DNA from: Dokdonella sp.
GTDB lineage: Bacteria > Pseudomonadota > Gammaproteobacteria > Xanthomonadales > Rhodanobacteraceae
Length of the DNA: 64,000 bases
Reading direction: 5' to 3'
Assembly: GCA_019634795.1 (NCBI GenBank)
Contig: JAHCAR010000011.1
Coordinates: forward strand, 1 to 64,000
Shown here: one piece after another, positions 1-64,000 of the stretch
Position numbering within the stretch: position 1 is the first letter of the stretch
How the letters are laid out: each line of letters begins with the position of its first letter
Notes under the pieces: model-generated
Databases searched by the model: none
What the model was told of the DNA's origin: nothing
What the model saw: the letters and a program-made list of their open reading frames with translations, nothing else
Program-made: the position numbers and the translations under genes

Positions 1-756
1 GCTCTCGATCCGCGACGCCTGCGTTTGATCTCGATCGACTGGCTCGGCGGATCCGGCGCATCGAGCGGACCGCGCGACGACCGGGAATTCCCGCCGGTCG
101 ACAGCATCGACCAGGCACACGCCATCCTGCTCCTGCTCAATCATCTCGGCATCGGCCGGGTCGAGGCCGTGGTCGGAGCTTCGTACGGTGCCTGCGTCGG
201 TCAGTGCCTGGCCAGTCTGCTCGGCCATCGCCTGGCACGCCTGGTCGCGATCGGCGCGGCGCACCGGGCCAGCCCGTGGGCGCTCGCCTTGCGCACCCTG
301 CAGCGCGCCGGCATCGAGTCGGCGGCGACGAAGCAGGGTCGACGCGACGCCTTGATCCGGGCCCGCCAGCTCGCGGTACTCGGCTATCGCACGCCCGCTG
401 AGCTCGAAAACCGGTTCGGCGAGTCCGATCCGGCCAGCGGCGTCCTCGGCTGGCTCGTCGCGCACGGCGAACGCTTTGCCTCACGCTTCAGCGCCGCGAG
501 TTTCCTGTGCCTGTCGCGCTCGCTGGACCACCATTTGTGCGAACCGGAGACGATCGCTGCAGCGACCACCGTCGTCGCCATCAACGAGGATCTGCTGGTT
601 CCGCTTGCGCTGGCCAGGGAATTCGTCCGCCGCATCGGCGGCCATGCCGAACTGGTCCGCATCTCATCGCCATTCGGGCACGACGCCTTCCTCAAGGAAG
701 AAGGCGCGATCGCCAGCATTCTCGATTCCTGCCTGTCTTTGGAGATCCCGGCATGA
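1..756 (+). CDS. metX: Homoserine O-acyltransferase MetX (3' part; gene starts before the window)
   Basis: This is the C-terminal ~250 residues of an alpha/beta-hydrolase acyltransferase. It activates homoserine with an acetyl or succinyl group, the first committed step of methionine synthesis. The frame is open from base 1, so the true start lies upstream. The DWLGGSG motif (near base 37) is typical of xanthomonad MetX. The nucleophile elbow GASYGACVG has its serine codon at 181-183. NEDLLVP and FGHDAF near the end supply the catalytic Asp and His. Its stop overlaps the metB start by 4 nt (ATGA), so the two are translationally coupled. Whether the acyl donor is acetyl- or succinyl-CoA cannot be settled from this fragment. 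Xanthomonad members are reported as succinyltransferases, and the metB partner fits O-succinylhomoserine. Confidence 0.9.
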   Translation, partial: ALDPRRLRLISIDWLGGSGASSGPRDDREFPPVDSIDQAHAILLLLNHLGIGRVEAVVGASYGACVGQCLASLLGHRLARLVAIGAAHRASPWALALRTLQRAGIESAATKQGRRDALIRARQLAVLGYRTPAELENRFGESDPASGVLGWLVAHGERFASRFSAASFLCLSRSLDHHLCEPETIAAATTVVAINEDLLVPLALAREFVRRIGGHAELVRISSPFGHDAFLKEEGAIASILDSCLSLEIPA

Positions 757-1946
757 GCAATTCAAACCTTGCCACCACGGCCGTTCGCGCCGGTGTCGAT
801 TGCGACAAGGCCCACGGCGCGGTGATGCCGCCACTCTATCTGTCGAGCAACTTCAGCTTCGCCGGATTCGGGGTCAAGCGTCAGTATGACTATTCGCGCT
901 CCGGCAATCCGACCCGCGACACGCTGGCAGGGGCCCTTGCCGAACTCGAAGGCGGGCAGGGCGGGGTAGTCACCGCGACCGGCATGGCCGCCGTGACCCT
1001 GGTTGCGGCCTTGCTCGAACCGGGAGACCTGCTGGTCGCCCCGCACGACTGCTATGGCGGCACCTGGCGCCTGTTCAACGCGCAGGCCCAGCGCGGCCTC
1101 TACCGCGTCGCCTTCGTCGATTTCCACGATCCGCTGGCGCTGGCCGCGGCGCTTGCCGAAAAGCCGAAGCTGGTCTGGATCGAAACGCCGTCGAATCCGT
1201 TGCTGCGCATCACCGACATCCGTCATGTGGTCGAAGCGGCGCATGCGGTCGGAGCGCTGGCCGTGGTCGACAACACGTTCCTGTCGCCGGTCCTGCAGCA
1301 ACCCTTTGCGTTCAATGCCGACATCGTCGTGCATTCGACGACCAAGTACATCAACGGTCATTCCGATGTCGTCGGCGGCGCGGTGCTCTGGCGCGACCCC
1401 GCCCTCGGCGAGAAGCTGGCCTGGTGGTGCAACTGCCTCGGCCTGTCCGGGGCGCCGTTCGACAGTTACCTGACCCTGCGCGGTTTGCGCACCCTGAAGG
1501 CACGATTCGCCGTGCATGAAGCCAACGCGAGGGCATTGGCCGACCTGCTCGACGCTCATCCGGCGGTGCGCATCGTCCACTATCCGGGGTTGGCTGCGCA
1601 CCCAGGGCACGCGCTGGCGAAGCGCCAGCAGGCGGGGTTCGGGGCCATGCTGAGTTTCGAACTCGAGGGCGGAGAAACCGCGGCCAGGATCTTCGTCGAG
1701 GGGCTGCGCTGCTTCACCCTCGCCGAATCGCTGGGCGGCGTCGAAAGCCTGATCTGCCACCCGGCCGGTATGACCCATGCCGCGATGGCGCCCGAAGCGC
1801 GTCATCGCGCCGGGATCGCCGATGGCCTCCTGCGCGTCTCAGTCGGCATCGAGGACGAGTCGGATCTGCTCGCGGACTTCGAGGCGGCGCTGGAGCGGGT
1901 TTCCACGTCGATCGGCGCAAAGGAGTCGGCCGCTGCGCTGGCCTGA
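753..1946 (+). CDS. metB: Cystathionine gamma-synthase MetB (PLP enzyme)
   Basis: This 397-residue Cys/Met-metabolism PLP enzyme condenses O-acylhomoserine with cysteine to give cystathionine in the cytoplasm. The PLP lysine is K198 in HSTTKYINGHSD. Other family motifs are YSRSGNPTR (res. 47-55), the ATGMAA turn and the phosphate-binding ETPSNPLL segment (res. 144-151). The start chosen is the ATG that overlaps the metX stop. The open frame extends far upstream inside metX, but those starts would add unrelated residues. Position directly behind metX supports gamma-synthase over gamma-lyase or O-acetylhomoserine sulfhydrylase, although sequence motifs alone do not fully separate these. Confidence 0.9.
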   Translation: MSNSNLATTAVRAGVDCDKAHGAVMPPLYLSSNFSFAGFGVKRQYDYSRSGNPTRDTLAGALAELEGGQGGVVTATGMAAVTLVAALLEPGDLLVAPHDCYGGTWRLFNAQAQRGLYRVAFVDFHDPLALAAALAEKPKLVWIETPSNPLLRITDIRHVVEAAHAVGALAVVDNTFLSPVLQQPFAFNADIVVHSTTKYINGHSDVVGGAVLWRDPALGEKLAWWCNCLGLSGAPFDSYLTLRGLRTLKARFAVHEANARALADLLDAHPAVRIVHYPGLAAHPGHALAKRQQAGFGAMLSFELEGGETAARIFVEGLRCFTLAESLGGVESLICHPAGMTHAAMAPEARHRAGIADGLLRVSVGIEDESDLLADFEAALERVSTSIGAKESAAALA

Positions 1947-2165
1947 TTGGCCAGCTGAGGCTGATCGTCGGCGGCATGGGCCTCGCTTCGGGCACGCGAA
2001 TGAACGTGCTCAAACCTGGCCGCGGAATCGGCCTTCTGTTTACCTTTGGCGCAAGCCACAAGTCCTGTTCCGAAGGGTCCCGAACGACGTCTGGTGGTAG
2101 CGCTCGAAGCTGGCTGCTGCCTGCGCCCTCTGCCTTGGCTCGAACTGCAGTTCGATGCGAATCGT

Positions 2166-2933
2166 TTACTTGCGCGCCGCATCCGCGGGGCTGCTCGCTG
2201 GTTGTGTGCCGCATCCGTGGATCTCGAGCGTGTAGGGGATGTACAACATCAATTCCGATGTCGACACGCGCTGCCACTCGATTCGACTGCCGAGTCCGTT
2301 GATCGAAATATCGCAGCTTGTCCCGAGTTCCGAACGGATGCTCGCGGTATCCTGCGCGATTGCCTTGATCAGCTCGAGTCGAAAGCGCTCGGGGCGGTTC
2401 AGGCTCAACGCGGTTTCCTTGTCGGCGTCGATCTCGGTGCGTCCGACGCGCTCGGACCGGGCGACAAAGTCGCGAAGTGCGCGCGTCATCTCCGCGGCGC
2501 GCTGCGGTGCGCCATCGATGGCGGTACGCACGAACAGCGAAACCTTGCTGACATCAGGGCGCTTCTCGTCGCGTTCCAGCGGCAGGCGGGCAGCGGCGTC
2601 GACACGAGTGACGAAGGTCTCTCCGTAGACCAGTTCGAAACGGCTGCCCGCGTTGGCGAGCATCTTGCGGATGGTGGCCTGTATCTCGTCCTCGCGACCT
2701 TTTTCGCTGCGCGTGTCATTGGTCAACGTGACCCGCAGGAGCAGGTAGTCACCGGGCCGCGTGATCGACACGGCCGGCGTATCGAGGAGGTCACGGTAGC
2801 TGATGTTCGAGCCGGTGACGACGATCGTGTCGAGTCGCTCGCTCCCGTCCTGGGCGTGGGCAGAAGTGGTGCCCAAAGCCATGCCGGCGAACAGGCACAA
2901 CGAAACCAGACCACTCGATACGGGGGTGTTCAT
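2166..2933 (-). CDS. Exported protein of unknown function with a TonB-receptor-like VVTGS motif
   Basis: I do not recognise a family. The 255-residue product begins with a clear Sec signal peptide, with likely cleavage after TSAHA at about residue 28. This is followed by LDTIVVTGSNISYRDL, which resembles the start of a TonB-dependent receptor plug. The rest is only ~210 mixed alpha/beta residues without a barrel, so it is not a receptor. Two cysteines near the C terminus (CDISI and HGCGT) could pair in the periplasm. The start at 2933 is preferred over the ATG two codons upstream because GGGAG then sits at ribosome-binding distance. The gene stands alone, with its 3' end facing the end of metB. 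Confidence 0.6.
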   Translation of the reverse strand: MNTPVSSGLVSLCLFAGMALGTTSAHAQDGSERLDTIVVTGSNISYRDLLDTPAVSITRPGDYLLLRVTLTNDTRSEKGREDEIQATIRKMLANAGSRFELVYGETFVTRVDAAARLPLERDEKRPDVSKVSLFVRTAIDGAPQRAAEMTRALRDFVARSERVGRTEIDADKETALSLNRPERFRLELIKAIAQDTASIRSELGTSCDISINGLGSRIEWQRVSTSELMLYIPYTLEIHGCGTQPASSPADAARK

Positions 2934-3018
2934 CGGCATCTCCCAGGCGTCAGTCGCCGTCGATGCAGATTACACTTTGCCGCGGCGGTCGCCCAGTGGC
3001 CGGGCTTCGATACGATAT

Positions 3019-3600
3019 TCAGTCGAAATCGGCGAGCAGGGTCGTGCGCGTCGCGCCGCTCAGTTCGGTCCGTTCGAGGTAGGCCGGGTGGCTGCTGGCG
3101 AACTCGACGCGCGCGCCGGCGCGGGCCGCGGCGATCATCGCTGCGCTGAACTCGAAGCGCAGAAAGTGCACGGCCGAGGTTTTGCTCTCGTTGCTGCGCT
3201 CCATGTCCTCGTCGGCGATCGCGCGGACCGGCGGATGGCCGTCGACGGTGACCGTGATGTGGTCCTCGATGCCGATCAGGCGGGCCAGTTCGATCTTGCG
3301 CTGCTCGACGTCCTCGTATTCGATCAGCATGGTCGCCTTGAGGTTGCCGCCATCCGGAATCAGCGGGTTGTAGGCGTCGAGTTCTTCCTCGATCGCGGCG
3401 GCTTCGAAGATACGCTCGATGCGCAGCATCTCCTGGATCTGGTACTGGATCGTCAGGCGGTCCTCGAACAGCAGGCTGACATGCTCGCCGAGTGCCACCT
3501 TGCGGTCGTGCTTGTGGGCGAGCACGAGGGCCCGGAACGCGGTGCGTTCGGCGGCATAGGCCTCGAGGGTGAACAGGTCGGTGCGCTTGAGCTTCTGCAT
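3019..3600 (-). CDS. DUF3501 family protein
   Basis: This 193-residue soluble protein matches the DUF3501 family in length and in the segments MLRIERIFE, NPLIPDGGNL and TVDGHPPV. It has no signal peptide and no cysteine clusters. The family is usually found next to a CCG-domain iron-sulfur protein and a rubrerythrin, which is exactly the arrangement here. The start is 5 bp from the stop of the upstream iron-sulfur gene, so the three form an operon (rubrerythrin, Fe-S protein, DUF3501). The molecular role is unknown; a part in peroxide or oxidative-stress handling is inferred from context only. Confidence 0.8.
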   Translation of the reverse strand: MQKLKRTDLFTLEAYAAERTAFRALVLAHKHDRKVALGEHVSLLFEDRLTIQYQIQEMLRIERIFEAAAIEEELDAYNPLIPDGGNLKATMLIEYEDVEQRKIELARLIGIEDHITVTVDGHPPVRAIADEDMERSNESKTSAVHFLRFEFSAAMIAAARAGARVEFASSHPAYLERTELSGATRTTLLADFD

Positions 3601-3605
3601 GCGGG

Positions 3606-4952
3606 CTAGATTCCGTAGGCTCTGCGCAACAGCGAGAGCGGACTTTCGGCGCCCGGCGCATCGCCGAGGCCGTGGGCGATATGCGAGGCGGCCATCGGGC
3701 AGTCGCTGGCGAAGTGGGTGGCCTCGGCCTGACTGACGCGGTTCTCGACCGGCTTGGCGATCTTGCGCGAGATCGCATAGGTCGCCTTCTTGACCCCGTA
3801 GGTGCCGTCGTGACCCGAGCAGCGTTCGATCATCTCGATTTCGGTACCGCCGATCAGCTTGAGGATGTCGCGGGTCTTCGGCCCGATGTTCTGCACGCGC
3901 TGATGGCAGGGCGCGTGGTAGGCGATCTTGCCGAGCGGGTTGGCGAAATCGAGCTTGAGCAAGCCGGCCTGGTGGCGCTGCCAGAGGTACTCGAACGGAT
4001 CGAACAGGTGGCGCTTGACCAGCTGCACGTCTTCGTCGTCGGGGAACATCAGCGGCAGCTCCTGGCGGAACATCAGCACGCAGGAAGGGATCGCCGCGGT
4101 GATGTCCCAGCCCTCGCGCACGGCGGCGGCGAGCACCGGGATGTTCTTTTCCTTGTAACGCGCCACCGATTCGAGGTCGCCGAGTTCGAGCTTGGGCATG
4201 CCGCAGCAGACCTCGCGCTCGACCAGCTTCACGGCCACGCCATTGTGGCGCAGCACGGCCGCCAGGTCCTCGACGGCCTGCGGATAGGAAAAGTTGCAGT
4301 AGCAGGTGGCGAACAGGGCGACCTTGCCGCGCGTGCGGCCGGCCGGCGTGATCTCGGCAACGCCGCCATCCATGCCCTTCATGCGCCGGCGCGCCGTGTC
4401 GGCATGGTATTCGGGAACGCGCGCATCACGATCGACGCCGAGGGTCTTCTCGAGCAGGGCGCGCGTCGGCTTGGCGCGGTTCGCAGCATTCACCGCCTTG
4501 ACCACGAGCGGGATCGACGCGAGCTTGCCGACCGCAGTCGTGCTCGACAGCAGTTTCGCCGCCAGCCTCGTTTCGCCGTTGCGGTGCCTGACTGCCTTGG
4601 CGCGCAACATCAGGTGTGGAAAATCGACATTCCACTCATGCGGCGGCACGTACGGACACTTGGTCTGGTAGCAGAGGTCGCATAGATAGCACTGGTCGAC
4701 GACCTTGGCGTAGTCGGCCTTGGCCACTCCGTCGACTTCCATGGTCGGGGATTCGTCGACGAGGTCGAACAGGGTCGGGAAGGCGTGGCAGAGGCTGACG
4801 CAGCGGCGGCAGCCATGGCAAATGTCGAAGACGCGCTCGAGCTCCTTGTCGAGGGCGGCCTGGTCGTAAAAACCGGGGTTCTTCCAGTCCAGCGGGTGGC
4901 GCGTCGGCGCTTCGAGGCTGCCTTCGCGGGAACCTGAGGATTGATCGGCCAT
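3606..4952 (-). CDS. Heterodisulfide reductase-like (GlpC-type) iron-sulfur oxidoreductase
   Basis: The product has 448 residues and two classic 4Fe-4S ferredoxin motifs near the N terminus ([11 protein letters not shown] and [12 protein letters not shown]). Two cysteine-rich CCG domains follow (CYCN...CCGMPKLE and CHAPCHQ...CSGHDG), as in GlpC, LutA and HdrB. Such proteins pass electrons between a partner redox protein and a substrate or quinone. Here it lies between a rubrerythrin and DUF3501, so electron supply to rubrerythrin for peroxide reduction is a reasonable inference. No catalytic flavoprotein partner is adjacent. The ATG at 4952 was chosen because the ~25 residues encoded further upstream are low-complexity Arg/Gly/Pro. 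Confidence 0.85.
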
Positions 4953-5060
4953 GGGAGTCCTTGCAGTCAGTTCCGCGCTGCGGCGCACTCGCAGCCCCGG
5001 GGGGCCGCGGGCTCCTTGGGTGCGCAACCCGCCGCGGCGGGTTGCGCCGGGGTCGTGCGG

Positions 5061-5483
5061 TCAGGCGGCGACTTCGCCCAGTGCCTTGGTGAAGCGGTTG
5101 GCATGCGAGCGCTCGGCCTTGGCCAGGGTCTCGAACCAGTCGGCGATTTCGTCGAAGCCTTCTTCGCGCGCGGCCTTGGCCATACCTGGGTACATGTCGG
5201 TGTACTCGTGGGTCTCGCCGGCGATCGCGCTCTTCAGATTGGCGACGGTATCGCCGAAGGGCAGGCCTGTGGCCGGATCGCCGACCGCTTCGAGGTACTC
5301 GAGATGGCCGTGCGCATGGCCGGTCTCGCCTTCGGCGGTGGAGCGGAACACGGCAGCAACGTCGTTGTGGCCTTCGACATCGGCCTTCTGTGCGAAGTAG
5401 AGGTAGCGACGATTGGCCTGCGATTCGCCGGCGAACGCGGCCTTCAGGTTTTCTTCAGTGCGGGAGCCTTTGAGCTTGCTCAT
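5061..5483 (-). CDS. Rubrerythrin-family diiron protein without rubredoxin domain
   Basis: This 140-residue ferritin-like four-helix protein carries the di-iron ligands of rubrerythrin in two ExxH-containing repeats: E20 and EGETGH (E53/H56), then AGETHEY (E90) and ERSH (E124/H127). The C-terminal rubredoxin FeS4 domain of classical rubrerythrin is missing, so electrons must come from a separate protein. The adjacent Fe-S oxidoreductase is the obvious candidate. The likely activity is reduction of hydrogen peroxide in the cytoplasm. A strong AGGAGGT ribosome-binding site lies just upstream of the ATG at 5483. It is the first gene of the three-gene operon and lies just beyond the 3' end of oxyR. 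Confidence 0.88.
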
Positions 5484-5606
5484 GGTGTGTACCTCCTCGA
5501 GTGGGGTCGGACGACGAAACGCATGTGGAAGCGGGAGTTTGCCGGAACGTAGCATCACGCGCGGCAAGGTGGAAATAGACTGTGCCGATGGAATCCATCG
5601 GCATTC

Positions 5607-6611
5607 TCAATGACCGCTCGAGGGCAGCTTGTTCGATGCCTTGCCGCGCGACTTCCCCGCTGCGGGCTTGCCGGTCGGAGCGCGTGGCGAGGATTTGTCG
5701 AAGAGATCGTCCGGATCGAGCAACTGCGCCGGCAGTTCGCGGAACAGCCGGGCGAATTCGCCGAGGAATCCGTTCAGGGCCGAACTCTTGCGCCAGACCA
5801 TGGCGATGTGACGGCTTGGTGCACGACCGCTGAAGCGGATCAGGCGCACGTGATCGACCTGCGGCACCGGCGGCTTGACCGCGAGGGTCGGCAGCAGGGT
5901 GATACCGACGTTGGCGGCGACCATCTGGCGCAGCGTTTCGAGGCTGGTCGCGCGGAACCCGGCCTTCTCGCCGGCGCCGGCCATCTGGCAGACCTCGAGC
6001 GCCTGGTCACGCAGGCAATGCCCGTCCTCGAGCAGCAGGATGCTCTGGTCGGCCAGGTCCTCGAGCTTCAGCGAATTGCGCCCGACCAGCGGATTGTCCT
6101 CGGGCACGGCCAGCACGAAAGGTTCCTCGAACAGCTTTTCGACATGCAACTGGTGATCGTGCACGGGCAGGGCGAGGATGCCGGCGTCGATGCGGCCTTC
6201 GCGCAGCTGGCGCAGTACGTTTTCGGTCTTCTCTTCGAGCAGCAGCAACTCCAGGCGCGGAAAGCGCGCGCGGATCCGCGGCACCATATGCGGCAGCAGG
6301 TAGGGGCCCAGGGTCGGGAAAATGCCGAGGCGCACGGTGCCCGATTCGGGGTCGAGGGTCCTGCGCGCGATCGCCCTGATCTGTTCGACCTCGTTGAGCA
6401 CGTCGCGCGCGCGCAGGGCGATCTCGCGTCCGACCTCGGTCAGCAGGACCTTGCGTGGCGTGCGCTCGACCAGGGCCACACCAAGCTCGTCCTCGAGCTT
6501 CTTGATTTGCGTCGACAGGGTCGGCTGGCTGACGAAGCTGGCTTCCGCGGCACGACCGAAATGCTTGTATTCCGAGAGGGCGACCAGATATCTGAGGTCA
6601 CGCAGGTTCAT
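5607..6611 (-). CDS. oxyR: LysR-type peroxide sensor OxyR
   Basis: This 334-residue LysR-family regulator has an N-terminal winged helix (res. 1-60, with the helix-turn-helix around FGRAAEASFVSQPTLSTQI). Its regulatory domain holds the redox pair C199 (GHCLRDQ) and C208 (LEVCQM), at the same positions as in E. coli OxyR. Peroxide oxidises this pair to a disulfide and switches DNA binding. The C-terminal ~30 residues (Pro/Lys/Ser-rich) are a tail beyond the usual family end. It is transcribed divergently from ahpC, the arrangement expected for an autoregulated activator of the peroxiredoxin genes. The rubrerythrin operon downstream is probably part of the same response. Confidence 0.95.
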   Translation of the reverse strand: MNLRDLRYLVALSEYKHFGRAAEASFVSQPTLSTQIKKLEDELGVALVERTPRKVLLTEVGREIALRARDVLNEVEQIRAIARRTLDPESGTVRLGIFPTLGPYLLPHMVPRIRARFPRLELLLLEEKTENVLRQLREGRIDAGILALPVHDHQLHVEKLFEEPFVLAVPEDNPLVGRNSLKLEDLADQSILLLEDGHCLRDQALEVCQMAGAGEKAGFRATSLETLRQMVAANVGITLLPTLAVKPPVPQVDHVRLIRFSGRAPSRHIAMVWRKSSALNGFLGEFARLFRELPAQLLDPDDLFDKSSPRAPTGKPAAGKSRGKASNKLPSSGH

Positions 6612-6633
6612 GCTGCAGGGCCATTGTCTGTGA

Positions 6634-6671
6634 CTATCGAACGGATACTATCAATCAATTGGATTGATTGA
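6634..6671. promoter_or_regulatory. Candidate OxyR operator in the oxyR-ahpC divergent promoter
   Basis: The 145-bp gap between oxyR and ahpC holds a perfect 9-bp inverted repeat (TCAATCAAT and ATTGATTGA around TGG, 6651-6671). CTAT at 6634-6637 and ATACTAT at 6645-6651 precede it. OxyR sites are built from spaced ATAG/CTAT half-sites on one DNA face, and this AT-rich island in GC-rich DNA fits that pattern. The assignment is inferred from position and composition; the exact half-site phasing is not a textbook match. Confidence 0.55.
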
Positions 6672-6756
6672 AACCGGGTCACTAGACTGTCCCCATCGGT
6701 CGCTTCCGGCCGACCCCGAACCCCGTTTTCATTCCACTTCCGAATAGGAGCGATTC

Positions 6757-7299
6757 ATGCTGACTGTTGGCGACAAGTTCCCCGAATTCAATCTCAAGGC
6801 CACCGTCTCGACCGAAAGCGTCGAGAAGGCATTTACCACGATCAACAACCAGACCTACGCCGGCAAGTGGTTGCTGGTGTTCTTCTACCCGAAGGACTTC
6901 ACCTTCGTCTGCCCGACCGAGATCAAGGGTTTCGGCGACCTCAACAGCCAGTTCGCCGATCGCGATACCCAGGTGCTCGCGGCGAGCACCGACAGCGAGT
7001 TCGTGCACCTGGCCTGGCGCAAGGACCACAAGGACCTCAACGACCTGCCGTTCCCGATGCTGGCCGACACGGCCAAGCGCCTGACCACTGCGCTCGGCAT
7101 CCTCGACGAGGAAGAGGGCGTGGCCAAGCGTGCGACCTTCCTGGTCGATCCGGACGGCGTGATCCAGTTCGCCTACGTGACCGCTGGCAGCGTTGGCCGC
7201 AACCCGCAAGAAGTGCTGCGCGTGCTCGATGCGCTGCAGACCGACGAACTGTGCCCGTGCAACTGGAACAAGGGCGACGACGTGCTAAAGGTTGCCTGA
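6757..7299 (+). CDS. ahpC: Peroxiredoxin AhpC (alkyl hydroperoxide reductase C)
   Basis: This 180-residue thioredoxin-fold peroxidase has its peroxidatic Cys at C52 in FTFVCPTE. C166 and C168 near the C terminus (DELCPCNW) form the likely resolving pair. It reduces hydrogen peroxide, organic peroxides and possibly peroxynitrite in the cytoplasm. It resembles the actinobacterial-type AhpC, which takes electrons from AhpD rather than AhpF, and ahpD follows in the same direction. The start is supported by AATAGGAGCG upstream. Divergent oxyR and the palindrome between them indicate peroxide induction. A strong terminator separates it from ahpD. Confidence 0.93.
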   Translation: MLTVGDKFPEFNLKATVSTESVEKAFTTINNQTYAGKWLLVFFYPKDFTFVCPTEIKGFGDLNSQFADRDTQVLAASTDSEFVHLAWRKDHKDLNDLPFPMLADTAKRLTTALGILDEEEGVAKRATFLVDPDGVIQFAYVTAGSVGRNPQEVLRVLDALQTDELCPCNWNKGDDVLKVA

Positions 7300-7457
7300 A
7301 CGAAATCCGGAGACGCCCAGCGGCGCATTGTCGCGGTCCTTGTAGCCGCGAAAGCCGCCCCCAGATCAGGGGGGCGTTCTCCAGGGTGATGCATTGACGC
7401 AATCATTGCCCGACTGTCAGGACGGCGCCGTACCTCCCCTCCCCACGGCGTCGTCCC

Positions 7458-7496
7458 GGGCGGCGGGTTCCTCCCCGAACCCGCCGCCCCCTTTTT
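7458..7496 (+). terminator. Intrinsic terminator after ahpC
   Basis: A perfect 13-bp stem (GGGCGGCGGGTTC, 7458-7470, pairing with 7477-7489) encloses the 6-nt loop CTCCCC. Two bases later there is a run of six T. It lies between ahpC and ahpD, so ahpD expression depends on read-through or on its own promoter. Confidence 0.85.
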
Positions 7497-7567
7497 TCAA
7501 CGACGAATTCGAATTCCGGCCTTGGCTGGATGTATCCGGCTGCCGACCGAAACCCCAGGAGAACCCG

Positions 7568-8107
7568 ATGAACCTCAACGACATCAAGGCCCAGTTGCCC
7601 GATTACGCAAAGGACCTGCGTCTCAACCTCGATTCGGTGCTCAGCGAATCGGGCGCCCCCGGACTGAGCCCGAAGCAGGTCGCGATCATCGCCATCGCCA
7701 GTGCGATCGCATCGCGTCACGCGCCGCTGACGATGGCGGTCAGGGCGCACTTCGACGGCAAGCTCAGCGACGCTGAACTCGACGCGGCACGTGCGGCCGC
7801 CGCAATCATGGGCATGAACAATATCTACTACCGCTTCGTGCACCTGGTCGGCGACGACGAGTACGCGAAGCTGCGCGCCGGCCTGCGCATGAACGTGATG
7901 GCCAATCCGGGCTGCGAGAAGGTCGACTTCGAGCTGGCCTCGCTGGCCGTCTCGGCGATCAAGGGCTGCGGCATGTGCCTGGAGTCGCATGAAAAGACCC
8001 TGCGCAAGCACGAGGTGGCGCCGGTCGCGATCCAGAGTGCGGCCCGCATCGCCGCGGTCATCCACGCCGTTGCCGTGGCCAGCGAGCAGGCCCAGGCCGC
8101 CGCCTGA
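7568..8107 (+). CDS. ahpD: Alkyl hydroperoxidase AhpD
   Basis: This 179-residue all-helical AhpD-family protein has the CxxC redox motif C134-GM-C137 ([12 protein letters not shown]), the proton-relay H141 and an acidic residue E122. AhpD reduces oxidised AhpC using lipoylated dihydrolipoamide acyltransferase as electron source, and has weak peroxidase activity of its own. The ATG at 7568 has AGGAGAA just upstream. Starts further upstream would add a Pro-rich, non-conserved stretch encoded by the terminator region. Linkage to ahpC supports the pairing. Confidence 0.93.
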
Positions 8108-8144
8108 TTTCGCCGGGCCTCGATTGCGCAGGCCTGCGGGGGGA

Positions 8145-8180
8145 GGACCCGCACTTCATGACGGAGTGCGGGTCCGGTTT
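8145..8180 (+). terminator. Probable terminator after ahpD
   Basis: A perfect 11-bp stem (GGACCCGCACT, 8145-8155, with 8165-8175) and a 9-nt loop are followed by GGTTTAT. The T-run is weak, so termination may be partial. Confidence 0.6.
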
Positions 8181-8183
8181 ATC

Positions 8184-8223
8184 GGTCTCTGACCCCGTTC
8201 CCGGGTCTCTGACCCCGTTCCCG
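8184..8223. repeat. Two tandem copies of a 20-bp unit
   Basis: GGTCTCTGACCCCGTTCCCG occurs twice back to back (8184-8203 and 8204-8223), immediately after the ahpD hairpin. Similar 'TCTGACCCC' sequences are widespread intergenic repeats in xanthomonads; that link is from memory and was not checked. Confidence 0.8.
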
Positions 8224-8289
8224 TTTCGGCCGCGTTGGACGATCCTGCAACAGCTGCTGTTGCACCCTGTCTCCAACGGACCGAATCCG

Positions 8290-11200
8290 ATGAACCGAAC
8301 GATCGCGACCTGCCTGTTTTCGGCGCTGCTTGCCTGCTGCGGCATGGCCATGGCGCAAAGCCCCCGCATTTTCATCGACCCGGCGCCATTGCCGCCCCCG
8401 GTCCGCCTCGACATCGGCCAGCGCGGACAGCCCATCGAGCTGCAATCAATGGCCGTGCGCAGCGAGATCGCCGGTGGCCTGGCGCGTACCCGGGTCGAGA
8501 TGCTGTTCTTCAACCCGAATGATCGCGTGCTCGAAGGCGAGCTCAGGTTCCCCTTGCTGGCCGGGCAGGAGATCGACGGATTCGCCCTCGACATCGATGG
8601 CGAACTGCGCGAGGCAGTGCCGGTCGAAAAGGCCAGGGGCAAGCAGGTTTTAGAAGAGGTGATCCGGCGCCGCGTCGATCCGGCCCTGCTCGAGACCACT
8701 GCCGGGGAAAACTTCCGCCTGCGCGTCTACCCGCTGCCGGCGCGCGGCACGCGCCGCGTCGTCATTCACTACAGCGAGCCACTGGCGTCGGCCCAGGGTC
8801 GCTATCGCTACCGCTTCGCCCTCGCCCAGGCCGGGCGGCTGGCGTCCTTTTCGCTGGACGTGCGGGTCGCTTCGCCGGCCGGAACACCGAGCGGCCTGGC
8901 CATCGACGGCCGCCCCATCGAAATGGCCCAGAGTGGAATCTGGTACCGCGGCACGATCCAGCGCAAGGATTTCGCCGCCCGTGGCTGGCTCGAGATTTCG
9001 CTTCCGGACGGCAGCGCGAAAACCGCCGCTATCGCCGCGGTCGCTCAGTCCTGGGGCGGTGAAAGCTATGTCCAGCTGGACATGCCGATCGCCTCACGCC
9101 GCGCTGCGCGCGCGTTGCCCTCGCACGTCGCGATCCTCTGGGACAGTTCGATGTCGGGACGCCTGCGCGACCACGACGCCGAGTTTGCCCTGCTCGACGC
9201 CTATTTCAAGGCCATGCGCAATGGCACGGTTAGCCTGGTCCGCCTGCGTGACGTGGCCGAGCCGGCCGCCTCGTTCGCGATTCGCGCCGGCGACTGGAGC
9301 GCCCTGCGTCGCGCCCTGCAGGACACCGTCTACGACGGCGCCTCGAACCTGCACGACTGGCCGCTCGCGCGCGACATCGACGAGGTCCTGTTCTTCAGCG
9401 ACGGCCTCGACAACTTCGGCGCCAAGGTCGAACGCGAACGCCTGGCGAATCCCGATCTGCGCATCTATCCGGTGGTCGCCTCGGCCTCGGCCAATCGCGC
9501 CTGGATGCGTCATTTGATCTGGAACGGTCCGGCGGCCGCAAGCGGTGCATTGATCGATCTTGCCGGCGACCGCGAGGCAGCCATCGACAACCTTCTGAAG
9601 GCCCACACCGAAATCACCGCGAGCGCGGATTCCGGCGACGGCGAGCTGCTGATCGACCGTCGCATCGTCGGCAATGGCCGTCTGCGCATCAGCGGAAAGT
9701 TCCGCGACGGCCTGCCGGCGGCGATCGAGGTCCAGCTGCGCGACCCGGACGGCAGGCAGCGGCGCATCCGCGTGCCGATCCGCGACGAAGGCACGGCCGT
9801 TGGCGCGGGCAACGAGGCGCCGCTGCTTGCGCGTCAATGGGCCCGACTCGAGATCGACCGGCTCGACGGTGACAACACCGCGAACCGTGAGCAGATCCGT
9901 CGCCTCGGCCTCGAGTTCGGCCTGCTCACCGCCGAGACCTCGCTGATCGTGCTTGATGACGTGGCCGACTACGTCCGCCACGAGATCGAGCCGCCGGCCT
10001 CGCTGCGTCAACGGTATGTCGAATTGAAAGCAGTCCAGGCGCGCGAGGAAGGCAACCGCCTGAAAGCCCATCTGGACCAGATCGCCGCGCAATACGCCGA
10101 CAAGATCGCCTGGTGGAAGCGGGATTTTCCGAAGACCAAGGAAGTGCATGTCCTGGCCAAGGATCTCGCCCGTGCCGAACGCGAAGTCGATGACGCTCGG
10201 CAGCAGGCCCCCGCCTCGCGGTCAGCCGCTGCGCCGCCGCCCGCACCGATGGCCGAGCCGGCGCCGATGGAGGCCGGTACCGTCGCCGACAGGGCGATCG
10301 CATCATCGGCCGAGAGCAAGCAGGATGCCGACGCGCGCGGGAATTCCGCCAGCAGCGACGCCGCGTCGCCGCCGATCAGCATCGGCCTGAAGAAGTGGAC
10401 ACCCGATGCGCCCTACCTGGCCCGCCTGCGTGCCGCCGGCGACAGCGATCTCTATGCGACTTATCTCGATGCGCGTGCGGACTGGCTCAACAGCAGCGCC
10501 TACTATCTCGATGCCGCCGATTTGCTGTTCGAACGCAAGCAGGACGCACTCGGCCTGCGCGTGCTGTCCAATCTCGCCGAAATGGATCTCGAGAATCGCG
10601 CGATCCTGCGCATCCTTGGCTATCGCCTGCTCCAGGCCGGCAAGCCGCAGCTCGCGGTGCCCCTTTTCGAGCAGGTCCGCGACCTCGCTCCGTTCGAACC
10701 GCAGTCCTTCCGCGACCTCGGCCTTGCCTATGCCGATATCGGCGCGCTGCAGGATGCGGCCGACGCGCTGTATGAAGTGGCCCGACGCGAGTGGGACGGA
10801 CGCTTCGCCGAGATCGGCCTGATCGCGCTGACCGAGATGAATGCGCTGATTGCCACGCATCCGGGCGCCATCGACACCTCGCACTTCGACAAGCGCCTGC
10901 TGCGCAACCTGCCGGTCGACCTGCGCGTGGTTCTGAACTGGGATGCCGACAATTCCGACATGGACCTGTGGGTGACCGATCCGAACGGCGAGCGCGCTTA
11001 CTACGGCAATCGCCTGACCCGCCAGGGCGGACGCATGTCGGCCGACCTGACCTCGGGCTACGGGCCCGAGGAATTCATGCTCAAGGCAGCGCTGCCGGGT
11101 CGTTACAAGGTCGAGGCGAACTACTACGGCAATCGTCAGCAACTGATCTCCGGCAGCGTGACCCTGCGCCTCGCCCTGATCACGGCCTTCGGAACGCCGC

Positions 11201-11301
11201 GCGCCCGCGAGCAGTCGACCATCCTGCGCCTCGAGGATCGCCAGGAAACCGTGCTGGTCGGTGAATTCGAGGTCGGTGCGGCGGGCCAGGGGCAACCCTG
11301 A
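8290..11301 (+). CDS. Exported VIT-domain / VWA-like / TPR / DUF2135 protein
   Basis: The 1003-residue product has a signal peptide ending near GMAMAQ (res. ~25). A VIT (vault/inter-alpha-trypsin) domain follows (res. ~30-170, with FFNPNDRVLEGELRFPL and LETTAGENFRLRVYPLP). Next is a von Willebrand A-like domain from ~res. 275 with a MIDAS-like DSSMSG. A Gln/Ala/Pro-rich linker and coiled segment cover ~600-710, helical TPR-like repeats ~738-830, and a C-terminal DUF2135 domain starts near residue 873 (VVLNWDADNSDMDLWVTDPNGE). It probably works in the periplasm or envelope as a binding scaffold. No sortase or exosortase gene is next to it. The ATG at 8290 was chosen because it gives the signal peptide; the open frame starts 44 codons earlier, within repeat DNA. 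Confidence 0.8.
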   Translation: MNRTIATCLFSALLACCGMAMAQSPRIFIDPAPLPPPVRLDIGQRGQPIELQSMAVRSEIAGGLARTRVEMLFFNPNDRVLEGELRFPLLAGQEIDGFALDIDGELREAVPVEKARGKQVLEEVIRRRVDPALLETTAGENFRLRVYPLPARGTRRVVIHYSEPLASAQGRYRYRFALAQAGRLASFSLDVRVASPAGTPSGLAIDGRPIEMAQSGIWYRGTIQRKDFAARGWLEISLPDGSAKTAAIAAVAQSWGGESYVQLDMPIASRRAARALPSHVAILWDSSMSGRLRDHDAEFALLDAYFKAMRNGTVSLVRLRDVAEPAASFAIRAGDWSALRRALQDTVYDGASNLHDWPLARDIDEVLFFSDGLDNFGAKVERERLANPDLRIYPVVASASANRAWMRHLIWNGPAAASGALIDLAGDREAAIDNLLKAHTEITASADSGDGELLIDRRIVGNGRLRISGKFRDGLPAAIEVQLRDPDGRQRRIRVPIRDEGTAVGAGNEAPLLARQWARLEIDRLDGDNTANREQIRRLGLEFGLLTAETSLIVLDDVADYVRHEIEPPASLRQRYVELKAVQAREEGNRLKAHLDQIAAQYADKIAWWKRDFPKTKEVHVLAKDLARAEREVDDARQQAPASRSAAAPPPAPMAEPAPMEAGTVADRAIASSAESKQDADARGNSASSDAASPPISIGLKKWTPDAPYLARLRAAGDSDLYATYLDARADWLNSSAYYLDAADLLFERKQDALGLRVLSNLAEMDLENRAILRILGYRLLQAGKPQLAVPLFEQVRDLAPFEPQSFRDLGLAYADIGALQDAADALYEVARREWDGRFAEIGLIALTEMNALIATHPGAIDTSHFDKRLLRNLPVDLRVVLNWDADNSDMDLWVTDPNGERAYYGNRLTRQGGRMSADLTSGYGPEEFMLKAALPGRYKVEANYYGNRQQLISGSVTLRLALITAFGTPRAREQSTILRLEDRQETVLVGEFEVGAAGQGQP

Positions 11302-11431
11302 GCCGTCGCCGTGTCGGTCCGGGCTGGTCGATCCTGCGTGGTGGCCGGTCCGGAAGGCGTTGGCGGCGTGCCAAAAAAATCCGTGCCCAAAGCAGTAAGA
11401 TGCCGGTCAGCCACCGACCCGGATTGTCCGT

Positions 11432-11983
11432 ATGAGCGAAACCCCGCGGCCCCCGCTGTCCTACGACCAGATTCCGGAGCGCAATACCGCGGACAACGTG
11501 ATGCGCACCGCGCAGCAGCATCACGTGCAGCTGTCGGCGATGGCCGATACCAAGGCCAACATCATCATCACCGTGTCCTCGATCGTGCTGACCCTTTCGC
11601 TGGGCCGGCTGACCGATCCCGAGCTGCGCGTCTCGGTGCTGACCCTGGCCGGTTTCACCCTCGTCGCGCTGCTGCTGGCCATCCTCGCCGTGCTGCCCAA
11701 GTACCGGCCGATCCGGCTCAAGGACGAAACCCTGCCGCCGCATTTCAACCTGCTGTTCTTCGGCCATTTCGCCGAGCTGTCGCGCGAACGCTACCTGGCC
11801 GAGATGAACAAGGTGCTGATGCCCGATGGCACGCCCTACAAGACCTGGGCGCTCGACCTGTATTCGCTGGGAACCTACCTTTCCCACCACAAGTATCGCT
11901 ACCTGCGCTACAGCTACCTGTTCTTCCTGACCGGCTTCATCCTCGCCTGTCTCGAACAGGGCTGGCGCCTGCTCACGCATTGA
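11432..11983 (+). CDS. PycTM (DUF5706)-type two-helix membrane protein
   Basis: The 183-residue product has two transmembrane regions: residues ~48-85 (a hydrophobic pair, TLSLGRL then VSVLTLAGFTLVALLLAIL) and a C-terminal helix near residues 156-175. The segment QLSAMADTKANIIITVSSI (res. ~34-52) is the diagnostic block of the family once called DUF5706, now known as the PycTM effector of Pycsar anti-phage systems. There, binding of cCMP or cUMP by the effector system leads to membrane damage. No pyrimidine cyclase gene lies within this window, so the gene is an orphan. Many DUF5706 proteins are found outside defence loci, and a housekeeping envelope role is equally possible. Start at the ATG at 11432. 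Confidence 0.75.
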   Translation: MSETPRPPLSYDQIPERNTADNVMRTAQQHHVQLSAMADTKANIIITVSSIVLTLSLGRLTDPELRVSVLTLAGFTLVALLLAILAVLPKYRPIRLKDETLPPHFNLLFFGHFAELSRERYLAEMNKVLMPDGTPYKTWALDLYSLGTYLSHHKYRYLRYSYLFFLTGFILACLEQGWRLLTH

Positions 11984-12078
11984 AGGAGCGTCGCCGCTGC
12001 CGGCGGCGCCGCAAAAACCCCGGGCGCCCGCCGTGGGCGTTGTACGGCAGTGCCGATCCGAATCGCAAGGAGTCGTTC

Positions 12079-15000
12079 ATGCGTACATTGATCGTGTTGC
12101 TGGGCCTGCTTTGCTGCGCGAGCGCGCAAGCCGCGGCTGGCGCCATACCGGCCAGTCTCGAGGCCTGGCGCGGCTGGGTCATGAAGGATCGCGAGTACCG
12201 CGAATGTCCGCTGCTCGCTGGCGCATCGGCGACCAACCCGGGCGATTTCGCCTGCCTGTGGCCCGGCACCCTCGAAATCTCCGCCGACGCGCAAGGCGCC
12301 ACGCTGCATCAGCGCTGGCATGTCGAAGTCGACGGCTGGGTGCCGCTGCCCGGCAGCGATGCGCACTGGCCACAGCAGGTTACCCTCGATGGCAAGCCGG
12401 TCGCCGTGGTCGACCGTGGCGGCCCGCGCCTGTGGATGAGCGCCGGTGACCACGAACTGCGCGCACGCATGGTCTGGTCGGAGCGCCCGCAGGCACTCGA
12501 GGTGCCGGCCGCGATCGCGCTCGTTGCGCTCGAGGTCGACGGCAAGCGCGTCGCGCCGCTGCAGCGCACCGGCGACCAGCTCACGCTCGGTCGCGGCAAG
12601 ACCACGACGGTCGAGGCCGACAGCCTGGACCTGCGCGTGTTTCGCAAATTCACGGACGGCATCCCGGGCGAACTGACCACCCAGATTCGCCTCTACGTTT
12701 CGGGCCAGGCACGCGAGGAAGTGCTCGGTCCGGTCCTGCCCGAGGGCTTCATCCCGCTCGCCCTCGGCAGCCCGCAATGGTCGGCGCGGCTCGATGACGA
12801 GGGTCGCCTGCACGTGCAGGTGCAGCCCGGCAGCAGTACCGTCAGCCTGAGCGCGCGCGCCGCCAAGCCGATCGACACGCTGGTGGCACGACTTCCCGAA
12901 CACTGGGTCGAGCAGGAGATCTGGAGCTACGAGTCGGTGCCGAGCCTGCGCGTGACCAGCATCAGCGGCGCGATCCAGGTCGATCCGCGCCAGGCCGATG
13001 TGCCGCCCGCGTGGAACGCACTGCCGGCGTATGCGATGAACGATGGCGACACCCTGAGCATCGAGCAGCGCTCGCGCGGGCTCGACGACCAGGTGGCCAA
13101 CCGCCTGAGCCTGCGACGCGAGGCCTGGCTCGATTTTTCCGGCGATGGCTGGTTCGCCCGTGATCGCATCAGCGGCCAGATGCTCAATGGCTGGCGCTTC
13201 GACGTCGCCGCGCCGTTCCGCCTGCAGCGCGCGCAGGCCTCCTCGAGCAACGACGATGCCTTGCTGATCACGCGCGGCGCCTCCCCGGATCTCAGTGGCG
13301 TCGAGTGGCGCAAGCCGGATGTCGACCTCAATGCCGGCGTGCGCATCGACGCGGCGGGCGCATCGATGCCGGTGACCGGCTGGCGCGCGGTCTTCGACCA
13401 GGTCACCACGACCCTGCACCTGCCTTACGGCTATCGCCTGATCGCCGCGCCCGGCACAGACGTGGCCAGCGGCAGCTGGCTCTCGCGCTGGACCCTGCTC
13501 GACGTGTTCCTGGTCGCGATCATCGTTCTCGTCGCCGGGCGCCTGCTGGGCTGGAGTGGTGCGGTCCTGGCCGCTGTCTACCTGCTGCTCGCCTACCAGG
13601 AGGGCGGTTCGCCGTTGTGGACGCTGCTGGCCGTGGTCGTGCTGGCGCTGATCGCGCGCGCCCTGCCGGCCGGGCGCCTGGCGAGCGTCGCGCGCGGCTT
13701 GCGCGTCGCCGCGCTGGTCCTGCTCGCGCTGATTGCGCTGCCGTTTGCCGCCAACCAGTTGCGCGAGGCCTTGTATCCGCAACTCGAGTCGGGCACTGCC
13801 GCGGTCGCGAGCGCGATCGTCGAATTCCAGGAGCCAAGCGATGACTATGCTGGCAACGCGGTGGGTGAAGCGGCCCGCAGCGCGCCGATGCCGGCCGCGG
13901 CGCCGCCACCTCCACCGGTGCAGAGCGAAGAGCGGGGCATGCTCGATTCGCCACAGGGCGTCATTTCCTATGCGAGTCGGGCGCCGCCTGCAAAGCGCGC
14001 AAAATTGAACAATCGCTACAGTCAGTCGACCGTGGTCCAGACCGGTGCTGGCGAGCCGGGCTGGCAGCTCGGCAATCGCTACCAGCTGAACTGGAGTGGC
14101 CCGGTCCTGGCCGATCAGCAGGTGCGCCTGCTGATCGCGCCGCCGTGGCTCGTGCGCCCGCTGCGCGTCATTCTCGTCGGCGTACTCGGCCTGTTGCTCT
14201 GGCGTTTGCTCGGCGACGCCCGCATCCGTTTGCCCGGGTTGAGATCGCGTGCCGGCGTCGCCGTGCTCGTGCTGGGTCTGGCCGGGCTCTCGGTGCCGCA
14301 GGCGCGCGCGCAGGAGTTTCCGCCGGACAGCCTGCTGCAGCAGCTGCAGGCGCGCCTGCTCGAGGCGCCGCCCTGTGCCCCAAGCTGCGCCCGACTGGCC
14401 AACGCCGAAGTCGATGCCAGCGGCGACCGTCTGCGTATCGCCCTCGAGGTGCATGCGCTCGATCGCAGCGCCGTGCCGATTCCGGGTGACGAGGCCTCGC
14501 TGCGGCTCGAGTCGATCCGCATCGACGGCGTCGCCCGCGATGCCGTGGCCGGCATTGCCGGCAAGTCCTGGATCGCGGTCGAACGCGGCGTGCATCGCGT
14601 CGAGATCGACTTCGCCACGCTCGGTGATCGCGTCGCCCTGGCTTTTCCGATGATGCCGGCGCGCATCCGGGTCGTTGCCGGGGGCTGGCAGGCCAGCGGC
14701 ATCGCCGACGAGCGCTTGCTGACCGAAACCCTGACCCTGGCGCGTGCGCGGGCCGGCTCGAGCGAACCGACCGCCGCCGCGGAACAACGCTTCCCGCCCT
14801 ACGTGCGCGTCTACCGGACGATCAACCTCGACCTCGAGTGGAGCGTCGAGAACGTCGTCGAACGCCTCGCCCCGCGTGAAGGCGGTTTCACGACCAGCGT
14901 GCCGATCCTCGCCGGCGAACATGTCTCGACGCCGGGCTTCAAGCTGCGCGACGGCAAGCTGACCCTGGCGATGGCTGACCGCGAAAGCCAGACCGGCTGG

Positions 15001-16188
15001 AGCAGCACGCTCGAGCAATCCTCGACGCTCGCGTTGAGCGCGCCCGAGCTCGGCAGCCATGCCGAAGTCTGGCGCATCCTCGCCGGTCCGACCTGGCACG
15101 TCGAATTCAGCGGGGTGCCGGAAACGGCCACGACCTCGGCGGATGGCGACGGCTTCCACGAGTTCGAATTCCACCCGCTGCCCGGCGAGACGCTGACCGT
15201 GCACGTCACCAAGCCTGCGGCTGTCGAAGGGGCGACCCGCGCCATCGATCGCTTGAACCTGGCCAGCGAGTTCGGCCTGCGCGCACGTTCCTACACCCTG
15301 CAGTTTGACCTGCGCGCGAGCCAGGGCGGCGACCAGGTCATCGCACTTCCCGCCGAGGCCGAATTGCTCGGCGTCAGTCGTGATGGCGCGAGCATCGGCG
15401 CGCGCATCCTCGATGGCAAGCTGAGCCTGCCGGTGAATCCGGGCTTGCAGAAATTCCAGGTGCGCCTGCGCGAGAATGCGCCGATGTCGACGCATGTGGC
15501 GACGCCGCCGATCGCGCTGGGCCTGCCGGCAGCGAACATCGCACTCGAGATCAGCCTGCCGAATGATCGCTGGCTGCTCGCCGCGTTCGGTCCCGCGGTG
15601 GGTCCGGCGGTGTTGTTCTGGGGGGAGCTCGTCGTCGCGATCGTCCTCGCCTGGCTGCTGTCGCGCTGGCGAAAAGGTCGCCTGCGCTTCCATCACTGGC
15701 TGCTGCTCGTGCTCGGATTTTCGACCTTCTCGTGGCTGGCCCTGGTCGTCGTCGTGGCCTGGCTGTTCGCACTCGACTGGCGCGGACGCAACGCGCCCGA
15801 GACGAACTGGCACTTCAACCTGGTCCAGCTCGGCCTCGCCGTGCTCAGCCTGGTCGCCCTGGTCTGCCTGTTCGAGAGCATCCGCAACGGCCTGCTCGGC
15901 AGTCCCGACATGGTTGTGCGCGGCAACGGGTCCTGGGCCAACCACCTGCAGTGGTTCGCCGACCGCAGCAGCGATGCCTTGCCCACGGCCAGCGTGATCT
16001 CGCTGCCGCTTTGGGTCTACAACCTCATCATGCTGGTCTGGGCGCTGTGGCTGGCCTGGGCCGTGGTCGGCTGGCTGCGCCGGGGCTTCGCGGCATGGAT
16101 GAACGGCGGCTACTGGCGGCCGTGGCGCAGGCCAGCGGAGCCTGCGGACATCGACCTGCCGTCCCGGCCACCACCTCCAGTGGCCTGA
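12079..16188 (+). CDS. Very large envelope protein with two periplasmic halves and two membrane blocks
   Basis: The 1369-residue protein matches no family I can name. It has a signal peptide (cleavage near AQAAAG, res. ~20) and a beta-rich periplasmic region to ~465. Several transmembrane helices follow (~471-565), then a Pro-rich loop and another helix (~692). A second signal-peptide-like segment at ~724-740 ends ARAQ before EFPPDS. A second periplasmic region spans ~740-1170, and four to five helices close the protein (~1174-1340). The inner 'signal peptide' suggests an old fusion of two exported proteins. AAGGAG lies just upstream of the ATG. It is 95 bp behind the PycTM-type gene and in line with the VIT gene, so all three may act together at the inner membrane. 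Confidence 0.7.
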
Positions 16189-16195
16189 GTCCGCG

Positions 16196-17026
16196 ATGCC
16201 GGCGGTTCGCGAGTTGTTGTCGGAGTGGGCGACGCAGGGCGACATCGAGTCGCGCCACGAGGCCGAGATCCTGCTCGCCCATGCGCTCGGCACCGAACGC
16301 GCCTGGCTGTTCGCGCACGCCGACTATGTGCCCGATACGCAGGCCGAGACGCGATTCCAAGAGCTGATGGATGCACGCCGGCATGGCCAGCCGATCGCCT
16401 ATCTGCTCGGCCAGCGCGGCTTCTGGACGCTCGATCTGAAGGTCAGCCGCGACGTGCTGATTCCGCGTGCGGAGACCGAGTTGCTGGTCGAACTCGCGCT
16501 CGAACGCATCCCAGCCGATGTCACCTTCGAGGTGGCCGACCTCGGCACCGGATCCGGCGCGATCGCCCTGGCCATCGCCAGCGAGCGGCCTGTCGCCCGG
16601 ATCCTCGCCACCGACCTCTCGGCGGCCGCGCTCGAGATCGCACGCTCGAATGCGGCCGATCTCGCCATCGACAACGTGGAATTCGCCCAGGGCGACTGGT
16701 GCGCGGCACTGGCCGGCCGGCGCTTCGACCTGATCGTTTCGAACCCGCCCTACATCGCCGCCGATGACGTGCATCTCGCGCAGGGCGACCTGCGCTTCGA
16801 GCCATCCTCGGCGCTGGCATCGGGCGCTGACGGTCTTGATGCCATTCGTGCCATCGTCGAGGCCGCACCGATGCACCTTCGACCGTCAGCGTGGCTGCTG
16901 TTCGAGCACGGATACGACCAGGGCGAGCGCGCCCGGGCGATACTCGAACAGCATGGATTCCTGTGCATCGAAACCTGGCGCGACATCGCCGGCAACGACC
17001 GCATCAGCGGTGGGCAGCGCGCCTGA
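16196..17026 (+). CDS. prmC: Release-factor glutamine methyltransferase PrmC (HemK)
   Basis: This 276-residue class I SAM methyltransferase methylates the Gln of the GGQ loop in peptide chain release factors RF1 and RF2. It has the N-terminal helical domain (res. 1-75), the SAM motif [12 protein letters not shown] (res. 115-126) and the signature NPPY at 183-186. Its length is normal for the family. It begins 7 bp after the large envelope-protein gene, which suggests co-transcription. In many gammaproteobacteria prmC follows prfA; that is not the case here. Confidence 0.93.
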
Positions 17027-17591
17027 TCAGAGGCTGGATCCACCGTGTCCCGCGCCACCCTTCGCCGCCTTTGTAGGAGCGCCTTCAGGCGCGATGCTCG
17101 TTGGTGGTGTAGCGAAAGCCGCATGGCTCGATATGGGCCAGCCCAAAGGCTGCGGTAAGCACCAGCGCACCCAACAACGTAGTGGAAACGCGAGGCCGGC
17201 CGTCGAAGCCTGCGCAGTCTCCACGCGCACCCCAAGGACCTCCGCACGCAGCGAACCAACATGACGACGTTGGGGTTCGCATACGCTAACCAACAACGGA
17301 GCAGTAACGCGAGACCCGCCATCGAAGTCCGCGCACTTTGCGCGTGCTCTTCGTAGGAATAGCCTTCAGGCTCGATTCCTTTCGGCAAGTTGCGGGAAAG
17401 AGCATCGCGGCTGAAGCCGCTCCTACAACGAAGCAGCAACGCATCGCCTTCCATCGAATCCCGAGCCACCCTTCGCCGCCCCTGTAGGAGCGCCTTCAGG
17501 CGCGATGCTCCTTGGTCGTGTAGAGGAAGGCCGCATGACTCAAATTGGGCCAGCAACGAAGCGCTGCGTGCAATCGCCCAACGACGCCCGC
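17027..17591. repeat. Intergenic REP-like repeats, including a ~95-bp direct duplication
   Basis: No gene is seen in these 565 bp. Four REP-like palindromes are present. Two identical copies of the TGTAGGAGCGCCTTCAGGCG type start at 17072 and 17483, each inside a ~95-bp direct repeat (about 17054-17148 and 17465-17558, also sharing TTGGT...GTGTAG...GGGCCAGC). A variant (GTAGGAATAGCCTTCAGGCT, 17353) and an inverted partner (CATCGCGGCTGAAGCCGCTC, 17403) form a bipartite unit. The stretch lies between the convergent prmC and dxs genes and may serve as a terminator region. Confidence 0.85.
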
Positions 17592-19484
17592 TCAACCCGT
17601 GCTGCGAATCGCCGAAACCGGGATGAATTCGCCGAAGCGCGCGCGGACCGAGGCCTCGATGCCGGCGGCGTCGAGGCCCGATTCGGCCAGCAATTCCTCG
17701 CGGCTGGCATGTTCGAGGTAGCTGTCGGCGAGGCCGAGATGCAGGATCGGCAGGACGACACCGCGGGCAGCCAGCAGTTCGCCGACGCCAGCCCCGGCGC
17801 CGCCGGCGATCGCGTTGTCCTCGAGGGTGACGAAGGCGGCATGGCTGCGCGCGAGTTCGAGGACCAGGGCCTCGTCCAGCGGTTTGACGAAGCGCATGTT
17901 GACCAGGGTCGCGTCCAGCGTTTCGGCGACTTTTGCAGCCGGGGCAAGCAGCGCGCCGAAGGCGAGCAGGGCGATGCCCTGTCCCTCGCGTCGCAGCTCG
18001 GCCTTGCCGATCGGCAGGGTGGCCAGATCGTCGTCGACGGCGACCCCCGGCCCACTGCCACGCGGGTAACGGACTGCGGCCGGGCCCTGGTGCTGGAAGC
18101 CCGTGCTGAGCATCTGCCGGCATTCGCGCTCGTCGGCAGGCGCCATGACGACCATGTTCGGGATGCAGCGCAGGTAGGAAAGATCGAAGCTGCCCGAATG
18201 GGTGGCTCCATCCGGCCCGACCAGGCCACCGCGATCGATCGCGAACAGCACGTCGAGGTTCTGCAGGGCGACGTCGTGGATGAGCTGGTCGTAGGCGCGC
18301 TGCAGGAAGGTCGAGTAGATCGCCACGACCGGCTTGGCGCCTTCGCAGGCCATGCCGGCACCGAGGGTGACGGCATGCTGCTCGGCGATGCCGACATCGA
18401 AGTAGCGCGACGGCCAGGCCTTGGAGAAACGCACGAGGCCGGAGCCCTCGCGCATGGCCGGGGTGATCGCGTAGAGAGTCGGGTCGGCGGCGGCCTGGTC
18501 GCAGAGCCAGTCGCCGAAGATCTCGGTATAGGTCGGCTTGGCCGCTCCCTTCTTGGCCAGGCCCTTGTCCGGATCGAACGGGCCGACCGCGTGGTAGTCG
18601 ATCTGCTCGCGCTCGGCACGGGCGTAGCCCTTGCCCTTGGTCGTGATCACGTGCAGCAGCTGCGGACCCTTGAGCTCCTTCAGCGTGCGCAGGGCGCCGA
18701 CCAGCTGCGGGATGTCGTGGCCGTCGATCGGGCCGGTGTAGTGGAAGCCGAGCTCCTCGAACAGCGTGCTCGGCATGAACATGCCCTTGGCGTGTTCTTC
18801 CCAGCGCTTGAGGAATCGCCAGAGGAAGCCTTCGCGCTTCATCATCTTCTTGCCGCTCTCGCGCATGCGATTGAGCGTTCGACTCGACATCAGCCGCGCC
18901 AGCATCTGGGTCAGCGCGCCGACGTTCTCGCTGATCGACATCTGGTTGTCGTTGAGGATCACCAGCATGTCGGGCTTGACGTCGCCGCCGTGGTTGAGCG
19001 CCTCGTAGGCCATGCCGGCGGTCATCGCGCCGTCGCCGATCACGGCGACGATCTTGCGCTCGTCGCCCTTGCGCTGGGCCGCGATGGCCATGCCGAGCGC
19101 GGCGCTGATCGAGGTCGAGGAATGGCCGACGCCGAAGGTGTCGTATTCGCTTTCCTCGCGACGCGGAAACGGAGCCAGGCCATCCTTCTTCTTGACCGTG
19201 GTGATGCGGTCGCGACGGCCGGTCAGGATCTTGTGCGGATAGCACTGGTGGCCGACATCCCAGACGATGCGGTCGACCGGGGTGTCGTAGAGATAGTGCA
19301 GGGCGACGGTCAGTTCGACCACGCCGAGGCCGGCGCCGAAATGGCCGCCGGAGCTGGCCACCGACTGGACCAGGTAATCGCGCACTTCGCGGGCGATCTC
19401 GCCGAGCTCGTTCTCGGGGAATTCGCGCAACCGGGCAGGGTTGTCGATACGCGACAGGCGCGGATAGCGGGTGGAATCGATCAT
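17592..19484 (-). CDS. dxs: 1-deoxy-D-xylulose-5-phosphate synthase
   Basis: This 630-residue thiamine-diphosphate enzyme joins pyruvate and glyceraldehyde-3-phosphate to give DXP, the entry to the MEP isoprenoid pathway. DXP is also a precursor for thiamine and pyridoxal. It has the transketolase-like N domain ([34 protein letters not shown]), the ThDP motif [15 protein letters not shown] with [11 protein letters not shown], and the pyrimidine domain ([15 protein letters not shown]). The length is typical. ATG at 19484 is preferred; a GTG five codons upstream is possible. It stands alone, convergent with prmC across a repeat block. Confidence 0.95.
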
Positions 19485-19790
19485 CGGAGGCCAGGACACC
19501 AGACAGGGGCCTATTTTCGGCTACCCGGGTGGGCGGGGCAAGGAACCGCTTGCGGCAGGTTGTGGCGCATTCATGGCCTCTTGCGGGCAGGATTGCCGGC
19601 CGATGGGGTTAACGGGACAGGGGACCATGGCCTGAACAGGCCTCCCGGCGGCGTGGCCTTGCGGCAAATCGACGCGCGCAGCGTGCCGGCATTGCGCCGG
19701 GAAATCATCCCGCGTCGGGCAGGAGGCCTGTGCGATTTCGCAATTCTTGTCAGACTAGGGCGCATCCAGTCTCACGCAGGGAGGGCCGCC
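19485..19790. other. Divergent intergenic region, dxs / GNAT-nitrilase
   Basis: These 306 bp separate the divergent starts of dxs and the GNAT-nitrilase gene, so both promoters must lie here. I see no clear -35/-10 pair, riboswitch or repeat. Confidence 0.5.
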
Positions 19791-21344
19791 ATGCCATCCG
19801 AAAAGAACGCCACCTTGAGCGTACGCAATGCCAAACCGGGGGACATCGACGGTCTCGTCGCGCTGACCGCCAAGGTCTATGGCGTCGACCTCGGCCATTC
19901 CGCGGACATGCTGCGTGGACAGCAGGCGCAGTTTCCGGAGGGGCAGTTCGTGGCCGAGTACGACGGGCGCATCGTCGGCTTCTGCGCAACCTTCCGCATC
20001 GACGAGGCGACCGCGATGGGGCCGCACACCTGGGCCGAGATCACCGGCGGCGGCTATGCCTCGCGGCACGATCCCGAAGGCGACTGGCTGTACGGCATGG
20101 AATCCTGCGTCGATCCGGAATTCCGCGGCATGCGCATCGGCCGGCGCCTGTATTCGGCGCGCAAGAAGCTGTGCCGCAAGCTCGGCCTGTACGGCATCGT
20201 GTTCGGTGGCCGCCTGCCCGGCCTCGAGAAACGAATCAAGGCCATGGGCTCGGTCGATGCCTATGTCGAGGCCGTACAGGAAGGGCGTTACCGCGACCCG
20301 ACCATGAGCTTCCAGTTGCGCAACGGCTTCGAGTTCATTGGCCTGCTGCCGCGCTACGTGCCGAGCGACACCGAATCGATGGGCTATGCCGCGCACCTGG
20401 TCTGGCGCAATCCCGATCGCCACGACCAGCCACGCACGCCGACACCGCAGGGTTCGAGCGGGCTGCCCGAACGCGTGCGCGTCGCCACCATCCAGTACCA
20501 GCAGCGCCGCATCCGCAGCTTCGAGGAGTTCGCCGGCCAGATCGAATATTTCGTCGACGTCGCGGCCAGCTACGAATCGGATTTCGCCGTCTTTCCCGAA
20601 TTGATGACCCTGCAGCTGCTCTCGATCGAGAATTCACCGCTGCCCTCGGTCGAGGTGATCCGCCGCCTCACCGACTACACGGCCAAGGTCAAGGACCTCT
20701 TCAGCAGCCTCGCCGTCCGCTACAACATCAACATCATCGGCGGCTCGCATCCGACCCTGACCGAGAGCGGGGCGATGCGCAACATCTGCTATGTCTGCCT
20801 GCGCGACGGCTCGATCCACCAGCAAGAAAAGATCCATCCGACGCCGAACGAGCGCACCTGGTGGGGGATCAAGGGCGGCCATCGCGCGGCCGCGATCCAG
20901 ACCGACTGCGGGCCGATCGGCGTGATGATCTGCTACGACTCCGAATTCCCCGAACTGGCCCGCCACCTGGTCGACCAGGGCGCCCTGATCCTGTTCGTGC
21001 CGTTCTGTACCGACGAGCGCCAGAGCTACCTGCGCGTGCGCTACTGCTCGCAGGCGCGGGCCGTCGAGAACCAGTGCTTCGTGGTCATGTCGGGCAACGT
21101 CGGCAACCTGCCGGGGGTCAACAACTTCGACATCCAGTATGCGCAGAGCTGCATCCTGACGCCCTGCGATTTTCCGTTCGCCCGCGATGGCATCGCCGCC
21201 GACTCGACGCCGAACACCGAGATGGTGCTGTGGGCCGACCTGCGCCTGCAGGACCTCGCCCGCGCGCGCAACAACGGCACCGTGCAGAACCTCAAGGACC
21301 GCCGCCACGATCTCTACCTGCAGCGCTGGAGCAAGCGCGATTGA
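19791..21344 (+). CDS. GNAT acetyltransferase-carbon-nitrogen hydrolase fusion
   Basis: This 517-residue two-domain enzyme has a GNAT domain at residues ~8-205 (the acetyl-CoA loop is CVDPEFRGMRIGRRL, 106-120). Residues ~228-510 form a nitrilase-superfamily domain with the complete Glu-Lys-Cys triad: E270 (FPEL), K347 (EKIHPT) and C381 (MICYDSEFPE). Such fusions are known in databases as bifunctional GNAT/carbon-nitrogen hydrolase proteins, but I know no proven substrate. The two halves could acylate and deacylate, or amidate and hydrolyse, the same small amine. GCAGGGAGG precedes the ATG. It is the only gene in its transcription unit. Confidence 0.88.
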   Translation: MPSEKNATLSVRNAKPGDIDGLVALTAKVYGVDLGHSADMLRGQQAQFPEGQFVAEYDGRIVGFCATFRIDEATAMGPHTWAEITGGGYASRHDPEGDWLYGMESCVDPEFRGMRIGRRLYSARKKLCRKLGLYGIVFGGRLPGLEKRIKAMGSVDAYVEAVQEGRYRDPTMSFQLRNGFEFIGLLPRYVPSDTESMGYAAHLVWRNPDRHDQPRTPTPQGSSGLPERVRVATIQYQQRRIRSFEEFAGQIEYFVDVAASYESDFAVFPELMTLQLLSIENSPLPSVEVIRRLTDYTAKVKDLFSSLAVRYNINIIGGSHPTLTESGAMRNICYVCLRDGSIHQQEKIHPTPNERTWWGIKGGHRAAAIQTDCGPIGVMICYDSEFPELARHLVDQGALILFVPFCTDERQSYLRVRYCSQARAVENQCFVVMSGNVGNLPGVNNFDIQYAQSCILTPCDFPFARDGIAADSTPNTEMVLWADLRLQDLARARNNGTVQNLKDRRHDLYLQRWSKRD

Positions 21345-21415
21345 TCCGGAATGTACCGATCACCGGGAGCAAATTGATGGATACGGGAATCACGGTCCAC
21401 AGAGGGCCACGAGTC

Positions 21416-22096
21416 ATGAAACCTGCTTCGAAAGGTCTTGCGGCGCTCGTTGCGTTGGCCGTCTCGCTGCTTGCGTTTGCAGGTGGTTCGGCGAGCCCTC
21501 TTGCCGACGCCGACAAGCTGATGACGCTCGACTTCAGCACCGGATCGGTCCTGGACTGCAGGACATCCGAAGCAGGAAGTCCCGAGCGGACCGCGACCAT
21601 CGTGAGGCGGTTCACGCGCCTGCACTTCGACAATTGCCTGTGGAACGCGAAGGTCGACCGGACGGATCTCCGATCAAATGCCGTCCTCGATCGGGTCGGA
21701 GCCGACGTTACCTGCGTGCTCGAGGAGACCGAGATGAAATCGATGCCGGAACCTGATGAGGTGATGCTGCAAGCCCACCTGCGCAGCAAGGGTCTCGAAG
21801 AAGTGAGCCTGATTTCGTCGACTCGAGACATACGCAATCTCGGGATACTCCGGCATCAGGTCGCACGCGGCCGCATGCCGCCGAGCTTTGGCCCGCAGCG
21901 GCCTATCTATGAAATCAGCGCATGGATCTGGAGTGGCCTCGATCGGCTTGCGGTATTGTCCTGCCTCGGCCCCGAAAACGTCATGCAGGCCGATGCCGAA
22001 GCTCTTTCTGCAGTCGGCGCTGCACTCGAATTCGGTGCATTGAAGTCGGGAACCGGTGCATCAATGGCCGTGAAAGGCGCACCTGCATCTCATTGA
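21416..22096 (+). CDS. Exported protein of unknown function
   Basis: The 226-residue product has a textbook signal peptide (MKP...LAALVALAVSLLAFAGGSASP). I recognise no family or catalytic motif in the rest. Four cysteines in the mature part (LDCRT, DNCLW, VTCVL, LSCLG) could form two disulfides. An in-frame ATG at 21377, with a good GGGAG site, would add 13 residues; the ATG at 21416 gives the better signal peptide. It lies 71 bp behind the GNAT-nitrilase gene and could be co-transcribed. Its 3' end converges with the HNH gene, 11 bp away. Confidence 0.6.
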   Translation: MKPASKGLAALVALAVSLLAFAGGSASPLADADKLMTLDFSTGSVLDCRTSEAGSPERTATIVRRFTRLHFDNCLWNAKVDRTDLRSNAVLDRVGADVTCVLEETEMKSMPEPDEVMLQAHLRSKGLEEVSLISSTRDIRNLGILRHQVARGRMPPSFGPQRPIYEISAWIWSGLDRLAVLSCLGPENVMQADAEALSAVGAALEFGALKSGTGASMAVKGAPASH

Positions 22097-22107
22097 AGTC
22101 GAGCGGT

Positions 22108-22704
22108 TCAGGCGTTCGGGCGCCGCTTCTTCGGCAGATGGTTGACGAGGAATTCCATCTGATCGGCGAGGATGTTGCGGTTCGAGAGGATCAGGTGCTC
22201 GACCCAGCTCGGCCGGTAGGGCACGGCCAATAGCGGCATGTGCGCCTGCTGCGGGGTGCGCGAACCCTTCCTGACGTTGCAGTGCAGGCAGGCGGTGACC
22301 ACGTTCTGCCAGATGTCGCGCCCGCCCTTGGAGATGGGCACGACATGGTCGCGGGTCAGCTCGCCGCGCGAATAGTGGTTGCCGCAGTACATGCACAGGG
22401 AACGGTCGCGGGCGAACAGGGCGGCATTGGTCAGGGCCGGCGCCGGGTCGATCGCGCCGGGGCGGGCATGCCCGGTCGTGGCCACGATCGGATGCAGGAG
22501 CAGGATGCTCTGTTCGCCGGTATGCCGGCTGGTGCCGCCGTGGATGGTCAGGCAGGGGTCGCCAAGCGTCCACGAGACCGCACCGCGGACATACAGGCAG
22601 GTCGCGTCCTGCCAGGATATCCAGTCCATGATGCGACCGCTCGCGTCGAGGGAAAGCACGCGGGTGCCATGGATCGATCCTATCGTTCGAACTTCCGCCA
22701 GCAT
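22108..22704 (-). CDS. HNH endonuclease family protein
   Basis: The 198-residue protein has a zinc-ribbon HNH nuclease domain at residues ~100-150: C104/C107 (CMYCG), the DH pair 119-120 (TRDHVVPISKGG), the family Asn (WQNVV) and C139/C142 (CLHCN). The preceding ~95 residues are of unknown fold. HNH proteins of this size are common on proteobacterial chromosomes and need not be mobile-element nucleases; the target is unknown. AAGGAG stands at proper distance from the ATG at 22704. No methylase or defence partner lies nearby. Confidence 0.85.
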   Translation of the reverse strand: MLAEVRTIGSIHGTRVLSLDASGRIMDWISWQDATCLYVRGAVSWTLGDPCLTIHGGTSRHTGEQSILLLHPIVATTGHARPGAIDPAPALTNAALFARDRSLCMYCGNHYSRGELTRDHVVPISKGGRDIWQNVVTACLHCNVRKGSRTPQQAHMPLLAVPYRPSWVEHLILSNRNILADQMEFLVNHLPKKRRPNA

Positions 22705-23058
22705 TCATGGCTCCTTATCAGGGAGAACGGCCAGCGGCCCAGCGGCCGCTGTCATGCATTGCGCGAGCCGCAGCATAGTCCATGTGCATGGCATTTGTGC
22801 AACAGCGGCGGTTCCGGCCGCCTCCGGTACTACCCAGCCGGGATGGACACGACCATGCCTGGCTTGGCGCAGGAATAGCCTTCAGGCTCGATGCCGTTCG
22901 GCCAGGTTCGCGAACGGCGTCGCGGCTCGAGCCGCTTCCAACGGCGCAGCGGCAACGCCTCAAAAGCCATCGAAACCCGCACCGCGCATCAGGCGCCTTC
23001 GCGCAATGGATCTTCGCGAAGAGACAAGCGCGCTCGATTCGGCCCCGCCCCGCGGCCC
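22705..23058. repeat. Intergenic region with a bipartite REP-like unit
   Basis: These 354 bp separate the HNH and GNAT genes. At about 22869-22945 lies GGAATAGCCTTCAGGCTCGA followed, after ~25 bp, by an inverted partner (GTCGCGGCTCGAGCCGCTTC). This is the same bipartite layout seen at 17353-17428. No gene is seen. Confidence 0.7.
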
Positions 23059-23541
23059 TCAGGGCAGCGGCTTGACCATGCGCAATGTCTCGACGCCGAA
23101 GCCATGGCCTTCGTACATGTCGATGGCGCGCTGGTTGCCCGGGAAGACGGTGAGCTGCAGATGCCTAAGTCGGTGCTCGCGGGCCCAGCGTTCGGCGTAG
23201 GCGAGCAGGGCCCGGCCGACGCCTTCGCCATCATGGCTCTTGTCGACCGCCAGGTCGGAGATATGGCAGTTCTGTGCGCCGCTGAAGAAATCCTTGACCG
23301 TCTGCAGGTGGATGAAGCCGACCCGCTCGCCGTCGTCGTTCTCGGCGACGAAGACATGCGATCCGGGCGGCTGCACCGAGAGATTCCGGGCCAGGTCGAG
23401 GCGGATGTTGTCGGCGCATTCCCCGCGTCGTCGCCAGGCCGGCAGCTCGAAGCCCTCGACGAAGCGGTTGACCAGGCCGAGGATGAAGTCGTCGTCGTCG
23501 GCGTCGGCGAGGCGGATGTGGATATTGGCTTCCGAATCCAT
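23059..23541 (-). CDS. GNAT-family N-acetyltransferase
   Basis: This 160-residue single-domain GNAT protein shows the acetyl-CoA-binding region ISDLAVDKSHDGEGVGRALL (res. ~94-113) and the C-terminal NQRAIDMYEGHGF block typical of the superfamily. The substrate cannot be inferred. It follows the acyl-CoA dehydrogenase gene by 16 bp on the same strand, so the two are probably co-transcribed. Confidence 0.85.
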   Translation of the reverse strand: MDSEANIHIRLADADDDDFILGLVNRFVEGFELPAWRRRGECADNIRLDLARNLSVQPPGSHVFVAENDDGERVGFIHLQTVKDFFSGAQNCHISDLAVDKSHDGEGVGRALLAYAERWAREHRLRHLQLTVFPGNQRAIDMYEGHGFGVETLRMVKPLP

Positions 23542-23557
23542 GGTCTCTACCTGGGTT

Positions 23558-25348
23558 TCAAGCGAACTGCGATTCCGGCATGGCCATCAGTGTATCCGCA
23601 CCGGCGCGAATTGCGGCGCCGTGGGCATGGATTCTCGGCAGAATCCGGGTGAAATAGAAGCGTGCCGTATGCCGCTTGGCCTCCTTGAAGTCCTCGGTGG
23701 CCGCGGAATCGGCCAGCGCCGCCACGCTGCGCGCCCAGCAGTAGGCGAGCGCGACGTAGCCCGAATAGAACAGGTAGTCGACGGCGGCCGCGCCGATCTC
23801 CTCGGGGTTGTCCTGGGCGCGCCTGGCGATTTCCTGGGTCAGTTCGCTCCATTCCTTGGTCACGATGGCCAGCGGCGCGATGAACTCGCCGAGTGCGGTA
23901 TTGCTCGCGCCTTCCTGGCAGAAGGTCGAGATCTCGCCGAGGAAATGCTTGAGGCCGGCACCGTTGAGCTGCAGGATCTTGCGTCCGAGCAGGTCGTTGG
24001 CCTGGATCTGGGTGGTGCCTTCATAAAGGGTGGTGATGCGCGCGTCGCGGGCGAACTGCTCGATCCCGGTTTCGGCGATGTAGCCGTGGCCGCCGAAGAT
24101 CTGCACGGCGTCGTAGGTCGCCTCCTGGGCCAGCTCGGTGAGCAGGCCCTTGACGATCGGGGTCAGGAACGAAACCAGTTCCTCGCCGCGCTTGCGCTCG
24201 TTCTCGTCCGGCGAGTGGGTCGAGATGTCGTGCTGCATGTAGGCGTACAGGGCGAGCACGCGGCAGCCTTCGGCGAAGGCCTTTTGGGTCAGCAGCATGC
24301 GCCGCACGTCGGGATGCACGATCAGCGGATCGGCCGGCTTGTCGGGGTACTTGGCCCCGCTCAGCGAGCGCATCTGCAGGCGGTCCAGCGCGTAGTTGCG
24401 CGAGTTCTGGTAGCCGCGCTCGATCAGGCCGAGACCCTGCACGCCGACCGCGAGGCGGGCCGTGTTCATCATCGTGAACATGGCCATCAGGCCCTTGTTC
24501 GGCGCGCCGATCAGCCAGGCTTCGGCCTGGTCGAAGTTCATCACGCAGGTAACCGAGGCCTTGATGCCCATCTTGTGCTCGATCGAACCGACCGCGAGCG
24601 AGTTGCGCTCGCCGAGCTGGCCGTCCTTGCCGACCTTGAACTTCGGCACGATGAACAGCGAGATGCCCTTGACCCCGGGCGGTGCGTCGGGCAGCCGAGC
24701 GAGCACGAGATGGACGATGTTCTCGGTCAGGTCGTGTTCGCCGGCGGTGATGAAGATCTTGGTGCCGCTGACCCGGTAGCTGCCGTCGGCCGCCGGTTCG
24801 GCGCGGGTCTTGAGCAGGCCGAGGTCGGTGCCGCAATGCGGTTCGGTCAGGCACATGGTGCCGGTCCAGCGGCCTTCTGTGATCGGCTTTAGGAAGGCCT
24901 CCTGCTGCCAGGCTTCGCCGTGCGCCTTGAGGGCCTCTACCGAGCCGTGCGAAAGCATCGGGAAATTGCCCCAGGAGACGTTGGCCGAATCGATCATCTC
25001 CTTGACGATCGCGCCGACCGTTTCGGGCAGGCCCTGGCCGCCGAACGATTCGGGCGTGGTCAACGCCGGCCAGCCGCCCTCGACATACTGCGCGTAGGCC
25101 TCCTTGAATCCGCCCGGCGTGCGCACGCTGGCGCTGGCCTTGTCGAGTTCGCAGCCTTCCTGGTCGCCGCTGAAATTGATCGGGGCGAGAACCTGTTCGG
25201 CGAATTTGGCCGCTTCCTCGAGGACGGCGTCGAGGATGTCGGGCGTCGCCGATTCGAAGCCCGGCAGGCGTTCGAACAGCGAACTGGCGCCGAGCACGTC
25301 CTGCAGGGCGAAGCGGATGTCCTTGAGCGGGGCGTTGTACTGGGTCAT
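23558..25348 (-). CDS. Acyl-CoA dehydrogenase (long, C-terminal-extended type)
   Basis: This 596-residue FAD enzyme of the acyl-CoA dehydrogenase family performs alpha,beta-dehydrogenation of a fatty acyl-CoA. Visible motifs are CLTEPHCGTDLG (FAD/substrate region), the YEGTTQIQ loop with the catalytic base E443, and an extra C-terminal domain of ~100 residues. This matches the subfamily often annotated as 'acyl-CoA dehydrogenase C-terminal domain-containing'. The chain-length preference is unknown. The start at 25348 (MTQYNAP) was chosen because the sequence further upstream is Arg/Ala-rich and unlike the family. No other beta-oxidation gene lies in the window. Confidence 0.9.
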   Translation of the reverse strand: MTQYNAPLKDIRFALQDVLGASSLFERLPGFESATPDILDAVLEEAAKFAEQVLAPINFSGDQEGCELDKASASVRTPGGFKEAYAQYVEGGWPALTTPESFGGQGLPETVGAIVKEMIDSANVSWGNFPMLSHGSVEALKAHGEAWQQEAFLKPITEGRWTGTMCLTEPHCGTDLGLLKTRAEPAADGSYRVSGTKIFITAGEHDLTENIVHLVLARLPDAPPGVKGISLFIVPKFKVGKDGQLGERNSLAVGSIEHKMGIKASVTCVMNFDQAEAWLIGAPNKGLMAMFTMMNTARLAVGVQGLGLIERGYQNSRNYALDRLQMRSLSGAKYPDKPADPLIVHPDVRRMLLTQKAFAEGCRVLALYAYMQHDISTHSPDENERKRGEELVSFLTPIVKGLLTELAQEATYDAVQIFGGHGYIAETGIEQFARDARITTLYEGTTQIQANDLLGRKILQLNGAGLKHFLGEISTFCQEGASNTALGEFIAPLAIVTKEWSELTQEIARRAQDNPEEIGAAAVDYLFYSGYVALAYCWARSVAALADSAATEDFKEAKRHTARFYFTRILPRIHAHGAAIRAGADTLMAMPESQFA

Positions 25349-25397
25349 GGAGATTCCTCGGGAGTGGGGACTGTGCGCTCGGGCGCGCAGCGGGCGC

Positions 25398-25841
25398 TCA
25401 GCGCCAGGTGTCGGGCAGGCCCGGTACCGGCGACAGCCGGCTCTTGCGTTCGAAATCGAATTTGCCGGTCGGTTCGCTGCTCTCGATGCTGCCGTGCAGG
25501 CGATAGGCAAAATCGGCGGGGCCAGGCCGCGTGCCCGGCGCCGGTGCCAGGCTCGTCTCGAAGACGTCGGCACTGGCACCCGGAATGTCGAGCTTGAGCG
25601 GCACGGCAATGCGCCCGGCTTCGCTGCCGGCGATCTCGAGGCCGGCGTCGATCGCGCTGAAGGTCATTTCGACATTGCTGAAGTTCTGCACGCGCACCAG
25701 CAGGTGCCAGCGTCCATCGCTGCCGACCTTGAGCTCCTGGATGCTCGCGGTGGGCGGGCTGATGCGTTTGACCGGGCCGCTGCCGCAGGCGGCCAGCAGG
25801 AGGGCGGCGAGCGAGCCGAAAACGAGATTGCGCAATGTCAT
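25398..25841 (-). CDS. Lipoprotein of the LEA-14/WHy-like fold
   Basis: This 147-residue product has a lipoprotein signal peptide with lipobox LLAAC (lipidated Cys near residue 17). The ~125-residue beta domain resembles the LEA type 2 / WHy family (LLVRVQNFSNVEMTFSAIDA, then a paired strand pattern). Such lipoproteins are anchored in an envelope membrane; their function is mostly unknown. TTGAGG upstream favours the ATG at 25841 over two slightly earlier ones. It sits between modC and the acyl-CoA dehydrogenase on the same strand, with gaps of 79 and 49 bp. Confidence 0.7.
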   Translation of the reverse strand: MTLRNLVFGSLAALLLAACGSGPVKRISPPTASIQELKVGSDGRWHLLVRVQNFSNVEMTFSAIDAGLEIAGSEAGRIAVPLKLDIPGASADVFETSLAPAPGTRPGPADFAYRLHGSIESSEPTGKFDFERKSRLSPVPGLPDTWR

Positions 25842-25920
25842 GGCCATCCTCAAACGATCGTTTCAACCGGCCTAGCGTAGCGTGTCGCGGCCGGGCAGAA
25901 AAGCGCGGCACACTGCTGGA

Positions 25921-26592
25921 TCAGAGTCCCTGGCTGCGGCCAAAGGCCGCGACATCGAGTCTTCCCGCCATCTGGCCGGCCCTGAGCAGGATCACCTCGT
26001 CGGCCAGGGCGACCACTTCATCGGGCTGGTGCGAGACGATCAGGGTGGCGATCTGCAGGGCCTGCTTGAGCCGGCGCAGATGCTCGAGCACCTGCACGCG
26101 CGCTTCGCGGTGCAGGCCGGTCAGCGGTTCGTCGAGCAGCAGGATGCGCGGCGAGGACAGCAAGGCGCGGCCGATCGCCACGCGCTGGCGTTCGCCGCCG
26201 GACAGGCTCGACGTGGGCCTGCCGAGCAGGGCGCCGAGCTCGAGCAGGTCGACCACGGCCTCGAAGCGGTCGGTCGCACGACCACGCGCGCGCGCGCCAT
26301 AGAGCAGGTTGGCGCGCACGTTGAGATGCGGGAACAGCCGGGCATCCTGGAACACGTAGCCGACTTCGCGGGCAGCCACGGGCATGTCGACCTGGCCGGC
26401 GCGATCGAACAGCACCTGGCCATCGAGCACGATGCGGCCCTGCTGCGGCGAAAGCAGTCCGGCGATCGCGTTGAGCAGGGTGGTCTTGCCCGCGCCGGAA
26501 TCGCCGAACAGGGCGACGCAACGCGAATCGGCGACGAATTCGACGTCGATCGCGAGGTCCTCGAAGGCGTGCCTGACGGCGACCTCAATCAT
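25921..26592 (-). CDS. modC: Molybdate ABC transporter ATPase ModC, lacking the Mop domain
   Basis: This 223-residue ABC ATPase powers molybdate import. It has Walker A GDSGAGKTT (res. 30-38), the signature LSGGERQR, Walker B ILLLDEPL and the switch histidine in SHQPDE. Classical ModC carries a C-terminal ~130-residue Mop/TOBE regulatory domain; this protein stops just after the ATPase core. Its start overlaps the 3' end of modB by 8 bp, so it is part of a tight modABC operon. Confidence 0.88.
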   Translation of the reverse strand: MIEVAVRHAFEDLAIDVEFVADSRCVALFGDSGAGKTTLLNAIAGLLSPQQGRIVLDGQVLFDRAGQVDMPVAAREVGYVFQDARLFPHLNVRANLLYGARARGRATDRFEAVVDLLELGALLGRPTSSLSGGERQRVAIGRALLSSPRILLLDEPLTGLHREARVQVLEHLRRLKQALQIATLIVSHQPDEVVALADEVILLRAGQMAGRLDVAAFGRSQGL

Positions 26593-27280
26593 GGCGGCCG
26601 CGTCCCCACATCGCCCCGCCGAGGAGGGCGGCCGCCAGCGTCGCCGCGAAGGCCACCGCCAGCGCGACCAGGGTCAGGCGTTGCACGCCGCCTTCGCCGC
26701 CGGGCAGGCTCATCAGTTCATAGATCGCGATCGGCAGTGTGCGCGTCTCGCCCGGGATGCTCGAAACGAAGGTGATCGTGGCGCCGAATTCACCGAAGGC
26801 GCGGGCGAAGGCAAGCACGCCGCCGGCTACGATGCCGCGCACCGAAAGCGGCACGACGATGGTGACGAAGCGTCGCCAGGCCGATGCGCCGAGCGTTTCG
26901 GCGGCCTGTTCGAGGCGCCGGTCGACGCCGTCGAAAGCGACCCGGATCGACAGCACGAGGAGCGGAAAGCCCATCACGCAGGCGGCCAGCACGGCGCCGG
27001 TCCAGCGAAAGGCGAGGACGACGCCGATCTGCGCCAGCCATTCGCCGATCCAGCCATGCCGGCCGAACAGGACGAGCAGGGCGTAGCCGGTCACCACCGG
27101 CGGCAGGGTCAGCGGCAGAAACAGCAGGGCCTCGACCAGCAGCCGCCCCGGAAAGCGCTTCCGCGACAGCAGCCAGGCCAGGCCGAGGGCAAACGGCAGC
27201 GAGACGAGCACGCTGAGCAGGCCGATACGCAGGCTCAGGGCCAGGGCCTGCCATTCGTCCGGTGTAATCGGGCTCATCAT
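26585..27280 (-). CDS. modB: Molybdate ABC transporter permease ModB
   Basis: This 231-residue inner-membrane permease has about five transmembrane helices. The EAA loop, ETLGASAWRRFVTIVVPLS, follows the ABC-permease consensus EAAxxxG and contacts the ModC ATPase. The start ATG overlaps the modA stop (ATGA), giving translational coupling; the next codon is also ATG. Membership of the mod family is supported by the neighbours. Confidence 0.92.
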   Translation of the reverse strand: MMSPITPDEWQALALSLRIGLLSVLVSLPFALGLAWLLSRKRFPGRLLVEALLFLPLTLPPVVTGYALLVLFGRHGWIGEWLAQIGVVLAFRWTGAVLAACVMGFPLLVLSIRVAFDGVDRRLEQAAETLGASAWRRFVTIVVPLSVRGIVAGGVLAFARAFGEFGATITFVSSIPGETRTLPIAIYELMSLPGGEGGVQRLTLVALAVAFAATLAAALLGGAMWGRGRHD

Positions 27281-28062
27281 TCGCGCGGGTCGAATCCGAA
27301 GCTGCGGAAGATGCGGCCGGCTTCCGGGCCGTGCAGCAAGACGAGCAACTGCCGCGCGGCCTCGTTGTCTCCGGCTTTGATCAGGGCAATCGGGTAGACG
27401 ACCGGCGGGTGCGAGCTGGCCGGAAACGTGTCGACCACGCGCACCGAGTCTTCCGACAGCGCATCGGAACGATAGACGATGCCGAGCGGCGCCTCGTGGC
27501 GAGCGACGAAATTGAGCGCGGCGCGCACATGCACGGCCGGCACCAGGCGTGCTTCGACCCCCGGCCAGACGCCGAGCGAGAGCAACGCGGCCCTGGCGTA
27601 TTTTCCGGCCGGCACGCTGCCGGGTTCGGCGATCGCAAGTCGACCGGTCTCGCCTAGGGCGCCGGCGAGGTCGAAGCCCGGCGCGATCGGGAGTTGCAGC
27701 GTCGAATCGGCCGGCGAGATCAGGACCAGCGCATTGCCGAGCAGGTCGCTGCGCGAGCCGGCGACGATGCGACCGCTGCGTTCGACCGCGTCCATCCAGT
27801 CCTCGTCGGCCGAGATGAACACGGCGGCCGGTGCGTCATGCACGATCTGCCGGGCCAGTTGCGAGGAGGCTGCGTAGCTCACCGAGAACTCGCCGATCGC
27901 GCGCGCCTGCGGAGTGGCGAGAATCGTGTCGAGGGCCGGCTTCAGGCTGGCCGCCGCGAACACGAGGGTTGCGCTCGCCGCGGCCTGAGCGCTGGCGAAC
28001 GCGAGCATCAGGATGAGCAGGATGCGCAGCGTGCGGACGGTGCACCGGCGCGCTCGGCTCAT
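27277..28062 (-). CDS. modA: Periplasmic molybdate-binding protein ModA
   Basis: This 261-residue substrate-binding protein has a Sec signal peptide (LLILMLAFASAQAAASA). The mature N terminus, LVFAAASLKPALD, contains the Ser that binds the oxyanion in ModA proteins. Other family segments are AVFISADEDWMD and LAIAEPGSVPAGKYA. It captures molybdate (or tungstate) and delivers it to ModB. It is the first gene of modABC, and the start is preceded by a 70-bp gap to the SPFH gene. No ModE regulator or molybdenum-cofactor riboswitch is apparent. Confidence 0.92.
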   Translation of the reverse strand: MSRARRCTVRTLRILLILMLAFASAQAAASATLVFAAASLKPALDTILATPQARAIGEFSVSYAASSQLARQIVHDAPAAVFISADEDWMDAVERSGRIVAGSRSDLLGNALVLISPADSTLQLPIAPGFDLAGALGETGRLAIAEPGSVPAGKYARAALLSLGVWPGVEARLVPAVHVRAALNFVARHEAPLGIVYRSDALSEDSVRVVDTFPASSHPPVVYPIALIKAGDNEAARQLLVLLHGPEAGRIFRSFGFDPRE

Positions 28063-28132
28063 CGAGGCATGCCTCGCGCGCGCCTCGCTTCGCCTGTGGT
28101 TTCAGCTTCGTCGGGAGCGTGCACGGTGCGGC

Positions 28133-29035
28133 CTAGTCGTTGCCGCTGTTGGCCTTGAGATTGAGGAACGGCACCGTGCCGCCGGGCACCATCGTCGCCG
28201 GCAGCACGCCGTTCCATTTCTCGGCCTGGGTCAGGGCGATCAGCTGGGCGTTCTGCTTGAGCGCCTCGCCGCGCGCCTTGATCGCATCGGCTTCGGCGAT
28301 GCCGCGCACGCGGATCGCCTCGGCTTCGGCCTGCGCCTTGGCCAGGGCCGAGTCGGCCTGAGCCTTGGCCTGGGTCACCGTGATCTCGGCGTTGATGCGC
28401 TCGGTCTCGAGGTTCTGGCGCTTGGTCTGGATTTCGACCTCGGCCATCATGCGCTTCTCGATCGATTGCTCGTAGGCGTCGGAGAAGGTCACGTCCTCGA
28501 CCTGCACGCTGTCGATCACGACCGGGCCGACCACCGATTTCTTCAGGCCCTCGTTGACATCGATGCCGAGCTTGGTGCGGTCCTGGATCGCGGAGATTGC
28601 GGTGTAGCGGCCGAATACGTTCTTGACCTCGTCCGGCACCTTGCGGCTGATCAGGCGGTCGACCATCTTCTCGATCGTGCCGTACTGCGAATAGAGTTCC
28701 TCGACGCGCGCTTCGGGCACCCGGTAGCTGACCGAAATGCGCAGCGCCGCCGGCTGCTGGTCCTTGCTGTAGGACTCGAGGCGGTCGTAGAGGATGGTCT
28801 GGTTCTGCACCGACACATGTTCGACCGTGTCGACGAAGGGCACCTTGAAATTGAGGCCGGGCTCGGCGATGCCGACGATCGCGCCATAGCGCAGTTTCAC
28901 ACCGCGTTCGCCCTGGTCGACCGTGTACCAGCTACCGAACACGACCGAGAGCAGGAGCAGGGCGATGACGACGCCGACGATGCCGGCGGAAATGAAACGG
29001 TTGGACTTGCCCATGAAGGCGGCAGGACGGTTCAT
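28133..29035 (-). CDS. Prohibitin-like SPFH/Band 7 membrane protein
   Basis: The 300-residue protein has one N-terminal transmembrane helix (res. ~14-36), an SPFH domain (YTVDQGERGVKLRYGAIVG onward) and a C-terminal coiled coil rich in Ala, Glu and Gln (res. ~205-265). The length and the QGERGV motif match the prohibitin branch rather than HflK/HflC, which occur as a pair. Such proteins form large ring or cage assemblies that organise membrane microdomains or proteases. A 31-codon membrane peptide gene precedes it by 46 bp. Confidence 0.88.
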   Translation of the reverse strand: MNRPAAFMGKSNRFISAGIVGVVIALLLLSVVFGSWYTVDQGERGVKLRYGAIVGIAEPGLNFKVPFVDTVEHVSVQNQTILYDRLESYSKDQQPAALRISVSYRVPEARVEELYSQYGTIEKMVDRLISRKVPDEVKNVFGRYTAISAIQDRTKLGIDVNEGLKKSVVGPVVIDSVQVEDVTFSDAYEQSIEKRMMAEVEIQTKRQNLETERINAEITVTQAKAQADSALAKAQAEAEAIRVRGIAEADAIKARGEALKQNAQLIALTQAEKWNGVLPATMVPGGTVPFLNLKANSGND

Positions 29036-29081
29036 GCGGTTCCCCTCGGTGAAGGTATCTTGCGGGCAGGCTGCGCCCGGC

Positions 29082-29177
29082 TCACTTGCGCGTGAAGTCC
29101 TGGTAGAACGCGATCAGGCCACGCACGATCAGGGCGACGATGACGAGGCCGCCGACGACTTCGATCAGTACTCCCAT
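29082..29177 (-). CDS. 31-residue single-helix membrane peptide
   Basis: This short open frame is ATG at 29177, TGA at 29082-29084. The peptide begins MGVLIEVVGGLVIVALIV and continues through one hydrophobic helix to a polar tail ending FYQDFTRK. GGGAG stands 8 bp before the ATG. It lies 46 bp upstream of the prohibitin-like gene on the same strand, so it is probably its operon partner in the membrane. It is too short for most gene callers. No family is known to me. Confidence 0.6.
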   Translation of the reverse strand: MGVLIEVVGGLVIVALIVRGLIAFYQDFTRK

Positions 29178-29274
29178 GTCTGGATCTCCCTCATGGGCGG
29201 CGGGTGCCGCCTGCCTACGATGGCGGTGGCCGCGGCGATGTTCAAGCGCTTTCGCTGCGGGCTAGTCGCATGCC

Positions 29275-30165
29275 TCAGTCGATCGGGCGGTGGTAAACCT
29301 TCTCGCCGGCAGTGATGCGCAAGGCCAGGCGGTTACCTGCTGGAGCGGTCGGGCAGACCACGTGCGGGGACAGTGCGCAAGGCGGGTTGAAGGCCTTGTT
29401 GAAATCGATCACGACCTTGCCGTCCACGGCCGGTTGCGAATAGATGAAGCGCGCTGCGCCATAGGTTTCCTTGCCGCTGGTCTGGTCGGCGAAGATGAAA
29501 AACAGGGTGCCGTCGTCCTCGAGCACCGGCTCGAGTTCGAAGCGCTGGCCGTCGCGCTCGAAAACGGCCTTGCCCGGCACCGGCGCCTTCTCGAGGGTGT
29601 TGATGATGGTCACCAGCTCGATCTCGTGCGGCGGCTCGTAGGGCTGCCAGTCGGCCTCGATGCGCCATGACGGATCGATCGGGAATCGCTCGATGCCGGT
29701 GAATGCCTTCAGCGCTGGCGAATCGGGATCGCGGAAGCGCCAGCCGATCACGTCGCCCATGCGCACGAGGTAAAACCAGGCATCACCCACGTAAACCCGC
29801 GTCGGCGTGCTGTCGTTGATGTTGTCCTTGAGGACGACCTTGCCCTTGACCGGCTTGCCGTCGATCGTCGCGCCGCTGCCACGCTCGGCTCGGAACTTCG
29901 CAACGCCGGCCTTGTTGACGGTCAATGTGCCGAGACGCGGCGGCCCCTTGGGCAGCACGATCGTGTTGTCGCTGGCCGAGCCGATTGTGCTCCTGCCGAG
30001 ATTGACGATGCCGGAACCGGCATAGCTGAACCAGCCATCGGGCTTTCTCAGCGACGCATCGCGCTTGGCCTGCCAGGCCTCGATCGATTGCCGGTAGTCG
30101 TCCGCGGCCAGCGCTGGCGTGGCGGCGCAGGCCAGGGCGATGAGCAGGAGCGGCATGATGCGCAT
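29275..30165 (-). CDS. Exported DUF1684 family protein
   Basis: This 296-residue protein has a signal peptide (MPLLLIALACAATPALAAD) and the DUF1684 hallmarks: DDYRQSIEAWQAKRDASLRK near the mature N terminus, the central RDPDSPALKAFTGIERFPID, and the C-terminal FNPPCALSPHVVCPTAP segment with two Cys. The function of DUF1684 is not established. It is exported, probably to the periplasm. The ATG at 30165 is preceded by AAGGA at 9 bp. It is a monocistronic minus-strand gene between the SPFH peptide gene and the next secreted protein gene. Confidence 0.85.
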   Translation of the reverse strand: MRIMPLLLIALACAATPALAADDYRQSIEAWQAKRDASLRKPDGWFSYAGSGIVNLGRSTIGSASDNTIVLPKGPPRLGTLTVNKAGVAKFRAERGSGATIDGKPVKGKVVLKDNINDSTPTRVYVGDAWFYLVRMGDVIGWRFRDPDSPALKAFTGIERFPIDPSWRIEADWQPYEPPHEIELVTIINTLEKAPVPGKAVFERDGQRFELEPVLEDDGTLFFIFADQTSGKETYGAARFIYSQPAVDGKVVIDFNKAFNPPCALSPHVVCPTAPAGNRLALRITAGEKVYHRPID

Positions 30166-30290
30166 CGGGGCAATTCCTTCGGTGCGGAGGGACTCCCGAG
30201 TATAGGTGGCCACCGGATTCGGCGAAACGCGCGCCACCGACCGCCTCTGGTCAGGCTTCGTGACGATTTCGCCGCAAGCCCGGGTTTGCC

Positions 30291-31391
30291 CTACGGAACG
30301 TTCTCGAAACCATGTTCGAAGATCAGGTCCGGCACCGTCACGTTGCTCGGCACGCAATCCCAGGTTTCACCGATGCGCGCACCGGTGTCGACGACTTCGA
30401 AGTGGCTGACCAGGACCGGTGTCGAGCCGTTGGCACCATTCCAGAACGTCTGCGCGGTGATGCCGAGGGTGTTCCATTTTGCCGTCGTGTAGCGGTCGGT
30501 CTCGAAGGTCAGGGCGATGTTGCCGCCATCGGAAAGGACGATGCCGTAGCGCTGCATGGTGCGCAGGATGACCTGGGCCGCGGCGCTGTAGCCGGCCATG
30601 TTGAAGTTCGACTTGAGGCGCATGCGCACGCCGTAGGGTACGCTCGCGGTCGGTCCGGACGGGCTGCCGGCGTGCGAGGCCGGATGCACGTAGAGGCGGC
30701 CGCCGACGCCGCCCAGCGAGGCATCATTGGCCATGCGCGCATTCGGCAGGACGAAGCGGATGGCGTGGCCGAGATCGGAATTGGCGACCCCGGCATTGGC
30801 GGCGACTTCATCGGCATTGACCAGCAGCGGCGCGATCGGAAAACCGGCTGCATCGGCGCTCGAGCAGTGTTCGCCACGACCTTCGGGCGGATAGACCGCA
30901 TTGAGCTTCCAGATCGCCAGGCAACGCGCATTGAGAACGCCGCCCGAGTAGTTGCCCGAATAGAGTTCGTAAAGCAGGTTGCCCTGGCGCACGAGCAGGT
31001 GGCAGTCCTCATTGTCGTTGTCGCAACTGAGGCCACTCTGGCCTTCGAAGGCGGCATCGGCAGGTACCGGCATCGAGGCCGGCAGGGGCTCACAATCGGG
31101 CGAATAGTATTCGCCCGAGCCGGCATGTGGGACGATCGTCCGCATCGGCGTGCCAGGCGCCGCCTCTGGGTAGGTCTGCAGCGAGAAGTCGATCTGGAAC
31201 TTGTTGCCGTTGCCCCAGCCGCCGAGACCCACGAGGGTGTTGATCATCGAGGTCGAGTTCGGATGCAACGGCGCCGAGGCGATGTTCTGGTGCCAGACCG
31301 CGCCGGCCGGAAAGCGCGGCGGCGGGTTGGCACTGGCCGCAATGGACGCCAGGCAGAAGGTGGCAAGCAGGAGTCGGTGTGTTGCGTTCAT
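30291..31391 (-). CDS. Secreted protein of unknown function with a C-terminal IFEHGFE tag
   Basis: The 366-residue product has a signal peptide (cleavage near SIAASANP) and no family I recognise. It holds several Cys (PDCEPL, LSCDND, EDCHLL, ARCLA, EHCSS, DCVPS) likely forming disulfides, and Gly/Asn/Ser-rich strands as in secreted lectin- or hydrolase-like proteins. The C terminus reads DLIFEHGFENVP. I recall tails of the form 'IFxDGFE' as frequent on secreted proteins in this bacterial group, and a related tail ([12 protein letters not shown]) ends the deiminase-like protein at 55001-56173. This may be a sorting or secretion signal. Function unknown. Confidence 0.6.
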   Translation of the reverse strand: MNATHRLLLATFCLASIAASANPPPRFPAGAVWHQNIASAPLHPNSTSMINTLVGLGGWGNGNKFQIDFSLQTYPEAAPGTPMRTIVPHAGSGEYYSPDCEPLPASMPVPADAAFEGQSGLSCDNDNEDCHLLVRQGNLLYELYSGNYSGGVLNARCLAIWKLNAVYPPEGRGEHCSSADAAGFPIAPLLVNADEVAANAGVANSDLGHAIRFVLPNARMANDASLGGVGGRLYVHPASHAGSPSGPTASVPYGVRMRLKSNFNMAGYSAAAQVILRTMQRYGIVLSDGGNIALTFETDRYTTAKWNTLGITAQTFWNGANGSTPVLVSHFEVVDTGARIGETWDCVPSNVTVPDLIFEHGFENVP

Positions 31392-32225
31392 GTGGGGCGT
31401 CCCACGGTTGATCAGGCCCGATTTTGAATGGAATCTGCGCCGATGGGTGCGGACGAGTCGTCTGTTTCCATGATGCGCCGCAGGCGCGGGGTTGCGCTAT
31501 TGATTCGGCACATAAATGTACCTGATTGGCCTCAAGGCCCAGCCAATCGATGACCGTTCGCCCTGATCGCAGGTCCGCAGGGCCGGTACCAACAACCGTT
31601 CGCCCTGAGCGTAGGCCCGCAGGGCCGGAGTCGAAGGGTGCCCTGGCCGGTGCTTCGACTTCGCTTGCTGGCGCAAGCTACGCTCAGCACGAACGGTTGT
31701 CGTTGGCTCAACGACAGGGTAATTGGGACCCTGGATTCATGCGGATTCCTGATAAGCCTCAAAGCCCAGCCAATTGATGACCGTTCGCCCTGAGCGCAGG
31801 TCCGCAGGGCCCCTACCAACAACCGTTCGCCCTGAGCGCAGGTCCGCAGGGCCCCTACCAACAACCGTTCGCCCTGAGCGCAGGTCCGCAGGGCCGGTAC
31901 CAACAACCGCTCGCCCTGAGCGTAGGCCCGCAGGGCCGGAGTCGAAGGGTGCCCTGGCCGGTGCTTCGACTTCGCTTGCTGGCGCAAGCTACGCTCAGCA
32001 CGAACGGTTGTCGGCGGCTGATTGGGCGAGCGCGGACGGAACGAGCGGGAGGCCACAGTGTGAGTGCCTCTGCCGCCGGCGGAAGCCACGCGTCCGTTAG
32101 TCTCCCCGGACCTGATCCGGGGGCGACCGGTATCCGGTGGATGGCGGGACTGCAGGCGGGCAACTTGCACATTCGCATCTCACGACCGAACATCGGACCC
32201 AGGACGTTTGCCGGCAACTGATAGC
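31392..32225. repeat. Intergenic repeat cluster with 42-bp tandem units
   Basis: No gene is seen in these 834 bp. Two direct copies of a composite repeat (about 31521-31702 and 31750-32012) share both flanks. They differ mainly in the number of a 42-bp unit containing CCGTTCGCCCTGAGCGCAGG: two in the first copy and four in the second. Both copies end with the same ~65-bp segment containing GGTGCTTCGACTTCGCTTGC and CTCAGCACGAACGGTTGTC, which can pair partly with the unit. The expansion of the unit looks like slipped-strand or recombination-driven copy change. Confidence 0.85.
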
Positions 32226-34049
<1,824 letters not shown>

Positions 34050-34058
34050 GCGAGCGCT

Positions 34059-34889
34059 TCAGGCGTCGAGCGCTTCGACCTCACGGACCGCCGGCACAGC
34101 GCGCCCGGCCAGCGCCGCGACTTCGCCGATCGCGATCGGCGTGCTGGTGTCCTCGCGCCATTCGATCAGCTCGAGGCGTCCGTCGTGGTGTTCGACGATG
34201 GCCGTGCAGCTGTCGACCCAGTCGCCGCAGTTGACGTAGTCGATGCCGTCGACCTCGCGCATCGCGGCCACATGGATGTGTCCGCAGATGACCCCGTCGA
34301 GGCCGCGCTCGCGCACTGCGCGGGCGACCGAGCTTTCGAAGTCGCCGACGAAGCTGACCGCGAGCTTGACCTTGCGCTTGGCGTAGCCAGCCAGCGACCA
34401 GTAGCCCGACACGCCGAGCCGGCGGCGCAGCCAGGAAAGCCAGACATTGATCCGCACCAGCCATTCGTAGGCGACGTCGCCGAGCACGGCGACCCAGCGG
34501 TGGTAGCGCGTGACCTGGTCGAATTCGTCGCCATGGATGACGAGGTAGCGCTTGCCGTTGGCCATCGTGTGCACGTGTTCGCGGACCAGGGCGATATCGC
34601 CGAGACGGATGCCGACATGTTCGCGCAGGGCCTCGTCGTGGTTGCCCGGGATGAACATCACGTTCTCGCCGTGTCGCGCGCGGCGCAGGATCTTCTGCAC
34701 GACGGTGTTCTGCGCCGGCGTCCAGCGCACGTCGCGCTTCATCGCCCAGAAATCGACGATGTCGCCGACCAGCAACAGGTTCTCGGCCGGATAGGCGCGC
34801 AGAAAATCGAGCAGGCGCTCGGCCTGGCAGGCGCGCGTGCCGAGATGCACGTCGGAGATGAACACCGAGCGCACACGCGGCAGGCTCAT
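34059..34889 (-). CDS. plcP: LpxH/PlcP-type metallophosphoesterase, likely phospholipase C of lipid remodelling
   Basis: The 276-residue calcineurin-like phosphoesterase has all metal-binding blocks: D13/H15 (SDVHLG), D43 (VGDIVDFW), N83-H84-D85 (GNHD), VIHGDEFD and GHIH. The closest named families are UDP-2,3-diacylglucosamine pyrophosphatase LpxH and PlcP. PlcP cleaves phospholipids to diacylglycerol during phosphate starvation. Its ATG overlaps the btaB stop (ATGA), and btaA/btaB consume diacylglycerol, so I favour PlcP. A second LpxH-like lipid A enzyme cannot be ruled out from motifs alone. It is the last gene of a three-gene overlapping operon. Confidence 0.75.
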   Translation of the reverse strand: MSLPRVRSVFISDVHLGTRACQAERLLDFLRAYPAENLLLVGDIVDFWAMKRDVRWTPAQNTVVQKILRRARHGENVMFIPGNHDEALREHVGIRLGDIALVREHVHTMANGKRYLVIHGDEFDQVTRYHRWVAVLGDVAYEWLVRINVWLSWLRRRLGVSGYWSLAGYAKRKVKLAVSFVGDFESSVARAVRERGLDGVICGHIHVAAMREVDGIDYVNCGDWVDSCTAIVEHHDGRLELIEWREDTSTPIAIGEVAALAGRAVPAVREVEALDA

Positions 34890-35617
34890 GGCTTGCGCCC
34901 GATGAAGGCATACCAGGGCACGCGCAGCAGTGGCACGTAGGGCACCGGCGCACGCGCCTCGGTCAGCTCGCAGGTCGGCAGCACGCTGCACAGGGTCGGC
35001 AGGTGCTCGCTGTCGAGATGGACGCCATCGTGGCCGAACCAGGCCGGCCAGAATTTGCGAGTCAGCCAGGAGTGTCGTCCAAGCCCGGCCAGCGGCTTTT
35101 CCGCGGCGACATAGAAATCGACGACGCCAAGCACGCCGCCCGGCTTGAGCATGGCGATCGCGTTGACGACCGCCGCGCGCCAGTTCGGGATCATGGTCAG
35201 GGCATAGGAGAGGATCACCACATCGACCTTGTCGCGCGGCTGCCAGCTCGTCGCGTCGCCCTGCACGGCATGCAGTTGCGGAAAGCGGCGGCCGCGTTCG
35301 CGGGCGCGCTCGACCATCGGCAGGCACAGGTCGACGACCTCGTAGCGTGCGATCCGCGACACGCGTTCGCCGAAGAACTCGATGTTGCGGCCGGTGCCGC
35401 CTCCAAGGTCGACGAGGTGGGCGTTGTCGGGCAATTGCAGTTTCGCGATCAGCTGCTCGCGACCCTGCAGCAGGCGCTCGCGGAAACGGTCGTAGTGATC
35501 GATCTGCGGCGCATAGAAGGCGGCCAGGCGCTCGGCATGGCTGCTCGCCTTCGGCATGCCACGGGCCATCGCGCGCAGCACGGAGAAATCGGCGCGCAGC
35601 GCTTCAAGCCGGCGCAT
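34886..35617 (-). CDS. btaB: SAM-dependent methyltransferase BtaB (betaine lipid N-methylation)
   Basis: The 243-residue class I methyltransferase has motif I VDLGGGTGRNIEFFG (res. ~68-82) and a motif-IV-like segment, VDVVILSYALTMIPNW. BtaB methylates the amino group of diacylglyceryl-homoserine three times to give the betaine lipid DGTS. The pairing with btaA (14-bp overlap) is the main evidence for this role, since the methyltransferase fold alone is not specific. The plcP-like gene starts within its stop codon. Confidence 0.85.
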   Translation of the reverse strand: MRRLEALRADFSVLRAMARGMPKASSHAERLAAFYAPQIDHYDRFRERLLQGREQLIAKLQLPDNAHLVDLGGGTGRNIEFFGERVSRIARYEVVDLCLPMVERARERGRRFPQLHAVQGDATSWQPRDKVDVVILSYALTMIPNWRAAVVNAIAMLKPGGVLGVVDFYVAAEKPLAGLGRHSWLTRKFWPAWFGHDGVHLDSEHLPTLCSVLPTCELTEARAPVPYVPLLRVPWYAFIGRKP

Positions 35618-36848
35618 CGGCGATCACGAATCCGGCGTAGGTGTGCACGCGATCGCCGGTCTGCAGGGCGTCGGCCATGGCCTCGTGGAAGCGCAGGACC
35701 TCGCGCAGCGGGCGGTTGTCGCTGCCGACCTCAATGGCATCGAGCCAGGCCGGACGCGCCTGCGCGCTGCGCAGCAGGATGCGCGCACCAGGCGTCGCAC
35801 GTTCGAGGATCGCCTCCCACTCCTCGCGCAGGGCGCCCGGATAATACGAACTCATCCAGTCCATGTGGTCGAGCAGGACGAAGCGGCTGATGCGTTCCTG
35901 CGTACCCTCGAGGAAGCCGGTCACGGTCGTCGTGTGTAGATGAATGCTGTCGACCAGACCACTCTTGAGGCGCTCGAAATTGTCCGCCTTGAGGTATTCC
36001 GGGCAGCAGTCGCGGTCGTAGCGGCCGGTCAGGTAGAGGCGCCAGAAGTAGTTGTCGCTGAGCGGCAACTGGCGGAACACGTACTGCACCGACTCGCGGA
36101 TGAAGCCGGCCACGCCACCGGCATGCTGGGCCTCGACGAGGCGGCGCTGCGGGTGCGGCACGCCGAGCAGGGTCATGACGAACTGGCGCGAGATGGTCCA
36201 ATTGACCGCACGATTCCACAGCCTCGGCGAGACGCGCTCGTCGTAGATGCGGCGTTGCTCCTCGACGTCGCGCGCATCGAGCAGGTCGATCGTGGCCGCA
36301 TGCAGTTTCGGCTGCGAGCGGAACCAGCCGCGCACGCAGCGCGCGACAACGCCGGAAAGCCCGTGGAAATAAAAGCTGCCGCGCCGGCTCGTGAACCAGT
36401 GCCGGTGGCGGTCCCACCAGTCGCGCGCGAACGGCGACAGTTCGGTGCGCAGGTGCTCGAGGTAAAGACATTCGAAGCGCGGGTGGTAACCCTCGCCGAA
36501 GATGCGGAAGAAGTCCTCGAACGCCAGCGTGCGGATCGCCGCGAGCTTGAGCTCGAGCAGCGCGTTCTGGCGCGGATTTGCATCGACGCAGTGGATCCGC
36601 TTCGGGCCGCGCAGCGCGTAGTCGAGGGCATTGCAGCCGGCACTCGTGATGACCAGCACGACATCGTCGGCACCGAGCTGCAGGGCCTGCCGGTCAACCG
36701 CCGGATCTTCCCAGCAGGTGTTGTAGACGAGGTTGCGCGACCAGATCGCATTGAACAGGCGGCGATCGAGACGGTCGCGAAGGCTGTGCCGGGTAGCCTG
36801 CGGTTCGATGGTCGCTATCGGCGGAGCAGGTGAGAGGCGTGCGGCCAT
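35604..36848 (-). CDS. btaA: SAM:diacylglycerol 3-amino-3-carboxypropyltransferase BtaA (DUF3419)
   Basis: This 414-residue DUF3419 protein transfers the 3-amino-3-carboxypropyl group of SAM to diacylglycerol, forming diacylglyceryl-homoserine, the first step to DGTS betaine lipid. Family blocks are LVYNTCWEDPAVDRQAL (res. ~40-56), ITSAGCNALDYAL, CVDANPRQNALLELK and the late LLDHMDWMSSYYPGAL. It is the first gene of the operon and overlaps btaB by 14 bp. The 139-bp gap upstream is shared with the divergent olsF-like gene and contains a possible PhoB-type repeat. Bacterial BtaA is best known from alphaproteobacteria. Confidence 0.9.
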   Translation of the reverse strand: MAARLSPAPPIATIEPQATRHSLRDRLDRRLFNAIWSRNLVYNTCWEDPAVDRQALQLGADDVVLVITSAGCNALDYALRGPKRIHCVDANPRQNALLELKLAAIRTLAFEDFFRIFGEGYHPRFECLYLEHLRTELSPFARDWWDRHRHWFTSRRGSFYFHGLSGVVARCVRGWFRSQPKLHAATIDLLDARDVEEQRRIYDERVSPRLWNRAVNWTISRQFVMTLLGVPHPQRRLVEAQHAGGVAGFIRESVQYVFRQLPLSDNYFWRLYLTGRYDRDCCPEYLKADNFERLKSGLVDSIHLHTTTVTGFLEGTQERISRFVLLDHMDWMSSYYPGALREEWEAILERATPGARILLRSAQARPAWLDAIEVGSDNRPLREVLRFHEAMADALQTGDRVHTYAGFVIADAPA

Positions 36849-36894
36849 GCGTTGCGTCCGAAGTCTTCGTTCGGGACGTCATCCTGCGGGGCCA

Positions 36895-36924
36895 CTGTGA
36901 CAACGATGTGATGGCATCCGTCAT
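36895..36924. promoter_or_regulatory. Possible PhoB-box-like direct repeat between btaA and olsF
   Basis: Three heptamers resembling the Pho-box half-site CTGTCAT follow each other: CTGTGAC (36895-36901), ATGTGAT (36906-36912) and CCGTCAT (36918-36924), starting 11 and 12 bp apart. They match the consensus at 5, 5 and 6 of 7 positions. The block lies 46 bp from the btaA start and 63 bp from the olsF start, suitable to serve both. The match is imperfect, so this is a candidate only. Confidence 0.35.
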
Positions 36925-36987
36925 CGCCCTGAAACCTGCTCTGGACAGCATGGCGCGCATCGCCCCGACCGACGAGTACTCTCCGGC

Positions 36988-38757
36988 ATGCTCAATCTCG
37001 AATCGAGAATCGAAGCGCGCTTTCCGCACTGGTTCGCTGGTCGCCGTGGCGACATTGCCAGGCCGCTGGTGCGTTCGTTGGCCAGGCTCTCGCGCATCGA
37101 TGCGATCGAAGGCTTCCTGCGCGACAACGCCCATCTGCGCGGTCTGGCCCTGGTCGAGGCCGCGCTGGAGTGGCTCAACTGCCGCTTCCTCGTTGACCAG
37201 GTCGAGCGCGAGCGCATTCCCGAAACGGGCCGGGTCGTGATCGTCGCCAACCATCCGCTGGGCGGACTCGACGCACTGGTCCTGCTCGCCCTGGTCGGCA
37301 GCGTGCGTCGCGACGTGCGCATCGTCGCCAACGATTTCCTGTCCGCGTTCGAGGGCCTCTCGGACCTGTTCATTCCATTGCGCATGCTCGGCGCCAAACC
37401 CGGTGCCGAGAGCCTGCGCCTGATCGACGCCGCTCTCGAGCGTGAAGAAGCGGTCATCGTGTTTCCGGCCGGCGAGGTCTCGCGCATGACCCCGCTCGGC
37501 ATCCGCGATGCACCGTGGCGGCACGGCTTCCTGCGTTTCGCCGACCAGGCCGGTGCGCCGGTCGTTCCGGTGCGCATCGAAGGCCGCAACTCGGCACTGT
37601 TCTACGGTGTTTCGGCCCTGTTCCGTCCGCTCGGCACGACCCTGCTCGCGCGCGAAATGTTCAGCGGCGAGAAGCGCCTGGTCATCCGTGTCGGTGCTCC
37701 GCGACCGGTCGGTGAAGTCATGAGTGGCGCCACCGATCGGCGCCGGATCAGTCGCGACGTGCGCAGCGCGGTCTATGCGATCGGTCGGCGCAACGACCGC
37801 TGGACCTCGTCGATGGCGCCGCTCGTCCACCGTCCGCCGATCGCGGCGATCCGCGCCGACCTCGATCGCCTCGAACTGCTCGGCGAAACCGCCGACGGCA
37901 AGCGCATCCATGGCGGTCGCCTGTCCAGCGATTCGCCGCTGCTGCGCGAGATCGCGCGCCTGCGCGAACTGACCTTCCGCCGGGTCGGCGAAGGCACCGG
38001 CAAGCGCATGGACACCGATGTCTACGACAGCTGGTACGACCACATCGTGCTCTGGGATGCCGACGAAAGCGAGATCGCCGGCGCCTATCGCGCGGTGCCC
38101 TGCGCGCGGGTCCTCGACAGCATCGGCCAGAAGGGCCTGTACACGGCCAGCCTGTTCGAATTCGACGGCCGCCTGCTGCCGACCATCGAGCGCGGCATGG
38201 AACTGGGTCGCAGCTTCGTGCCGCCGAAATACTGGGGCTCGCGCAGTCTCGACTATCTCTGGTACGGCATCGGTGCGTGGCTCGGCCAGCACCCCGAAAT
38301 CCGCTATCTGTTCGGCCCGGTCTCGATCAGCGCCAACCTGCCGCTGGAAGCACGCGAGTGGCTGGTCGCCTACTACACGCGCTACTACGGACATGCCGAA
38401 CAGCTCGCCCGTTCGCCGCATCCGTTCCGGCCCGGCGCCGCCGCGCCGGACTTCGGCCCGCTCGATGCCGAGGCGGCCATGCCGCTGCTGCGCGACCGTC
38501 TCGATGCGCTCGGTGCGCGCATCCCGACCCTGTACAAGCAGTACACCGATCTCTGCGAGCCCGGCGGCACGCGTTTCCTCAGCTTCGGCGTGGATCCAGC
38601 CTTCGCGAATTCGATCGACGGCCTGATCCTCGTCGACCTGGCCATGCTCAAGGCGAAAAAGCGCTCGCGCTATCTCGGCAGGTTCCTCGGCGAGGCAGCG
38701 GCCGGCCGCGCCGGCCCGGCTCGAGGAACGCCCCTGCAGGTGCTGCGCGCCGGCTAG
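36988..38757 (+). CDS. olsF: OlsF-like bifunctional acyltransferase for ornithine lipid
   Basis: The 589-residue two-domain protein has an N-terminal PlsC-type O-acyltransferase domain (res. ~60-260; H89...D95 in NHPLGGLDA, and the later block FPAGEVSR at 159-166). The C-terminal domain (~320-560) is like OlsB, the GNAT-type enzyme that N-acylates ornithine (MDTDVYDSWYDHIVL, res. ~341-355, then EIAGAYR). This order matches OlsF, which makes ornithine lipid alone. Ornithine lipid contains no phosphorus, and the gene is divergent from btaA-btaB-plcP. An alternative is a hemolysin-like acyltransferase of unknown substrate, since both domains also occur in that loosely annotated group. Confidence 0.8.
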   Translation: MLNLESRIEARFPHWFAGRRGDIARPLVRSLARLSRIDAIEGFLRDNAHLRGLALVEAALEWLNCRFLVDQVERERIPETGRVVIVANHPLGGLDALVLLALVGSVRRDVRIVANDFLSAFEGLSDLFIPLRMLGAKPGAESLRLIDAALEREEAVIVFPAGEVSRMTPLGIRDAPWRHGFLRFADQAGAPVVPVRIEGRNSALFYGVSALFRPLGTTLLAREMFSGEKRLVIRVGAPRPVGEVMSGATDRRRISRDVRSAVYAIGRRNDRWTSSMAPLVHRPPIAAIRADLDRLELLGETADGKRIHGGRLSSDSPLLREIARLRELTFRRVGEGTGKRMDTDVYDSWYDHIVLWDADESEIAGAYRAVPCARVLDSIGQKGLYTASLFEFDGRLLPTIERGMELGRSFVPPKYWGSRSLDYLWYGIGAWLGQHPEIRYLFGPVSISANLPLEAREWLVAYYTRYYGHAEQLARSPHPFRPGAAAPDFGPLDAEAAMPLLRDRLDALGARIPTLYKQYTDLCEPGGTRFLSFGVDPAFANSIDGLILVDLAMLKAKKRSRYLGRFLGEAAAGRAGPARGTPLQVLRAG

Positions 38758-38817
38758 GTTTTCGTTCGTCAGCGGCGCGGTGGCTATACTCGGGGCATCC
38801 TCCCCGCTGGAAAGCGC

Positions 38818-40413
38818 ATGTCTCCCGAAATGCCTGCCGACCCGGCCGCGCTGCGGCCCGAACAATTCCTCGGTCATCCGAAAGGCCTCTACATCTGCTT
38901 CTTCACCGAGATGTGGGAGCGCTTCTCGTTCTACGGCATGAAGGCGCTGCTGCTGCTGTACCTGGTCAAGTACCACCTGTTCAGCGACGACTACGGCTAC
39001 AACCTGATCGGTGCCTACGGCGGTCTCGTCTACGCGATGCCGGTGATCGGCGGCCTCATCGCCGATCGCTGGCTCGGCATGCGCAAGGCCGTGGTCTTCG
39101 GCGGCATCCTGCTCGTGCTCGGCCATCTCGGCATGGCCATCGAGGGCGACCAGGCGACCCTGGTCGACGGCGTCGTCGTGCGCGATACCGCCGCCCTGCA
39201 GGTGTTCTATTTCTCGCTGTCGCTGATCATCATGGGCGTCGGCTTCCTCAAGCCGAACATCTCGACCATCGTCGGCAAGCTCTACCCCGAAAACGACCCG
39301 CGCCGCGATTCGGGCTTCAGCATCTTCTATGCCGGCATCAACATCGGTGCGACGGTGTCATCGCTGTTCTGTGGCTGGCTCGGCGAGACCTACGGCTGGG
39401 GCTGGGGCTTCGGCGCGGCCGGCATCGGCATGATCGCCGGCCTGGCCAATTTCCTCTACGGCCAGAAGCACCTGATGGGACACGCCGAGCCGCGCGACCC
39501 GGACAAGCTGCGCGAGCGACTGCTCGGCCCGCTCTCGCGCGAGCACCTGATCTACCTCGGCGCGCTGGCCGGCCTGTTCGTGGTCTGGCTGCTGATCCAG
39601 GCGCACTCGCTGATCCTGCACATCGTGCCGGGTTTCTTCGAGCCGACCCCGGTCGTGCTGGCCATGCACTTCGTCTCGGTCTGCCTGTTCGGCGGCATCC
39701 TCTGGTTCATGTTCAAGCATTGCAGCAAGGTCGAGCGCGACCAGATGTTCGCCGTGCTCTGCTTCATCGCCTTCTGCCTGGTCTTCTTCACGCTCTACGA
39801 GCAGACCTACGGCTCATGGGTGCTGTTCTCCGACCGCGCAATGAACCATCAGGCGCTCGGCCTCGAATGGACGGCCAGCCAGCTGACCTTCCTAGGCGCC
39901 TTCTTCATCCTCGTGCTGGCGCCGATCTTCGCCTGGCTCTGGCCGCGCCTCGAGCAGCGCGGCTGGAATCCGAGCAAGCCGGCGAAGTCGGCCTACGGTC
40001 TGATCCTCGCCGGACTGTCCTTCCTCGTCCTGGTCTGGAGCGCGCGCAATCCGCAAGCCAACGGCCTGACCAACATCTGGTGGTTCGTGCTGGCCTACTT
40101 CGTGCTCGAGATCGGCGAGATGATGCTGTCGCCGATCGGCCTGTCCGCCGTGACCCAGTTGTCGGTGCCGCGCGTGGTCGGCCTGATGATGGGTGGCTGG
40201 TTCCTCGGCACCTCGTATTCGGAAATCCTCGCCGCCGAACTCGGCAAGCTGTCCTCGATCGAGATTCCCGAAGGCACGGCGCTCGACGTCGCCGAAGCGC
40301 TTTCGAAGTACGACGACCTGTTCGTGTTCTCGGCCTGGATCGGCATCGGCAGCGGTCTGTTCGTGCTGCTCATGACGCCGCTGATCCGGCGCTGGATGCA
40401 CGGCGTGCGCTGA
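38818..40413 (+). CDS. Proton-dependent oligopeptide transporter (POT/PTR family)
   Basis: This 531-residue major-facilitator protein imports di- and tripeptides with protons. The diagnostic motif ExxERFxxYG occurs as EMWERFSFYG (res. 31-40) in the first helix. The second PTR signature (GFLKPNISTIVGKLYPENDPRRDSGFSIFYAGINIG, res. ~141-176) follows. Twelve to fourteen hydrophobic helices are evident and the length is typical. It lies 60 bp behind olsF on the same strand; a TATACT hexamer at 38785-38790 could be part of its own promoter. Confidence 0.93.
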   Translation: MSPEMPADPAALRPEQFLGHPKGLYICFFTEMWERFSFYGMKALLLLYLVKYHLFSDDYGYNLIGAYGGLVYAMPVIGGLIADRWLGMRKAVVFGGILLVLGHLGMAIEGDQATLVDGVVVRDTAALQVFYFSLSLIIMGVGFLKPNISTIVGKLYPENDPRRDSGFSIFYAGINIGATVSSLFCGWLGETYGWGWGFGAAGIGMIAGLANFLYGQKHLMGHAEPRDPDKLRERLLGPLSREHLIYLGALAGLFVVWLLIQAHSLILHIVPGFFEPTPVVLAMHFVSVCLFGGILWFMFKHCSKVERDQMFAVLCFIAFCLVFFTLYEQTYGSWVLFSDRAMNHQALGLEWTASQLTFLGAFFILVLAPIFAWLWPRLEQRGWNPSKPAKSAYGLILAGLSFLVLVWSARNPQANGLTNIWWFVLAYFVLEIGEMMLSPIGLSAVTQLSVPRVVGLMMGGWFLGTSYSEILAAELGKLSSIEIPEGTALDVAEALSKYDDLFVFSAWIGIGSGLFVLLMTPLIRRWMHGVR

Positions 40414-40468
40414 GTGGCCGGGGCCGGGCCGGCACGACGTATTGCCGGTTTGGCGGGTGGCGAGCATC

Positions 40469-41509
40469 ATGCACCGCATGGACAAACCCGCCAGCGCCAT
40501 CCTCGCTCCGGCCTGCAAGTCGCCCGTCGACGCCGCGGCCATGGTCGCCAACTGCGTGGCCTACCACGTCGACGGCAAGCGCATCGGCGACATCACGCTC
40601 GATGAAATCAGCGACGTGCTCGAGCGCCCGGATACCTTCGTCTGGGTCGGCCTGGTCGAGCCCGACGAGGCCCTGCTCGAGAAGCTGCAGGAAGAATTCG
40701 GCCTGCACGACCTCGCCATCGAGGATGCGCACAACGCCCACCAGCGACCCAAGATCGAGGCCTACGGCGACTCGCTGTTCATCGTCGCGCAGACCGCCCA
40801 GGTCGTAAGCGGCGGCATCCAGTTCGGCGAAACCCACATCTTCGTCGGCAAGCGCTACCTGGTCACTGTCCGCCACGGCGCCTCGCTGTCCTATGCGCCG
40901 GCCCGGCGCAGCTGCGAACAGTCGCCGGACATGCTCACCTACGGGCCGAGCTATGCGCTGTATTCGGTGCTCGATTTCATCGTCGACAACTTCATGCCGA
41001 TCGTGCGCAGCTTCCGCGAGGACCTGCAGGAACTCGAGGAGGACATCTTCGAGGACACTTTCAAGCGCGAAACGATCCGCCGCCTGTACACACTGAAGAA
41101 GGAACTCGTGACCCTGCGCCTGGCGATCGGCCCCTTGCAGGACATCCTCAACCAGCTCACGCGCATGTACCCGGGCCTGCTGCGCGACGAGGTGCGACCG
41201 TACTTCCGCGACGTCTACGACCACGCCGCGCGCATAAACGAATCCACCGACACGATGCGCGAGATGCTGACCGCCGCGCTCAGCGTCAATCTCTCGCTGG
41301 TCACGGTGGCCCAGGGCGAGGTGGTCAAGCGCCTCGCCGGCTGGGCTGCCCTGTTGGCCGCGCCGACCCTCTTGACCAGCTGGTACGGCATGAACTTCCA
41401 TCACATGCCCGAACTCGACAAGCCCTGGGGCTACGCGGCAATGATCGGCTTCACGCTGGCCATCTGCGGCGGCCTGTTCTGGCTGCTGCGCCGGGCCAAG
41501 TGGCTGTGA
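40469..41509 (+). CDS. corA: CorA-family magnesium/divalent cation channel
   Basis: The 346-residue CorA protein has a large cytoplasmic N domain with a long helix (VRSFREDLQELEEDIFEDTF onward). Two C-terminal transmembrane helices flank the pore signature GMN (SWYGMNFHHMPEL). It forms a pentameric Mg2+ (or Co2+/Ni2+) channel. The ATG at 40469 is preferred because GGTGG lies 8 bp upstream; an ATG at 40478 is nearly as good. Its stop overlaps the next gene by 4 nt. Confidence 0.92.
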   Translation: MHRMDKPASAILAPACKSPVDAAAMVANCVAYHVDGKRIGDITLDEISDVLERPDTFVWVGLVEPDEALLEKLQEEFGLHDLAIEDAHNAHQRPKIEAYGDSLFIVAQTAQVVSGGIQFGETHIFVGKRYLVTVRHGASLSYAPARRSCEQSPDMLTYGPSYALYSVLDFIVDNFMPIVRSFREDLQELEEDIFEDTFKRETIRRLYTLKKELVTLRLAIGPLQDILNQLTRMYPGLLRDEVRPYFRDVYDHAARINESTDTMREMLTAALSVNLSLVTVAQGEVVKRLAGWAALLAAPTLLTSWYGMNFHHMPELDKPWGYAAMIGFTLAICGGLFWLLRRAKWL

Positions 41510-42117
41510 ACGAACTCCCGGCCGATTCCGCAACCCGCGGTCGAAGCACACTCGGTGCCCGGCTGCGTGAAAAGCTGCCGGAAATCCTGATCGAGGCGGC
41601 CTCGGTCGTCGCCGCCTTGCTGCTGGCCCTGGCCATCAACAATTGGAGCGAACAGCGCCAGGTGGACCAGCGTGCCATGGCCGCGCGCGCGGCCATCCTG
41701 GCCGAGCTGCACGAGAATCGCGAGGAGCTGAAAGGTGTGCAGCCCGAGCTCACGAAGATCCTCGACCGGCTCAGGTCGGTAGCCAGGGCAGAGGATGGCG
41801 GGCCCGGCGAGATGAAAGTCGACCTCAGCATCGCCCTGCTGTCGTCCGCGGCCTGGAACGCGGCGACGGCGACCCGAGCCAGCCAGAATCTCGAGCTTGG
41901 CTGGATCACGCGCATGGCCAAGGTCTACGAACTGCAGGAGAACTACCTGCGCGCGCAGAACCTGGCCGTGGACCAGCTCAGCTCGATCCCGCCCGACAGT
42001 AGTCTCAGTGGACGGCAGGTCGCCCTGTCGATTATTCCGAGACTGAATGCGCTCTCGCAAATTGCCGACGGGTTGATGCGCAGTTATGACGAGGCGCTCG
42101 AGGCGGCGCCGCATTGA
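41506..42117 (+). CDS. Small membrane protein of the DUF6090-like type
   Basis: This 203-residue protein starts at the GTG that overlaps the corA stop (GTGA), so its translation is coupled to corA. One transmembrane helix at residues ~28-45 (LIEAASVVAALLLALAINNW) is followed by WSEQRQ and a helical, charged extracytoplasmic domain. This layout, with 'xNxWxExR' just after the helix, resembles DUF6090-type proteins. The function is unknown. Conservation of the overlap with corA in relatives would point to a regulatory or accessory subunit. Confidence 0.65.
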   Translation: MNELPADSATRGRSTLGARLREKLPEILIEAASVVAALLLALAINNWSEQRQVDQRAMAARAAILAELHENREELKGVQPELTKILDRLRSVARAEDGGPGEMKVDLSIALLSSAAWNAATATRASQNLELGWITRMAKVYELQENYLRAQNLAVDQLSSIPPDSSLSGRQVALSIIPRLNALSQIADGLMRSYDEALEAAPH

Positions 42118-42270
42118 GAGAAATTCGCAGCCGGGCATGAAGCCGCTGCTGCGCTGCTGTCTGCTCCAGGCGCGGCGATACAAGGCTTTGCGATCGTGCG
42201 CTGCAGCTTGACCATCCGCTGACGCACAGCGACGCTGCCCGCCCGCAGTCCCGTCGGTTCCGGAGGCTTC

Positions 42271-44334
42271 ATGAACGCTGTCGTGGCAAGGCTCGGCTGG
42301 CTCGCGCTCGCCGTGCTCGGCGCATTCAGCCTCGGTGTCGTCGCCCTCGACCGCGGCGAGACGATCAATTCGGTCTGGCTGGTCACGGCGACCGCCTCGA
42401 TCCTGCTGATCGCCTACCGGTTCTACAGCCACTTCATCGCCGAAAAGGTATTGCAACTCGATGCGACGCGGGCGACCCCGGCCGTGCGCAAGAACGATGG
42501 CCTCGATTTCGTGCCGACCGACAAGAGCGTCGTGTTCGGTCATCATTTCGCGGCGATCGCCGGCGCCGGGCCGCTGGTCGGTCCCGTGCTCGCTGCGCAG
42601 ATGGGCTACCTGCCGGGAACCCTGTGGATACTGGTCGGCGTGATCTTCGCCGGTGCCGTGCAGGACTTCATGGTGCTGTTCTTCTCGACCCGTCGCGACG
42701 GCAAGTCGCTCGGCGACATGGCGCGTTCCGAGCTCGGTCCGGCCGCCGGCATCGTCGCCATGATCGGCGTGCTGATGATCATGTTCATCATTCTCGCCGT
42801 GCTCGCCCTGGTCGTGGTCAAGGCCCTCGCGGCGAGCCCCTGGGGTACCTTCACGGTCGCCATGACGATTCCGATCGCCGTATTCATGGGCGTCTACCTG
42901 CGCTGGCTGCGGCCCGGCCGCGTCCTCGAGGTTTCGATCATCGGCCTGGTCCTGCTGCTCGCTTCGATCTGGCTCGGCGGCGTGGTCGCGCAGGACCCGG
43001 TCTGGGCCGCACGCTTCCATTTCGAGGGCCGCGAACTGGCCTGGATGCTGATCGGCTATGGCTTCTTCGCCTCGGTCCTGCCGGTCTGGATCCTGCTCGC
43101 CCCGCGCGACTACCTGTCGACCTTCCTCAAGATCGGCACGATCGTGCTGCTGGCCGTGGCCATCCTGATCGCCGCCCCCGAGATGCACATGCCGGCGCTG
43201 ACGCGTTTCATCGACGGCAGCGGTCCGGTGTTCGGCGGCAGCCTGTTCCCGTTCCTGTTCATCACGATTGCCTGCGGCGCCGTGTCGGGCTGGCATTCGC
43301 TGATCTCCTCGGGCACCACGCCGAAACTGCTCGCCAGCGAGACCGAGGCGCGCGCGGTCGGCTACGGTTCGATGCTGATGGAGGCCTTCGTCGCGATCAT
43401 GGCGCTGATCGCCGCCTGCGTGCTCGATCCCGGCGTCTATTTCGCGATGAATGCGCCGACCGCCCTGCTCGGGACCACGGTCGATACGGCCGCCCAGGCG
43501 ATCAGCCAGCTCGGTTTCGTGATCACGCCCGACGTGTTGAGCCAGACCGCCTCGCAGATCGGCGAAACGACGATCCTCTCACGCACCGGCGGTGCGCCGA
43601 CCCTGGCCGTCGGCATGGCCCAGATCATCCACGGCATCCTGCCCGGCGAGGGCATGATGGCATTCTGGTACCACTACGCGATCCTGTTCGAGGCGCTGTT
43701 CATCCTGACCACGGTCGATGCCGGCACGCGCGTGGGCCGCTTCATGATCCAGGAGCTGGCCGGCCTCGTCGTGCCGGCGCTGAAGAAGACTGAATCATGG
43801 GCCGCGAACACGATCGCGACCGCGCTGTGCGTCGGCTTCTGGGGCTACTTCCTCTACCAGGGCGTGGTCGATCCACTCGGCGGCATCAATACGCTGTGGC
43901 CGCTGTTCGGCATCGCCAACCAGATGCTCGCCGCGATCGCCCTGACCGTGTGCTGCGTGATCCTGATCCGCATGAAGCGCGACCGCTACGTCTGGGTACC
44001 CCTGCTGCCAACGGTCTGGCTCGTGATCTGCACCTTGACGGCCGGCTGGCAGAAGGTCTTCGATGACAACCTGCGCATCGGCTTCCTCTCGCACGCGGCG
44101 AAATACAGCGATGCGCTCGCCCGCGGCGAGGTGCTGGCACCGGCGAAGACGGTGGCCGAGATGCAGCGCATCGTCAGCAACGACTACGTCAATGCGGGAC
44201 TGGCCGCGTTGTTCATGGGTATCGTCGTGAGCGTCGTGCTGTTCGGGCTGCGCGCGGCACTGAAGGCGCGCCGGGTTGCGACGCCGACGGCGGTCGAGAC
44301 GCCTTATGTGGCGGTGTCGGCGGTGGCGAGGTGA
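42271..44334 (+). CDS. cstA: Carbon starvation protein CstA (pyruvate/peptide transporter)
   Basis: The 687-residue inner-membrane protein has about sixteen hydrophobic helices and the CstA blocks [28 protein letters not shown] (res. ~90-117) and [18 protein letters not shown]. CstA and its paralogue BtsT/YjiY import pyruvate or peptides under nutrient limitation. GGAGG lies at good distance from the ATG. A ybdD-type partner gene follows 43 bp later, the usual arrangement for this family. No regulatory site for CRP was identified. Confidence 0.93.
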
Positions 44335-44377
44335 GGGTGGGTGGTTGGTTCGACGAAAAAGCAACTCTCGGGGGGAC

Positions 44378-44596
44378 ATGACTTTGTTGATGCTTCGCGC
44401 TTGGGTTCCAATATTTCTCACTTGTTGGCGCAAGGCCGTGCAGATGGCGCGTCGTTGCATCGGCGTGCCCGACTACGAGACCTATGTCGCCCACGTTCGC
44501 AGGCATCATCCCGAACGCAGCCCGATGAGCTACGAGGCCTTCTTCATCGAACGCCAGAATGCGCGCTACAAGGGCGGCGGCGGTCGCTGCTGCTGA
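44378..44596 (+). CDS. ybdD: YbdD/YjiX family small protein
   Basis: This 72-residue protein contains the family core, [20 protein letters not shown] followed by [23 protein letters not shown]. YbdD/YjiX proteins accompany CstA-type transporters, and in enterics they are needed for or aid pyruvate uptake. The ATG at 44378 has GGGGGG just upstream. It ends 7 bp before the convergent racemase-like gene. Confidence 0.88.
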
Positions 44597-44603
44597 GGCC
44601 GGC

Positions 44604-45302
44604 TCACGGGTGCGCGAGAGCCGTCTCGACGGCCGCTTGGGCATGGATGGCGGTGGTATCGAACAGCGGCACGCTGGCGTCGTCTGCGCCGACCAGCAGA
44701 GAAATCTCGGTACAGCCGAGGACGACGCCTTCGGCACCCTGGTCGACCACGTCGGCGATGATGCGCCGCATCTCTTCGCGCGAGGAATCGAGAATCCGGC
44801 CGAGACAGAGTTCCTCGTAGATGATCCGGTGCACACTGTCGCGGTCGACTTCATTCGGAACGATCACCTCGGCGGCGTGAGGAAAGGACAGGCGATTGCG
44901 GTAGAACGGCTGCTCCATGGTGAAGCGGGTGCCGAGCAGGCCGACCCGGCTGATGCCGGCTGCATGGATGGCCTTGGCCGTGGCATCGGCGATGTGCAGC
45001 AGCGGAATCGTCGTTGCCTCCTCGATCGCTGTGGACACCTTGTGCATGGTGTTGGTGCAGAGGACGAGGAAGCGGGCGCCGGCGGCCTCGAGGGCGCAAC
45101 CGGCGTCGGCCAGCATCTGGCCCGCGGCTTCCCAGTTGCCGGACAGCTGGTGGCGTTCGATGTCGTGGAAGTTGACGCTGTAGAGTACGAGCCGGGCCGA
45201 GTGCAGGCCGCCGCGCCGCGACTTGATGCCCTCGTTGATCAGCCGATAGTAGGTCAGGGTGGATTCCCAGCTCATGCCACCGATCAAGCCAATCGTCTTC
45301 AT
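44604..45302 (-). CDS. Aspartate/glutamate racemase family protein
   Basis: The 232-residue PLP-independent racemase homologue has the two catalytic cysteines in the usual places: LVLCTNTMHK (res. ~81-90) and VVLGCTEISLL (res. ~193-203). The N terminus, MKTIGLIGGMSWEST, is typical of the aspartate racemase/YgeA branch. It may make a D-amino acid or racemise a broad range of them. The start is the ATG at 45302; sequence further upstream is not family-like. It is transcribed divergently from alkB and convergently with ybdD. Confidence 0.9.
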   Translation of the reverse strand: MKTIGLIGGMSWESTLTYYRLINEGIKSRRGGLHSARLVLYSVNFHDIERHQLSGNWEAAGQMLADAGCALEAAGARFLVLCTNTMHKVSTAIEEATTIPLLHIADATAKAIHAAGISRVGLLGTRFTMEQPFYRNRLSFPHAAEVIVPNEVDRDSVHRIIYEELCLGRILDSSREEMRRIIADVVDQGAEGVVLGCTEISLLVGADDASVPLFDTTAIHAQAAVETALAHP

Positions 45303-45443
45303 GCGGACCTCTGATGTCAGGGAATGCAGGGCCAAGAATCGGAAAAATCGCATGCAAGAAAAACGCCAGATTTGTTCCAGTCGCGCAGCCCGCTGGCGTT
45401 CCCTGCCTGCATTTCCACGGCGGCTGGCGAAAGTGGGGTGAAC

Positions 45444-46088
45444 ATGGATCTGTTCGGTCGAGGCGACGACGTAGTTCGCCGGGAGGACCTGGCCCCCGGG
45501 GCTGCCGTATTGCGCAACCTGGTCACGGCCAGGGCGCCCGCCTTGCTGGCCGCGATCGACGGCGTGCTGCAGCAGGCGCCGCTGCGGAACATGGTCACCC
45601 CTGGCGGCCTGACCATGTCGGTGCGCATGAGCAACTGTGGCGCGCTCGGATGGCTCAGCGATCGTCGCGGCTATCGCTACGGCGCCGTCGATCCACTGAG
45701 CGGTCAGCCCTGGCCCGACATGCCTGTCCTGTTCCGCGAACTGGCCGCCGAAGCAGCGGATCGCATCGGCATTGTCGACTTCGTACCCGATGCGTGCCTG
45801 ATCAACTGCTACGAACCGGGCATGAAACTGTCTCTGCACCAGGATCGCGACGAACGGGATTTCAATGCGCCGATCGTCTCCGTGTCGCTCGGCCTGCCGG
45901 CTGTGTTCCTGTTCGGCGGAGAGTCCCGCAGCGATCCAGCCCGACGTGTCCCGCTCGGGCATGGGGACGTGGTGGTCTGGGGCGGACCGTCGCGACTGCG
46001 CTTTCACGGAGTGCTGCCCATAAAGGAGGGCGTGCATCCGATGACCGGGCGTTTTCGATATAACCTGACCTTGCGCAAGGCGGGGTGA
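45444..46088 (+). CDS. alkB: DNA/RNA dealkylase AlkB
   Basis: The 214-residue Fe(II)/2-oxoglutarate dioxygenase removes methyl groups from 1-methyladenine and 3-methylcytosine in DNA and RNA. The iron ligands H132 and D134 (LHQDRDE) and H188 (RFHGV) are present, as is the 2-oxoglutarate-binding RFRYNLTLR block at the C terminus (R203-R211). These match E. coli AlkB positions closely. No ada gene is adjacent, so SOS- or Ada-type control is not evident. Confidence 0.93.
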   Translation: MDLFGRGDDVVRREDLAPGAAVLRNLVTARAPALLAAIDGVLQQAPLRNMVTPGGLTMSVRMSNCGALGWLSDRRGYRYGAVDPLSGQPWPDMPVLFRELAAEAADRIGIVDFVPDACLINCYEPGMKLSLHQDRDERDFNAPIVSVSLGLPAVFLFGGESRSDPARRVPLGHGDVVVWGGPSRLRFHGVLPIKEGVHPMTGRFRYNLTLRKAG

Positions 46089-46478
46089 GGGGTCAGTTGA
46101 TGGTGTTCGATTTGGGGTGGGGGGTTAGTTGATGTTGTTCGATTTGGGCTGCCGGGCAATTGCCGGGGATCGTGGTCGGCTCGCTTCATCCATTCCTGGA
46201 TGGGTCCACGGTACGTTGCTCGCGCAGGAGCATGCCCTCCAATCCGCATTCCTGTGCGGGTCACTCCGACTCCACTGTAGGAGCGCCTTCAGGCGCGATG
46301 CTCTTCTGCACGGTTCGGAATTCCACATCGTCGTCCCTGCCCTTCGACAGGCTCAGGACAGGCCGGACTTCGTCCGGGCAGGGACCCAGTGATTTTGCTT
46401 TGCGCGTTTTTTTGCATCGCTACGCGGCGCACTTTTGGGGAAGAAGCAAAGCTTTCACTCGCCTTCAGCGAGCGAGTC

Positions 46479-46506
46479 ACTTTCTCTTGCGTGGCCAAGA
46501 GAAAGT
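46479..46506. repeat. Perfect 11-bp hairpin of the left arm
   Basis: ACTTTCTCTTG (46479-46489) pairs with CAAGAGAAAGT (46496-46506) around CGTGGC. The right arm carries the same hairpin at 47063-47096 with a longer 14-bp stem (GTTACTTTCTCTTG). Confidence 0.9.
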
Positions 46507-46580
46507 AACCAAAGAGAAGGCCACCCCGATGCGGTGGTCTCCGGGCATCCTGCCCTGCGACTTCGCGGCAGGGCTACGGG

Positions 46581-46638
46581 GTTCGCTGACAGCACCTCCA
46601 TGTGCTGGCAGCGAACTGGGCGCGATCCCTCGCGCCCA
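46581..46638. other. Two abutting hairpins, left arm of the inverted element
   Basis: The first stem is GTTCGCTG/CAGCGAAC with an inner AGCAC/GTGCT separated by ac and gg bulges (46581-46616). The second follows at once: TGGGCGCGA/TCGCGCCCA around TCCC (46617-46638). Both stems are perfect apart from the symmetric bulge. The matching pair in the right arm has different stem sequences that still pair perfectly. Confidence 0.9.
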
Positions 46639-46933
46639 CCCTGCGGGCCTTTCCTGCGCCCTGCCGCCACCGCTTACGGGGCCCGGGTAGCGCGCATCCT
46701 GCGCGCCAGAGCGAAGAGCAAAGGCAAAAGCCAAAGCCCCTCATCCGCCTCCGGCACCTTCTCCCGCTGCGCGGGAGAAGGAAGTGCAAACGCCAAAACA
46801 AGAGCCAACGCCAACGCCAACGCCAACACAAAATTGCACGGGTGCGGGAAATCGCTTTGTCTTGGCTGCGCAGGAGGCGCAGTGAACGGGGCCCCTATGC
46901 AGTGGCGCAGTGGCGTAGACAAGGCCCGCAGGG

Positions 46934-46991
46934 TGGCTCGCAGGGATGCGAGCCAGTTGGCTGCCAGTCCACGGATGGACTGTCAGCCAAC
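46934..46991. other. Two abutting hairpins, right arm, with compensatory stem changes
   Basis: The order is inverted relative to the left arm. TGGCTCGCA/TGCGAGCCA lies around GGGA (46934-46955). Then GTTGGCTG/CAGCCAAC encloses AGTCC/GGACT with two-base bulges (46956-46991). Against the left arm, both sides of each stem change together so that pairing is kept. Confidence 0.9.
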
Positions 46992-47062
46992 CCCGGAGCC
47001 GCTGCGCGAAGTCGCAGGGCAGGATGCCCGGAGACCGCTGCATCGGGGTGGCCTTCTCTTTG

Positions 47063-47096
47063 GTTACTTTCTCTTGGCCACGCAAGAGAAAGTAAC
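47063..47096. repeat. Perfect 14-bp hairpin of the right arm
   Basis: GTTACTTTCTCTTG (47063-47076) pairs with CAAGAGAAAGTAAC (47083-47096) around a 6-base loop (GCCACG). It is the inverted counterpart of 46479-46506. Confidence 0.9.
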
Positions 47097-47817
47097 TCGC
47101 TCGCTGAAGGCGAGTGAAAGCTTGGGACTAGATGCCCACATCTCGCGCCGCGCAGCGATGCACGAAGCGAAGCCAGAGCCAAGTCACTGGGTCCCGGCCC
47201 GGACGTAGTCCGGCCTGTCCTGAGCCTGTCGAAGGGCAGGGACGTCGATGTACAGGTTCGAACCGTGCAGAAGAGCATCGCGCCTGAAGGCGCTCCTACA
47301 GTGAAAATAAAGTGACTCGTTCGCCGAAGGCGAGTGAAAGCTCTGCTCCTAACCCAGGAATGCGCCGCGTAGCGATGCATGTGGCAACGCGAGCAAGGCG
47401 CCGAGCGACCAGCCCACCAAGAAGACAACCCCCGCGATCCCGAAGCTCGCCCAGGATCCGCGTACCCCCACCGGTCCGTCACCAATGCGACCATTGCCAA
47501 CCTGATCACCGTGTCAGGCATCCCCGCCGACACCGGGTGCGGCAATGTCGCAATGCCCGATTCCGGCGAATGCGGCCAAAAGCGGGCCGTGCAGGGCTCG
47601 CCCAGTCGCCGGGCGGGAGGCCGGCGACGACCACGGCAGCACCGCATCTGCCGGCCAGTGGCGCTGCCGAGGCAAGCCGGGCGTGGCGCCCCCAGGTCCC
47701 GAAAATCGCGACCGGCAGGGCCCTGCGCCGTGCGCCGGGGCGGCTGCCATGGCATAATCCGCGACCTTTTTGGCGACCCGGAATCTTCCGGGCCTACCGC
47801 AACTCCTTGGAGACACA

Positions 47818-48150
47818 ATGGATTTTCTGATCAGTTCCGCGTATGCGCAGGCCGCACCGGGCGCCGCCGCGCCGAATCCCCTGATGTCGTTCCTGCCCCT
47901 GATCATCATCTTCGGCATCTTCTACTTCATGCTGATCCGTCCGCAGATGAAGCGCGCCAAGGAGCAGCGCGCGATGATCGCAGCCCTCGCCAAGGGTGAT
48001 GAGGTGCTGACCAACGGTGGCCTGCTCGGTCGCATCGAGGACATTGCCGATACCTTCGTCACCCTCGAGATCGCCGACAAGGTCAGCGTCAAGCTGCAGA
48101 AGAGCGCGATCACCGCAGTCCTGCCCAAGGGCACCATCAAGCAGGCTTGA
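47818..48150 (+). CDS. yajC: Sec translocase accessory subunit YajC
   Basis: The 110-residue single-pass membrane protein has a helix at ~residues 24-41 (FLPLIIIFGIFYFMLIRP) and the conserved cytoplasmic PQMKRAKEQRAMIAALAKGDEVLTNGG block. YajC associates with SecDF-YidC. It is followed by secD and secF in the usual order. In many relatives queA and tgt precede yajC; here a long repeat region stands in that place. The ATG at 47818 follows TTGGAGACACA, a fair ribosome-binding site. Confidence 0.95.
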   Translation: MDFLISSAYAQAAPGAAAPNPLMSFLPLIIIFGIFYFMLIRPQMKRAKEQRAMIAALAKGDEVLTNGGLLGRIEDIADTFVTLEIADKVSVKLQKSAITAVLPKGTIKQA

Positions 48151-48307
48151 GAACAGCTCGGGTATCCCCACTAGGTGCAGGGGCAGGGCGGGGCGGATGG
48201 TGTTTGTCCGTGCATCGCCCGGCAGTCGCGAGACCGGCTGCCGGTACCTGCATGCAAGAGGCCATACCCGGATCCCCGGCAACAGCGCAAGAACGGATTG
48301 AACCGTA

Positions 48308-50170
48308 ATGAACGATTTCCCCCGATGGAAACACATCCTGGTCGCCCTGGTGGCGGTGCTCGGCGTGTTGTTTGCAGTGCCCTCGCTGTACCAGAAGCAG
48401 CCTGCCGTGCAGGTCCTCGCGAACAAGAGCGGCATCGTCGATGAAGCGCTCAAGGAGCGCGCCCTGCAGGCCCTGCAGCAGCGCAAGATCGAGTTCCAGG
48501 ATGTCGAGATCAAGGACGACCGCCTGCTCGCGCTGTTCGGCAACACCGACGCGCAGCTGGCCGCGGCCAGTGCATTGCGTACCGACCTTGGCGACAACTA
48601 CACGGTGGCCCTGAACCTGGCCTCGACCGTGCCGCAGTGGATGCGCATGATCGGCGCCAACTCGATGCCGCTCGGCCTCGACCTCCAGGGCGGCGTGCAT
48701 TTCCTCATGCAGGTCGACCAGAAGAGCGTGCTGCAGAGCCAGGAGCAGCGCTATGTCGATGACATCCGTTCGCTGCTGCGCGACAAGGAAATCCGCAACG
48801 CCAAGGTCGACCGCGGCGCCCAGGGCATCGTCATCCAGGCCAGCAACGCGGCCGACCGCGACAAGATTGCCGCCGCCATCGGCGCCGACCTGATCGATCT
48901 CAATGTCACCGACGGACCGTCCATCGGCGATTCGCCGACCCTGATCGCCAAGGTCAAGCCGGAGCGCATCAAGCAGATCGCCGACAACACGATCAAGCAG
49001 AACGTCAGCACCCTGCGCAACCGCATCAACTCGCTCGGCGTGGCCGAGCCGCTGATCGTGCAGCAGGGCGACAGCCGCATCGTCGTCGAGCTGCCGGGCC
49101 TGCAGGACACGGCCGAAGCCAAGCGCCTGCTCGGCGCGACCGCCACCCTCGAGTACCGCGCGGTCGATGAAAGCGTCAACGTGGCCGAGGCGGTGCGTAC
49201 CGGATCGGTGCCGCCGGACTCGCGCATCTATTACTTCAAGGACGGCCGCCCGGCCGTGCTCAAGAAGAAGGTCATCGTCACCGGCGACGAGCTGGTCGAT
49301 GCCTCCAGCGCCGCCGATCCGCAGACCGGCGAACCGGCCGTGTCGGTCGCACTGAATTCTGCCGGCGCGCGCAAGATGCTCGACTTCACCTCGCAAAACG
49401 TCGGCAAGGGCATGGCCGTCGTGCTGGTCGAGCGCATTCCCGAAGTGCGCATCGTCGACGGCAAGGAAGTGCGCAGCGCCAAGATCGAGGAGAACATCAT
49501 CAGCCTCGCGACCATCCGCGGCGTGTTCTCGAACAAGTTCCAGACCACCGGACTCGAGAGCATGAAGACCGCCTCGGACCTGGCCCTGCTGCTGCGCTCC
49601 GGCTCGCTGGCCGCGCCGGTCGACATCGTCGAGGAGCGCGTGATCGGCTCGACCCTCGGCGCCGACAACATCCGCAAGGGCGTCACCGCGGTCATCGTCG
49701 GCCTGCTCCTCGTGGTTGGCTTCGTCGCCGTCTACTACAAGGTCTTCGGCCTGATCGCCGACGTCGCGCTGATGATGAACCTGGTCCTCCTGGTGGCCAT
49801 CCTCAGCATTTTCCAGGCCACCCTGACCTTGCCCGGCATCGCCGGCATCGTGCTCACGCTCGGCATGGCCATCGACGCCAACGTGCTGATATGCGAGCGC
49901 ATCCGCGAGGAGCAGCGCAACGGCATGACCCCGTTCGCAGCCATCCGCGGCGGTTACGAAAAGGCCTGGGCCACGATTCTCGATGCCAACGTCACCCATC
50001 TGATCGCCGCCTTCGGCCTCATGACCTTCGGTTCCGGTCCGATCCGCGGCTTCGCGATCACGCTGACGATCGGCATCCTCACGTCGATGTTCACTTCGGT
50101 GACCGGCACCCATTCGCTCGTCGCATTGATCTTCGGCCGCTCGGCCAAGCTCAAGTCGCTGCCGGTCTGA
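48308..50170 (+). CDS. secD: Protein translocase subunit SecD
   Basis: The 620-residue inner-membrane protein uses the proton gradient to help pull proteins across in the late stage of Sec export. It has an N-terminal helix (res. ~9-27), the SecD signature LGLDLQGGVHFLMQVD, a large periplasmic P1 domain, and a C-terminal bundle of five helices. That bundle carries GMAIDANVLICERIREE, the conserved Asp-containing helix used for proton flow. Its length is normal. It lies 157 bp after yajC and 16 bp before secF. Confidence 0.96.
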   Translation: MNDFPRWKHILVALVAVLGVLFAVPSLYQKQPAVQVLANKSGIVDEALKERALQALQQRKIEFQDVEIKDDRLLALFGNTDAQLAAASALRTDLGDNYTVALNLASTVPQWMRMIGANSMPLGLDLQGGVHFLMQVDQKSVLQSQEQRYVDDIRSLLRDKEIRNAKVDRGAQGIVIQASNAADRDKIAAAIGADLIDLNVTDGPSIGDSPTLIAKVKPERIKQIADNTIKQNVSTLRNRINSLGVAEPLIVQQGDSRIVVELPGLQDTAEAKRLLGATATLEYRAVDESVNVAEAVRTGSVPPDSRIYYFKDGRPAVLKKKVIVTGDELVDASSAADPQTGEPAVSVALNSAGARKMLDFTSQNVGKGMAVVLVERIPEVRIVDGKEVRSAKIEENIISLATIRGVFSNKFQTTGLESMKTASDLALLLRSGSLAAPVDIVEERVIGSTLGADNIRKGVTAVIVGLLLVVGFVAVYYKVFGLIADVALMMNLVLLVAILSIFQATLTLPGIAGIVLTLGMAIDANVLICERIREEQRNGMTPFAAIRGGYEKAWATILDANVTHLIAAFGLMTFGSGPIRGFAITLTIGILTSMFTSVTGTHSLVALIFGRSAKLKSLPV

Positions 50171-50186
50171 CCTCAGGGATTCATCC

Positions 50187-51149
50187 ATGGAACTCTTCAA
50201 TCCGAACAGCAAGATCGACTTCATGCGCTGGCGCAAGGTTGCGCTGGGCATCTCGGCGATCCTCATGGTCATCTCCGCCGCGATCATCTTCGTGCGCGGC
50301 CTCGACTACGGCCTCGACTTCACCGGCGGCGCCAATATCGAAGTCAGCTACGACAGCGCGATCGACGTCGCCGACGTGCGTGCGGCATTGACCGCCGGCG
50401 GCTTCGACAAGGCGGTCGTGCAGACTTACGGCGGCACCAATGATTTCGCCATCCGCATCGTCGCCGACGAGCAGGCCGAGACGACCGAGGAGGCGACTTC
50501 GGCGGCCAACGACAAGATCGGCAACAACGTGCTCAAGGCGCTGCGCGCGGCGCGCTCCGACGCCAAGGTCAAGAGCAGCGAATTCGTCGGCCCGCAGATC
50601 GGCGACGAGCTGCGCAACGACGGTCTGGTCGCGGTCATCTTCGTCATCGCCGGCATCTCGATCTACCTGTGGATCCGCTTCGAATGGCGCTTCGCGGTTT
50701 CGGCGGTGGCCTCGGAAATCCACGACACCCTGCTCACCGTCGCAGCGTTCGCGCTGACCGGGCGCGAATTCGACCTGCCGGCCCTGGCCGCGGTGCTATC
50801 GGTGGTCGGCTACTCGATCAACGACAAGATCGTCGTCTTCGACCGCGTCCGTGAAATCTTCCGCTCCTCGCGCAAGGGCGACCCGGCCGAGATCCTCAAC
50901 CGCTCGGTCAACTCGACCCTGTCGCGCACGATCATGACCGGCGTGACCACGGCCCTGGCCGTCGGCACCCTGTACTTCCTCGGCGGCCCGGCCCTCGAGA
51001 ACTTCGGCCTGATCATGCTGATCGGTATCTTCATCGGTATCGCTTCGTCGATCTTCTTCGCCAACCCGGTGCTGTTGCTGCTCGGCGTATCCAAGCAGGA
51101 CCTGATGCCGGTTTCGAAGAACGACCCCGAGCTCGAACGGCGTCCGTAG
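50187..51149 (+). CDS. secF: Protein translocase subunit SecF
   Basis: The 320-residue SecD partner has six transmembrane helices. It contains the SecF signature GLDFTGGANIEVSY (res. ~37-50) and the late motif YSINDKIVVFDRVREIFRS (res. ~209-227). It forms a complex with SecD and YajC to drive export and recycle SecA. It starts 16 bp after secD, so the two are co-translated. A UUCG-capped terminator follows 22 bp after the stop. Confidence 0.96.
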   Translation: MELFNPNSKIDFMRWRKVALGISAILMVISAAIIFVRGLDYGLDFTGGANIEVSYDSAIDVADVRAALTAGGFDKAVVQTYGGTNDFAIRIVADEQAETTEEATSAANDKIGNNVLKALRAARSDAKVKSSEFVGPQIGDELRNDGLVAVIFVIAGISIYLWIRFEWRFAVSAVASEIHDTLLTVAAFALTGREFDLPALAAVLSVVGYSINDKIVVFDRVREIFRSSRKGDPAEILNRSVNSTLSRTIMTGVTTALAVGTLYFLGGPALENFGLIMLIGIFIGIASSIFFANPVLLLLGVSKQDLMPVSKNDPELERRP

Positions 51150-51171
51150 GCGACGCAAGCGGCTAGACTCG

Positions 51172-51196
51172 ACGGGGCGCTTCGGCGCCCCGTTTT
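51172..51196 (+). terminator. Intrinsic terminator after secF
   Basis: An 8-bp stem, CGGGGCGC (51173-51180) with GCGCCCCG (51185-51192), is capped by the stable tetraloop TTCG and followed by TTTT. It ends the yajC-secD-secF unit. Confidence 0.85.
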
Positions 51197-51268
51197 CGTC
51201 TGGAGCTACGGAACTTGTCGGAACGATCGCCGCGCCGGTCCAAAACGCATCCGCCGCCAGGCTCCGGC

Positions 51269-51988
51269 ATGGCGAAACACGGCCTCGCCCGCGTGATTTC
51301 CAAACGCGGGATCTGCTCGCGTTCGCAGGCCGAAGCGGCGATCCGGGCCGGTCGCGTTCGCGTCGACGGGCGCATCGTCAGTGACCCCGAAGCACGCACT
51401 GAATCCGATGCCCGCATCATCATCGACGAGGCATCGGCAGAGCCGGGCCCCTATCGTTATCTGATGCTCAACAAGCCGCGTGGCGTCGTCACCACGGCAT
51501 CCGACGAGCACGGGCGCGCTACGGTCTACCAGGCATTCGAAGAAGCAGGCATCGGCTGGGTCGCCCCGGTCGGTCGCCTCGACAAGGCCAGCGAAGGCCT
51601 GCTGCTGTTCAGCAACGACAGCGCATGGGCGGCACGGATCACGGCGCCCGAATCGCAGCTCGAAAAGACCTATCACGTGCAGGTCGACTGCCTTCCCGAT
51701 GCCGATCTGCTCGCGCGTATCGCGGCCGGGGCCGAAGTCGACGGCGAACGCCTGGCAGTGGTTGCGATTCGCGAGCTGCGGCGCGGGGCGAAGAATGCCT
51801 GGCTCGAAGTCGTGCTCGACGAGGGCCGCAACCGGCAGATACGCCGCTTGCTGTCGGTATTCGACATTGCGGTGCTGAGGCTGGTGCGGGTTGCGATCGG
51901 GTCGCTTCGGTTAGGGGAGTTGGGGAAGGGGCAGTTTCGGGTTCTGGATGAGGGGGAGGTTCGCGCGCTGGCTTCTCCGACACGTTGA
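51269..51988 (+). CDS. Pseudouridine synthase of the RsuA/RluB/E/F family
   Basis: The 239-residue protein has an N-terminal S4 RNA-binding domain (LARVISKRGICSRSQAEAAI) and a catalytic domain. The catalytic Asp lies in GRLDKASEGLLLFSND, the family motif GRLDxxTxGLLLxTND. The C-terminal motif is EGRNRQIRRLL. It converts a uridine in rRNA to pseudouridine; which rRNA site cannot be told. The ATG at 51269 is used here. An in-frame TTG at 51215 with GGAG upstream would add 18 basic, Pro-rich residues and is a real alternative, as RluB-like enzymes often have basic tails. Confidence 0.85.
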   Translation: MAKHGLARVISKRGICSRSQAEAAIRAGRVRVDGRIVSDPEARTESDARIIIDEASAEPGPYRYLMLNKPRGVVTTASDEHGRATVYQAFEEAGIGWVAPVGRLDKASEGLLLFSNDSAWAARITAPESQLEKTYHVQVDCLPDADLLARIAAGAEVDGERLAVVAIRELRRGAKNAWLEVVLDEGRNRQIRRLLSVFDIAVLRLVRVAIGSLRLGELGKGQFRVLDEGEVRALASPTR

Positions 51989-53681
51989 TCGAGGCCAGCT
52001 GTCCTCCCGACGACGTCAGGGGTCTCAGTGACTCTGCTGTTCGCGCTGTCGGATATCCATGCGCGGCGCAATCCAGCAGCCGGAGCAGAGCTTCGACTCG
52101 CCTACGGCAAGCGAGCCGTTACTGTTCCAGTCACTCCGATTCCACTGTAGGAGCGCCTTCAGGCGCGATCGGCTCCCCGCGCCAACCGATTCCCCCTCAC
52201 CGTCGTCCCGGCGCAGGCCGGCACCCATTGCCTTGGCTCCTCCGCTTGTCCGTGCATCGCTACGCGGCGCATTCTTGGGTTGCATGCAGAGCTTTCACTC
52301 GCCTTCGGCGAGCGGTTCACTCCGATTCCGGTCACTCCGATTCCCCTGTAGGAGCGCCTTCAGGCGCGATGCTTTCCCGCACGTTTCGGAATTCCACATC
52401 GTCGTCTCTGCCCTTCGACAGCGGTGATCATCGCAACCCGTGGAACTGCACGAGGCGCGGCGATTAGCCATGTATGAAAGGTCGCCGTTGGCTGCGGTCG
52501 TCGCCGCCACCACGCTCGAAGGGATCACTGGAAACCGCTGGTGAAGATTCCAACAGAAGACCGGCACACCGTACATGCTGCTCGGAGAACGTCTGCTATC
52601 GGCGCGTGCTGGCAGTGCTGGCGATGGAGGTCACACGCGTTTGGCGAATGTATCTGGAAGGTGGCTACGAGCACGACTCCAGGTGGTCAAGTTCCCAACT
52701 TCGCGACCTGGCCAGGCCCTATGGCGGCGGTGTCGAATTCGGCGCTATAAGGTCGGAAGCGCGTTGGCGCACCGACCACTCGGTACGCCGCAATGGCGAC
52801 CTTTATCCGAGCCACGGCGTATCGGCCCGTGCGCGATGTGGGCCGACATCCACCGCGGCAACCGCTTCACGCCTGACCAGCTATGCGCGAGCAAGGCGCG
52901 CGGCCTGCATCGGCATGTCGTCGTCAACGGCGGTGAGCAGCATCCGAATGCTAGCGATGGCGCTTCTGCGCTGGGCGACATCGTCACTTCACGCAGATCG
53001 CCTTTGCGAGAATGGCGAGACGATCCCTGTTGACCCACGACACCTCTTCTGCCACGCCCGTACTGCTCGGGTTCCGTGTGCAGGGCACGAAGGGAGTCAT
53101 GGCTGGACATCAACCAGTCGATCCACATCGAAGGCGAGAGCCCTGCACATGCGCGCGGGGAGCCCGCACAGGCCTGGCTCCAGGCGAGTGAAAGCTTGGG
53201 ACTAGATGCCCACATCTCGCGCCGCGAAGCGATGCACGAAGCGAAGCCAGAGCCAAGTCACTGGGTCCCTGCATGCGCAGGGACGACGATGCAGAAGTTC
53301 GAAACGTGCAGAAAGGCATCGCGCCTGAAGGCGCTCCTACAGTGGAATCGAAGTAAACCGGGAATCGAAGTAAACCGGGAATCGAAGTAAACCGGGAATC
53401 GCAGTGAACCGGGAATCGCAGTGAACCGGGAATCGCAGTGAACCGGGAATCGGAGTGATTCGGGAATCGGAGTGAACCGGGAGTCGGAGTGAACCGGGAG
53501 TCGGAGTTAACCGGGAATCGCAGTGACTCGCTTGTCGAAGGCGAATGGACGCTCTGCTCGCAATCCCGAAATGCACCATGCAGCGATCTGAAATACCGCG
53601 AATGGCCCAGCTCCTCGGACAAACTCGCACGAATACCAAACCCGTGCCAAGAACAGGACGACCCGCGAATCCGATCCCAAA
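51989..53681. repeat. 1.7-kb intergenic region with repeat modules and a possible decayed gene
   Basis: Modules of the 46089-47817 element recur here. REP-like TGTAGGAGCG palindromes occur near 52147 and 52348. A GCTTTCACTCGCC-REP-TTCGGAATTCCACATCGTCG stretch covers about 52250-52425. An inverted-sense copy lies at about 53182-53350, ending in CGCTCCTACAGTG. The inner GC hairpins are absent. Between ~52440 and 53150 the DNA is less GC-rich, with short overlapping open frames in several phases and no recognisable domain; it may be a gene remnant. A 17-bp tandem array follows at 53351. Confidence 0.75.
53351..53520. repeat. Ten tandem 17-bp units (minisatellite)
   Basis: Exactly ten consecutive 17-bp units run without a break. 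They read AAGTAAACCGGGAATCG three times, CAGTGAACCGGGAATCG three times, then four variants beginning GAGT. Neighbouring units resemble each other most, as expected for stepwise duplication. The array is attached to the end of the repeat module at 53182-53350. A two-unit relative in reverse sense lies at about 52313-52343. Confidence 0.92.
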
Positions 53682-54869
53682 TCAGATCACGCCCAATTTC
53701 TTCCCGACCTTGATGAACGCCTCCACCGCGCGATCGATCTGCGCGATCGAATGCGCCGCGCTCATCTGCGTGCGGATGCGCGCCTGGCCTTGCGGCACGA
53801 CCGGGTAGAAGAAGCCGATCACGTAGATGCCTTCTTCGAGGAGGGCGCTGGCGAACTGCTGGGCGAGTTTGGCGTCGTAGAGCATGACCGGGACGATCGG
53901 GTGGTTGCCGGGGCGCAGGTCGAAGCCGGCTTCGCTCATGCGCTGGCGGAAGTGCTTCGCGTTGGATTCGACCTTGTCGCGCAGGGCGTTGGAGCGCGAG
54001 AGGATTTCGAAGACCTTGATGCTCGCGGCGACCAGCGGCGGCGGCAGGGTGTTCGAAAAGAGGTAGGGGCGCGAGCGCTGGCGCAGCAGGTCAATGATCT
54101 CGCGACGACCGGTGGTGAAGCCGCCCGAGCCGCCGCCGAGGGCCTTGCCGAGGGTCGAGGTGTAGATGTCGACCTCGTCCATGACACTGTGCAGTTCGGC
54201 CGAACCGCGGCCGTTCGGGCCGACGAAGCCGGTGGCGTGCGAATCGTCGACCATGAGCAGGGCGCCGTACTTCTTCTTCAGGGCGACGATCTCGTCGAGC
54301 TTGGCGATGTAACCATCCATCGAGAACACACCGTCGGTGGCGATCAGGCGCGTGCGCCTGTCTTTCGTCTCGACGAGGTGCTTTTCGAGTTCAGCCATGT
54401 CGCTGTTGGCATAGCGCCGGCGCTCGGCCTTGCACAGGCGGATGCCGTCGATGATCGAGGCATGGTTGAGCGCATCGGAGATCACCGCATCCTGATCGGA
54501 GAGGATCGTCTCGAACAGGCCGCCGTTGGCATCGAAGCAGCTCGTGTAGAGGATCGTGTCCTCGGTGCCGAAGAACTCTGAGATCTGTGCCTCGAGCTGC
54601 TTGTGCAGGTCCTGGGTGCCGCAGATGAAGCGCACGCTGGCGAGGCCGAAGCCGTGGGTGTCGAGGGCCAGCTTGGCCGCCTTGATCACTTCGGGATTGT
54701 CGGCCAGGCCGAGGTAGTTGTTGGCGCAGAAGTTCAGCACCTCGCGGCCGTCGGTGGTGCGGATCGCGGCTGATTGCGGAGTGGCGATGATGCGTTCGGT
54801 CTTGAACAGGCCCTGTTCGCGGATCGATTCGAGTTCGCTGGCGAGACGTTCGCGGGTTGCGGAATCCAT
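53682..54869 (-). CDS. kbl: 2-amino-3-ketobutyrate CoA ligase (glycine C-acetyltransferase)
   Basis: The 395-residue PLP enzyme of the alpha-oxoamine synthase family cleaves 2-amino-3-oxobutyrate with CoA into glycine and acetyl-CoA, the second step of threonine degradation. The PLP lysine is K242 in [24 protein letters not shown] and the N-terminal [16 protein letters not shown] block also match Kbl. It is commonly paired with tdh (threonine dehydrogenase), but no tdh lies next to it here. It is divergent from the deiminase-like gene, with 131 bp between them. Confidence 0.93.
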
Positions 54870-55000
54870 GGCGTTTTCTTCGGCGAAAGGAGCGTAGTTT
54901 CCTTGAAAGTGGCCGCGAAGCCTACCCGGATCGGGGCTGGGGTGGAGCGAAAACCCGGCCGGGCCGCTAGACTGCCCGGCGGGCAAGCGGAGTGCAGACA

Positions 55001-56173
55001 ATGCAAAGACGCGTTTTCATCGGGGTCGTCCTGTTCGGCCTGTTCGCCATGGCCGACCTCGGCGCGGCCATGCGGCGTGCCGATCCGGCCTATCTGGCAA
55101 CGATCCGCGACGACGATCCGGTGCGCCTGCCGCGCAATCTCGCGCCCGCGGAAATCCATCTGCCAGCGTTGCCGCTTCCCGAGCGGCCGCAGGTCGCGCC
55201 GACCGGGCCGGTTCGCGCCCAGGCCGAGTACGAGGCCAACGCCGGCATCCTGATCCGCTGGGGCAGCTACAACGCGCTGCAGACCGAGATGGTCGTGCCG
55301 CTGACCACGGCGACGCCGCCCTCCGATGTCTGGATCGTGGTCAGCGGGGCCAGCCAGCAGGCCTCGGCCAGCAGCGTGCTGCAGAACGGCGGCGCCGACC
55401 TCGACCATGTGCACTTCATCGTCGCGAGCACCGACTCGGTCTGGATGCGCGACTACGGCCCGCGCTTCGTCAACGACTATGGCCGGCGTGCGATCGTCGA
55501 CCACACCTACAACCGGCCGCGACCCAACGACAACCTGTTTCCGTCCACCTACGGCGCGCAGATCGGCGAATCGGTGTATGCGCTTCCGTTGATCCACGGC
55601 GGCGGCAACTTCCATCTGTTCCGCAATCGCGATGCCTACATGACGCGGCTGATCGCGAACGAGAATCCGGGGCTGAGCGAAACCCAGATCACCAATTATT
55701 TCGCCCAGTACGAAGGGCTCGAGGTCACCCTGACCGACCCGTTCCCGAGCAGTTACGACTCCACCCAGCACATCGACATGTGGATGCTGCCGTTGACCGA
55801 CGGCAAGGTGCTGATCGGCGAATACACGGCCGGCGAGGGCGGCGGCGTGCCCAAGGCCGTGACCGATGCCACGGCCAGCCTGATGCAGGGCCGCGGCTAC
55901 ACGGTCTACCGCACGCCGGGCTGGCGCAGCGGCGGCACGCATTACACCTATACCAATTCGGTGATCGTCAACAACGTGGTCCTGATCTGTCGCTTCAACG
56001 GCGAGACCACGCGCAATGCCCAGGCGCTGGCGACCTACCAGAGCGCGCTGCCCGGATACGCGATCGTTGCCGTGGATTGCAGTTCGATCATCGGCCAGGC
56101 CGGGGCGATCCATTGCATCGTCATGCACATGCCCGACCTGCTCTATCGCGACGAATTCGATGCGGCGGATTGA
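55001..56173 (+). CDS. Exported peptidylarginine/agmatine deiminase-family protein
   Basis: The 390-residue guanidino-group hydrolase of the bacterial PAD/agmatine deiminase family has its catalytic residues in place: R150-D151 (WMRDYGP), H257 and D259 (QHIDMWM), and C372 near the end (AIHCIVM). It has an N-terminal signal peptide ([18 protein letters not shown]), unlike cytoplasmic agmatine deiminase, so it acts outside the cytoplasm. It may deiminate arginine side chains or free guanidines. The C terminus, [12 protein letters not shown], resembles the tail of the secreted protein at 30291-31391. The start is the ATG at 55001, with CGGAG upstream. Confidence 0.85.
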
Positions 56174-56230
56174 GTCAGCGCGCGATCTCGCGAACACCAT
56201 TCGAGGTGATGTGCTCGTGACCGTCGCACG

Positions 56231-56965
56231 ATGAAGCGTTTCGGCCTGCTCGACACCGCGCAAATTCCGGGCGGCGGCGAACTGCGCCTGTTCGAGGACG
56301 GCGAGCATTTCTCGATCAAGATCGCCGGCGGCGGCGACCTCATGTCGACGCGCATGCACGGATCGGAAGATGCACTGGCGCGAATCGCCTGCGAACGGAT
56401 ATCCAGCGTGGCCAGCCCGCGCCTTCTGATCGGCGGACTCGGCATGGGCTTCACCCTGGCCGAGGCGCTGAAGGTGCTGGGTGCGACCGCCCGGCTGCAG
56501 GTCGCGGAACTCGTGCCCGAGGTCGTGCGCTGGAATCGCGGTCCGCTCGGCGCCCACGCGGGCAGGCCGCTCGATGATCCGCGCGTGGAGGTCGTCGAAG
56601 CCGATGTCGCCGCCCTGATCCGCGCCGCATGCAGCGCCTACGATGCGATCCTGCTCGATGTCGACAACGGCCCGGACGGACTGACCCAGGCCGGCAACGA
56701 CTGGCTGTATTCCCATGCCGGGCTCGCCGCCGCGAAGGCCGCGCTGCGCGGCAAGGGCGTGCTCGCGGTCTGGTCGGCGCATCCGGACCGGCAGTTCGTC
56801 GAGCGCCTGCGCCAGGTCGGCTTCGACGTCGACGAGGTGAGCGTGCGCGCGCATGGCAACAAGGGGGCGCGGCATCGGATCTGGCTGGCGACGAACGGGG
56901 CGAGGCCGGCGCAGGAACGAAAAGGCAGGACGCCGGCTGCGAGGACGTCGCGCAGGCGACGCTGA
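56231..56965 (+). CDS. Spermidine synthase-like SAM-dependent protein
   Basis: The 244-residue protein of the spermidine-synthase/methyltransferase fold has a SAM-binding glycine motif, LLIGGLGMGFTLAEAL (res. ~65-80), VAELVPEVVRWNR and ILLDVDNGPDGL. The first ~40 residues look like the short N-terminal beta domain of SpeE. The C terminus is a basic tail. It may be an aminopropyltransferase or a methyltransferase of unknown target; many proteobacterial SpeE-like proteins are uncharacterised. It follows the deiminase-like gene by 57 bp on the same strand. Confidence 0.7.
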   Translation: MKRFGLLDTAQIPGGGELRLFEDGEHFSIKIAGGGDLMSTRMHGSEDALARIACERISSVASPRLLIGGLGMGFTLAEALKVLGATARLQVAELVPEVVRWNRGPLGAHAGRPLDDPRVEVVEADVAALIRAACSAYDAILLDVDNGPDGLTQAGNDWLYSHAGLAAAKAALRGKGVLAVWSAHPDRQFVERLRQVGFDVDEVSVRAHGNKGARHRIWLATNGARPAQERKGRTPAARTSRRRR

Positions 56966-57023
56966 ATTGCCGAGCAGGGTTCGGGCTCGGTCCCGGCCGT
57001 AATCGGCGTTTCGCAGCCGAGGC

Positions 57024-58454
57024 TCAGCAGTGGCTCTTGGCTGCGCCCGCTCCGGGACGGCAACTGCGATCCGCTCCGGCCAGAGCGAGGTGGCCCTGGC
57101 TGCCGCGCAGTCCGGTCTCGATGCTCCAGCCGCGATCGGTCAGTTCGCGCAGGCTGCGCGGCGTCGCCGTGCCGGTGATGGCCACGGTCTTGCGCGGGTC
57201 GCGGAATTCGTCGCGACCGATGAACTCGGCCACATCGTCGGTCCAGGCCAGGTAGTCGACCGGCAGCGGCAGCAGGCGCTCGCCGTCGTTGCTGTCGTAG
57301 GCAAGGCCGGCACCGACGATGAGCAGCGAGCCGCCGTGGGCGCGCGGGCCGAGGCGATCGACGATGAGTTCGAGCGAATTGACCAGGTAGCGCGCCTCGA
57401 GTTCGGAATGCGCCGACATGGCGAGTTCGAGCAGGGCATCGCCGCCGGCGTGCGGCTGCAGCGCATCGAGCGCGTCGACCAGTGCGGTCTGCAGGGTCGG
57501 CGTGAACACGCCGCGGCGCAGGAACTCGCGCATCAGCAGGGCGTCACGACAGTGCCGGTTCAACACGCGCGCATTGCGCTCGCGGATCTGCCCGGGGTCG
57601 AGTTTCCATACGATCTCGTTGAGCCGGCCACTGTAGGCCACGGCGAGGCCGCCGGCACCGCCGATCGAACCGATCGCGGCACTGGCGGCGAAGTGACCAC
57701 CGGATCCGGCCCAGGCCAGCTGGTCGAGGCGCTCTGAGAGATACGGGTTGCTCGTGTACGGATCGATGCCGAGCCGCTCGGCCAGTTCACGGCGAACCTG
57801 CCCGTACTTGACCTGGCGCTTGAGCTCGCGCCCGGCTTCGGCGCCGGCGCGCTCATACCAGGCCTTGCCGCCGCCCGGATCGTTCGCCGCGGCTTCCTCG
57901 CGATCGATGTCGCGCGCCTCGGTCATCGGTCCGTCGGCGCGCGGATAGGGATTGCCGTCGCTGCCGAATTCGCGCGCGGTGCGATCCGACAGCGACTGCG
58001 CCTGGCGCCCAATTTTGCCGATGCGCTTGCCGAAGTAGCGGGCGACGCCGGCCGGAATGCCCTTCAGCGTGGCGATCGGGTGGCGCAGGGCCTGGCCGAT
58101 GCCGCGCGCCGTGTGCCGTGCGGAGTCGCTGGCCACGCCAAGAAACGCGTCGGACTGGCTGAGCTTGGCTAGCGCTTCGAGGGCCGGCAGTTCGGCGACG
58201 CGATCGGCGAGGATCTCGACACTCTCGGCCTGTAGGGGGCCTACCGGCGTATCGAGGGTGAAATGGGCCATGTAGCCGCGGATCTCGACGTGCGGATCCA
58301 CCTCGAAGCCGGGGCCGGACATCAGGGCCGGCTGCACGAGCGTGGTCGCGCCGAGCACCGGCTCCGTCTCGTAGGCCGGCATCCTGGACGCGGCCGGCAC
58401 CGGCGCCAGTGTGGCGAGCAGCAAGGTTGCGGCATGGAAGCGGTAGACGGGCAT
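57024..58454 (-). CDS. Exported protein of unknown function
   Basis: The 476-residue product has a plausible signal peptide (FHAATLLLATLAPVPAAS). I recognise no family. Residues ~90-190 are helical and Arg/Lys-rich. A Gly-rich hydrophobic stretch (FAASAAIGSIGGAGGLAVAYSG, ~230-250) could insert in a membrane. The second half contains helical repeats around LVDALDALQPHAGGDALLEL and a C-terminal beta segment. The start at 58454 gives the better signal peptide; an ATG eight codons upstream is possible. It is divergent from recC. Confidence 0.6.
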   Translation of the reverse strand: MPVYRFHAATLLLATLAPVPAASRMPAYETEPVLGATTLVQPALMSGPGFEVDPHVEIRGYMAHFTLDTPVGPLQAESVEILADRVAELPALEALAKLSQSDAFLGVASDSARHTARGIGQALRHPIATLKGIPAGVARYFGKRIGKIGRQAQSLSDRTAREFGSDGNPYPRADGPMTEARDIDREEAAANDPGGGKAWYERAGAEAGRELKRQVKYGQVRRELAERLGIDPYTSNPYLSERLDQLAWAGSGGHFAASAAIGSIGGAGGLAVAYSGRLNEIVWKLDPGQIRERNARVLNRHCRDALLMREFLRRGVFTPTLQTALVDALDALQPHAGGDALLELAMSAHSELEARYLVNSLELIVDRLGPRAHGGSLLIVGAGLAYDSNDGERLLPLPVDYLAWTDDVAEFIGRDEFRDPRKTVAITGTATPRSLRELTDRGWSIETGLRGSQGHLALAGADRSCRPGAGAAKSHC

Positions 58455-58607
58455 CGTCTGCAGGTATCGATAGGGCAACGCGGCGCGCGATTCGCAGGCA
58501 TTGCGAAACGACCGCGGTCAAATCCGGACCGCCAGTGTAGCCGGCCTGCGGGCGGGAGTTCGCGGCACATGGCAAACTCGTTCATCCGGGAGTCGGGCAG
58601 GCAGGGC

Positions 58608-61600
58608 ATGCAGGCAGCGCAATTCATCCATGGAAACCGGCTCGAGCTCCTCGCCGACCGCCTTATCGACGACCTGACCGCCACGGGCCACGACGATCCG
58701 CTGCGGCCGCATGTCGTCGTCGTCGCCCATCCGGCCCTTGGCCGCTGGCTGCAGGAACGCATCGCCGCGCGTTGCGGGATCGCCGTCAATATCGAATTTC
58801 CGCTGCCTTCGACCTTTGCATGGGAGGTCCTGCGCGAGGTCTCCGGGCGGCTGAAGCGCGAGTCGGCGTTCTCGCGCGAGGCCCTGACCTGGCGCATCCA
58901 CGCGGCGCTGCCGGCGTATGCGGAGCGGCCCGGATTCGACGCCGTCCGCCACTATCTCGGCTCCGCTGGCGAGCCACGCCAGCGCCACCAGCTGGCCGCT
59001 GCCCTGGCCCAGACCTTCGATGAATACACCATGGCCCGGCCGAGCTGGATCCGCGCCTGGCATCGCGGGCGCCTTGTCCTCGAGGATGCCGACGAGCGCT
59101 GGCAGGCCGAACTCTGGCGCGCGCTTGCCGACTCGGTCGACGAGGCCGATCGCGCCAGCCTGATGCAGGAGGTCCTGGGCGGCCTGCTCGGAGGTGCGCC
59201 GGTTCCTTCGCGGCTCGAACGCGGTTTCAGCATTTTCGGCGCCGCCCACCTGCCGCCGCTGCTGCTCGAATTCTTCCTGACCCTGGCCCAATGCGTTCCG
59301 CTGCGCTTCTATCAGCCCAATCCATGTCTCGATTACTGGGGCGACATCGTTTCGGCGCGCGAGCAGGTGCGCCAGCGCCAGTTGTGGAACCGGCATGGCC
59401 GTCGCGAAGACGAGGCGCACCTCGAATCGGGCCATCCGCTGCTGGCTTCGTGGGGCGGCATCGGCCGCGAGTACCTCAAGGCCATCCATGCTCCCGAACT
59501 GGTCGTCCACGACGACGATGCTTTTGCGGCGCCGACTTCGAGCGGACTGCTCGGCTGGCTGCAGGCCGGCATCCTCATGCTCGACCCGGCGCATGCGCCG
59601 CCACCACCGTTGGAGGCGGCGCCGAGCGTACAGGTGCATGGCTGCCCGAGCCGGCGCCGTGAAGTCGAGGTCCTGCGCGATGCGCTGTTGCCGCTGTTCG
59701 AGACGCTCGACGACCTCAAGCCGCACGAGATCGTGGTCATGTCGCCACGCATCGAAGAGTACGTGCCCTACGTCGCGGCCGTGTTCGGCGACGGCGACGA
59801 TCCCCTGTCGATTCCCTACCGCATCAGCGACGTGGCGTTGCGCGCGACCCATCCTCTGATCGATGCCTTCGCGCGCATCCTCGCCCTCGGCGAAAGCCGT
59901 TTCGCGGTCAGCGAAATCCTCGGCTTCCTCGCCGAGCCGGGGATCGCGCGCCGCTTCGGACTCGACGGCGAAGCGCGTGACTGGCTGCGCACCTGGATCG
60001 CCGACGCTGGCGTGCGCTGGGGCCTCGATGCCGATTTCCGCGCCGCACTCGGTGCCGCCGCGATCGATGAAACCACCTGGCGCTTCGGCTTCAATCGGCT
60101 GCTGCTCGGCTACGCGCTCGGCAATGACGCGGAAATGCTGGCCGACGTCGTGCCGGCGACCAATGTCGAAGGCAGCCCGGCGCAATGGCTCGGCCAGTTC
60201 GCCCGCTTCGTCGATGCGCTCGCGCGCACGCGCGCCGGCTTCGCCGTGCCGCGCGGTGCGGCGGAATGGAAAAGCTGGCTGATCGACCGGCTCGATGCGC
60301 TGTTCGACGGCGAAGGCGGCGATGCCCTCGAGGCCGCGGCGATCCGCGACCTGCGCGAGGCGATCGCCGCGTTCGGCAACGAGGCCTCGCGCTGGCTCGG
60401 TGCGGAGGCACTCGACTTCGCGGTCGTGCGCGGCGCGCTCGATGCGCAGATCGCCGCGCCGCGCGCATCGCGCGGTGGCCGCTTCGGCATCACCTTCTGC
60501 GGCATGGTGCCGATGCGCAATGTTCCGCATCGCGTGGTCTGCGTGCTCGGACTCGACGCCGGCGAATTTCCGCGCCGGCAGGCGCCGGCCGGTTTCAACC
60601 TGATGCGCAGGCATCCGCGCGCCGGCGATCGCAGCATCCGCGAGGATGACCGTTTCCTGTTTCTCGAAAGCCTGGTCGCCGCGCGCGACGTGTTCCATCT
60701 CAGCCATGTCGATCGCGACGCAAAGACCGGTGCATCGAACCCGCCTTCGCCGCTGGTCGAGGAACTGACCGGATTTCTCGCTGGCGCGTACGGCGCCGAG
60801 GCATGGCCCGCGGTGCGCGCGTCCATCGTCCGCCAGCATCCGATGCATCCATTCGCGGCCGCCTGCTTTCGCGCCGATTCACCCACGCCGAGCTACGACC
60901 GCCGCTGGTGGAACGCGGCGCGACTGCAGGGCGAGGCCTGGATCGAACCATCGCCGTTCGTCCCCGCGGCTGCACTCGTCTCCACGCTGCAGGAGTTCCA
61001 TGCGCTCGAGCTCGCGCCGGCGGAGGACTGGACCGAGCTCGACATCGGGGAACTGCTGGGCTGGCTCGCCCACCCCTTGCGTGCGTACTTTCGCCAGCAG
61101 CTTCCGCTCGAGCTGGCCGAAGCCGAGCGCGACGAGGACGTCGAGGCTTTCACCCTTGGCCGGCTCGCTCGCTACCAACTGGCCGACCGCCTGCTCGGAC
61201 CTGAGGCCTCGCGCCCCGATCTGCACCGCGTGCAACGCGAAGGGCAGTTTCCGATCGGTGTGGTCGGTGAGCAATCCTGGCAGGAACTGCTCGGCCAGGT
61301 CGACGCACTCGAACAGAAGGCGCTGCACTTGCTCGGTGGCGAATTCGAAACCGTCGCGGCCGAAACCCGCAGCGTCGCGTTCGAGGACCTGCGCCTGCGC
61401 CTGACCGGCGCGGTCCGGCACAAGGTCCGCTGCGCGGACGGCCAGACCGCCCTGCTGCTCGCCAGACCGGGCCGGATCCGCGGCATCGACCTGGCCCGGC
61501 TGGCGCTCGAACGTTTCCTGCATGCTGGAGCGGAGTCCGATTTGCCCGTGTTCCTGATCGGATTCGACAAGGATCAGGTCAAGGCGCTCCGCCTGGGTTC

Positions 61601-61913
61601 GTTCGACACTGTCGGGCAATGGATTCAAGACCTGCTGATCTGGCGCGCACGCGGCCTGAGTCGGCCATTGCCCACTTTCCGCAAGAGCGCCGAGGCATTT
61701 GCCGCCTCGTTCCAGCGCTGGGGAGACGAGGGCCGGGCGCGACGGGCGGCGCTGACCGCCTGGTCCGAAGGCGATTTTCCCGAAAGCGCCGATCCCCACC
61801 ACCAGCTTTTCGCCCGGCATCGCGAAGATTCGATCCTCGGCGAGGTTTTCGAAGCCTTTGCCCATGTCGCCTTCGTCCCGCTGTATGGCGCGGCCGCGGA
61901 GATCGGGCCATGA
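58608..61913 (+). CDS. recC: RecBCD subunit RecC (exodeoxyribonuclease V gamma)
   Basis: The 1101-residue protein resembles RecC in length and in blocks near the N terminus (FIHGNRLELLADRLIDDL; PLGRWLQERIA-like ALGRWLQERIAARCGIAVNIEFPLP), and in FSIFGAAHLPP. It has degenerate helicase and nuclease folds and recognises Chi within the RecBCD double-strand-break repair enzyme. The ATG at 58608 puts the RecC-like start at the N terminus; an ATG 13 codons upstream is possible. Its stop overlaps the recB start (ATGA), so the two subunits are co-translated. Confidence 0.92.
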   Translation: MQAAQFIHGNRLELLADRLIDDLTATGHDDPLRPHVVVVAHPALGRWLQERIAARCGIAVNIEFPLPSTFAWEVLREVSGRLKRESAFSREALTWRIHAALPAYAERPGFDAVRHYLGSAGEPRQRHQLAAALAQTFDEYTMARPSWIRAWHRGRLVLEDADERWQAELWRALADSVDEADRASLMQEVLGGLLGGAPVPSRLERGFSIFGAAHLPPLLLEFFLTLAQCVPLRFYQPNPCLDYWGDIVSAREQVRQRQLWNRHGRREDEAHLESGHPLLASWGGIGREYLKAIHAPELVVHDDDAFAAPTSSGLLGWLQAGILMLDPAHAPPPPLEAAPSVQVHGCPSRRREVEVLRDALLPLFETLDDLKPHEIVVMSPRIEEYVPYVAAVFGDGDDPLSIPYRISDVALRATHPLIDAFARILALGESRFAVSEILGFLAEPGIARRFGLDGEARDWLRTWIADAGVRWGLDADFRAALGAAAIDETTWRFGFNRLLLGYALGNDAEMLADVVPATNVEGSPAQWLGQFARFVDALARTRAGFAVPRGAAEWKSWLIDRLDALFDGEGGDALEAAAIRDLREAIAAFGNEASRWLGAEALDFAVVRGALDAQIAAPRASRGGRFGITFCGMVPMRNVPHRVVCVLGLDAGEFPRRQAPAGFNLMRRHPRAGDRSIREDDRFLFLESLVAARDVFHLSHVDRDAKTGASNPPSPLVEELTGFLAGAYGAEAWPAVRASIVRQHPMHPFAAACFRADSPTPSYDRRWWNAARLQGEAWIEPSPFVPAAALVSTLQEFHALELAPAEDWTELDIGELLGWLAHPLRAYFRQQLPLELAEAERDEDVEAFTLGRLARYQLADRLLGPEASRPDLHRVQREGQFPIGVVGEQSWQELLGQVDALEQKALHLLGGEFETVAAETRSVAFEDLRLRLTGAVRHKVRCADGQTALLLARPGRIRGIDLARLALERFLHAGAESDLPVFLIGFDKDQVKALRLGSFDTVGQWIQDLLIWRARGLSRPLPTFRKSAEAFAASFQRWGDEGRARRAALTAWSEGDFPESADPHHQLFARHREDSILGEVFEAFAHVAFVPLYGAAAEIGP

Positions 61914-64000
61914 GTCGCGAGCTCGATGCCGCCAGCCTCGCCCTCGACGGCCTGCACCTGATCGAAGCCAGCGCCGGCACTGGCAAGACCTACAACATCG
62001 CCCTGATCTACCTGCGCCTGCTGCTCGAACGCAAACTCGGCGTGCGCCAGATTGCCGTGGTCACCTTTACCGAGGCAGCCACGCGCGAACTGCGCGGACG
62101 CTTGCGCGAGCGCATCGCCGAGGCGATCGGGCGGCTGGACGGAAGTCGTCCCGAGGCAGGGGATTTGTTGGACCGGATACTTGAAAAGCACCGGGCCGAC
62201 GCTGCTTCGCTGGGCGCTGCGATGAACGCCTTGTCATCGGCACTGGTTGGCTTCGACGAGGCACGCATTTCGACCTTGCACGGCCTTTGCCGGCAACTGC
62301 TGGCCGAGCATGCATTCGCGATGGGCCTGCCGTTCTTCGAACTCGATAACGACGAGGGCAACGAGGCGGCCCACGAACTGGTCCGCGACTTCTGGCGTCG
62401 CCATGTGGTCGCCGAGGCCGACGAGGCCGTCGGCGCCGTGCTCGATCGCTGGGATACGCCCGAGGCCCTGGCCGCCGACCTGTTGCGTTCGCAGGTACTG
62501 GCCTTGTCGGCGACGCGTATCGATCCGCAGGACGCGGCAGCCTGGGTCGAACGCTCGCGCAGCGCGCTCGATCGCGATCTCGGGGAATGGCGTCGCCTGT
62601 ACGCCGAGGGTCCAGTTGCAGCCGCGTTGCAGCAGTTGCAGGAGGCCATCGCGCAGAAGTGGCTGAAGTCGGCGAAGACGACGCCGCTCGGCGTCGAGTC
62701 GATGCAGCGTTGCGTGCAGGCCTGCACCGGGGGCGCGGTCGAGGTCGACATCGATGCGCTCGCCGCGCTTGCCGCCAGCGCGATCGCCGATGCCGTGTCG
62801 GAAAAGGCGAACAAGGCCGGCTGGACGGTGCCGCCCGAACTTGCCGAGGTATCGGCCTGTGTCGAGGCCTTGCGGACCGCTTCGCAAACGCTGCGCAACG
62901 CAGTGCTGGCACGGTTCACCGGCGCCGCCATCGCCTTCGTGCGCGAAGGGCTGGCGGCGCGCCGCGAGCGTCTGCGCCGACTCGGATTCGACGATCTGAT
63001 CGGCCTCCTGCACGAGCATCTCGAAGGCGATACCGGCGCGCGCCTCGCGCGGGCGATCGCCACCGACATTTCGGCCCTGCTGGTCGACGAGTTCCAGGAC
63101 ACCGATCCCCTGCAGTACGCGATCCTGCGGCGCATCCATGCGGCGCGCGAGGATGCCGTGTTGCTGCTGATCGGCGATCCCAAGCAGGCCATCTACCGCT
63201 TCCGCGGCGGCGATATCCACACCTATCACACGGCGGCCCGGGATGCCGGCGCCAACCGCCATACCCTGCGCGACAACTGGCGCTCCGATGCGCCGCTGAT
63301 CGCCGCGGCCAACGCGATCTTCGATGGGGTCGAGGATCCGTTCCTGGTCGACTTCATCGGCTTCGAGCCGGCCCGCTTTCCGTCGGCCAAGGGGGCCTCG
63401 GCGCACTGGCTGGCCAGTGCCACGCCGCTGACCGTATGGCGCCTGCCCGATCGCCTGGAAAAGAACAAGGCCAAACCGTGGACGTCACCGGCATTCAGCG
63501 AGCGCGTGCTCGGCGCGGTTTGCGCCGAGGTTCGCGGACTTCTCGCCGAGGCGAGGGAAAATGGACACGCACTGCCGGAAATCGCCGTGCTCGTGCAGAG
63601 CAATCGTCAGGCCGAACAGGCGGCGCGGGAGCTGGCCCGCTGGAACATCGCCTGCGACTACCTAAGCGCAGCCAGCGTTTACGCGAGCGCCGAAGCGCTC
63701 GAGATCGAGCGCCTGCTGGCGGCCCTCGATGCACCGGCCGACGCGGCCCGCGTGCGCGCGGCGCTGGCGACCGAACTGCTCGGCCATGACCTTCAGGCCC
63801 TGCTCGAAGCCCAACAGGACCTGAGCCGCTGGGAGGAGCAACTCGCGCAGATCGCGCTGCTGCGCCAGCGCTGGCTCGAGGCCGGGCCCTACGCCGCGAT
63901 CGCGCATTGCGTGCAGGCCGCCGCCACGCGCCTGTTGCCGCGCTGGGACGGTCGCCGTCGCGTCACCAACCTGCTGCACCTGGCCGAGCTGCTGCAACAG
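61910..64000 (+). CDS. recB: RecBCD subunit RecB (5' part; continues past the window)
   Basis: The frame opens at the ATG overlapping the recC stop and has no stop to the end of the window (697 codons visible). It encodes a UvrD-type helicase subunit of exodeoxyribonuclease V. Walker A EASAGTGKTYN (res. ~19-29) is followed by FTEAATRELRGRLRERI. Motif II VDEFQDTD is at 392-399, then motif III-like GDPKQAIYRFRGGD. The C-terminal nuclease domain lies beyond the window. A recD gene would be expected to follow. Confidence 0.93.
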   Translation, partial: MSRELDAASLALDGLHLIEASAGTGKTYNIALIYLRLLLERKLGVRQIAVVTFTEAATRELRGRLRERIAEAIGRLDGSRPEAGDLLDRILEKHRADAASLGAAMNALSSALVGFDEARISTLHGLCRQLLAEHAFAMGLPFFELDNDEGNEAAHELVRDFWRRHVVAEADEAVGAVLDRWDTPEALAADLLRSQVLALSATRIDPQDAAAWVERSRSALDRDLGEWRRLYAEGPVAAALQQLQEAIAQKWLKSAKTTPLGVESMQRCVQACTGGAVEVDIDALAALAASAIADAVSEKANKAGWTVPPELAEVSACVEALRTASQTLRNAVLARFTGAAIAFVREGLAARRERLRRLGFDDLIGLLHEHLEGDTGARLARAIATDISALLVDEFQDTDPLQYAILRRIHAAREDAVLLLIGDPKQAIYRFRGGDIHTYHTAARDAGANRHTLRDNWRSDAPLIAAANAIFDGVEDPFLVDFIGFEPARFPSAKGASAHWLASATPLTVWRLPDRLEKNKAKPWTSPAFSERVLGAVCAEVRGLLAEARENGHALPEIAVLVQSNRQAEQAARELARWNIACDYLSAASVYASAEALEIERLLAALDAPADAARVRAALATELLGHDLQALLEAQQDLSRWEEQLAQIALLRQRWLEAGPYAAIAHCVQAAATRLLPRWDGRRRVTNLLHLAELLQQ

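What the first reader, a model, noticed from the sequence alone, without database searches (positions are those of the whole stretch)
34059..38757. A phosphorus-free lipid island: btaA-btaB-plcP opposite olsF
Four neighbouring genes fit one job. A PlcP/LpxH-type phosphoesterase could release diacylglycerol from phospholipids. BtaA and BtaB would turn the diacylglycerol into the betaine lipid DGTS, and an OlsF-like enzyme would make ornithine lipid. The three minus-strand genes overlap (14 bp and 4 bp), and olsF is divergent across a 139-bp gap. Pi-starvation lipid remodelling with these parts is known mainly from alphaproteobacteria and marine bacteria. A compact set joining betaine and ornithine lipid synthesis in a xanthomonad-like gammaproteobacterium would be notable. 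Motifs are seen directly; the joint function is inferred.
Basis: partly seen in the sequence, partly recalled or inferred. Interest (0 to 1): 0.82.

Follow-up and report, generated by a model that had tools for sequence, protein, structure and literature searches.

The report
Phosphate-switched phosphorus-free lipid gene island
A bacterium related to Dokdonella carries, in one compact and probably phosphate-controlled unit, the genes to break down phosphorus-containing membrane lipids and to make two phosphorus-free replacements; each part is known, but this joined arrangement looks like a new variant.

Summary
Confirmed: plcP-btaB-btaA (minus strand, overlaps 4 and 14 bp) stands back to back with olsF across 139 bp. 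OlsF passes its curated model; BtaA matches DUF3419 over its length. The phosphoesterase is PlcP-like, not LpxH: 56 bits against an LpxH cut-off of 190, 50% identical to the S. meliloti homologue, and the genome holds two LpxH genes over the cut-off. The set is no accident: of ten genomes of the genus in the sample, 7 have btaA, olsF and plcP (6 on one contig, one split) and 3 have none, with at least two separate changes on a pstS tree; the block sits at different chromosomal sites in different species. New here: the spacer holds back-to-back Pho-box-like sites, found in 8 of 8 loci. With a matrix from 18 pstS promoters outside the genus, the three best of 127,966 window positions (two overlap) lie in this spacer. 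Likely function: PhoB-switched membrane remodelling, as in S. meliloti. plcP-btaAB clusters and PhoB-controlled olsF are published; the joined divergent unit, with parts of different ancestry, I did not find in ten searches of an open-access library. No lipid or transcript was measured.

The parts
34059..34889 (-). plcP: phospholipase C-type phosphoesterase (type I PlcP)
   Evidence: Metallophos PF00149; 50% identity over 265 aa to the S. meliloti homologue near an AHL synthase gene and a LuxR-type gene; far below the LpxH cut-offs; tree
34886..35617 (-). btaB: SAM-dependent N-methyltransferase (DGHS to DGTS, inferred)
   Evidence: Methyltransf_23/25/11; next to btaA; 36% identity over 170 aa to the S. 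meliloti methyltransferase beside the btaA match
35604..36848 (-). btaA: SAM:diacylglycerol 3-amino-3-carboxypropyl transferase (DAG to DGHS, inferred)
   Evidence: DUF3419 PF11899, 406 bits, residues 32-410; AlphaFold2 model mean pLDDT 86.4; the best PDB matches are weak and nearly all SAM methyltransferases
36849..36987 (.). 139-bp divergent control region shared by btaA and olsF
   Evidence: holds the three best Pho-box matches of the 64 kb window, two of them overlapping
36897..36914 (-). Pho-box-like site facing btaA (CCATCACATCGTTGTCAC)
   Evidence: its pattern is found in 8 of 8 loci; overlaps a + strand match at 36895-36912
36918..36935 (+). Pho-box-like site facing olsF (CCGTCATCGCCCTGAAAC)
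   Evidence: best of 127,966 positions with the out-of-genus pstS matrix; its pattern is found in 8 of 8 loci
36988..38757 (+). olsF: bifunctional ornithine lipid synthase (N- and O-acyltransferase)
   Evidence: NF052615 688 bits against a cut-off of 620, residues 1-563; PF19576 and PF13444

Best explanation
A PhoB-switched membrane-remodelling unit. When phosphate runs short, PhoB binds back-to-back Pho boxes in the 139-bp spacer and turns on both arms. To the left, btaA-btaB-plcP: PlcP removes the phospho-head group of membrane phospholipids and leaves diacylglycerol; BtaA adds the homoserine moiety from SAM; BtaB methylates it three times to the betaine lipid DGTS. To the right, olsF: OlsF acylates ornithine twice to ornithine lipid, a phosphorus-free lipid that needs no glycerol backbone. 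Phosphate is spared while a zwitterionic membrane is kept. Shown: genes, families, conserved block, conserved Pho-box-like DNA, presence of phoB and pst genes. Inferred: the enzyme activities, the ornithine specificity of OlsF, PhoB binding and the lipids.
For: Families. PlcP not LpxH. All-or-none in the genus: 7 of 10 sampled genomes have btaA, olsF and plcP, 3 of 10 have none; on a pstS tree the label 'without' needs 2 changes and the starred branches force at least 2. Order kept at different chromosomal sites. Pho boxes: 8 of 8 spacers beat shuffles at p<=0.022 with a matrix of 28 pstS promoters and at p<=0.009 with 18 promoters outside the genus; the three best of 127,966 window positions, two of them overlapping, lie in the spacer. 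PhoB over cut-off in 10 of 10 genus genomes; pstS, pstC, pstB and phoU over cut-off in the own genome. In other genera of the family 20 of 23 plcP promoters tested carry the same box at p<=0.05; 5 of the 23 genes stand head to head with btaA (coordinates). The logic is known from S. meliloti (PMC3972451, passages).
Against: No expression or lipid data. BtaA is only about 30% identical to the S. meliloti btaA match, which is in two pieces in the record held. The btaA-facing box is weaker: only 4 of 7 btaA promoters of the genus reach p<=0.05 by shuffles. In other genera btaA passes in only 5 of 19 and olsF in 5 of 30. OlsF's amino-acid specificity cannot be read from sequence. Dokdonella aquatica (exponential-phase cells; [quoted passage not shown] this would fit repression at high phosphate but is not support.
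Confidence: 0.86

Rival explanations
1. The phosphoesterase is a lipid A enzyme (LpxH or a paralogue) that happens to neighbour lipid genes; the island is only betaine and ornithine lipid synthesis with diacylglycerol from elsewhere.
For: Public annotation labels such homologues UDP-2,3-diacylglucosamine diphosphatase; weak LpxH profile match of 56 bits; its only PDB sequence matches are three sequences named UDP-2,3-diacylglucosamine hydrolase, best 38.9 bits.
Against: Two other LpxH over cut-off in the genome; 50% identity to the S. meliloti homologue against 26% to E. coli LpxH; 100/100 split in the tree; the S. meliloti and P. aeruginosa homologues score similarly low on the LpxH models, 38-55 bits.
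Confidence: 0.05
2. A constitutive or differently regulated aminolipid set (temperature, pH, membrane charge) rather than a phosphate response.
For: A second OlsF of Vibrio cholerae answers to salinity, not phosphate (PMC12186959, abstract and passages).
Against: Pho-box-like sites in 8 of 8 spacers and the top three positions of the window; neighbour genes are low: recQ 1 of 7, hflC-like 0 of 4, POT 0 of 5, corA 0 of 1 at p<=0.05, cstA not testable in those loci; PlcP makes most sense as phosphate recovery (inference).
Confidence: 0.08
3. Neighbouring by chance or shared inheritance of a chromosome stretch, with no joint function.
For: The genes also live apart in other genera: 0 of 18 family genomes outside the genus with both btaA and olsF have them adjacent, many being drafts, and 1 of 8 in the class sample, the window's own.
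Against: The block is kept at different sites with different flanks and its presence changes as a whole at least twice; olsF-plcP and btaAB-plcP pairs recur separately.
Confidence: 0.04

Closest known systems
plcP-btaA-btaB cluster, 'type 1' arrangement, Phaeobacter sp. MED193 (PMC4796936)
   Same: PlcP next to btaA and btaB; putative Pho boxes reported for plcP clusters; in the plcP deletion mutant DGTS was not detectable under phosphate limitation
   Different: No olsF in the described arrangement; there btaA and btaB lie downstream of plcP, here plcP is last in the row
S. meliloti PhoB-controlled PlcP / BtaAB / ornithine lipid response (PMC3972451, passages)
   Same: Same three activities under PhoR-PhoB
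   Different: Dispersed there (in the record held, the plcP and btaA matches lie about 390 kb apart); OlsBA instead of OlsF (PMC12186959, passages)
PhoB-dependent OlsF VC0489 of Vibrio cholerae (PMC12186959)
   Same: OlsF induced by phosphate limitation through PhoB
   Different: No link there to plcP or betaine lipid genes in the passages read
plcP-agt operon of Pseudomonas aeruginosa, PA3219-PA3218 (PMC8528852, passages)
   Same: PlcP homologue, Pho box, diacylglycerol recycled into a phosphorus-free lipid
   Different: The product is a glycolipid made by a glycosyltransferase, not DGTS
btaA-btaB-plcP strings in seven named loci, mostly betaproteobacterial MAGs (L062, L068, L070, L096, L100, L105, L107)
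   Same: Same gene order, related PlcP
   Different: No olsF beside it (L100 has only a 30-bit match)

Membership tests
PlcP (phosphate-starvation phospholipase C) | Groups with characterised PlcP and apart from LpxH | tested here: met
   three LpxH rows split off at 100/100; the S. meliloti and P. aeruginosa homologues are on the window's side; 50% identity to the former. That these two are the characterised PlcP rests on gene neighbours, recall and PMC8528852.
PlcP (phosphate-starvation phospholipase C) | Cleaves PE/PC/PG to diacylglycerol | not testable with these tools
   Needs an enzyme assay
LpxH (UDP-2,3-diacylglucosamine diphosphatase) | Reaches the curated TIGR01854 / NF003743 cut-off | tested here: not met
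   55.6 of 190.35 and 56.5 of 134 bits; the genome's two LpxH reach 300 and 270 bits on TIGR01854
BtaA | Full-length DUF3419 domain beside a SAM methyltransferase gene | tested here: met
   406 bits, residues 32-410; btaB overlaps by 14 bp
BtaA | Transfers 3-amino-3-carboxypropyl from SAM to diacylglycerol | not testable with these tools
   The model shows only weak SAM-methyltransferase-like matches
BtaB | SAM methyltransferase related to a proven BtaB | tested here: inconclusive
   36% over 170 aa to the S. meliloti neighbour of the btaA match; no BtaB model among the NCBIfam matches
OlsF (bifunctional ornithine lipid synthase) | Passes NF052615 over both domains | tested here: met
   688 against 620 bits, residues 1-563
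OlsF (bifunctional ornithine lipid synthase) | Uses ornithine, not glycine, glutamine or lysine | not testable with these tools
   Below the GlsA/GlsB cut-offs (143 of 260, 117 of 300), but specificity needs an assay
Pho regulon member | Pho box like that of pstS in the promoter | tested here: met
   8 of 8 loci; top three positions of the window; weaker for the btaA arm (4 of 7 by shuffles)
Pho regulon member | PhoB-dependent transcription | not testable with these tools
   Needs expression data

The most novel reading that the evidence does not exclude
The phosphorus-free membrane programme of this lineage has condensed from a dispersed Pho regulon into one self-contained switch. Genes of different ancestry (family-type btaAB, a PlcP unlike the family's usual one, an OlsF of a second lineage) came to share one 139-bp back-to-back PhoB control region that sets DGTS and ornithine lipid together. 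The block is now kept, moved or lost as a whole, so that species of one genus differ by possession or lack of the entire phosphate-sparing membrane.
Probability: 0.45. Interest if true: 0.6.

Novelty: new variant of a known kind. Interest (0 to 1): 0.48.

Why it matters
It shows two phosphorus-free lipid pathways and the diacylglycerol supply joined in one divergent, probably PhoB-controlled unit in a Lysobacterales lineage. The genus offers natural with/without pairs (for example G206 and G207), so the ecological value of membrane phosphorus sparing and the assembly of a regulon into a cluster can be tested directly. It also warns that genes labelled as the lipid A enzyme LpxH beside lipid genes may be PlcP.

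Tried and rejected
LpxH reading of 34059-34889: rejected. PDB sequence search for BtaA: 0 matches at E<=0.01. Foldseek of the BtaA model: no match at E<=0.001; the 50 rows shown are nearly all SAM methyltransferases, query TM-scores 0.13-0.22, so it says only 'SAM-enzyme-like'. Mobile-element origin of the block: none of the 17 proteins tested around the block or the empty site matched a transposase or integrase family, and the block trees look roughly like the pstS tree, so vertical descent with loss and relocation is preferred to recent transfer; this was judged by eye, not tested. Gene-body controls for Pho boxes were replaced by shuffles and neighbour genes, because coding DNA is a poor control. 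By shuffles, btaA (5 of 19) and olsF (5 of 30) of other genera mostly fail, so I do not claim that these are Pho-controlled everywhere. An early idea that the best window match at 62615 was another Pho gene was dropped: ORFs cover it on both strands, and it falls to fourth with the stricter matrix.

Rows dropped or chosen: of 30 pstS loci, L143 (partial) and L117 (contig edge) were left out, giving 28; the 10 promoters of the genus were left out, giving 18, among them two each from G001 and G013. Spacer ends of the seven other loci are tblastn ends, so approximate. One search left out L171 (partial btaA) and took the best 30 of the olsF and plcP matches. L231 was dropped as too short (62 of 63 rows kept; the 63 were my choice). 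L060 was left out of the alignment. The OlsF tree had 52 rows of my choice: 17 of the 30 family loci held, 23 of the 29 class loci held, and 12 others. Whether L049 belongs to the window's genus was not established.
Full report
OBSERVATION. The minus-strand three overlap by 4 and 14 bp; olsF starts 139 bp from btaA. Curated models: OlsF 688 bits against a cut-off of 620 over residues 1-563; DUF3419 (BtaA) 406 bits over residues 32-410; btaB a class I methyltransferase and plcP a calcineurin-like phosphoesterase. Flanks are ordinary: a RecQ helicase gene on one side, POT-family transporter, CorA and CstA genes on the other. The window lies on contig 3 of an 85%-complete draft genome of 51 contigs. 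Its nearest named kin are G205, whose block DNA is that of 'Lysobacterales bacterium 63-13' (L036), and G200, whose block DNA is that of a 'Dokdonella sp.' MAG (L042); both are of the window's genus by the tool's table.

PLCP, NOT LPXH. The window protein scores 55.6 bits on the LpxH model whose cut-off is 190.35. The same genome has two genes over it, at 300 and 270 bits. It is 50% identical over 265 residues to the S. meliloti homologue that stands near an acyl-homoserine-lactone synthase gene and a LuxR-type gene; that this is SMc00171, the PlcP of Zavaleta-Pastor et al., is recalled, not looked up. It is 52.7% identical over 88% of its length to the P. aeruginosa homologue beside a glycosyltransferase gene, which fits PA3219, shown by mutants to feed glycolipid synthesis (PMC8528852, passages). 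It is 26% identical to E. coli LpxH. In a tree of 53 rows the three LpxH split off at 100/100, on a long branch, and the window sits on the PlcP side. The S. meliloti and P. aeruginosa homologues also score low on the LpxH models (38-55 bits). The only solved structures it matches by sequence are three sequences named UDP-2,3-diacylglucosamine hydrolase, best 38.9 bits.

DISTRIBUTION. In 79 of 80 a btaB match of 128 bits or more lies nearby, and in 4 of 80 a strong olsF match (792 bits or more): L036, L042, L049 and Chiayiivirga L089; two others have 30-bit matches only. In 197 genomes of the window's family, btaA is in 27, olsF in 143 and a PlcP relative in 128. Of the 27 with btaA, 25 have an olsF match (in G307 two pieces below the cut-off). 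The two are adjacent in 7 of 7 genomes of the window's genus but in 0 of 18 of the others with both, many of which are drafts. In 369 genomes of the class, btaA is in 28, olsF-like genes in 44 (21 over the cut-off), both in 8, adjacent only in the window's genome.

ALL OR NONE. Ten genomes of the genus came up in the sample. Seven have btaA, olsF and plcP; three (G202, G203, G207; 99, 87 and 99% complete) have no match at E<=1e-20 (btaA, plcP) or 1e-60 (olsF). On a one-gene tree of pstS the three do not form one group: G207 pairs with block-carrying G206 at 100/99, G202 with G203, and the starred branches force at least 2 changes; whether these are losses or gains is not shown, and several forks are weak. 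In G000, G201, G204 and G205 the block lies between recQ and the POT gene. In G202 and G203 the orthologous POT gene and the gene otherwise beyond recQ are there, but block and recQ are not; in G202 a DUF4915 gene lies between. In G031 and G200 the block lies near genes of tyrosine breakdown (fumarylacetoacetase-type in G031; homogentisate and hydroxyphenylpyruvate dioxygenases in G200), with recQ far away; L049 has yet other flanks. In G206 two contig ends fall between btaB and btaA, which fits an intact block but does not prove it.

CONTROL REGION. The eight spacers are poorly alike except for one composite element: TGACA-N5-GTGA and, at a 22-23 bp offset, GTCA[CT]-N4-NTG[AC]AA[CT]. Read on each strand this is a Pho-box-like site facing btaA and another facing olsF, ending 48 and 52 bp from the two start codons in the window. 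A matrix was trained on pstS promoters, seeded with the recalled E. coli consensus. With 28 promoters, 8 of 8 spacers beat 500 shuffles at p<=0.022, and spacer sites rank 2, 3 and 6 of 127,966 positions in the window. With the 18 promoters outside the genus, 8 of 8 have p<=0.009 in 1000 shuffles, and the three best positions of the window are all in the spacer: +36918, +36895 and -36897; the last two are the same DNA read on both strands. In single-strand shuffle tests olsF passes p<=0.05 in 7 of 7 loci (six of the genus and L049), btaA of the genus in 4 of 7, plcP (inside the row) in 0 of 7; neighbours recQ 1 of 7, hflC-like 0 of 4, POT 0 of 5, corA 0 of 1. Elsewhere in the family plcP passes in 20 of 23 loci tested, btaA in 5 of 19, olsF in 5 of 30. 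PhoB is over its cut-off in 10 of 10 genus genomes, and pstS, pstC, pstB and phoU lie together in the window's genome. The loci are related, so eight loci are fewer than eight independent witnesses; G201 is very close to the window.

DIFFERENT ANCESTRIES. BtaA of the genus lies within the family's BtaA (88% SH-aLRT, quick tree), as expected of vertical descent. Its PlcP is outside the clade of 25 other family PlcP (100/99). Its OlsF lies with that of Chiayiivirga (100) and then with OlsF genes that sit beside plcP in other genera (97), not with the 17 other family rows (quick tree). Strings of olsF-plcP without btaA occur in the same family and order (L263, L264, L307), and one locus has olsF-plcP convergent with btaAB (L029). 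So these genes cluster repeatedly in different sets. Which sets are gains and which are losses was not reconstructed.

MECHANISM. Established knowledge: PlcP frees diacylglycerol from phospholipids, BtaA and BtaB turn it into DGTS, and PhoB controls this and ornithine lipid synthesis in S. meliloti (PMC3972451, passages). DGTS was not detectable in a plcP deletion mutant of Phaeobacter sp. MED193 under phosphate limitation (PMC4796936, passages and section 13). OlsF VC0489 is PhoB-dependent in V. cholerae (PMC12186959, abstract and passages). The island joins these steps; its activities are inferred.

NOVELTY. plcP-btaAB clusters and Pho control are in print. Ten full-text searches of an open-access library were made: betaine lipid + btaA + OlsF (1 paper); PlcP + betaine lipid + Gammaproteobacteria; btaA + betaine lipid + bacteria since 2017; OlsF + ornithine lipid; three of betaine lipid, ornithine lipid, phosphate, Xanthomonadales (27 papers, 25 listed, none of these with Xanthomonadales); Dokdonella + aminolipid + polar lipids; PlcP + ornithine lipid + operon; two of betaine lipid, diacylglyceryl trimethylhomoserine, methanotroph since 2015; btaB + ornithine lipid; three of DGTS, Gammaproteobacteria, betaine lipid, btaA. 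No title or abstract start listed speaks of such a joined unit. I read passages of eight papers and one section of one of them in full, none from end to end. I therefore call it a new variant of a known kind; a description in a subscription journal or in supplementary tables could have been missed.

Noticed in passing
G000:C12:2891-3571 and G000:C35:1299-1970 (L261, L262): The window's genome carries two LpxH genes, both over the curated cut-off, rather than one.
   Followed up: partly
L263, L264, L307: olsF followed by a type II plcP on the same strand, without btaA in the stretch, in the same family and order: a second recurring link between PlcP and aminolipid synthesis, although OlsF needs no diacylglycerol.
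   Followed up: partly
L208-L230: plcP genes of other genera of the family carry a pstS-like Pho box; the best site lies 73-88 bp before the inferred start in 23 of 23, and 20 of 23 pass p<=0.05 by shuffles. Five of them stand head to head with btaA.
   Followed up: yes
G202, G203 (L252, L253): Two genus genomes (99 and 87% complete) show no recQ match at E<=1e-80; recQ and the lipid block are missing together from the site between the POT gene and the ORF otherwise beyond recQ.
   Followed up: partly
window 31553-32019: A 156-nt stretch (31553-31708) recurs at 97% at 31864-32019, with 42-bp-spaced partial copies before it and inverted 26-nt arms, between an ORF without a Pfam match and recQ.
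   Followed up: no
window 35604-36848: Foldseek found no solved structure at E<=0.001 for the BtaA model (mean pLDDT 86.4); the weak matches are nearly all SAM methyltransferases.
   Followed up: partly
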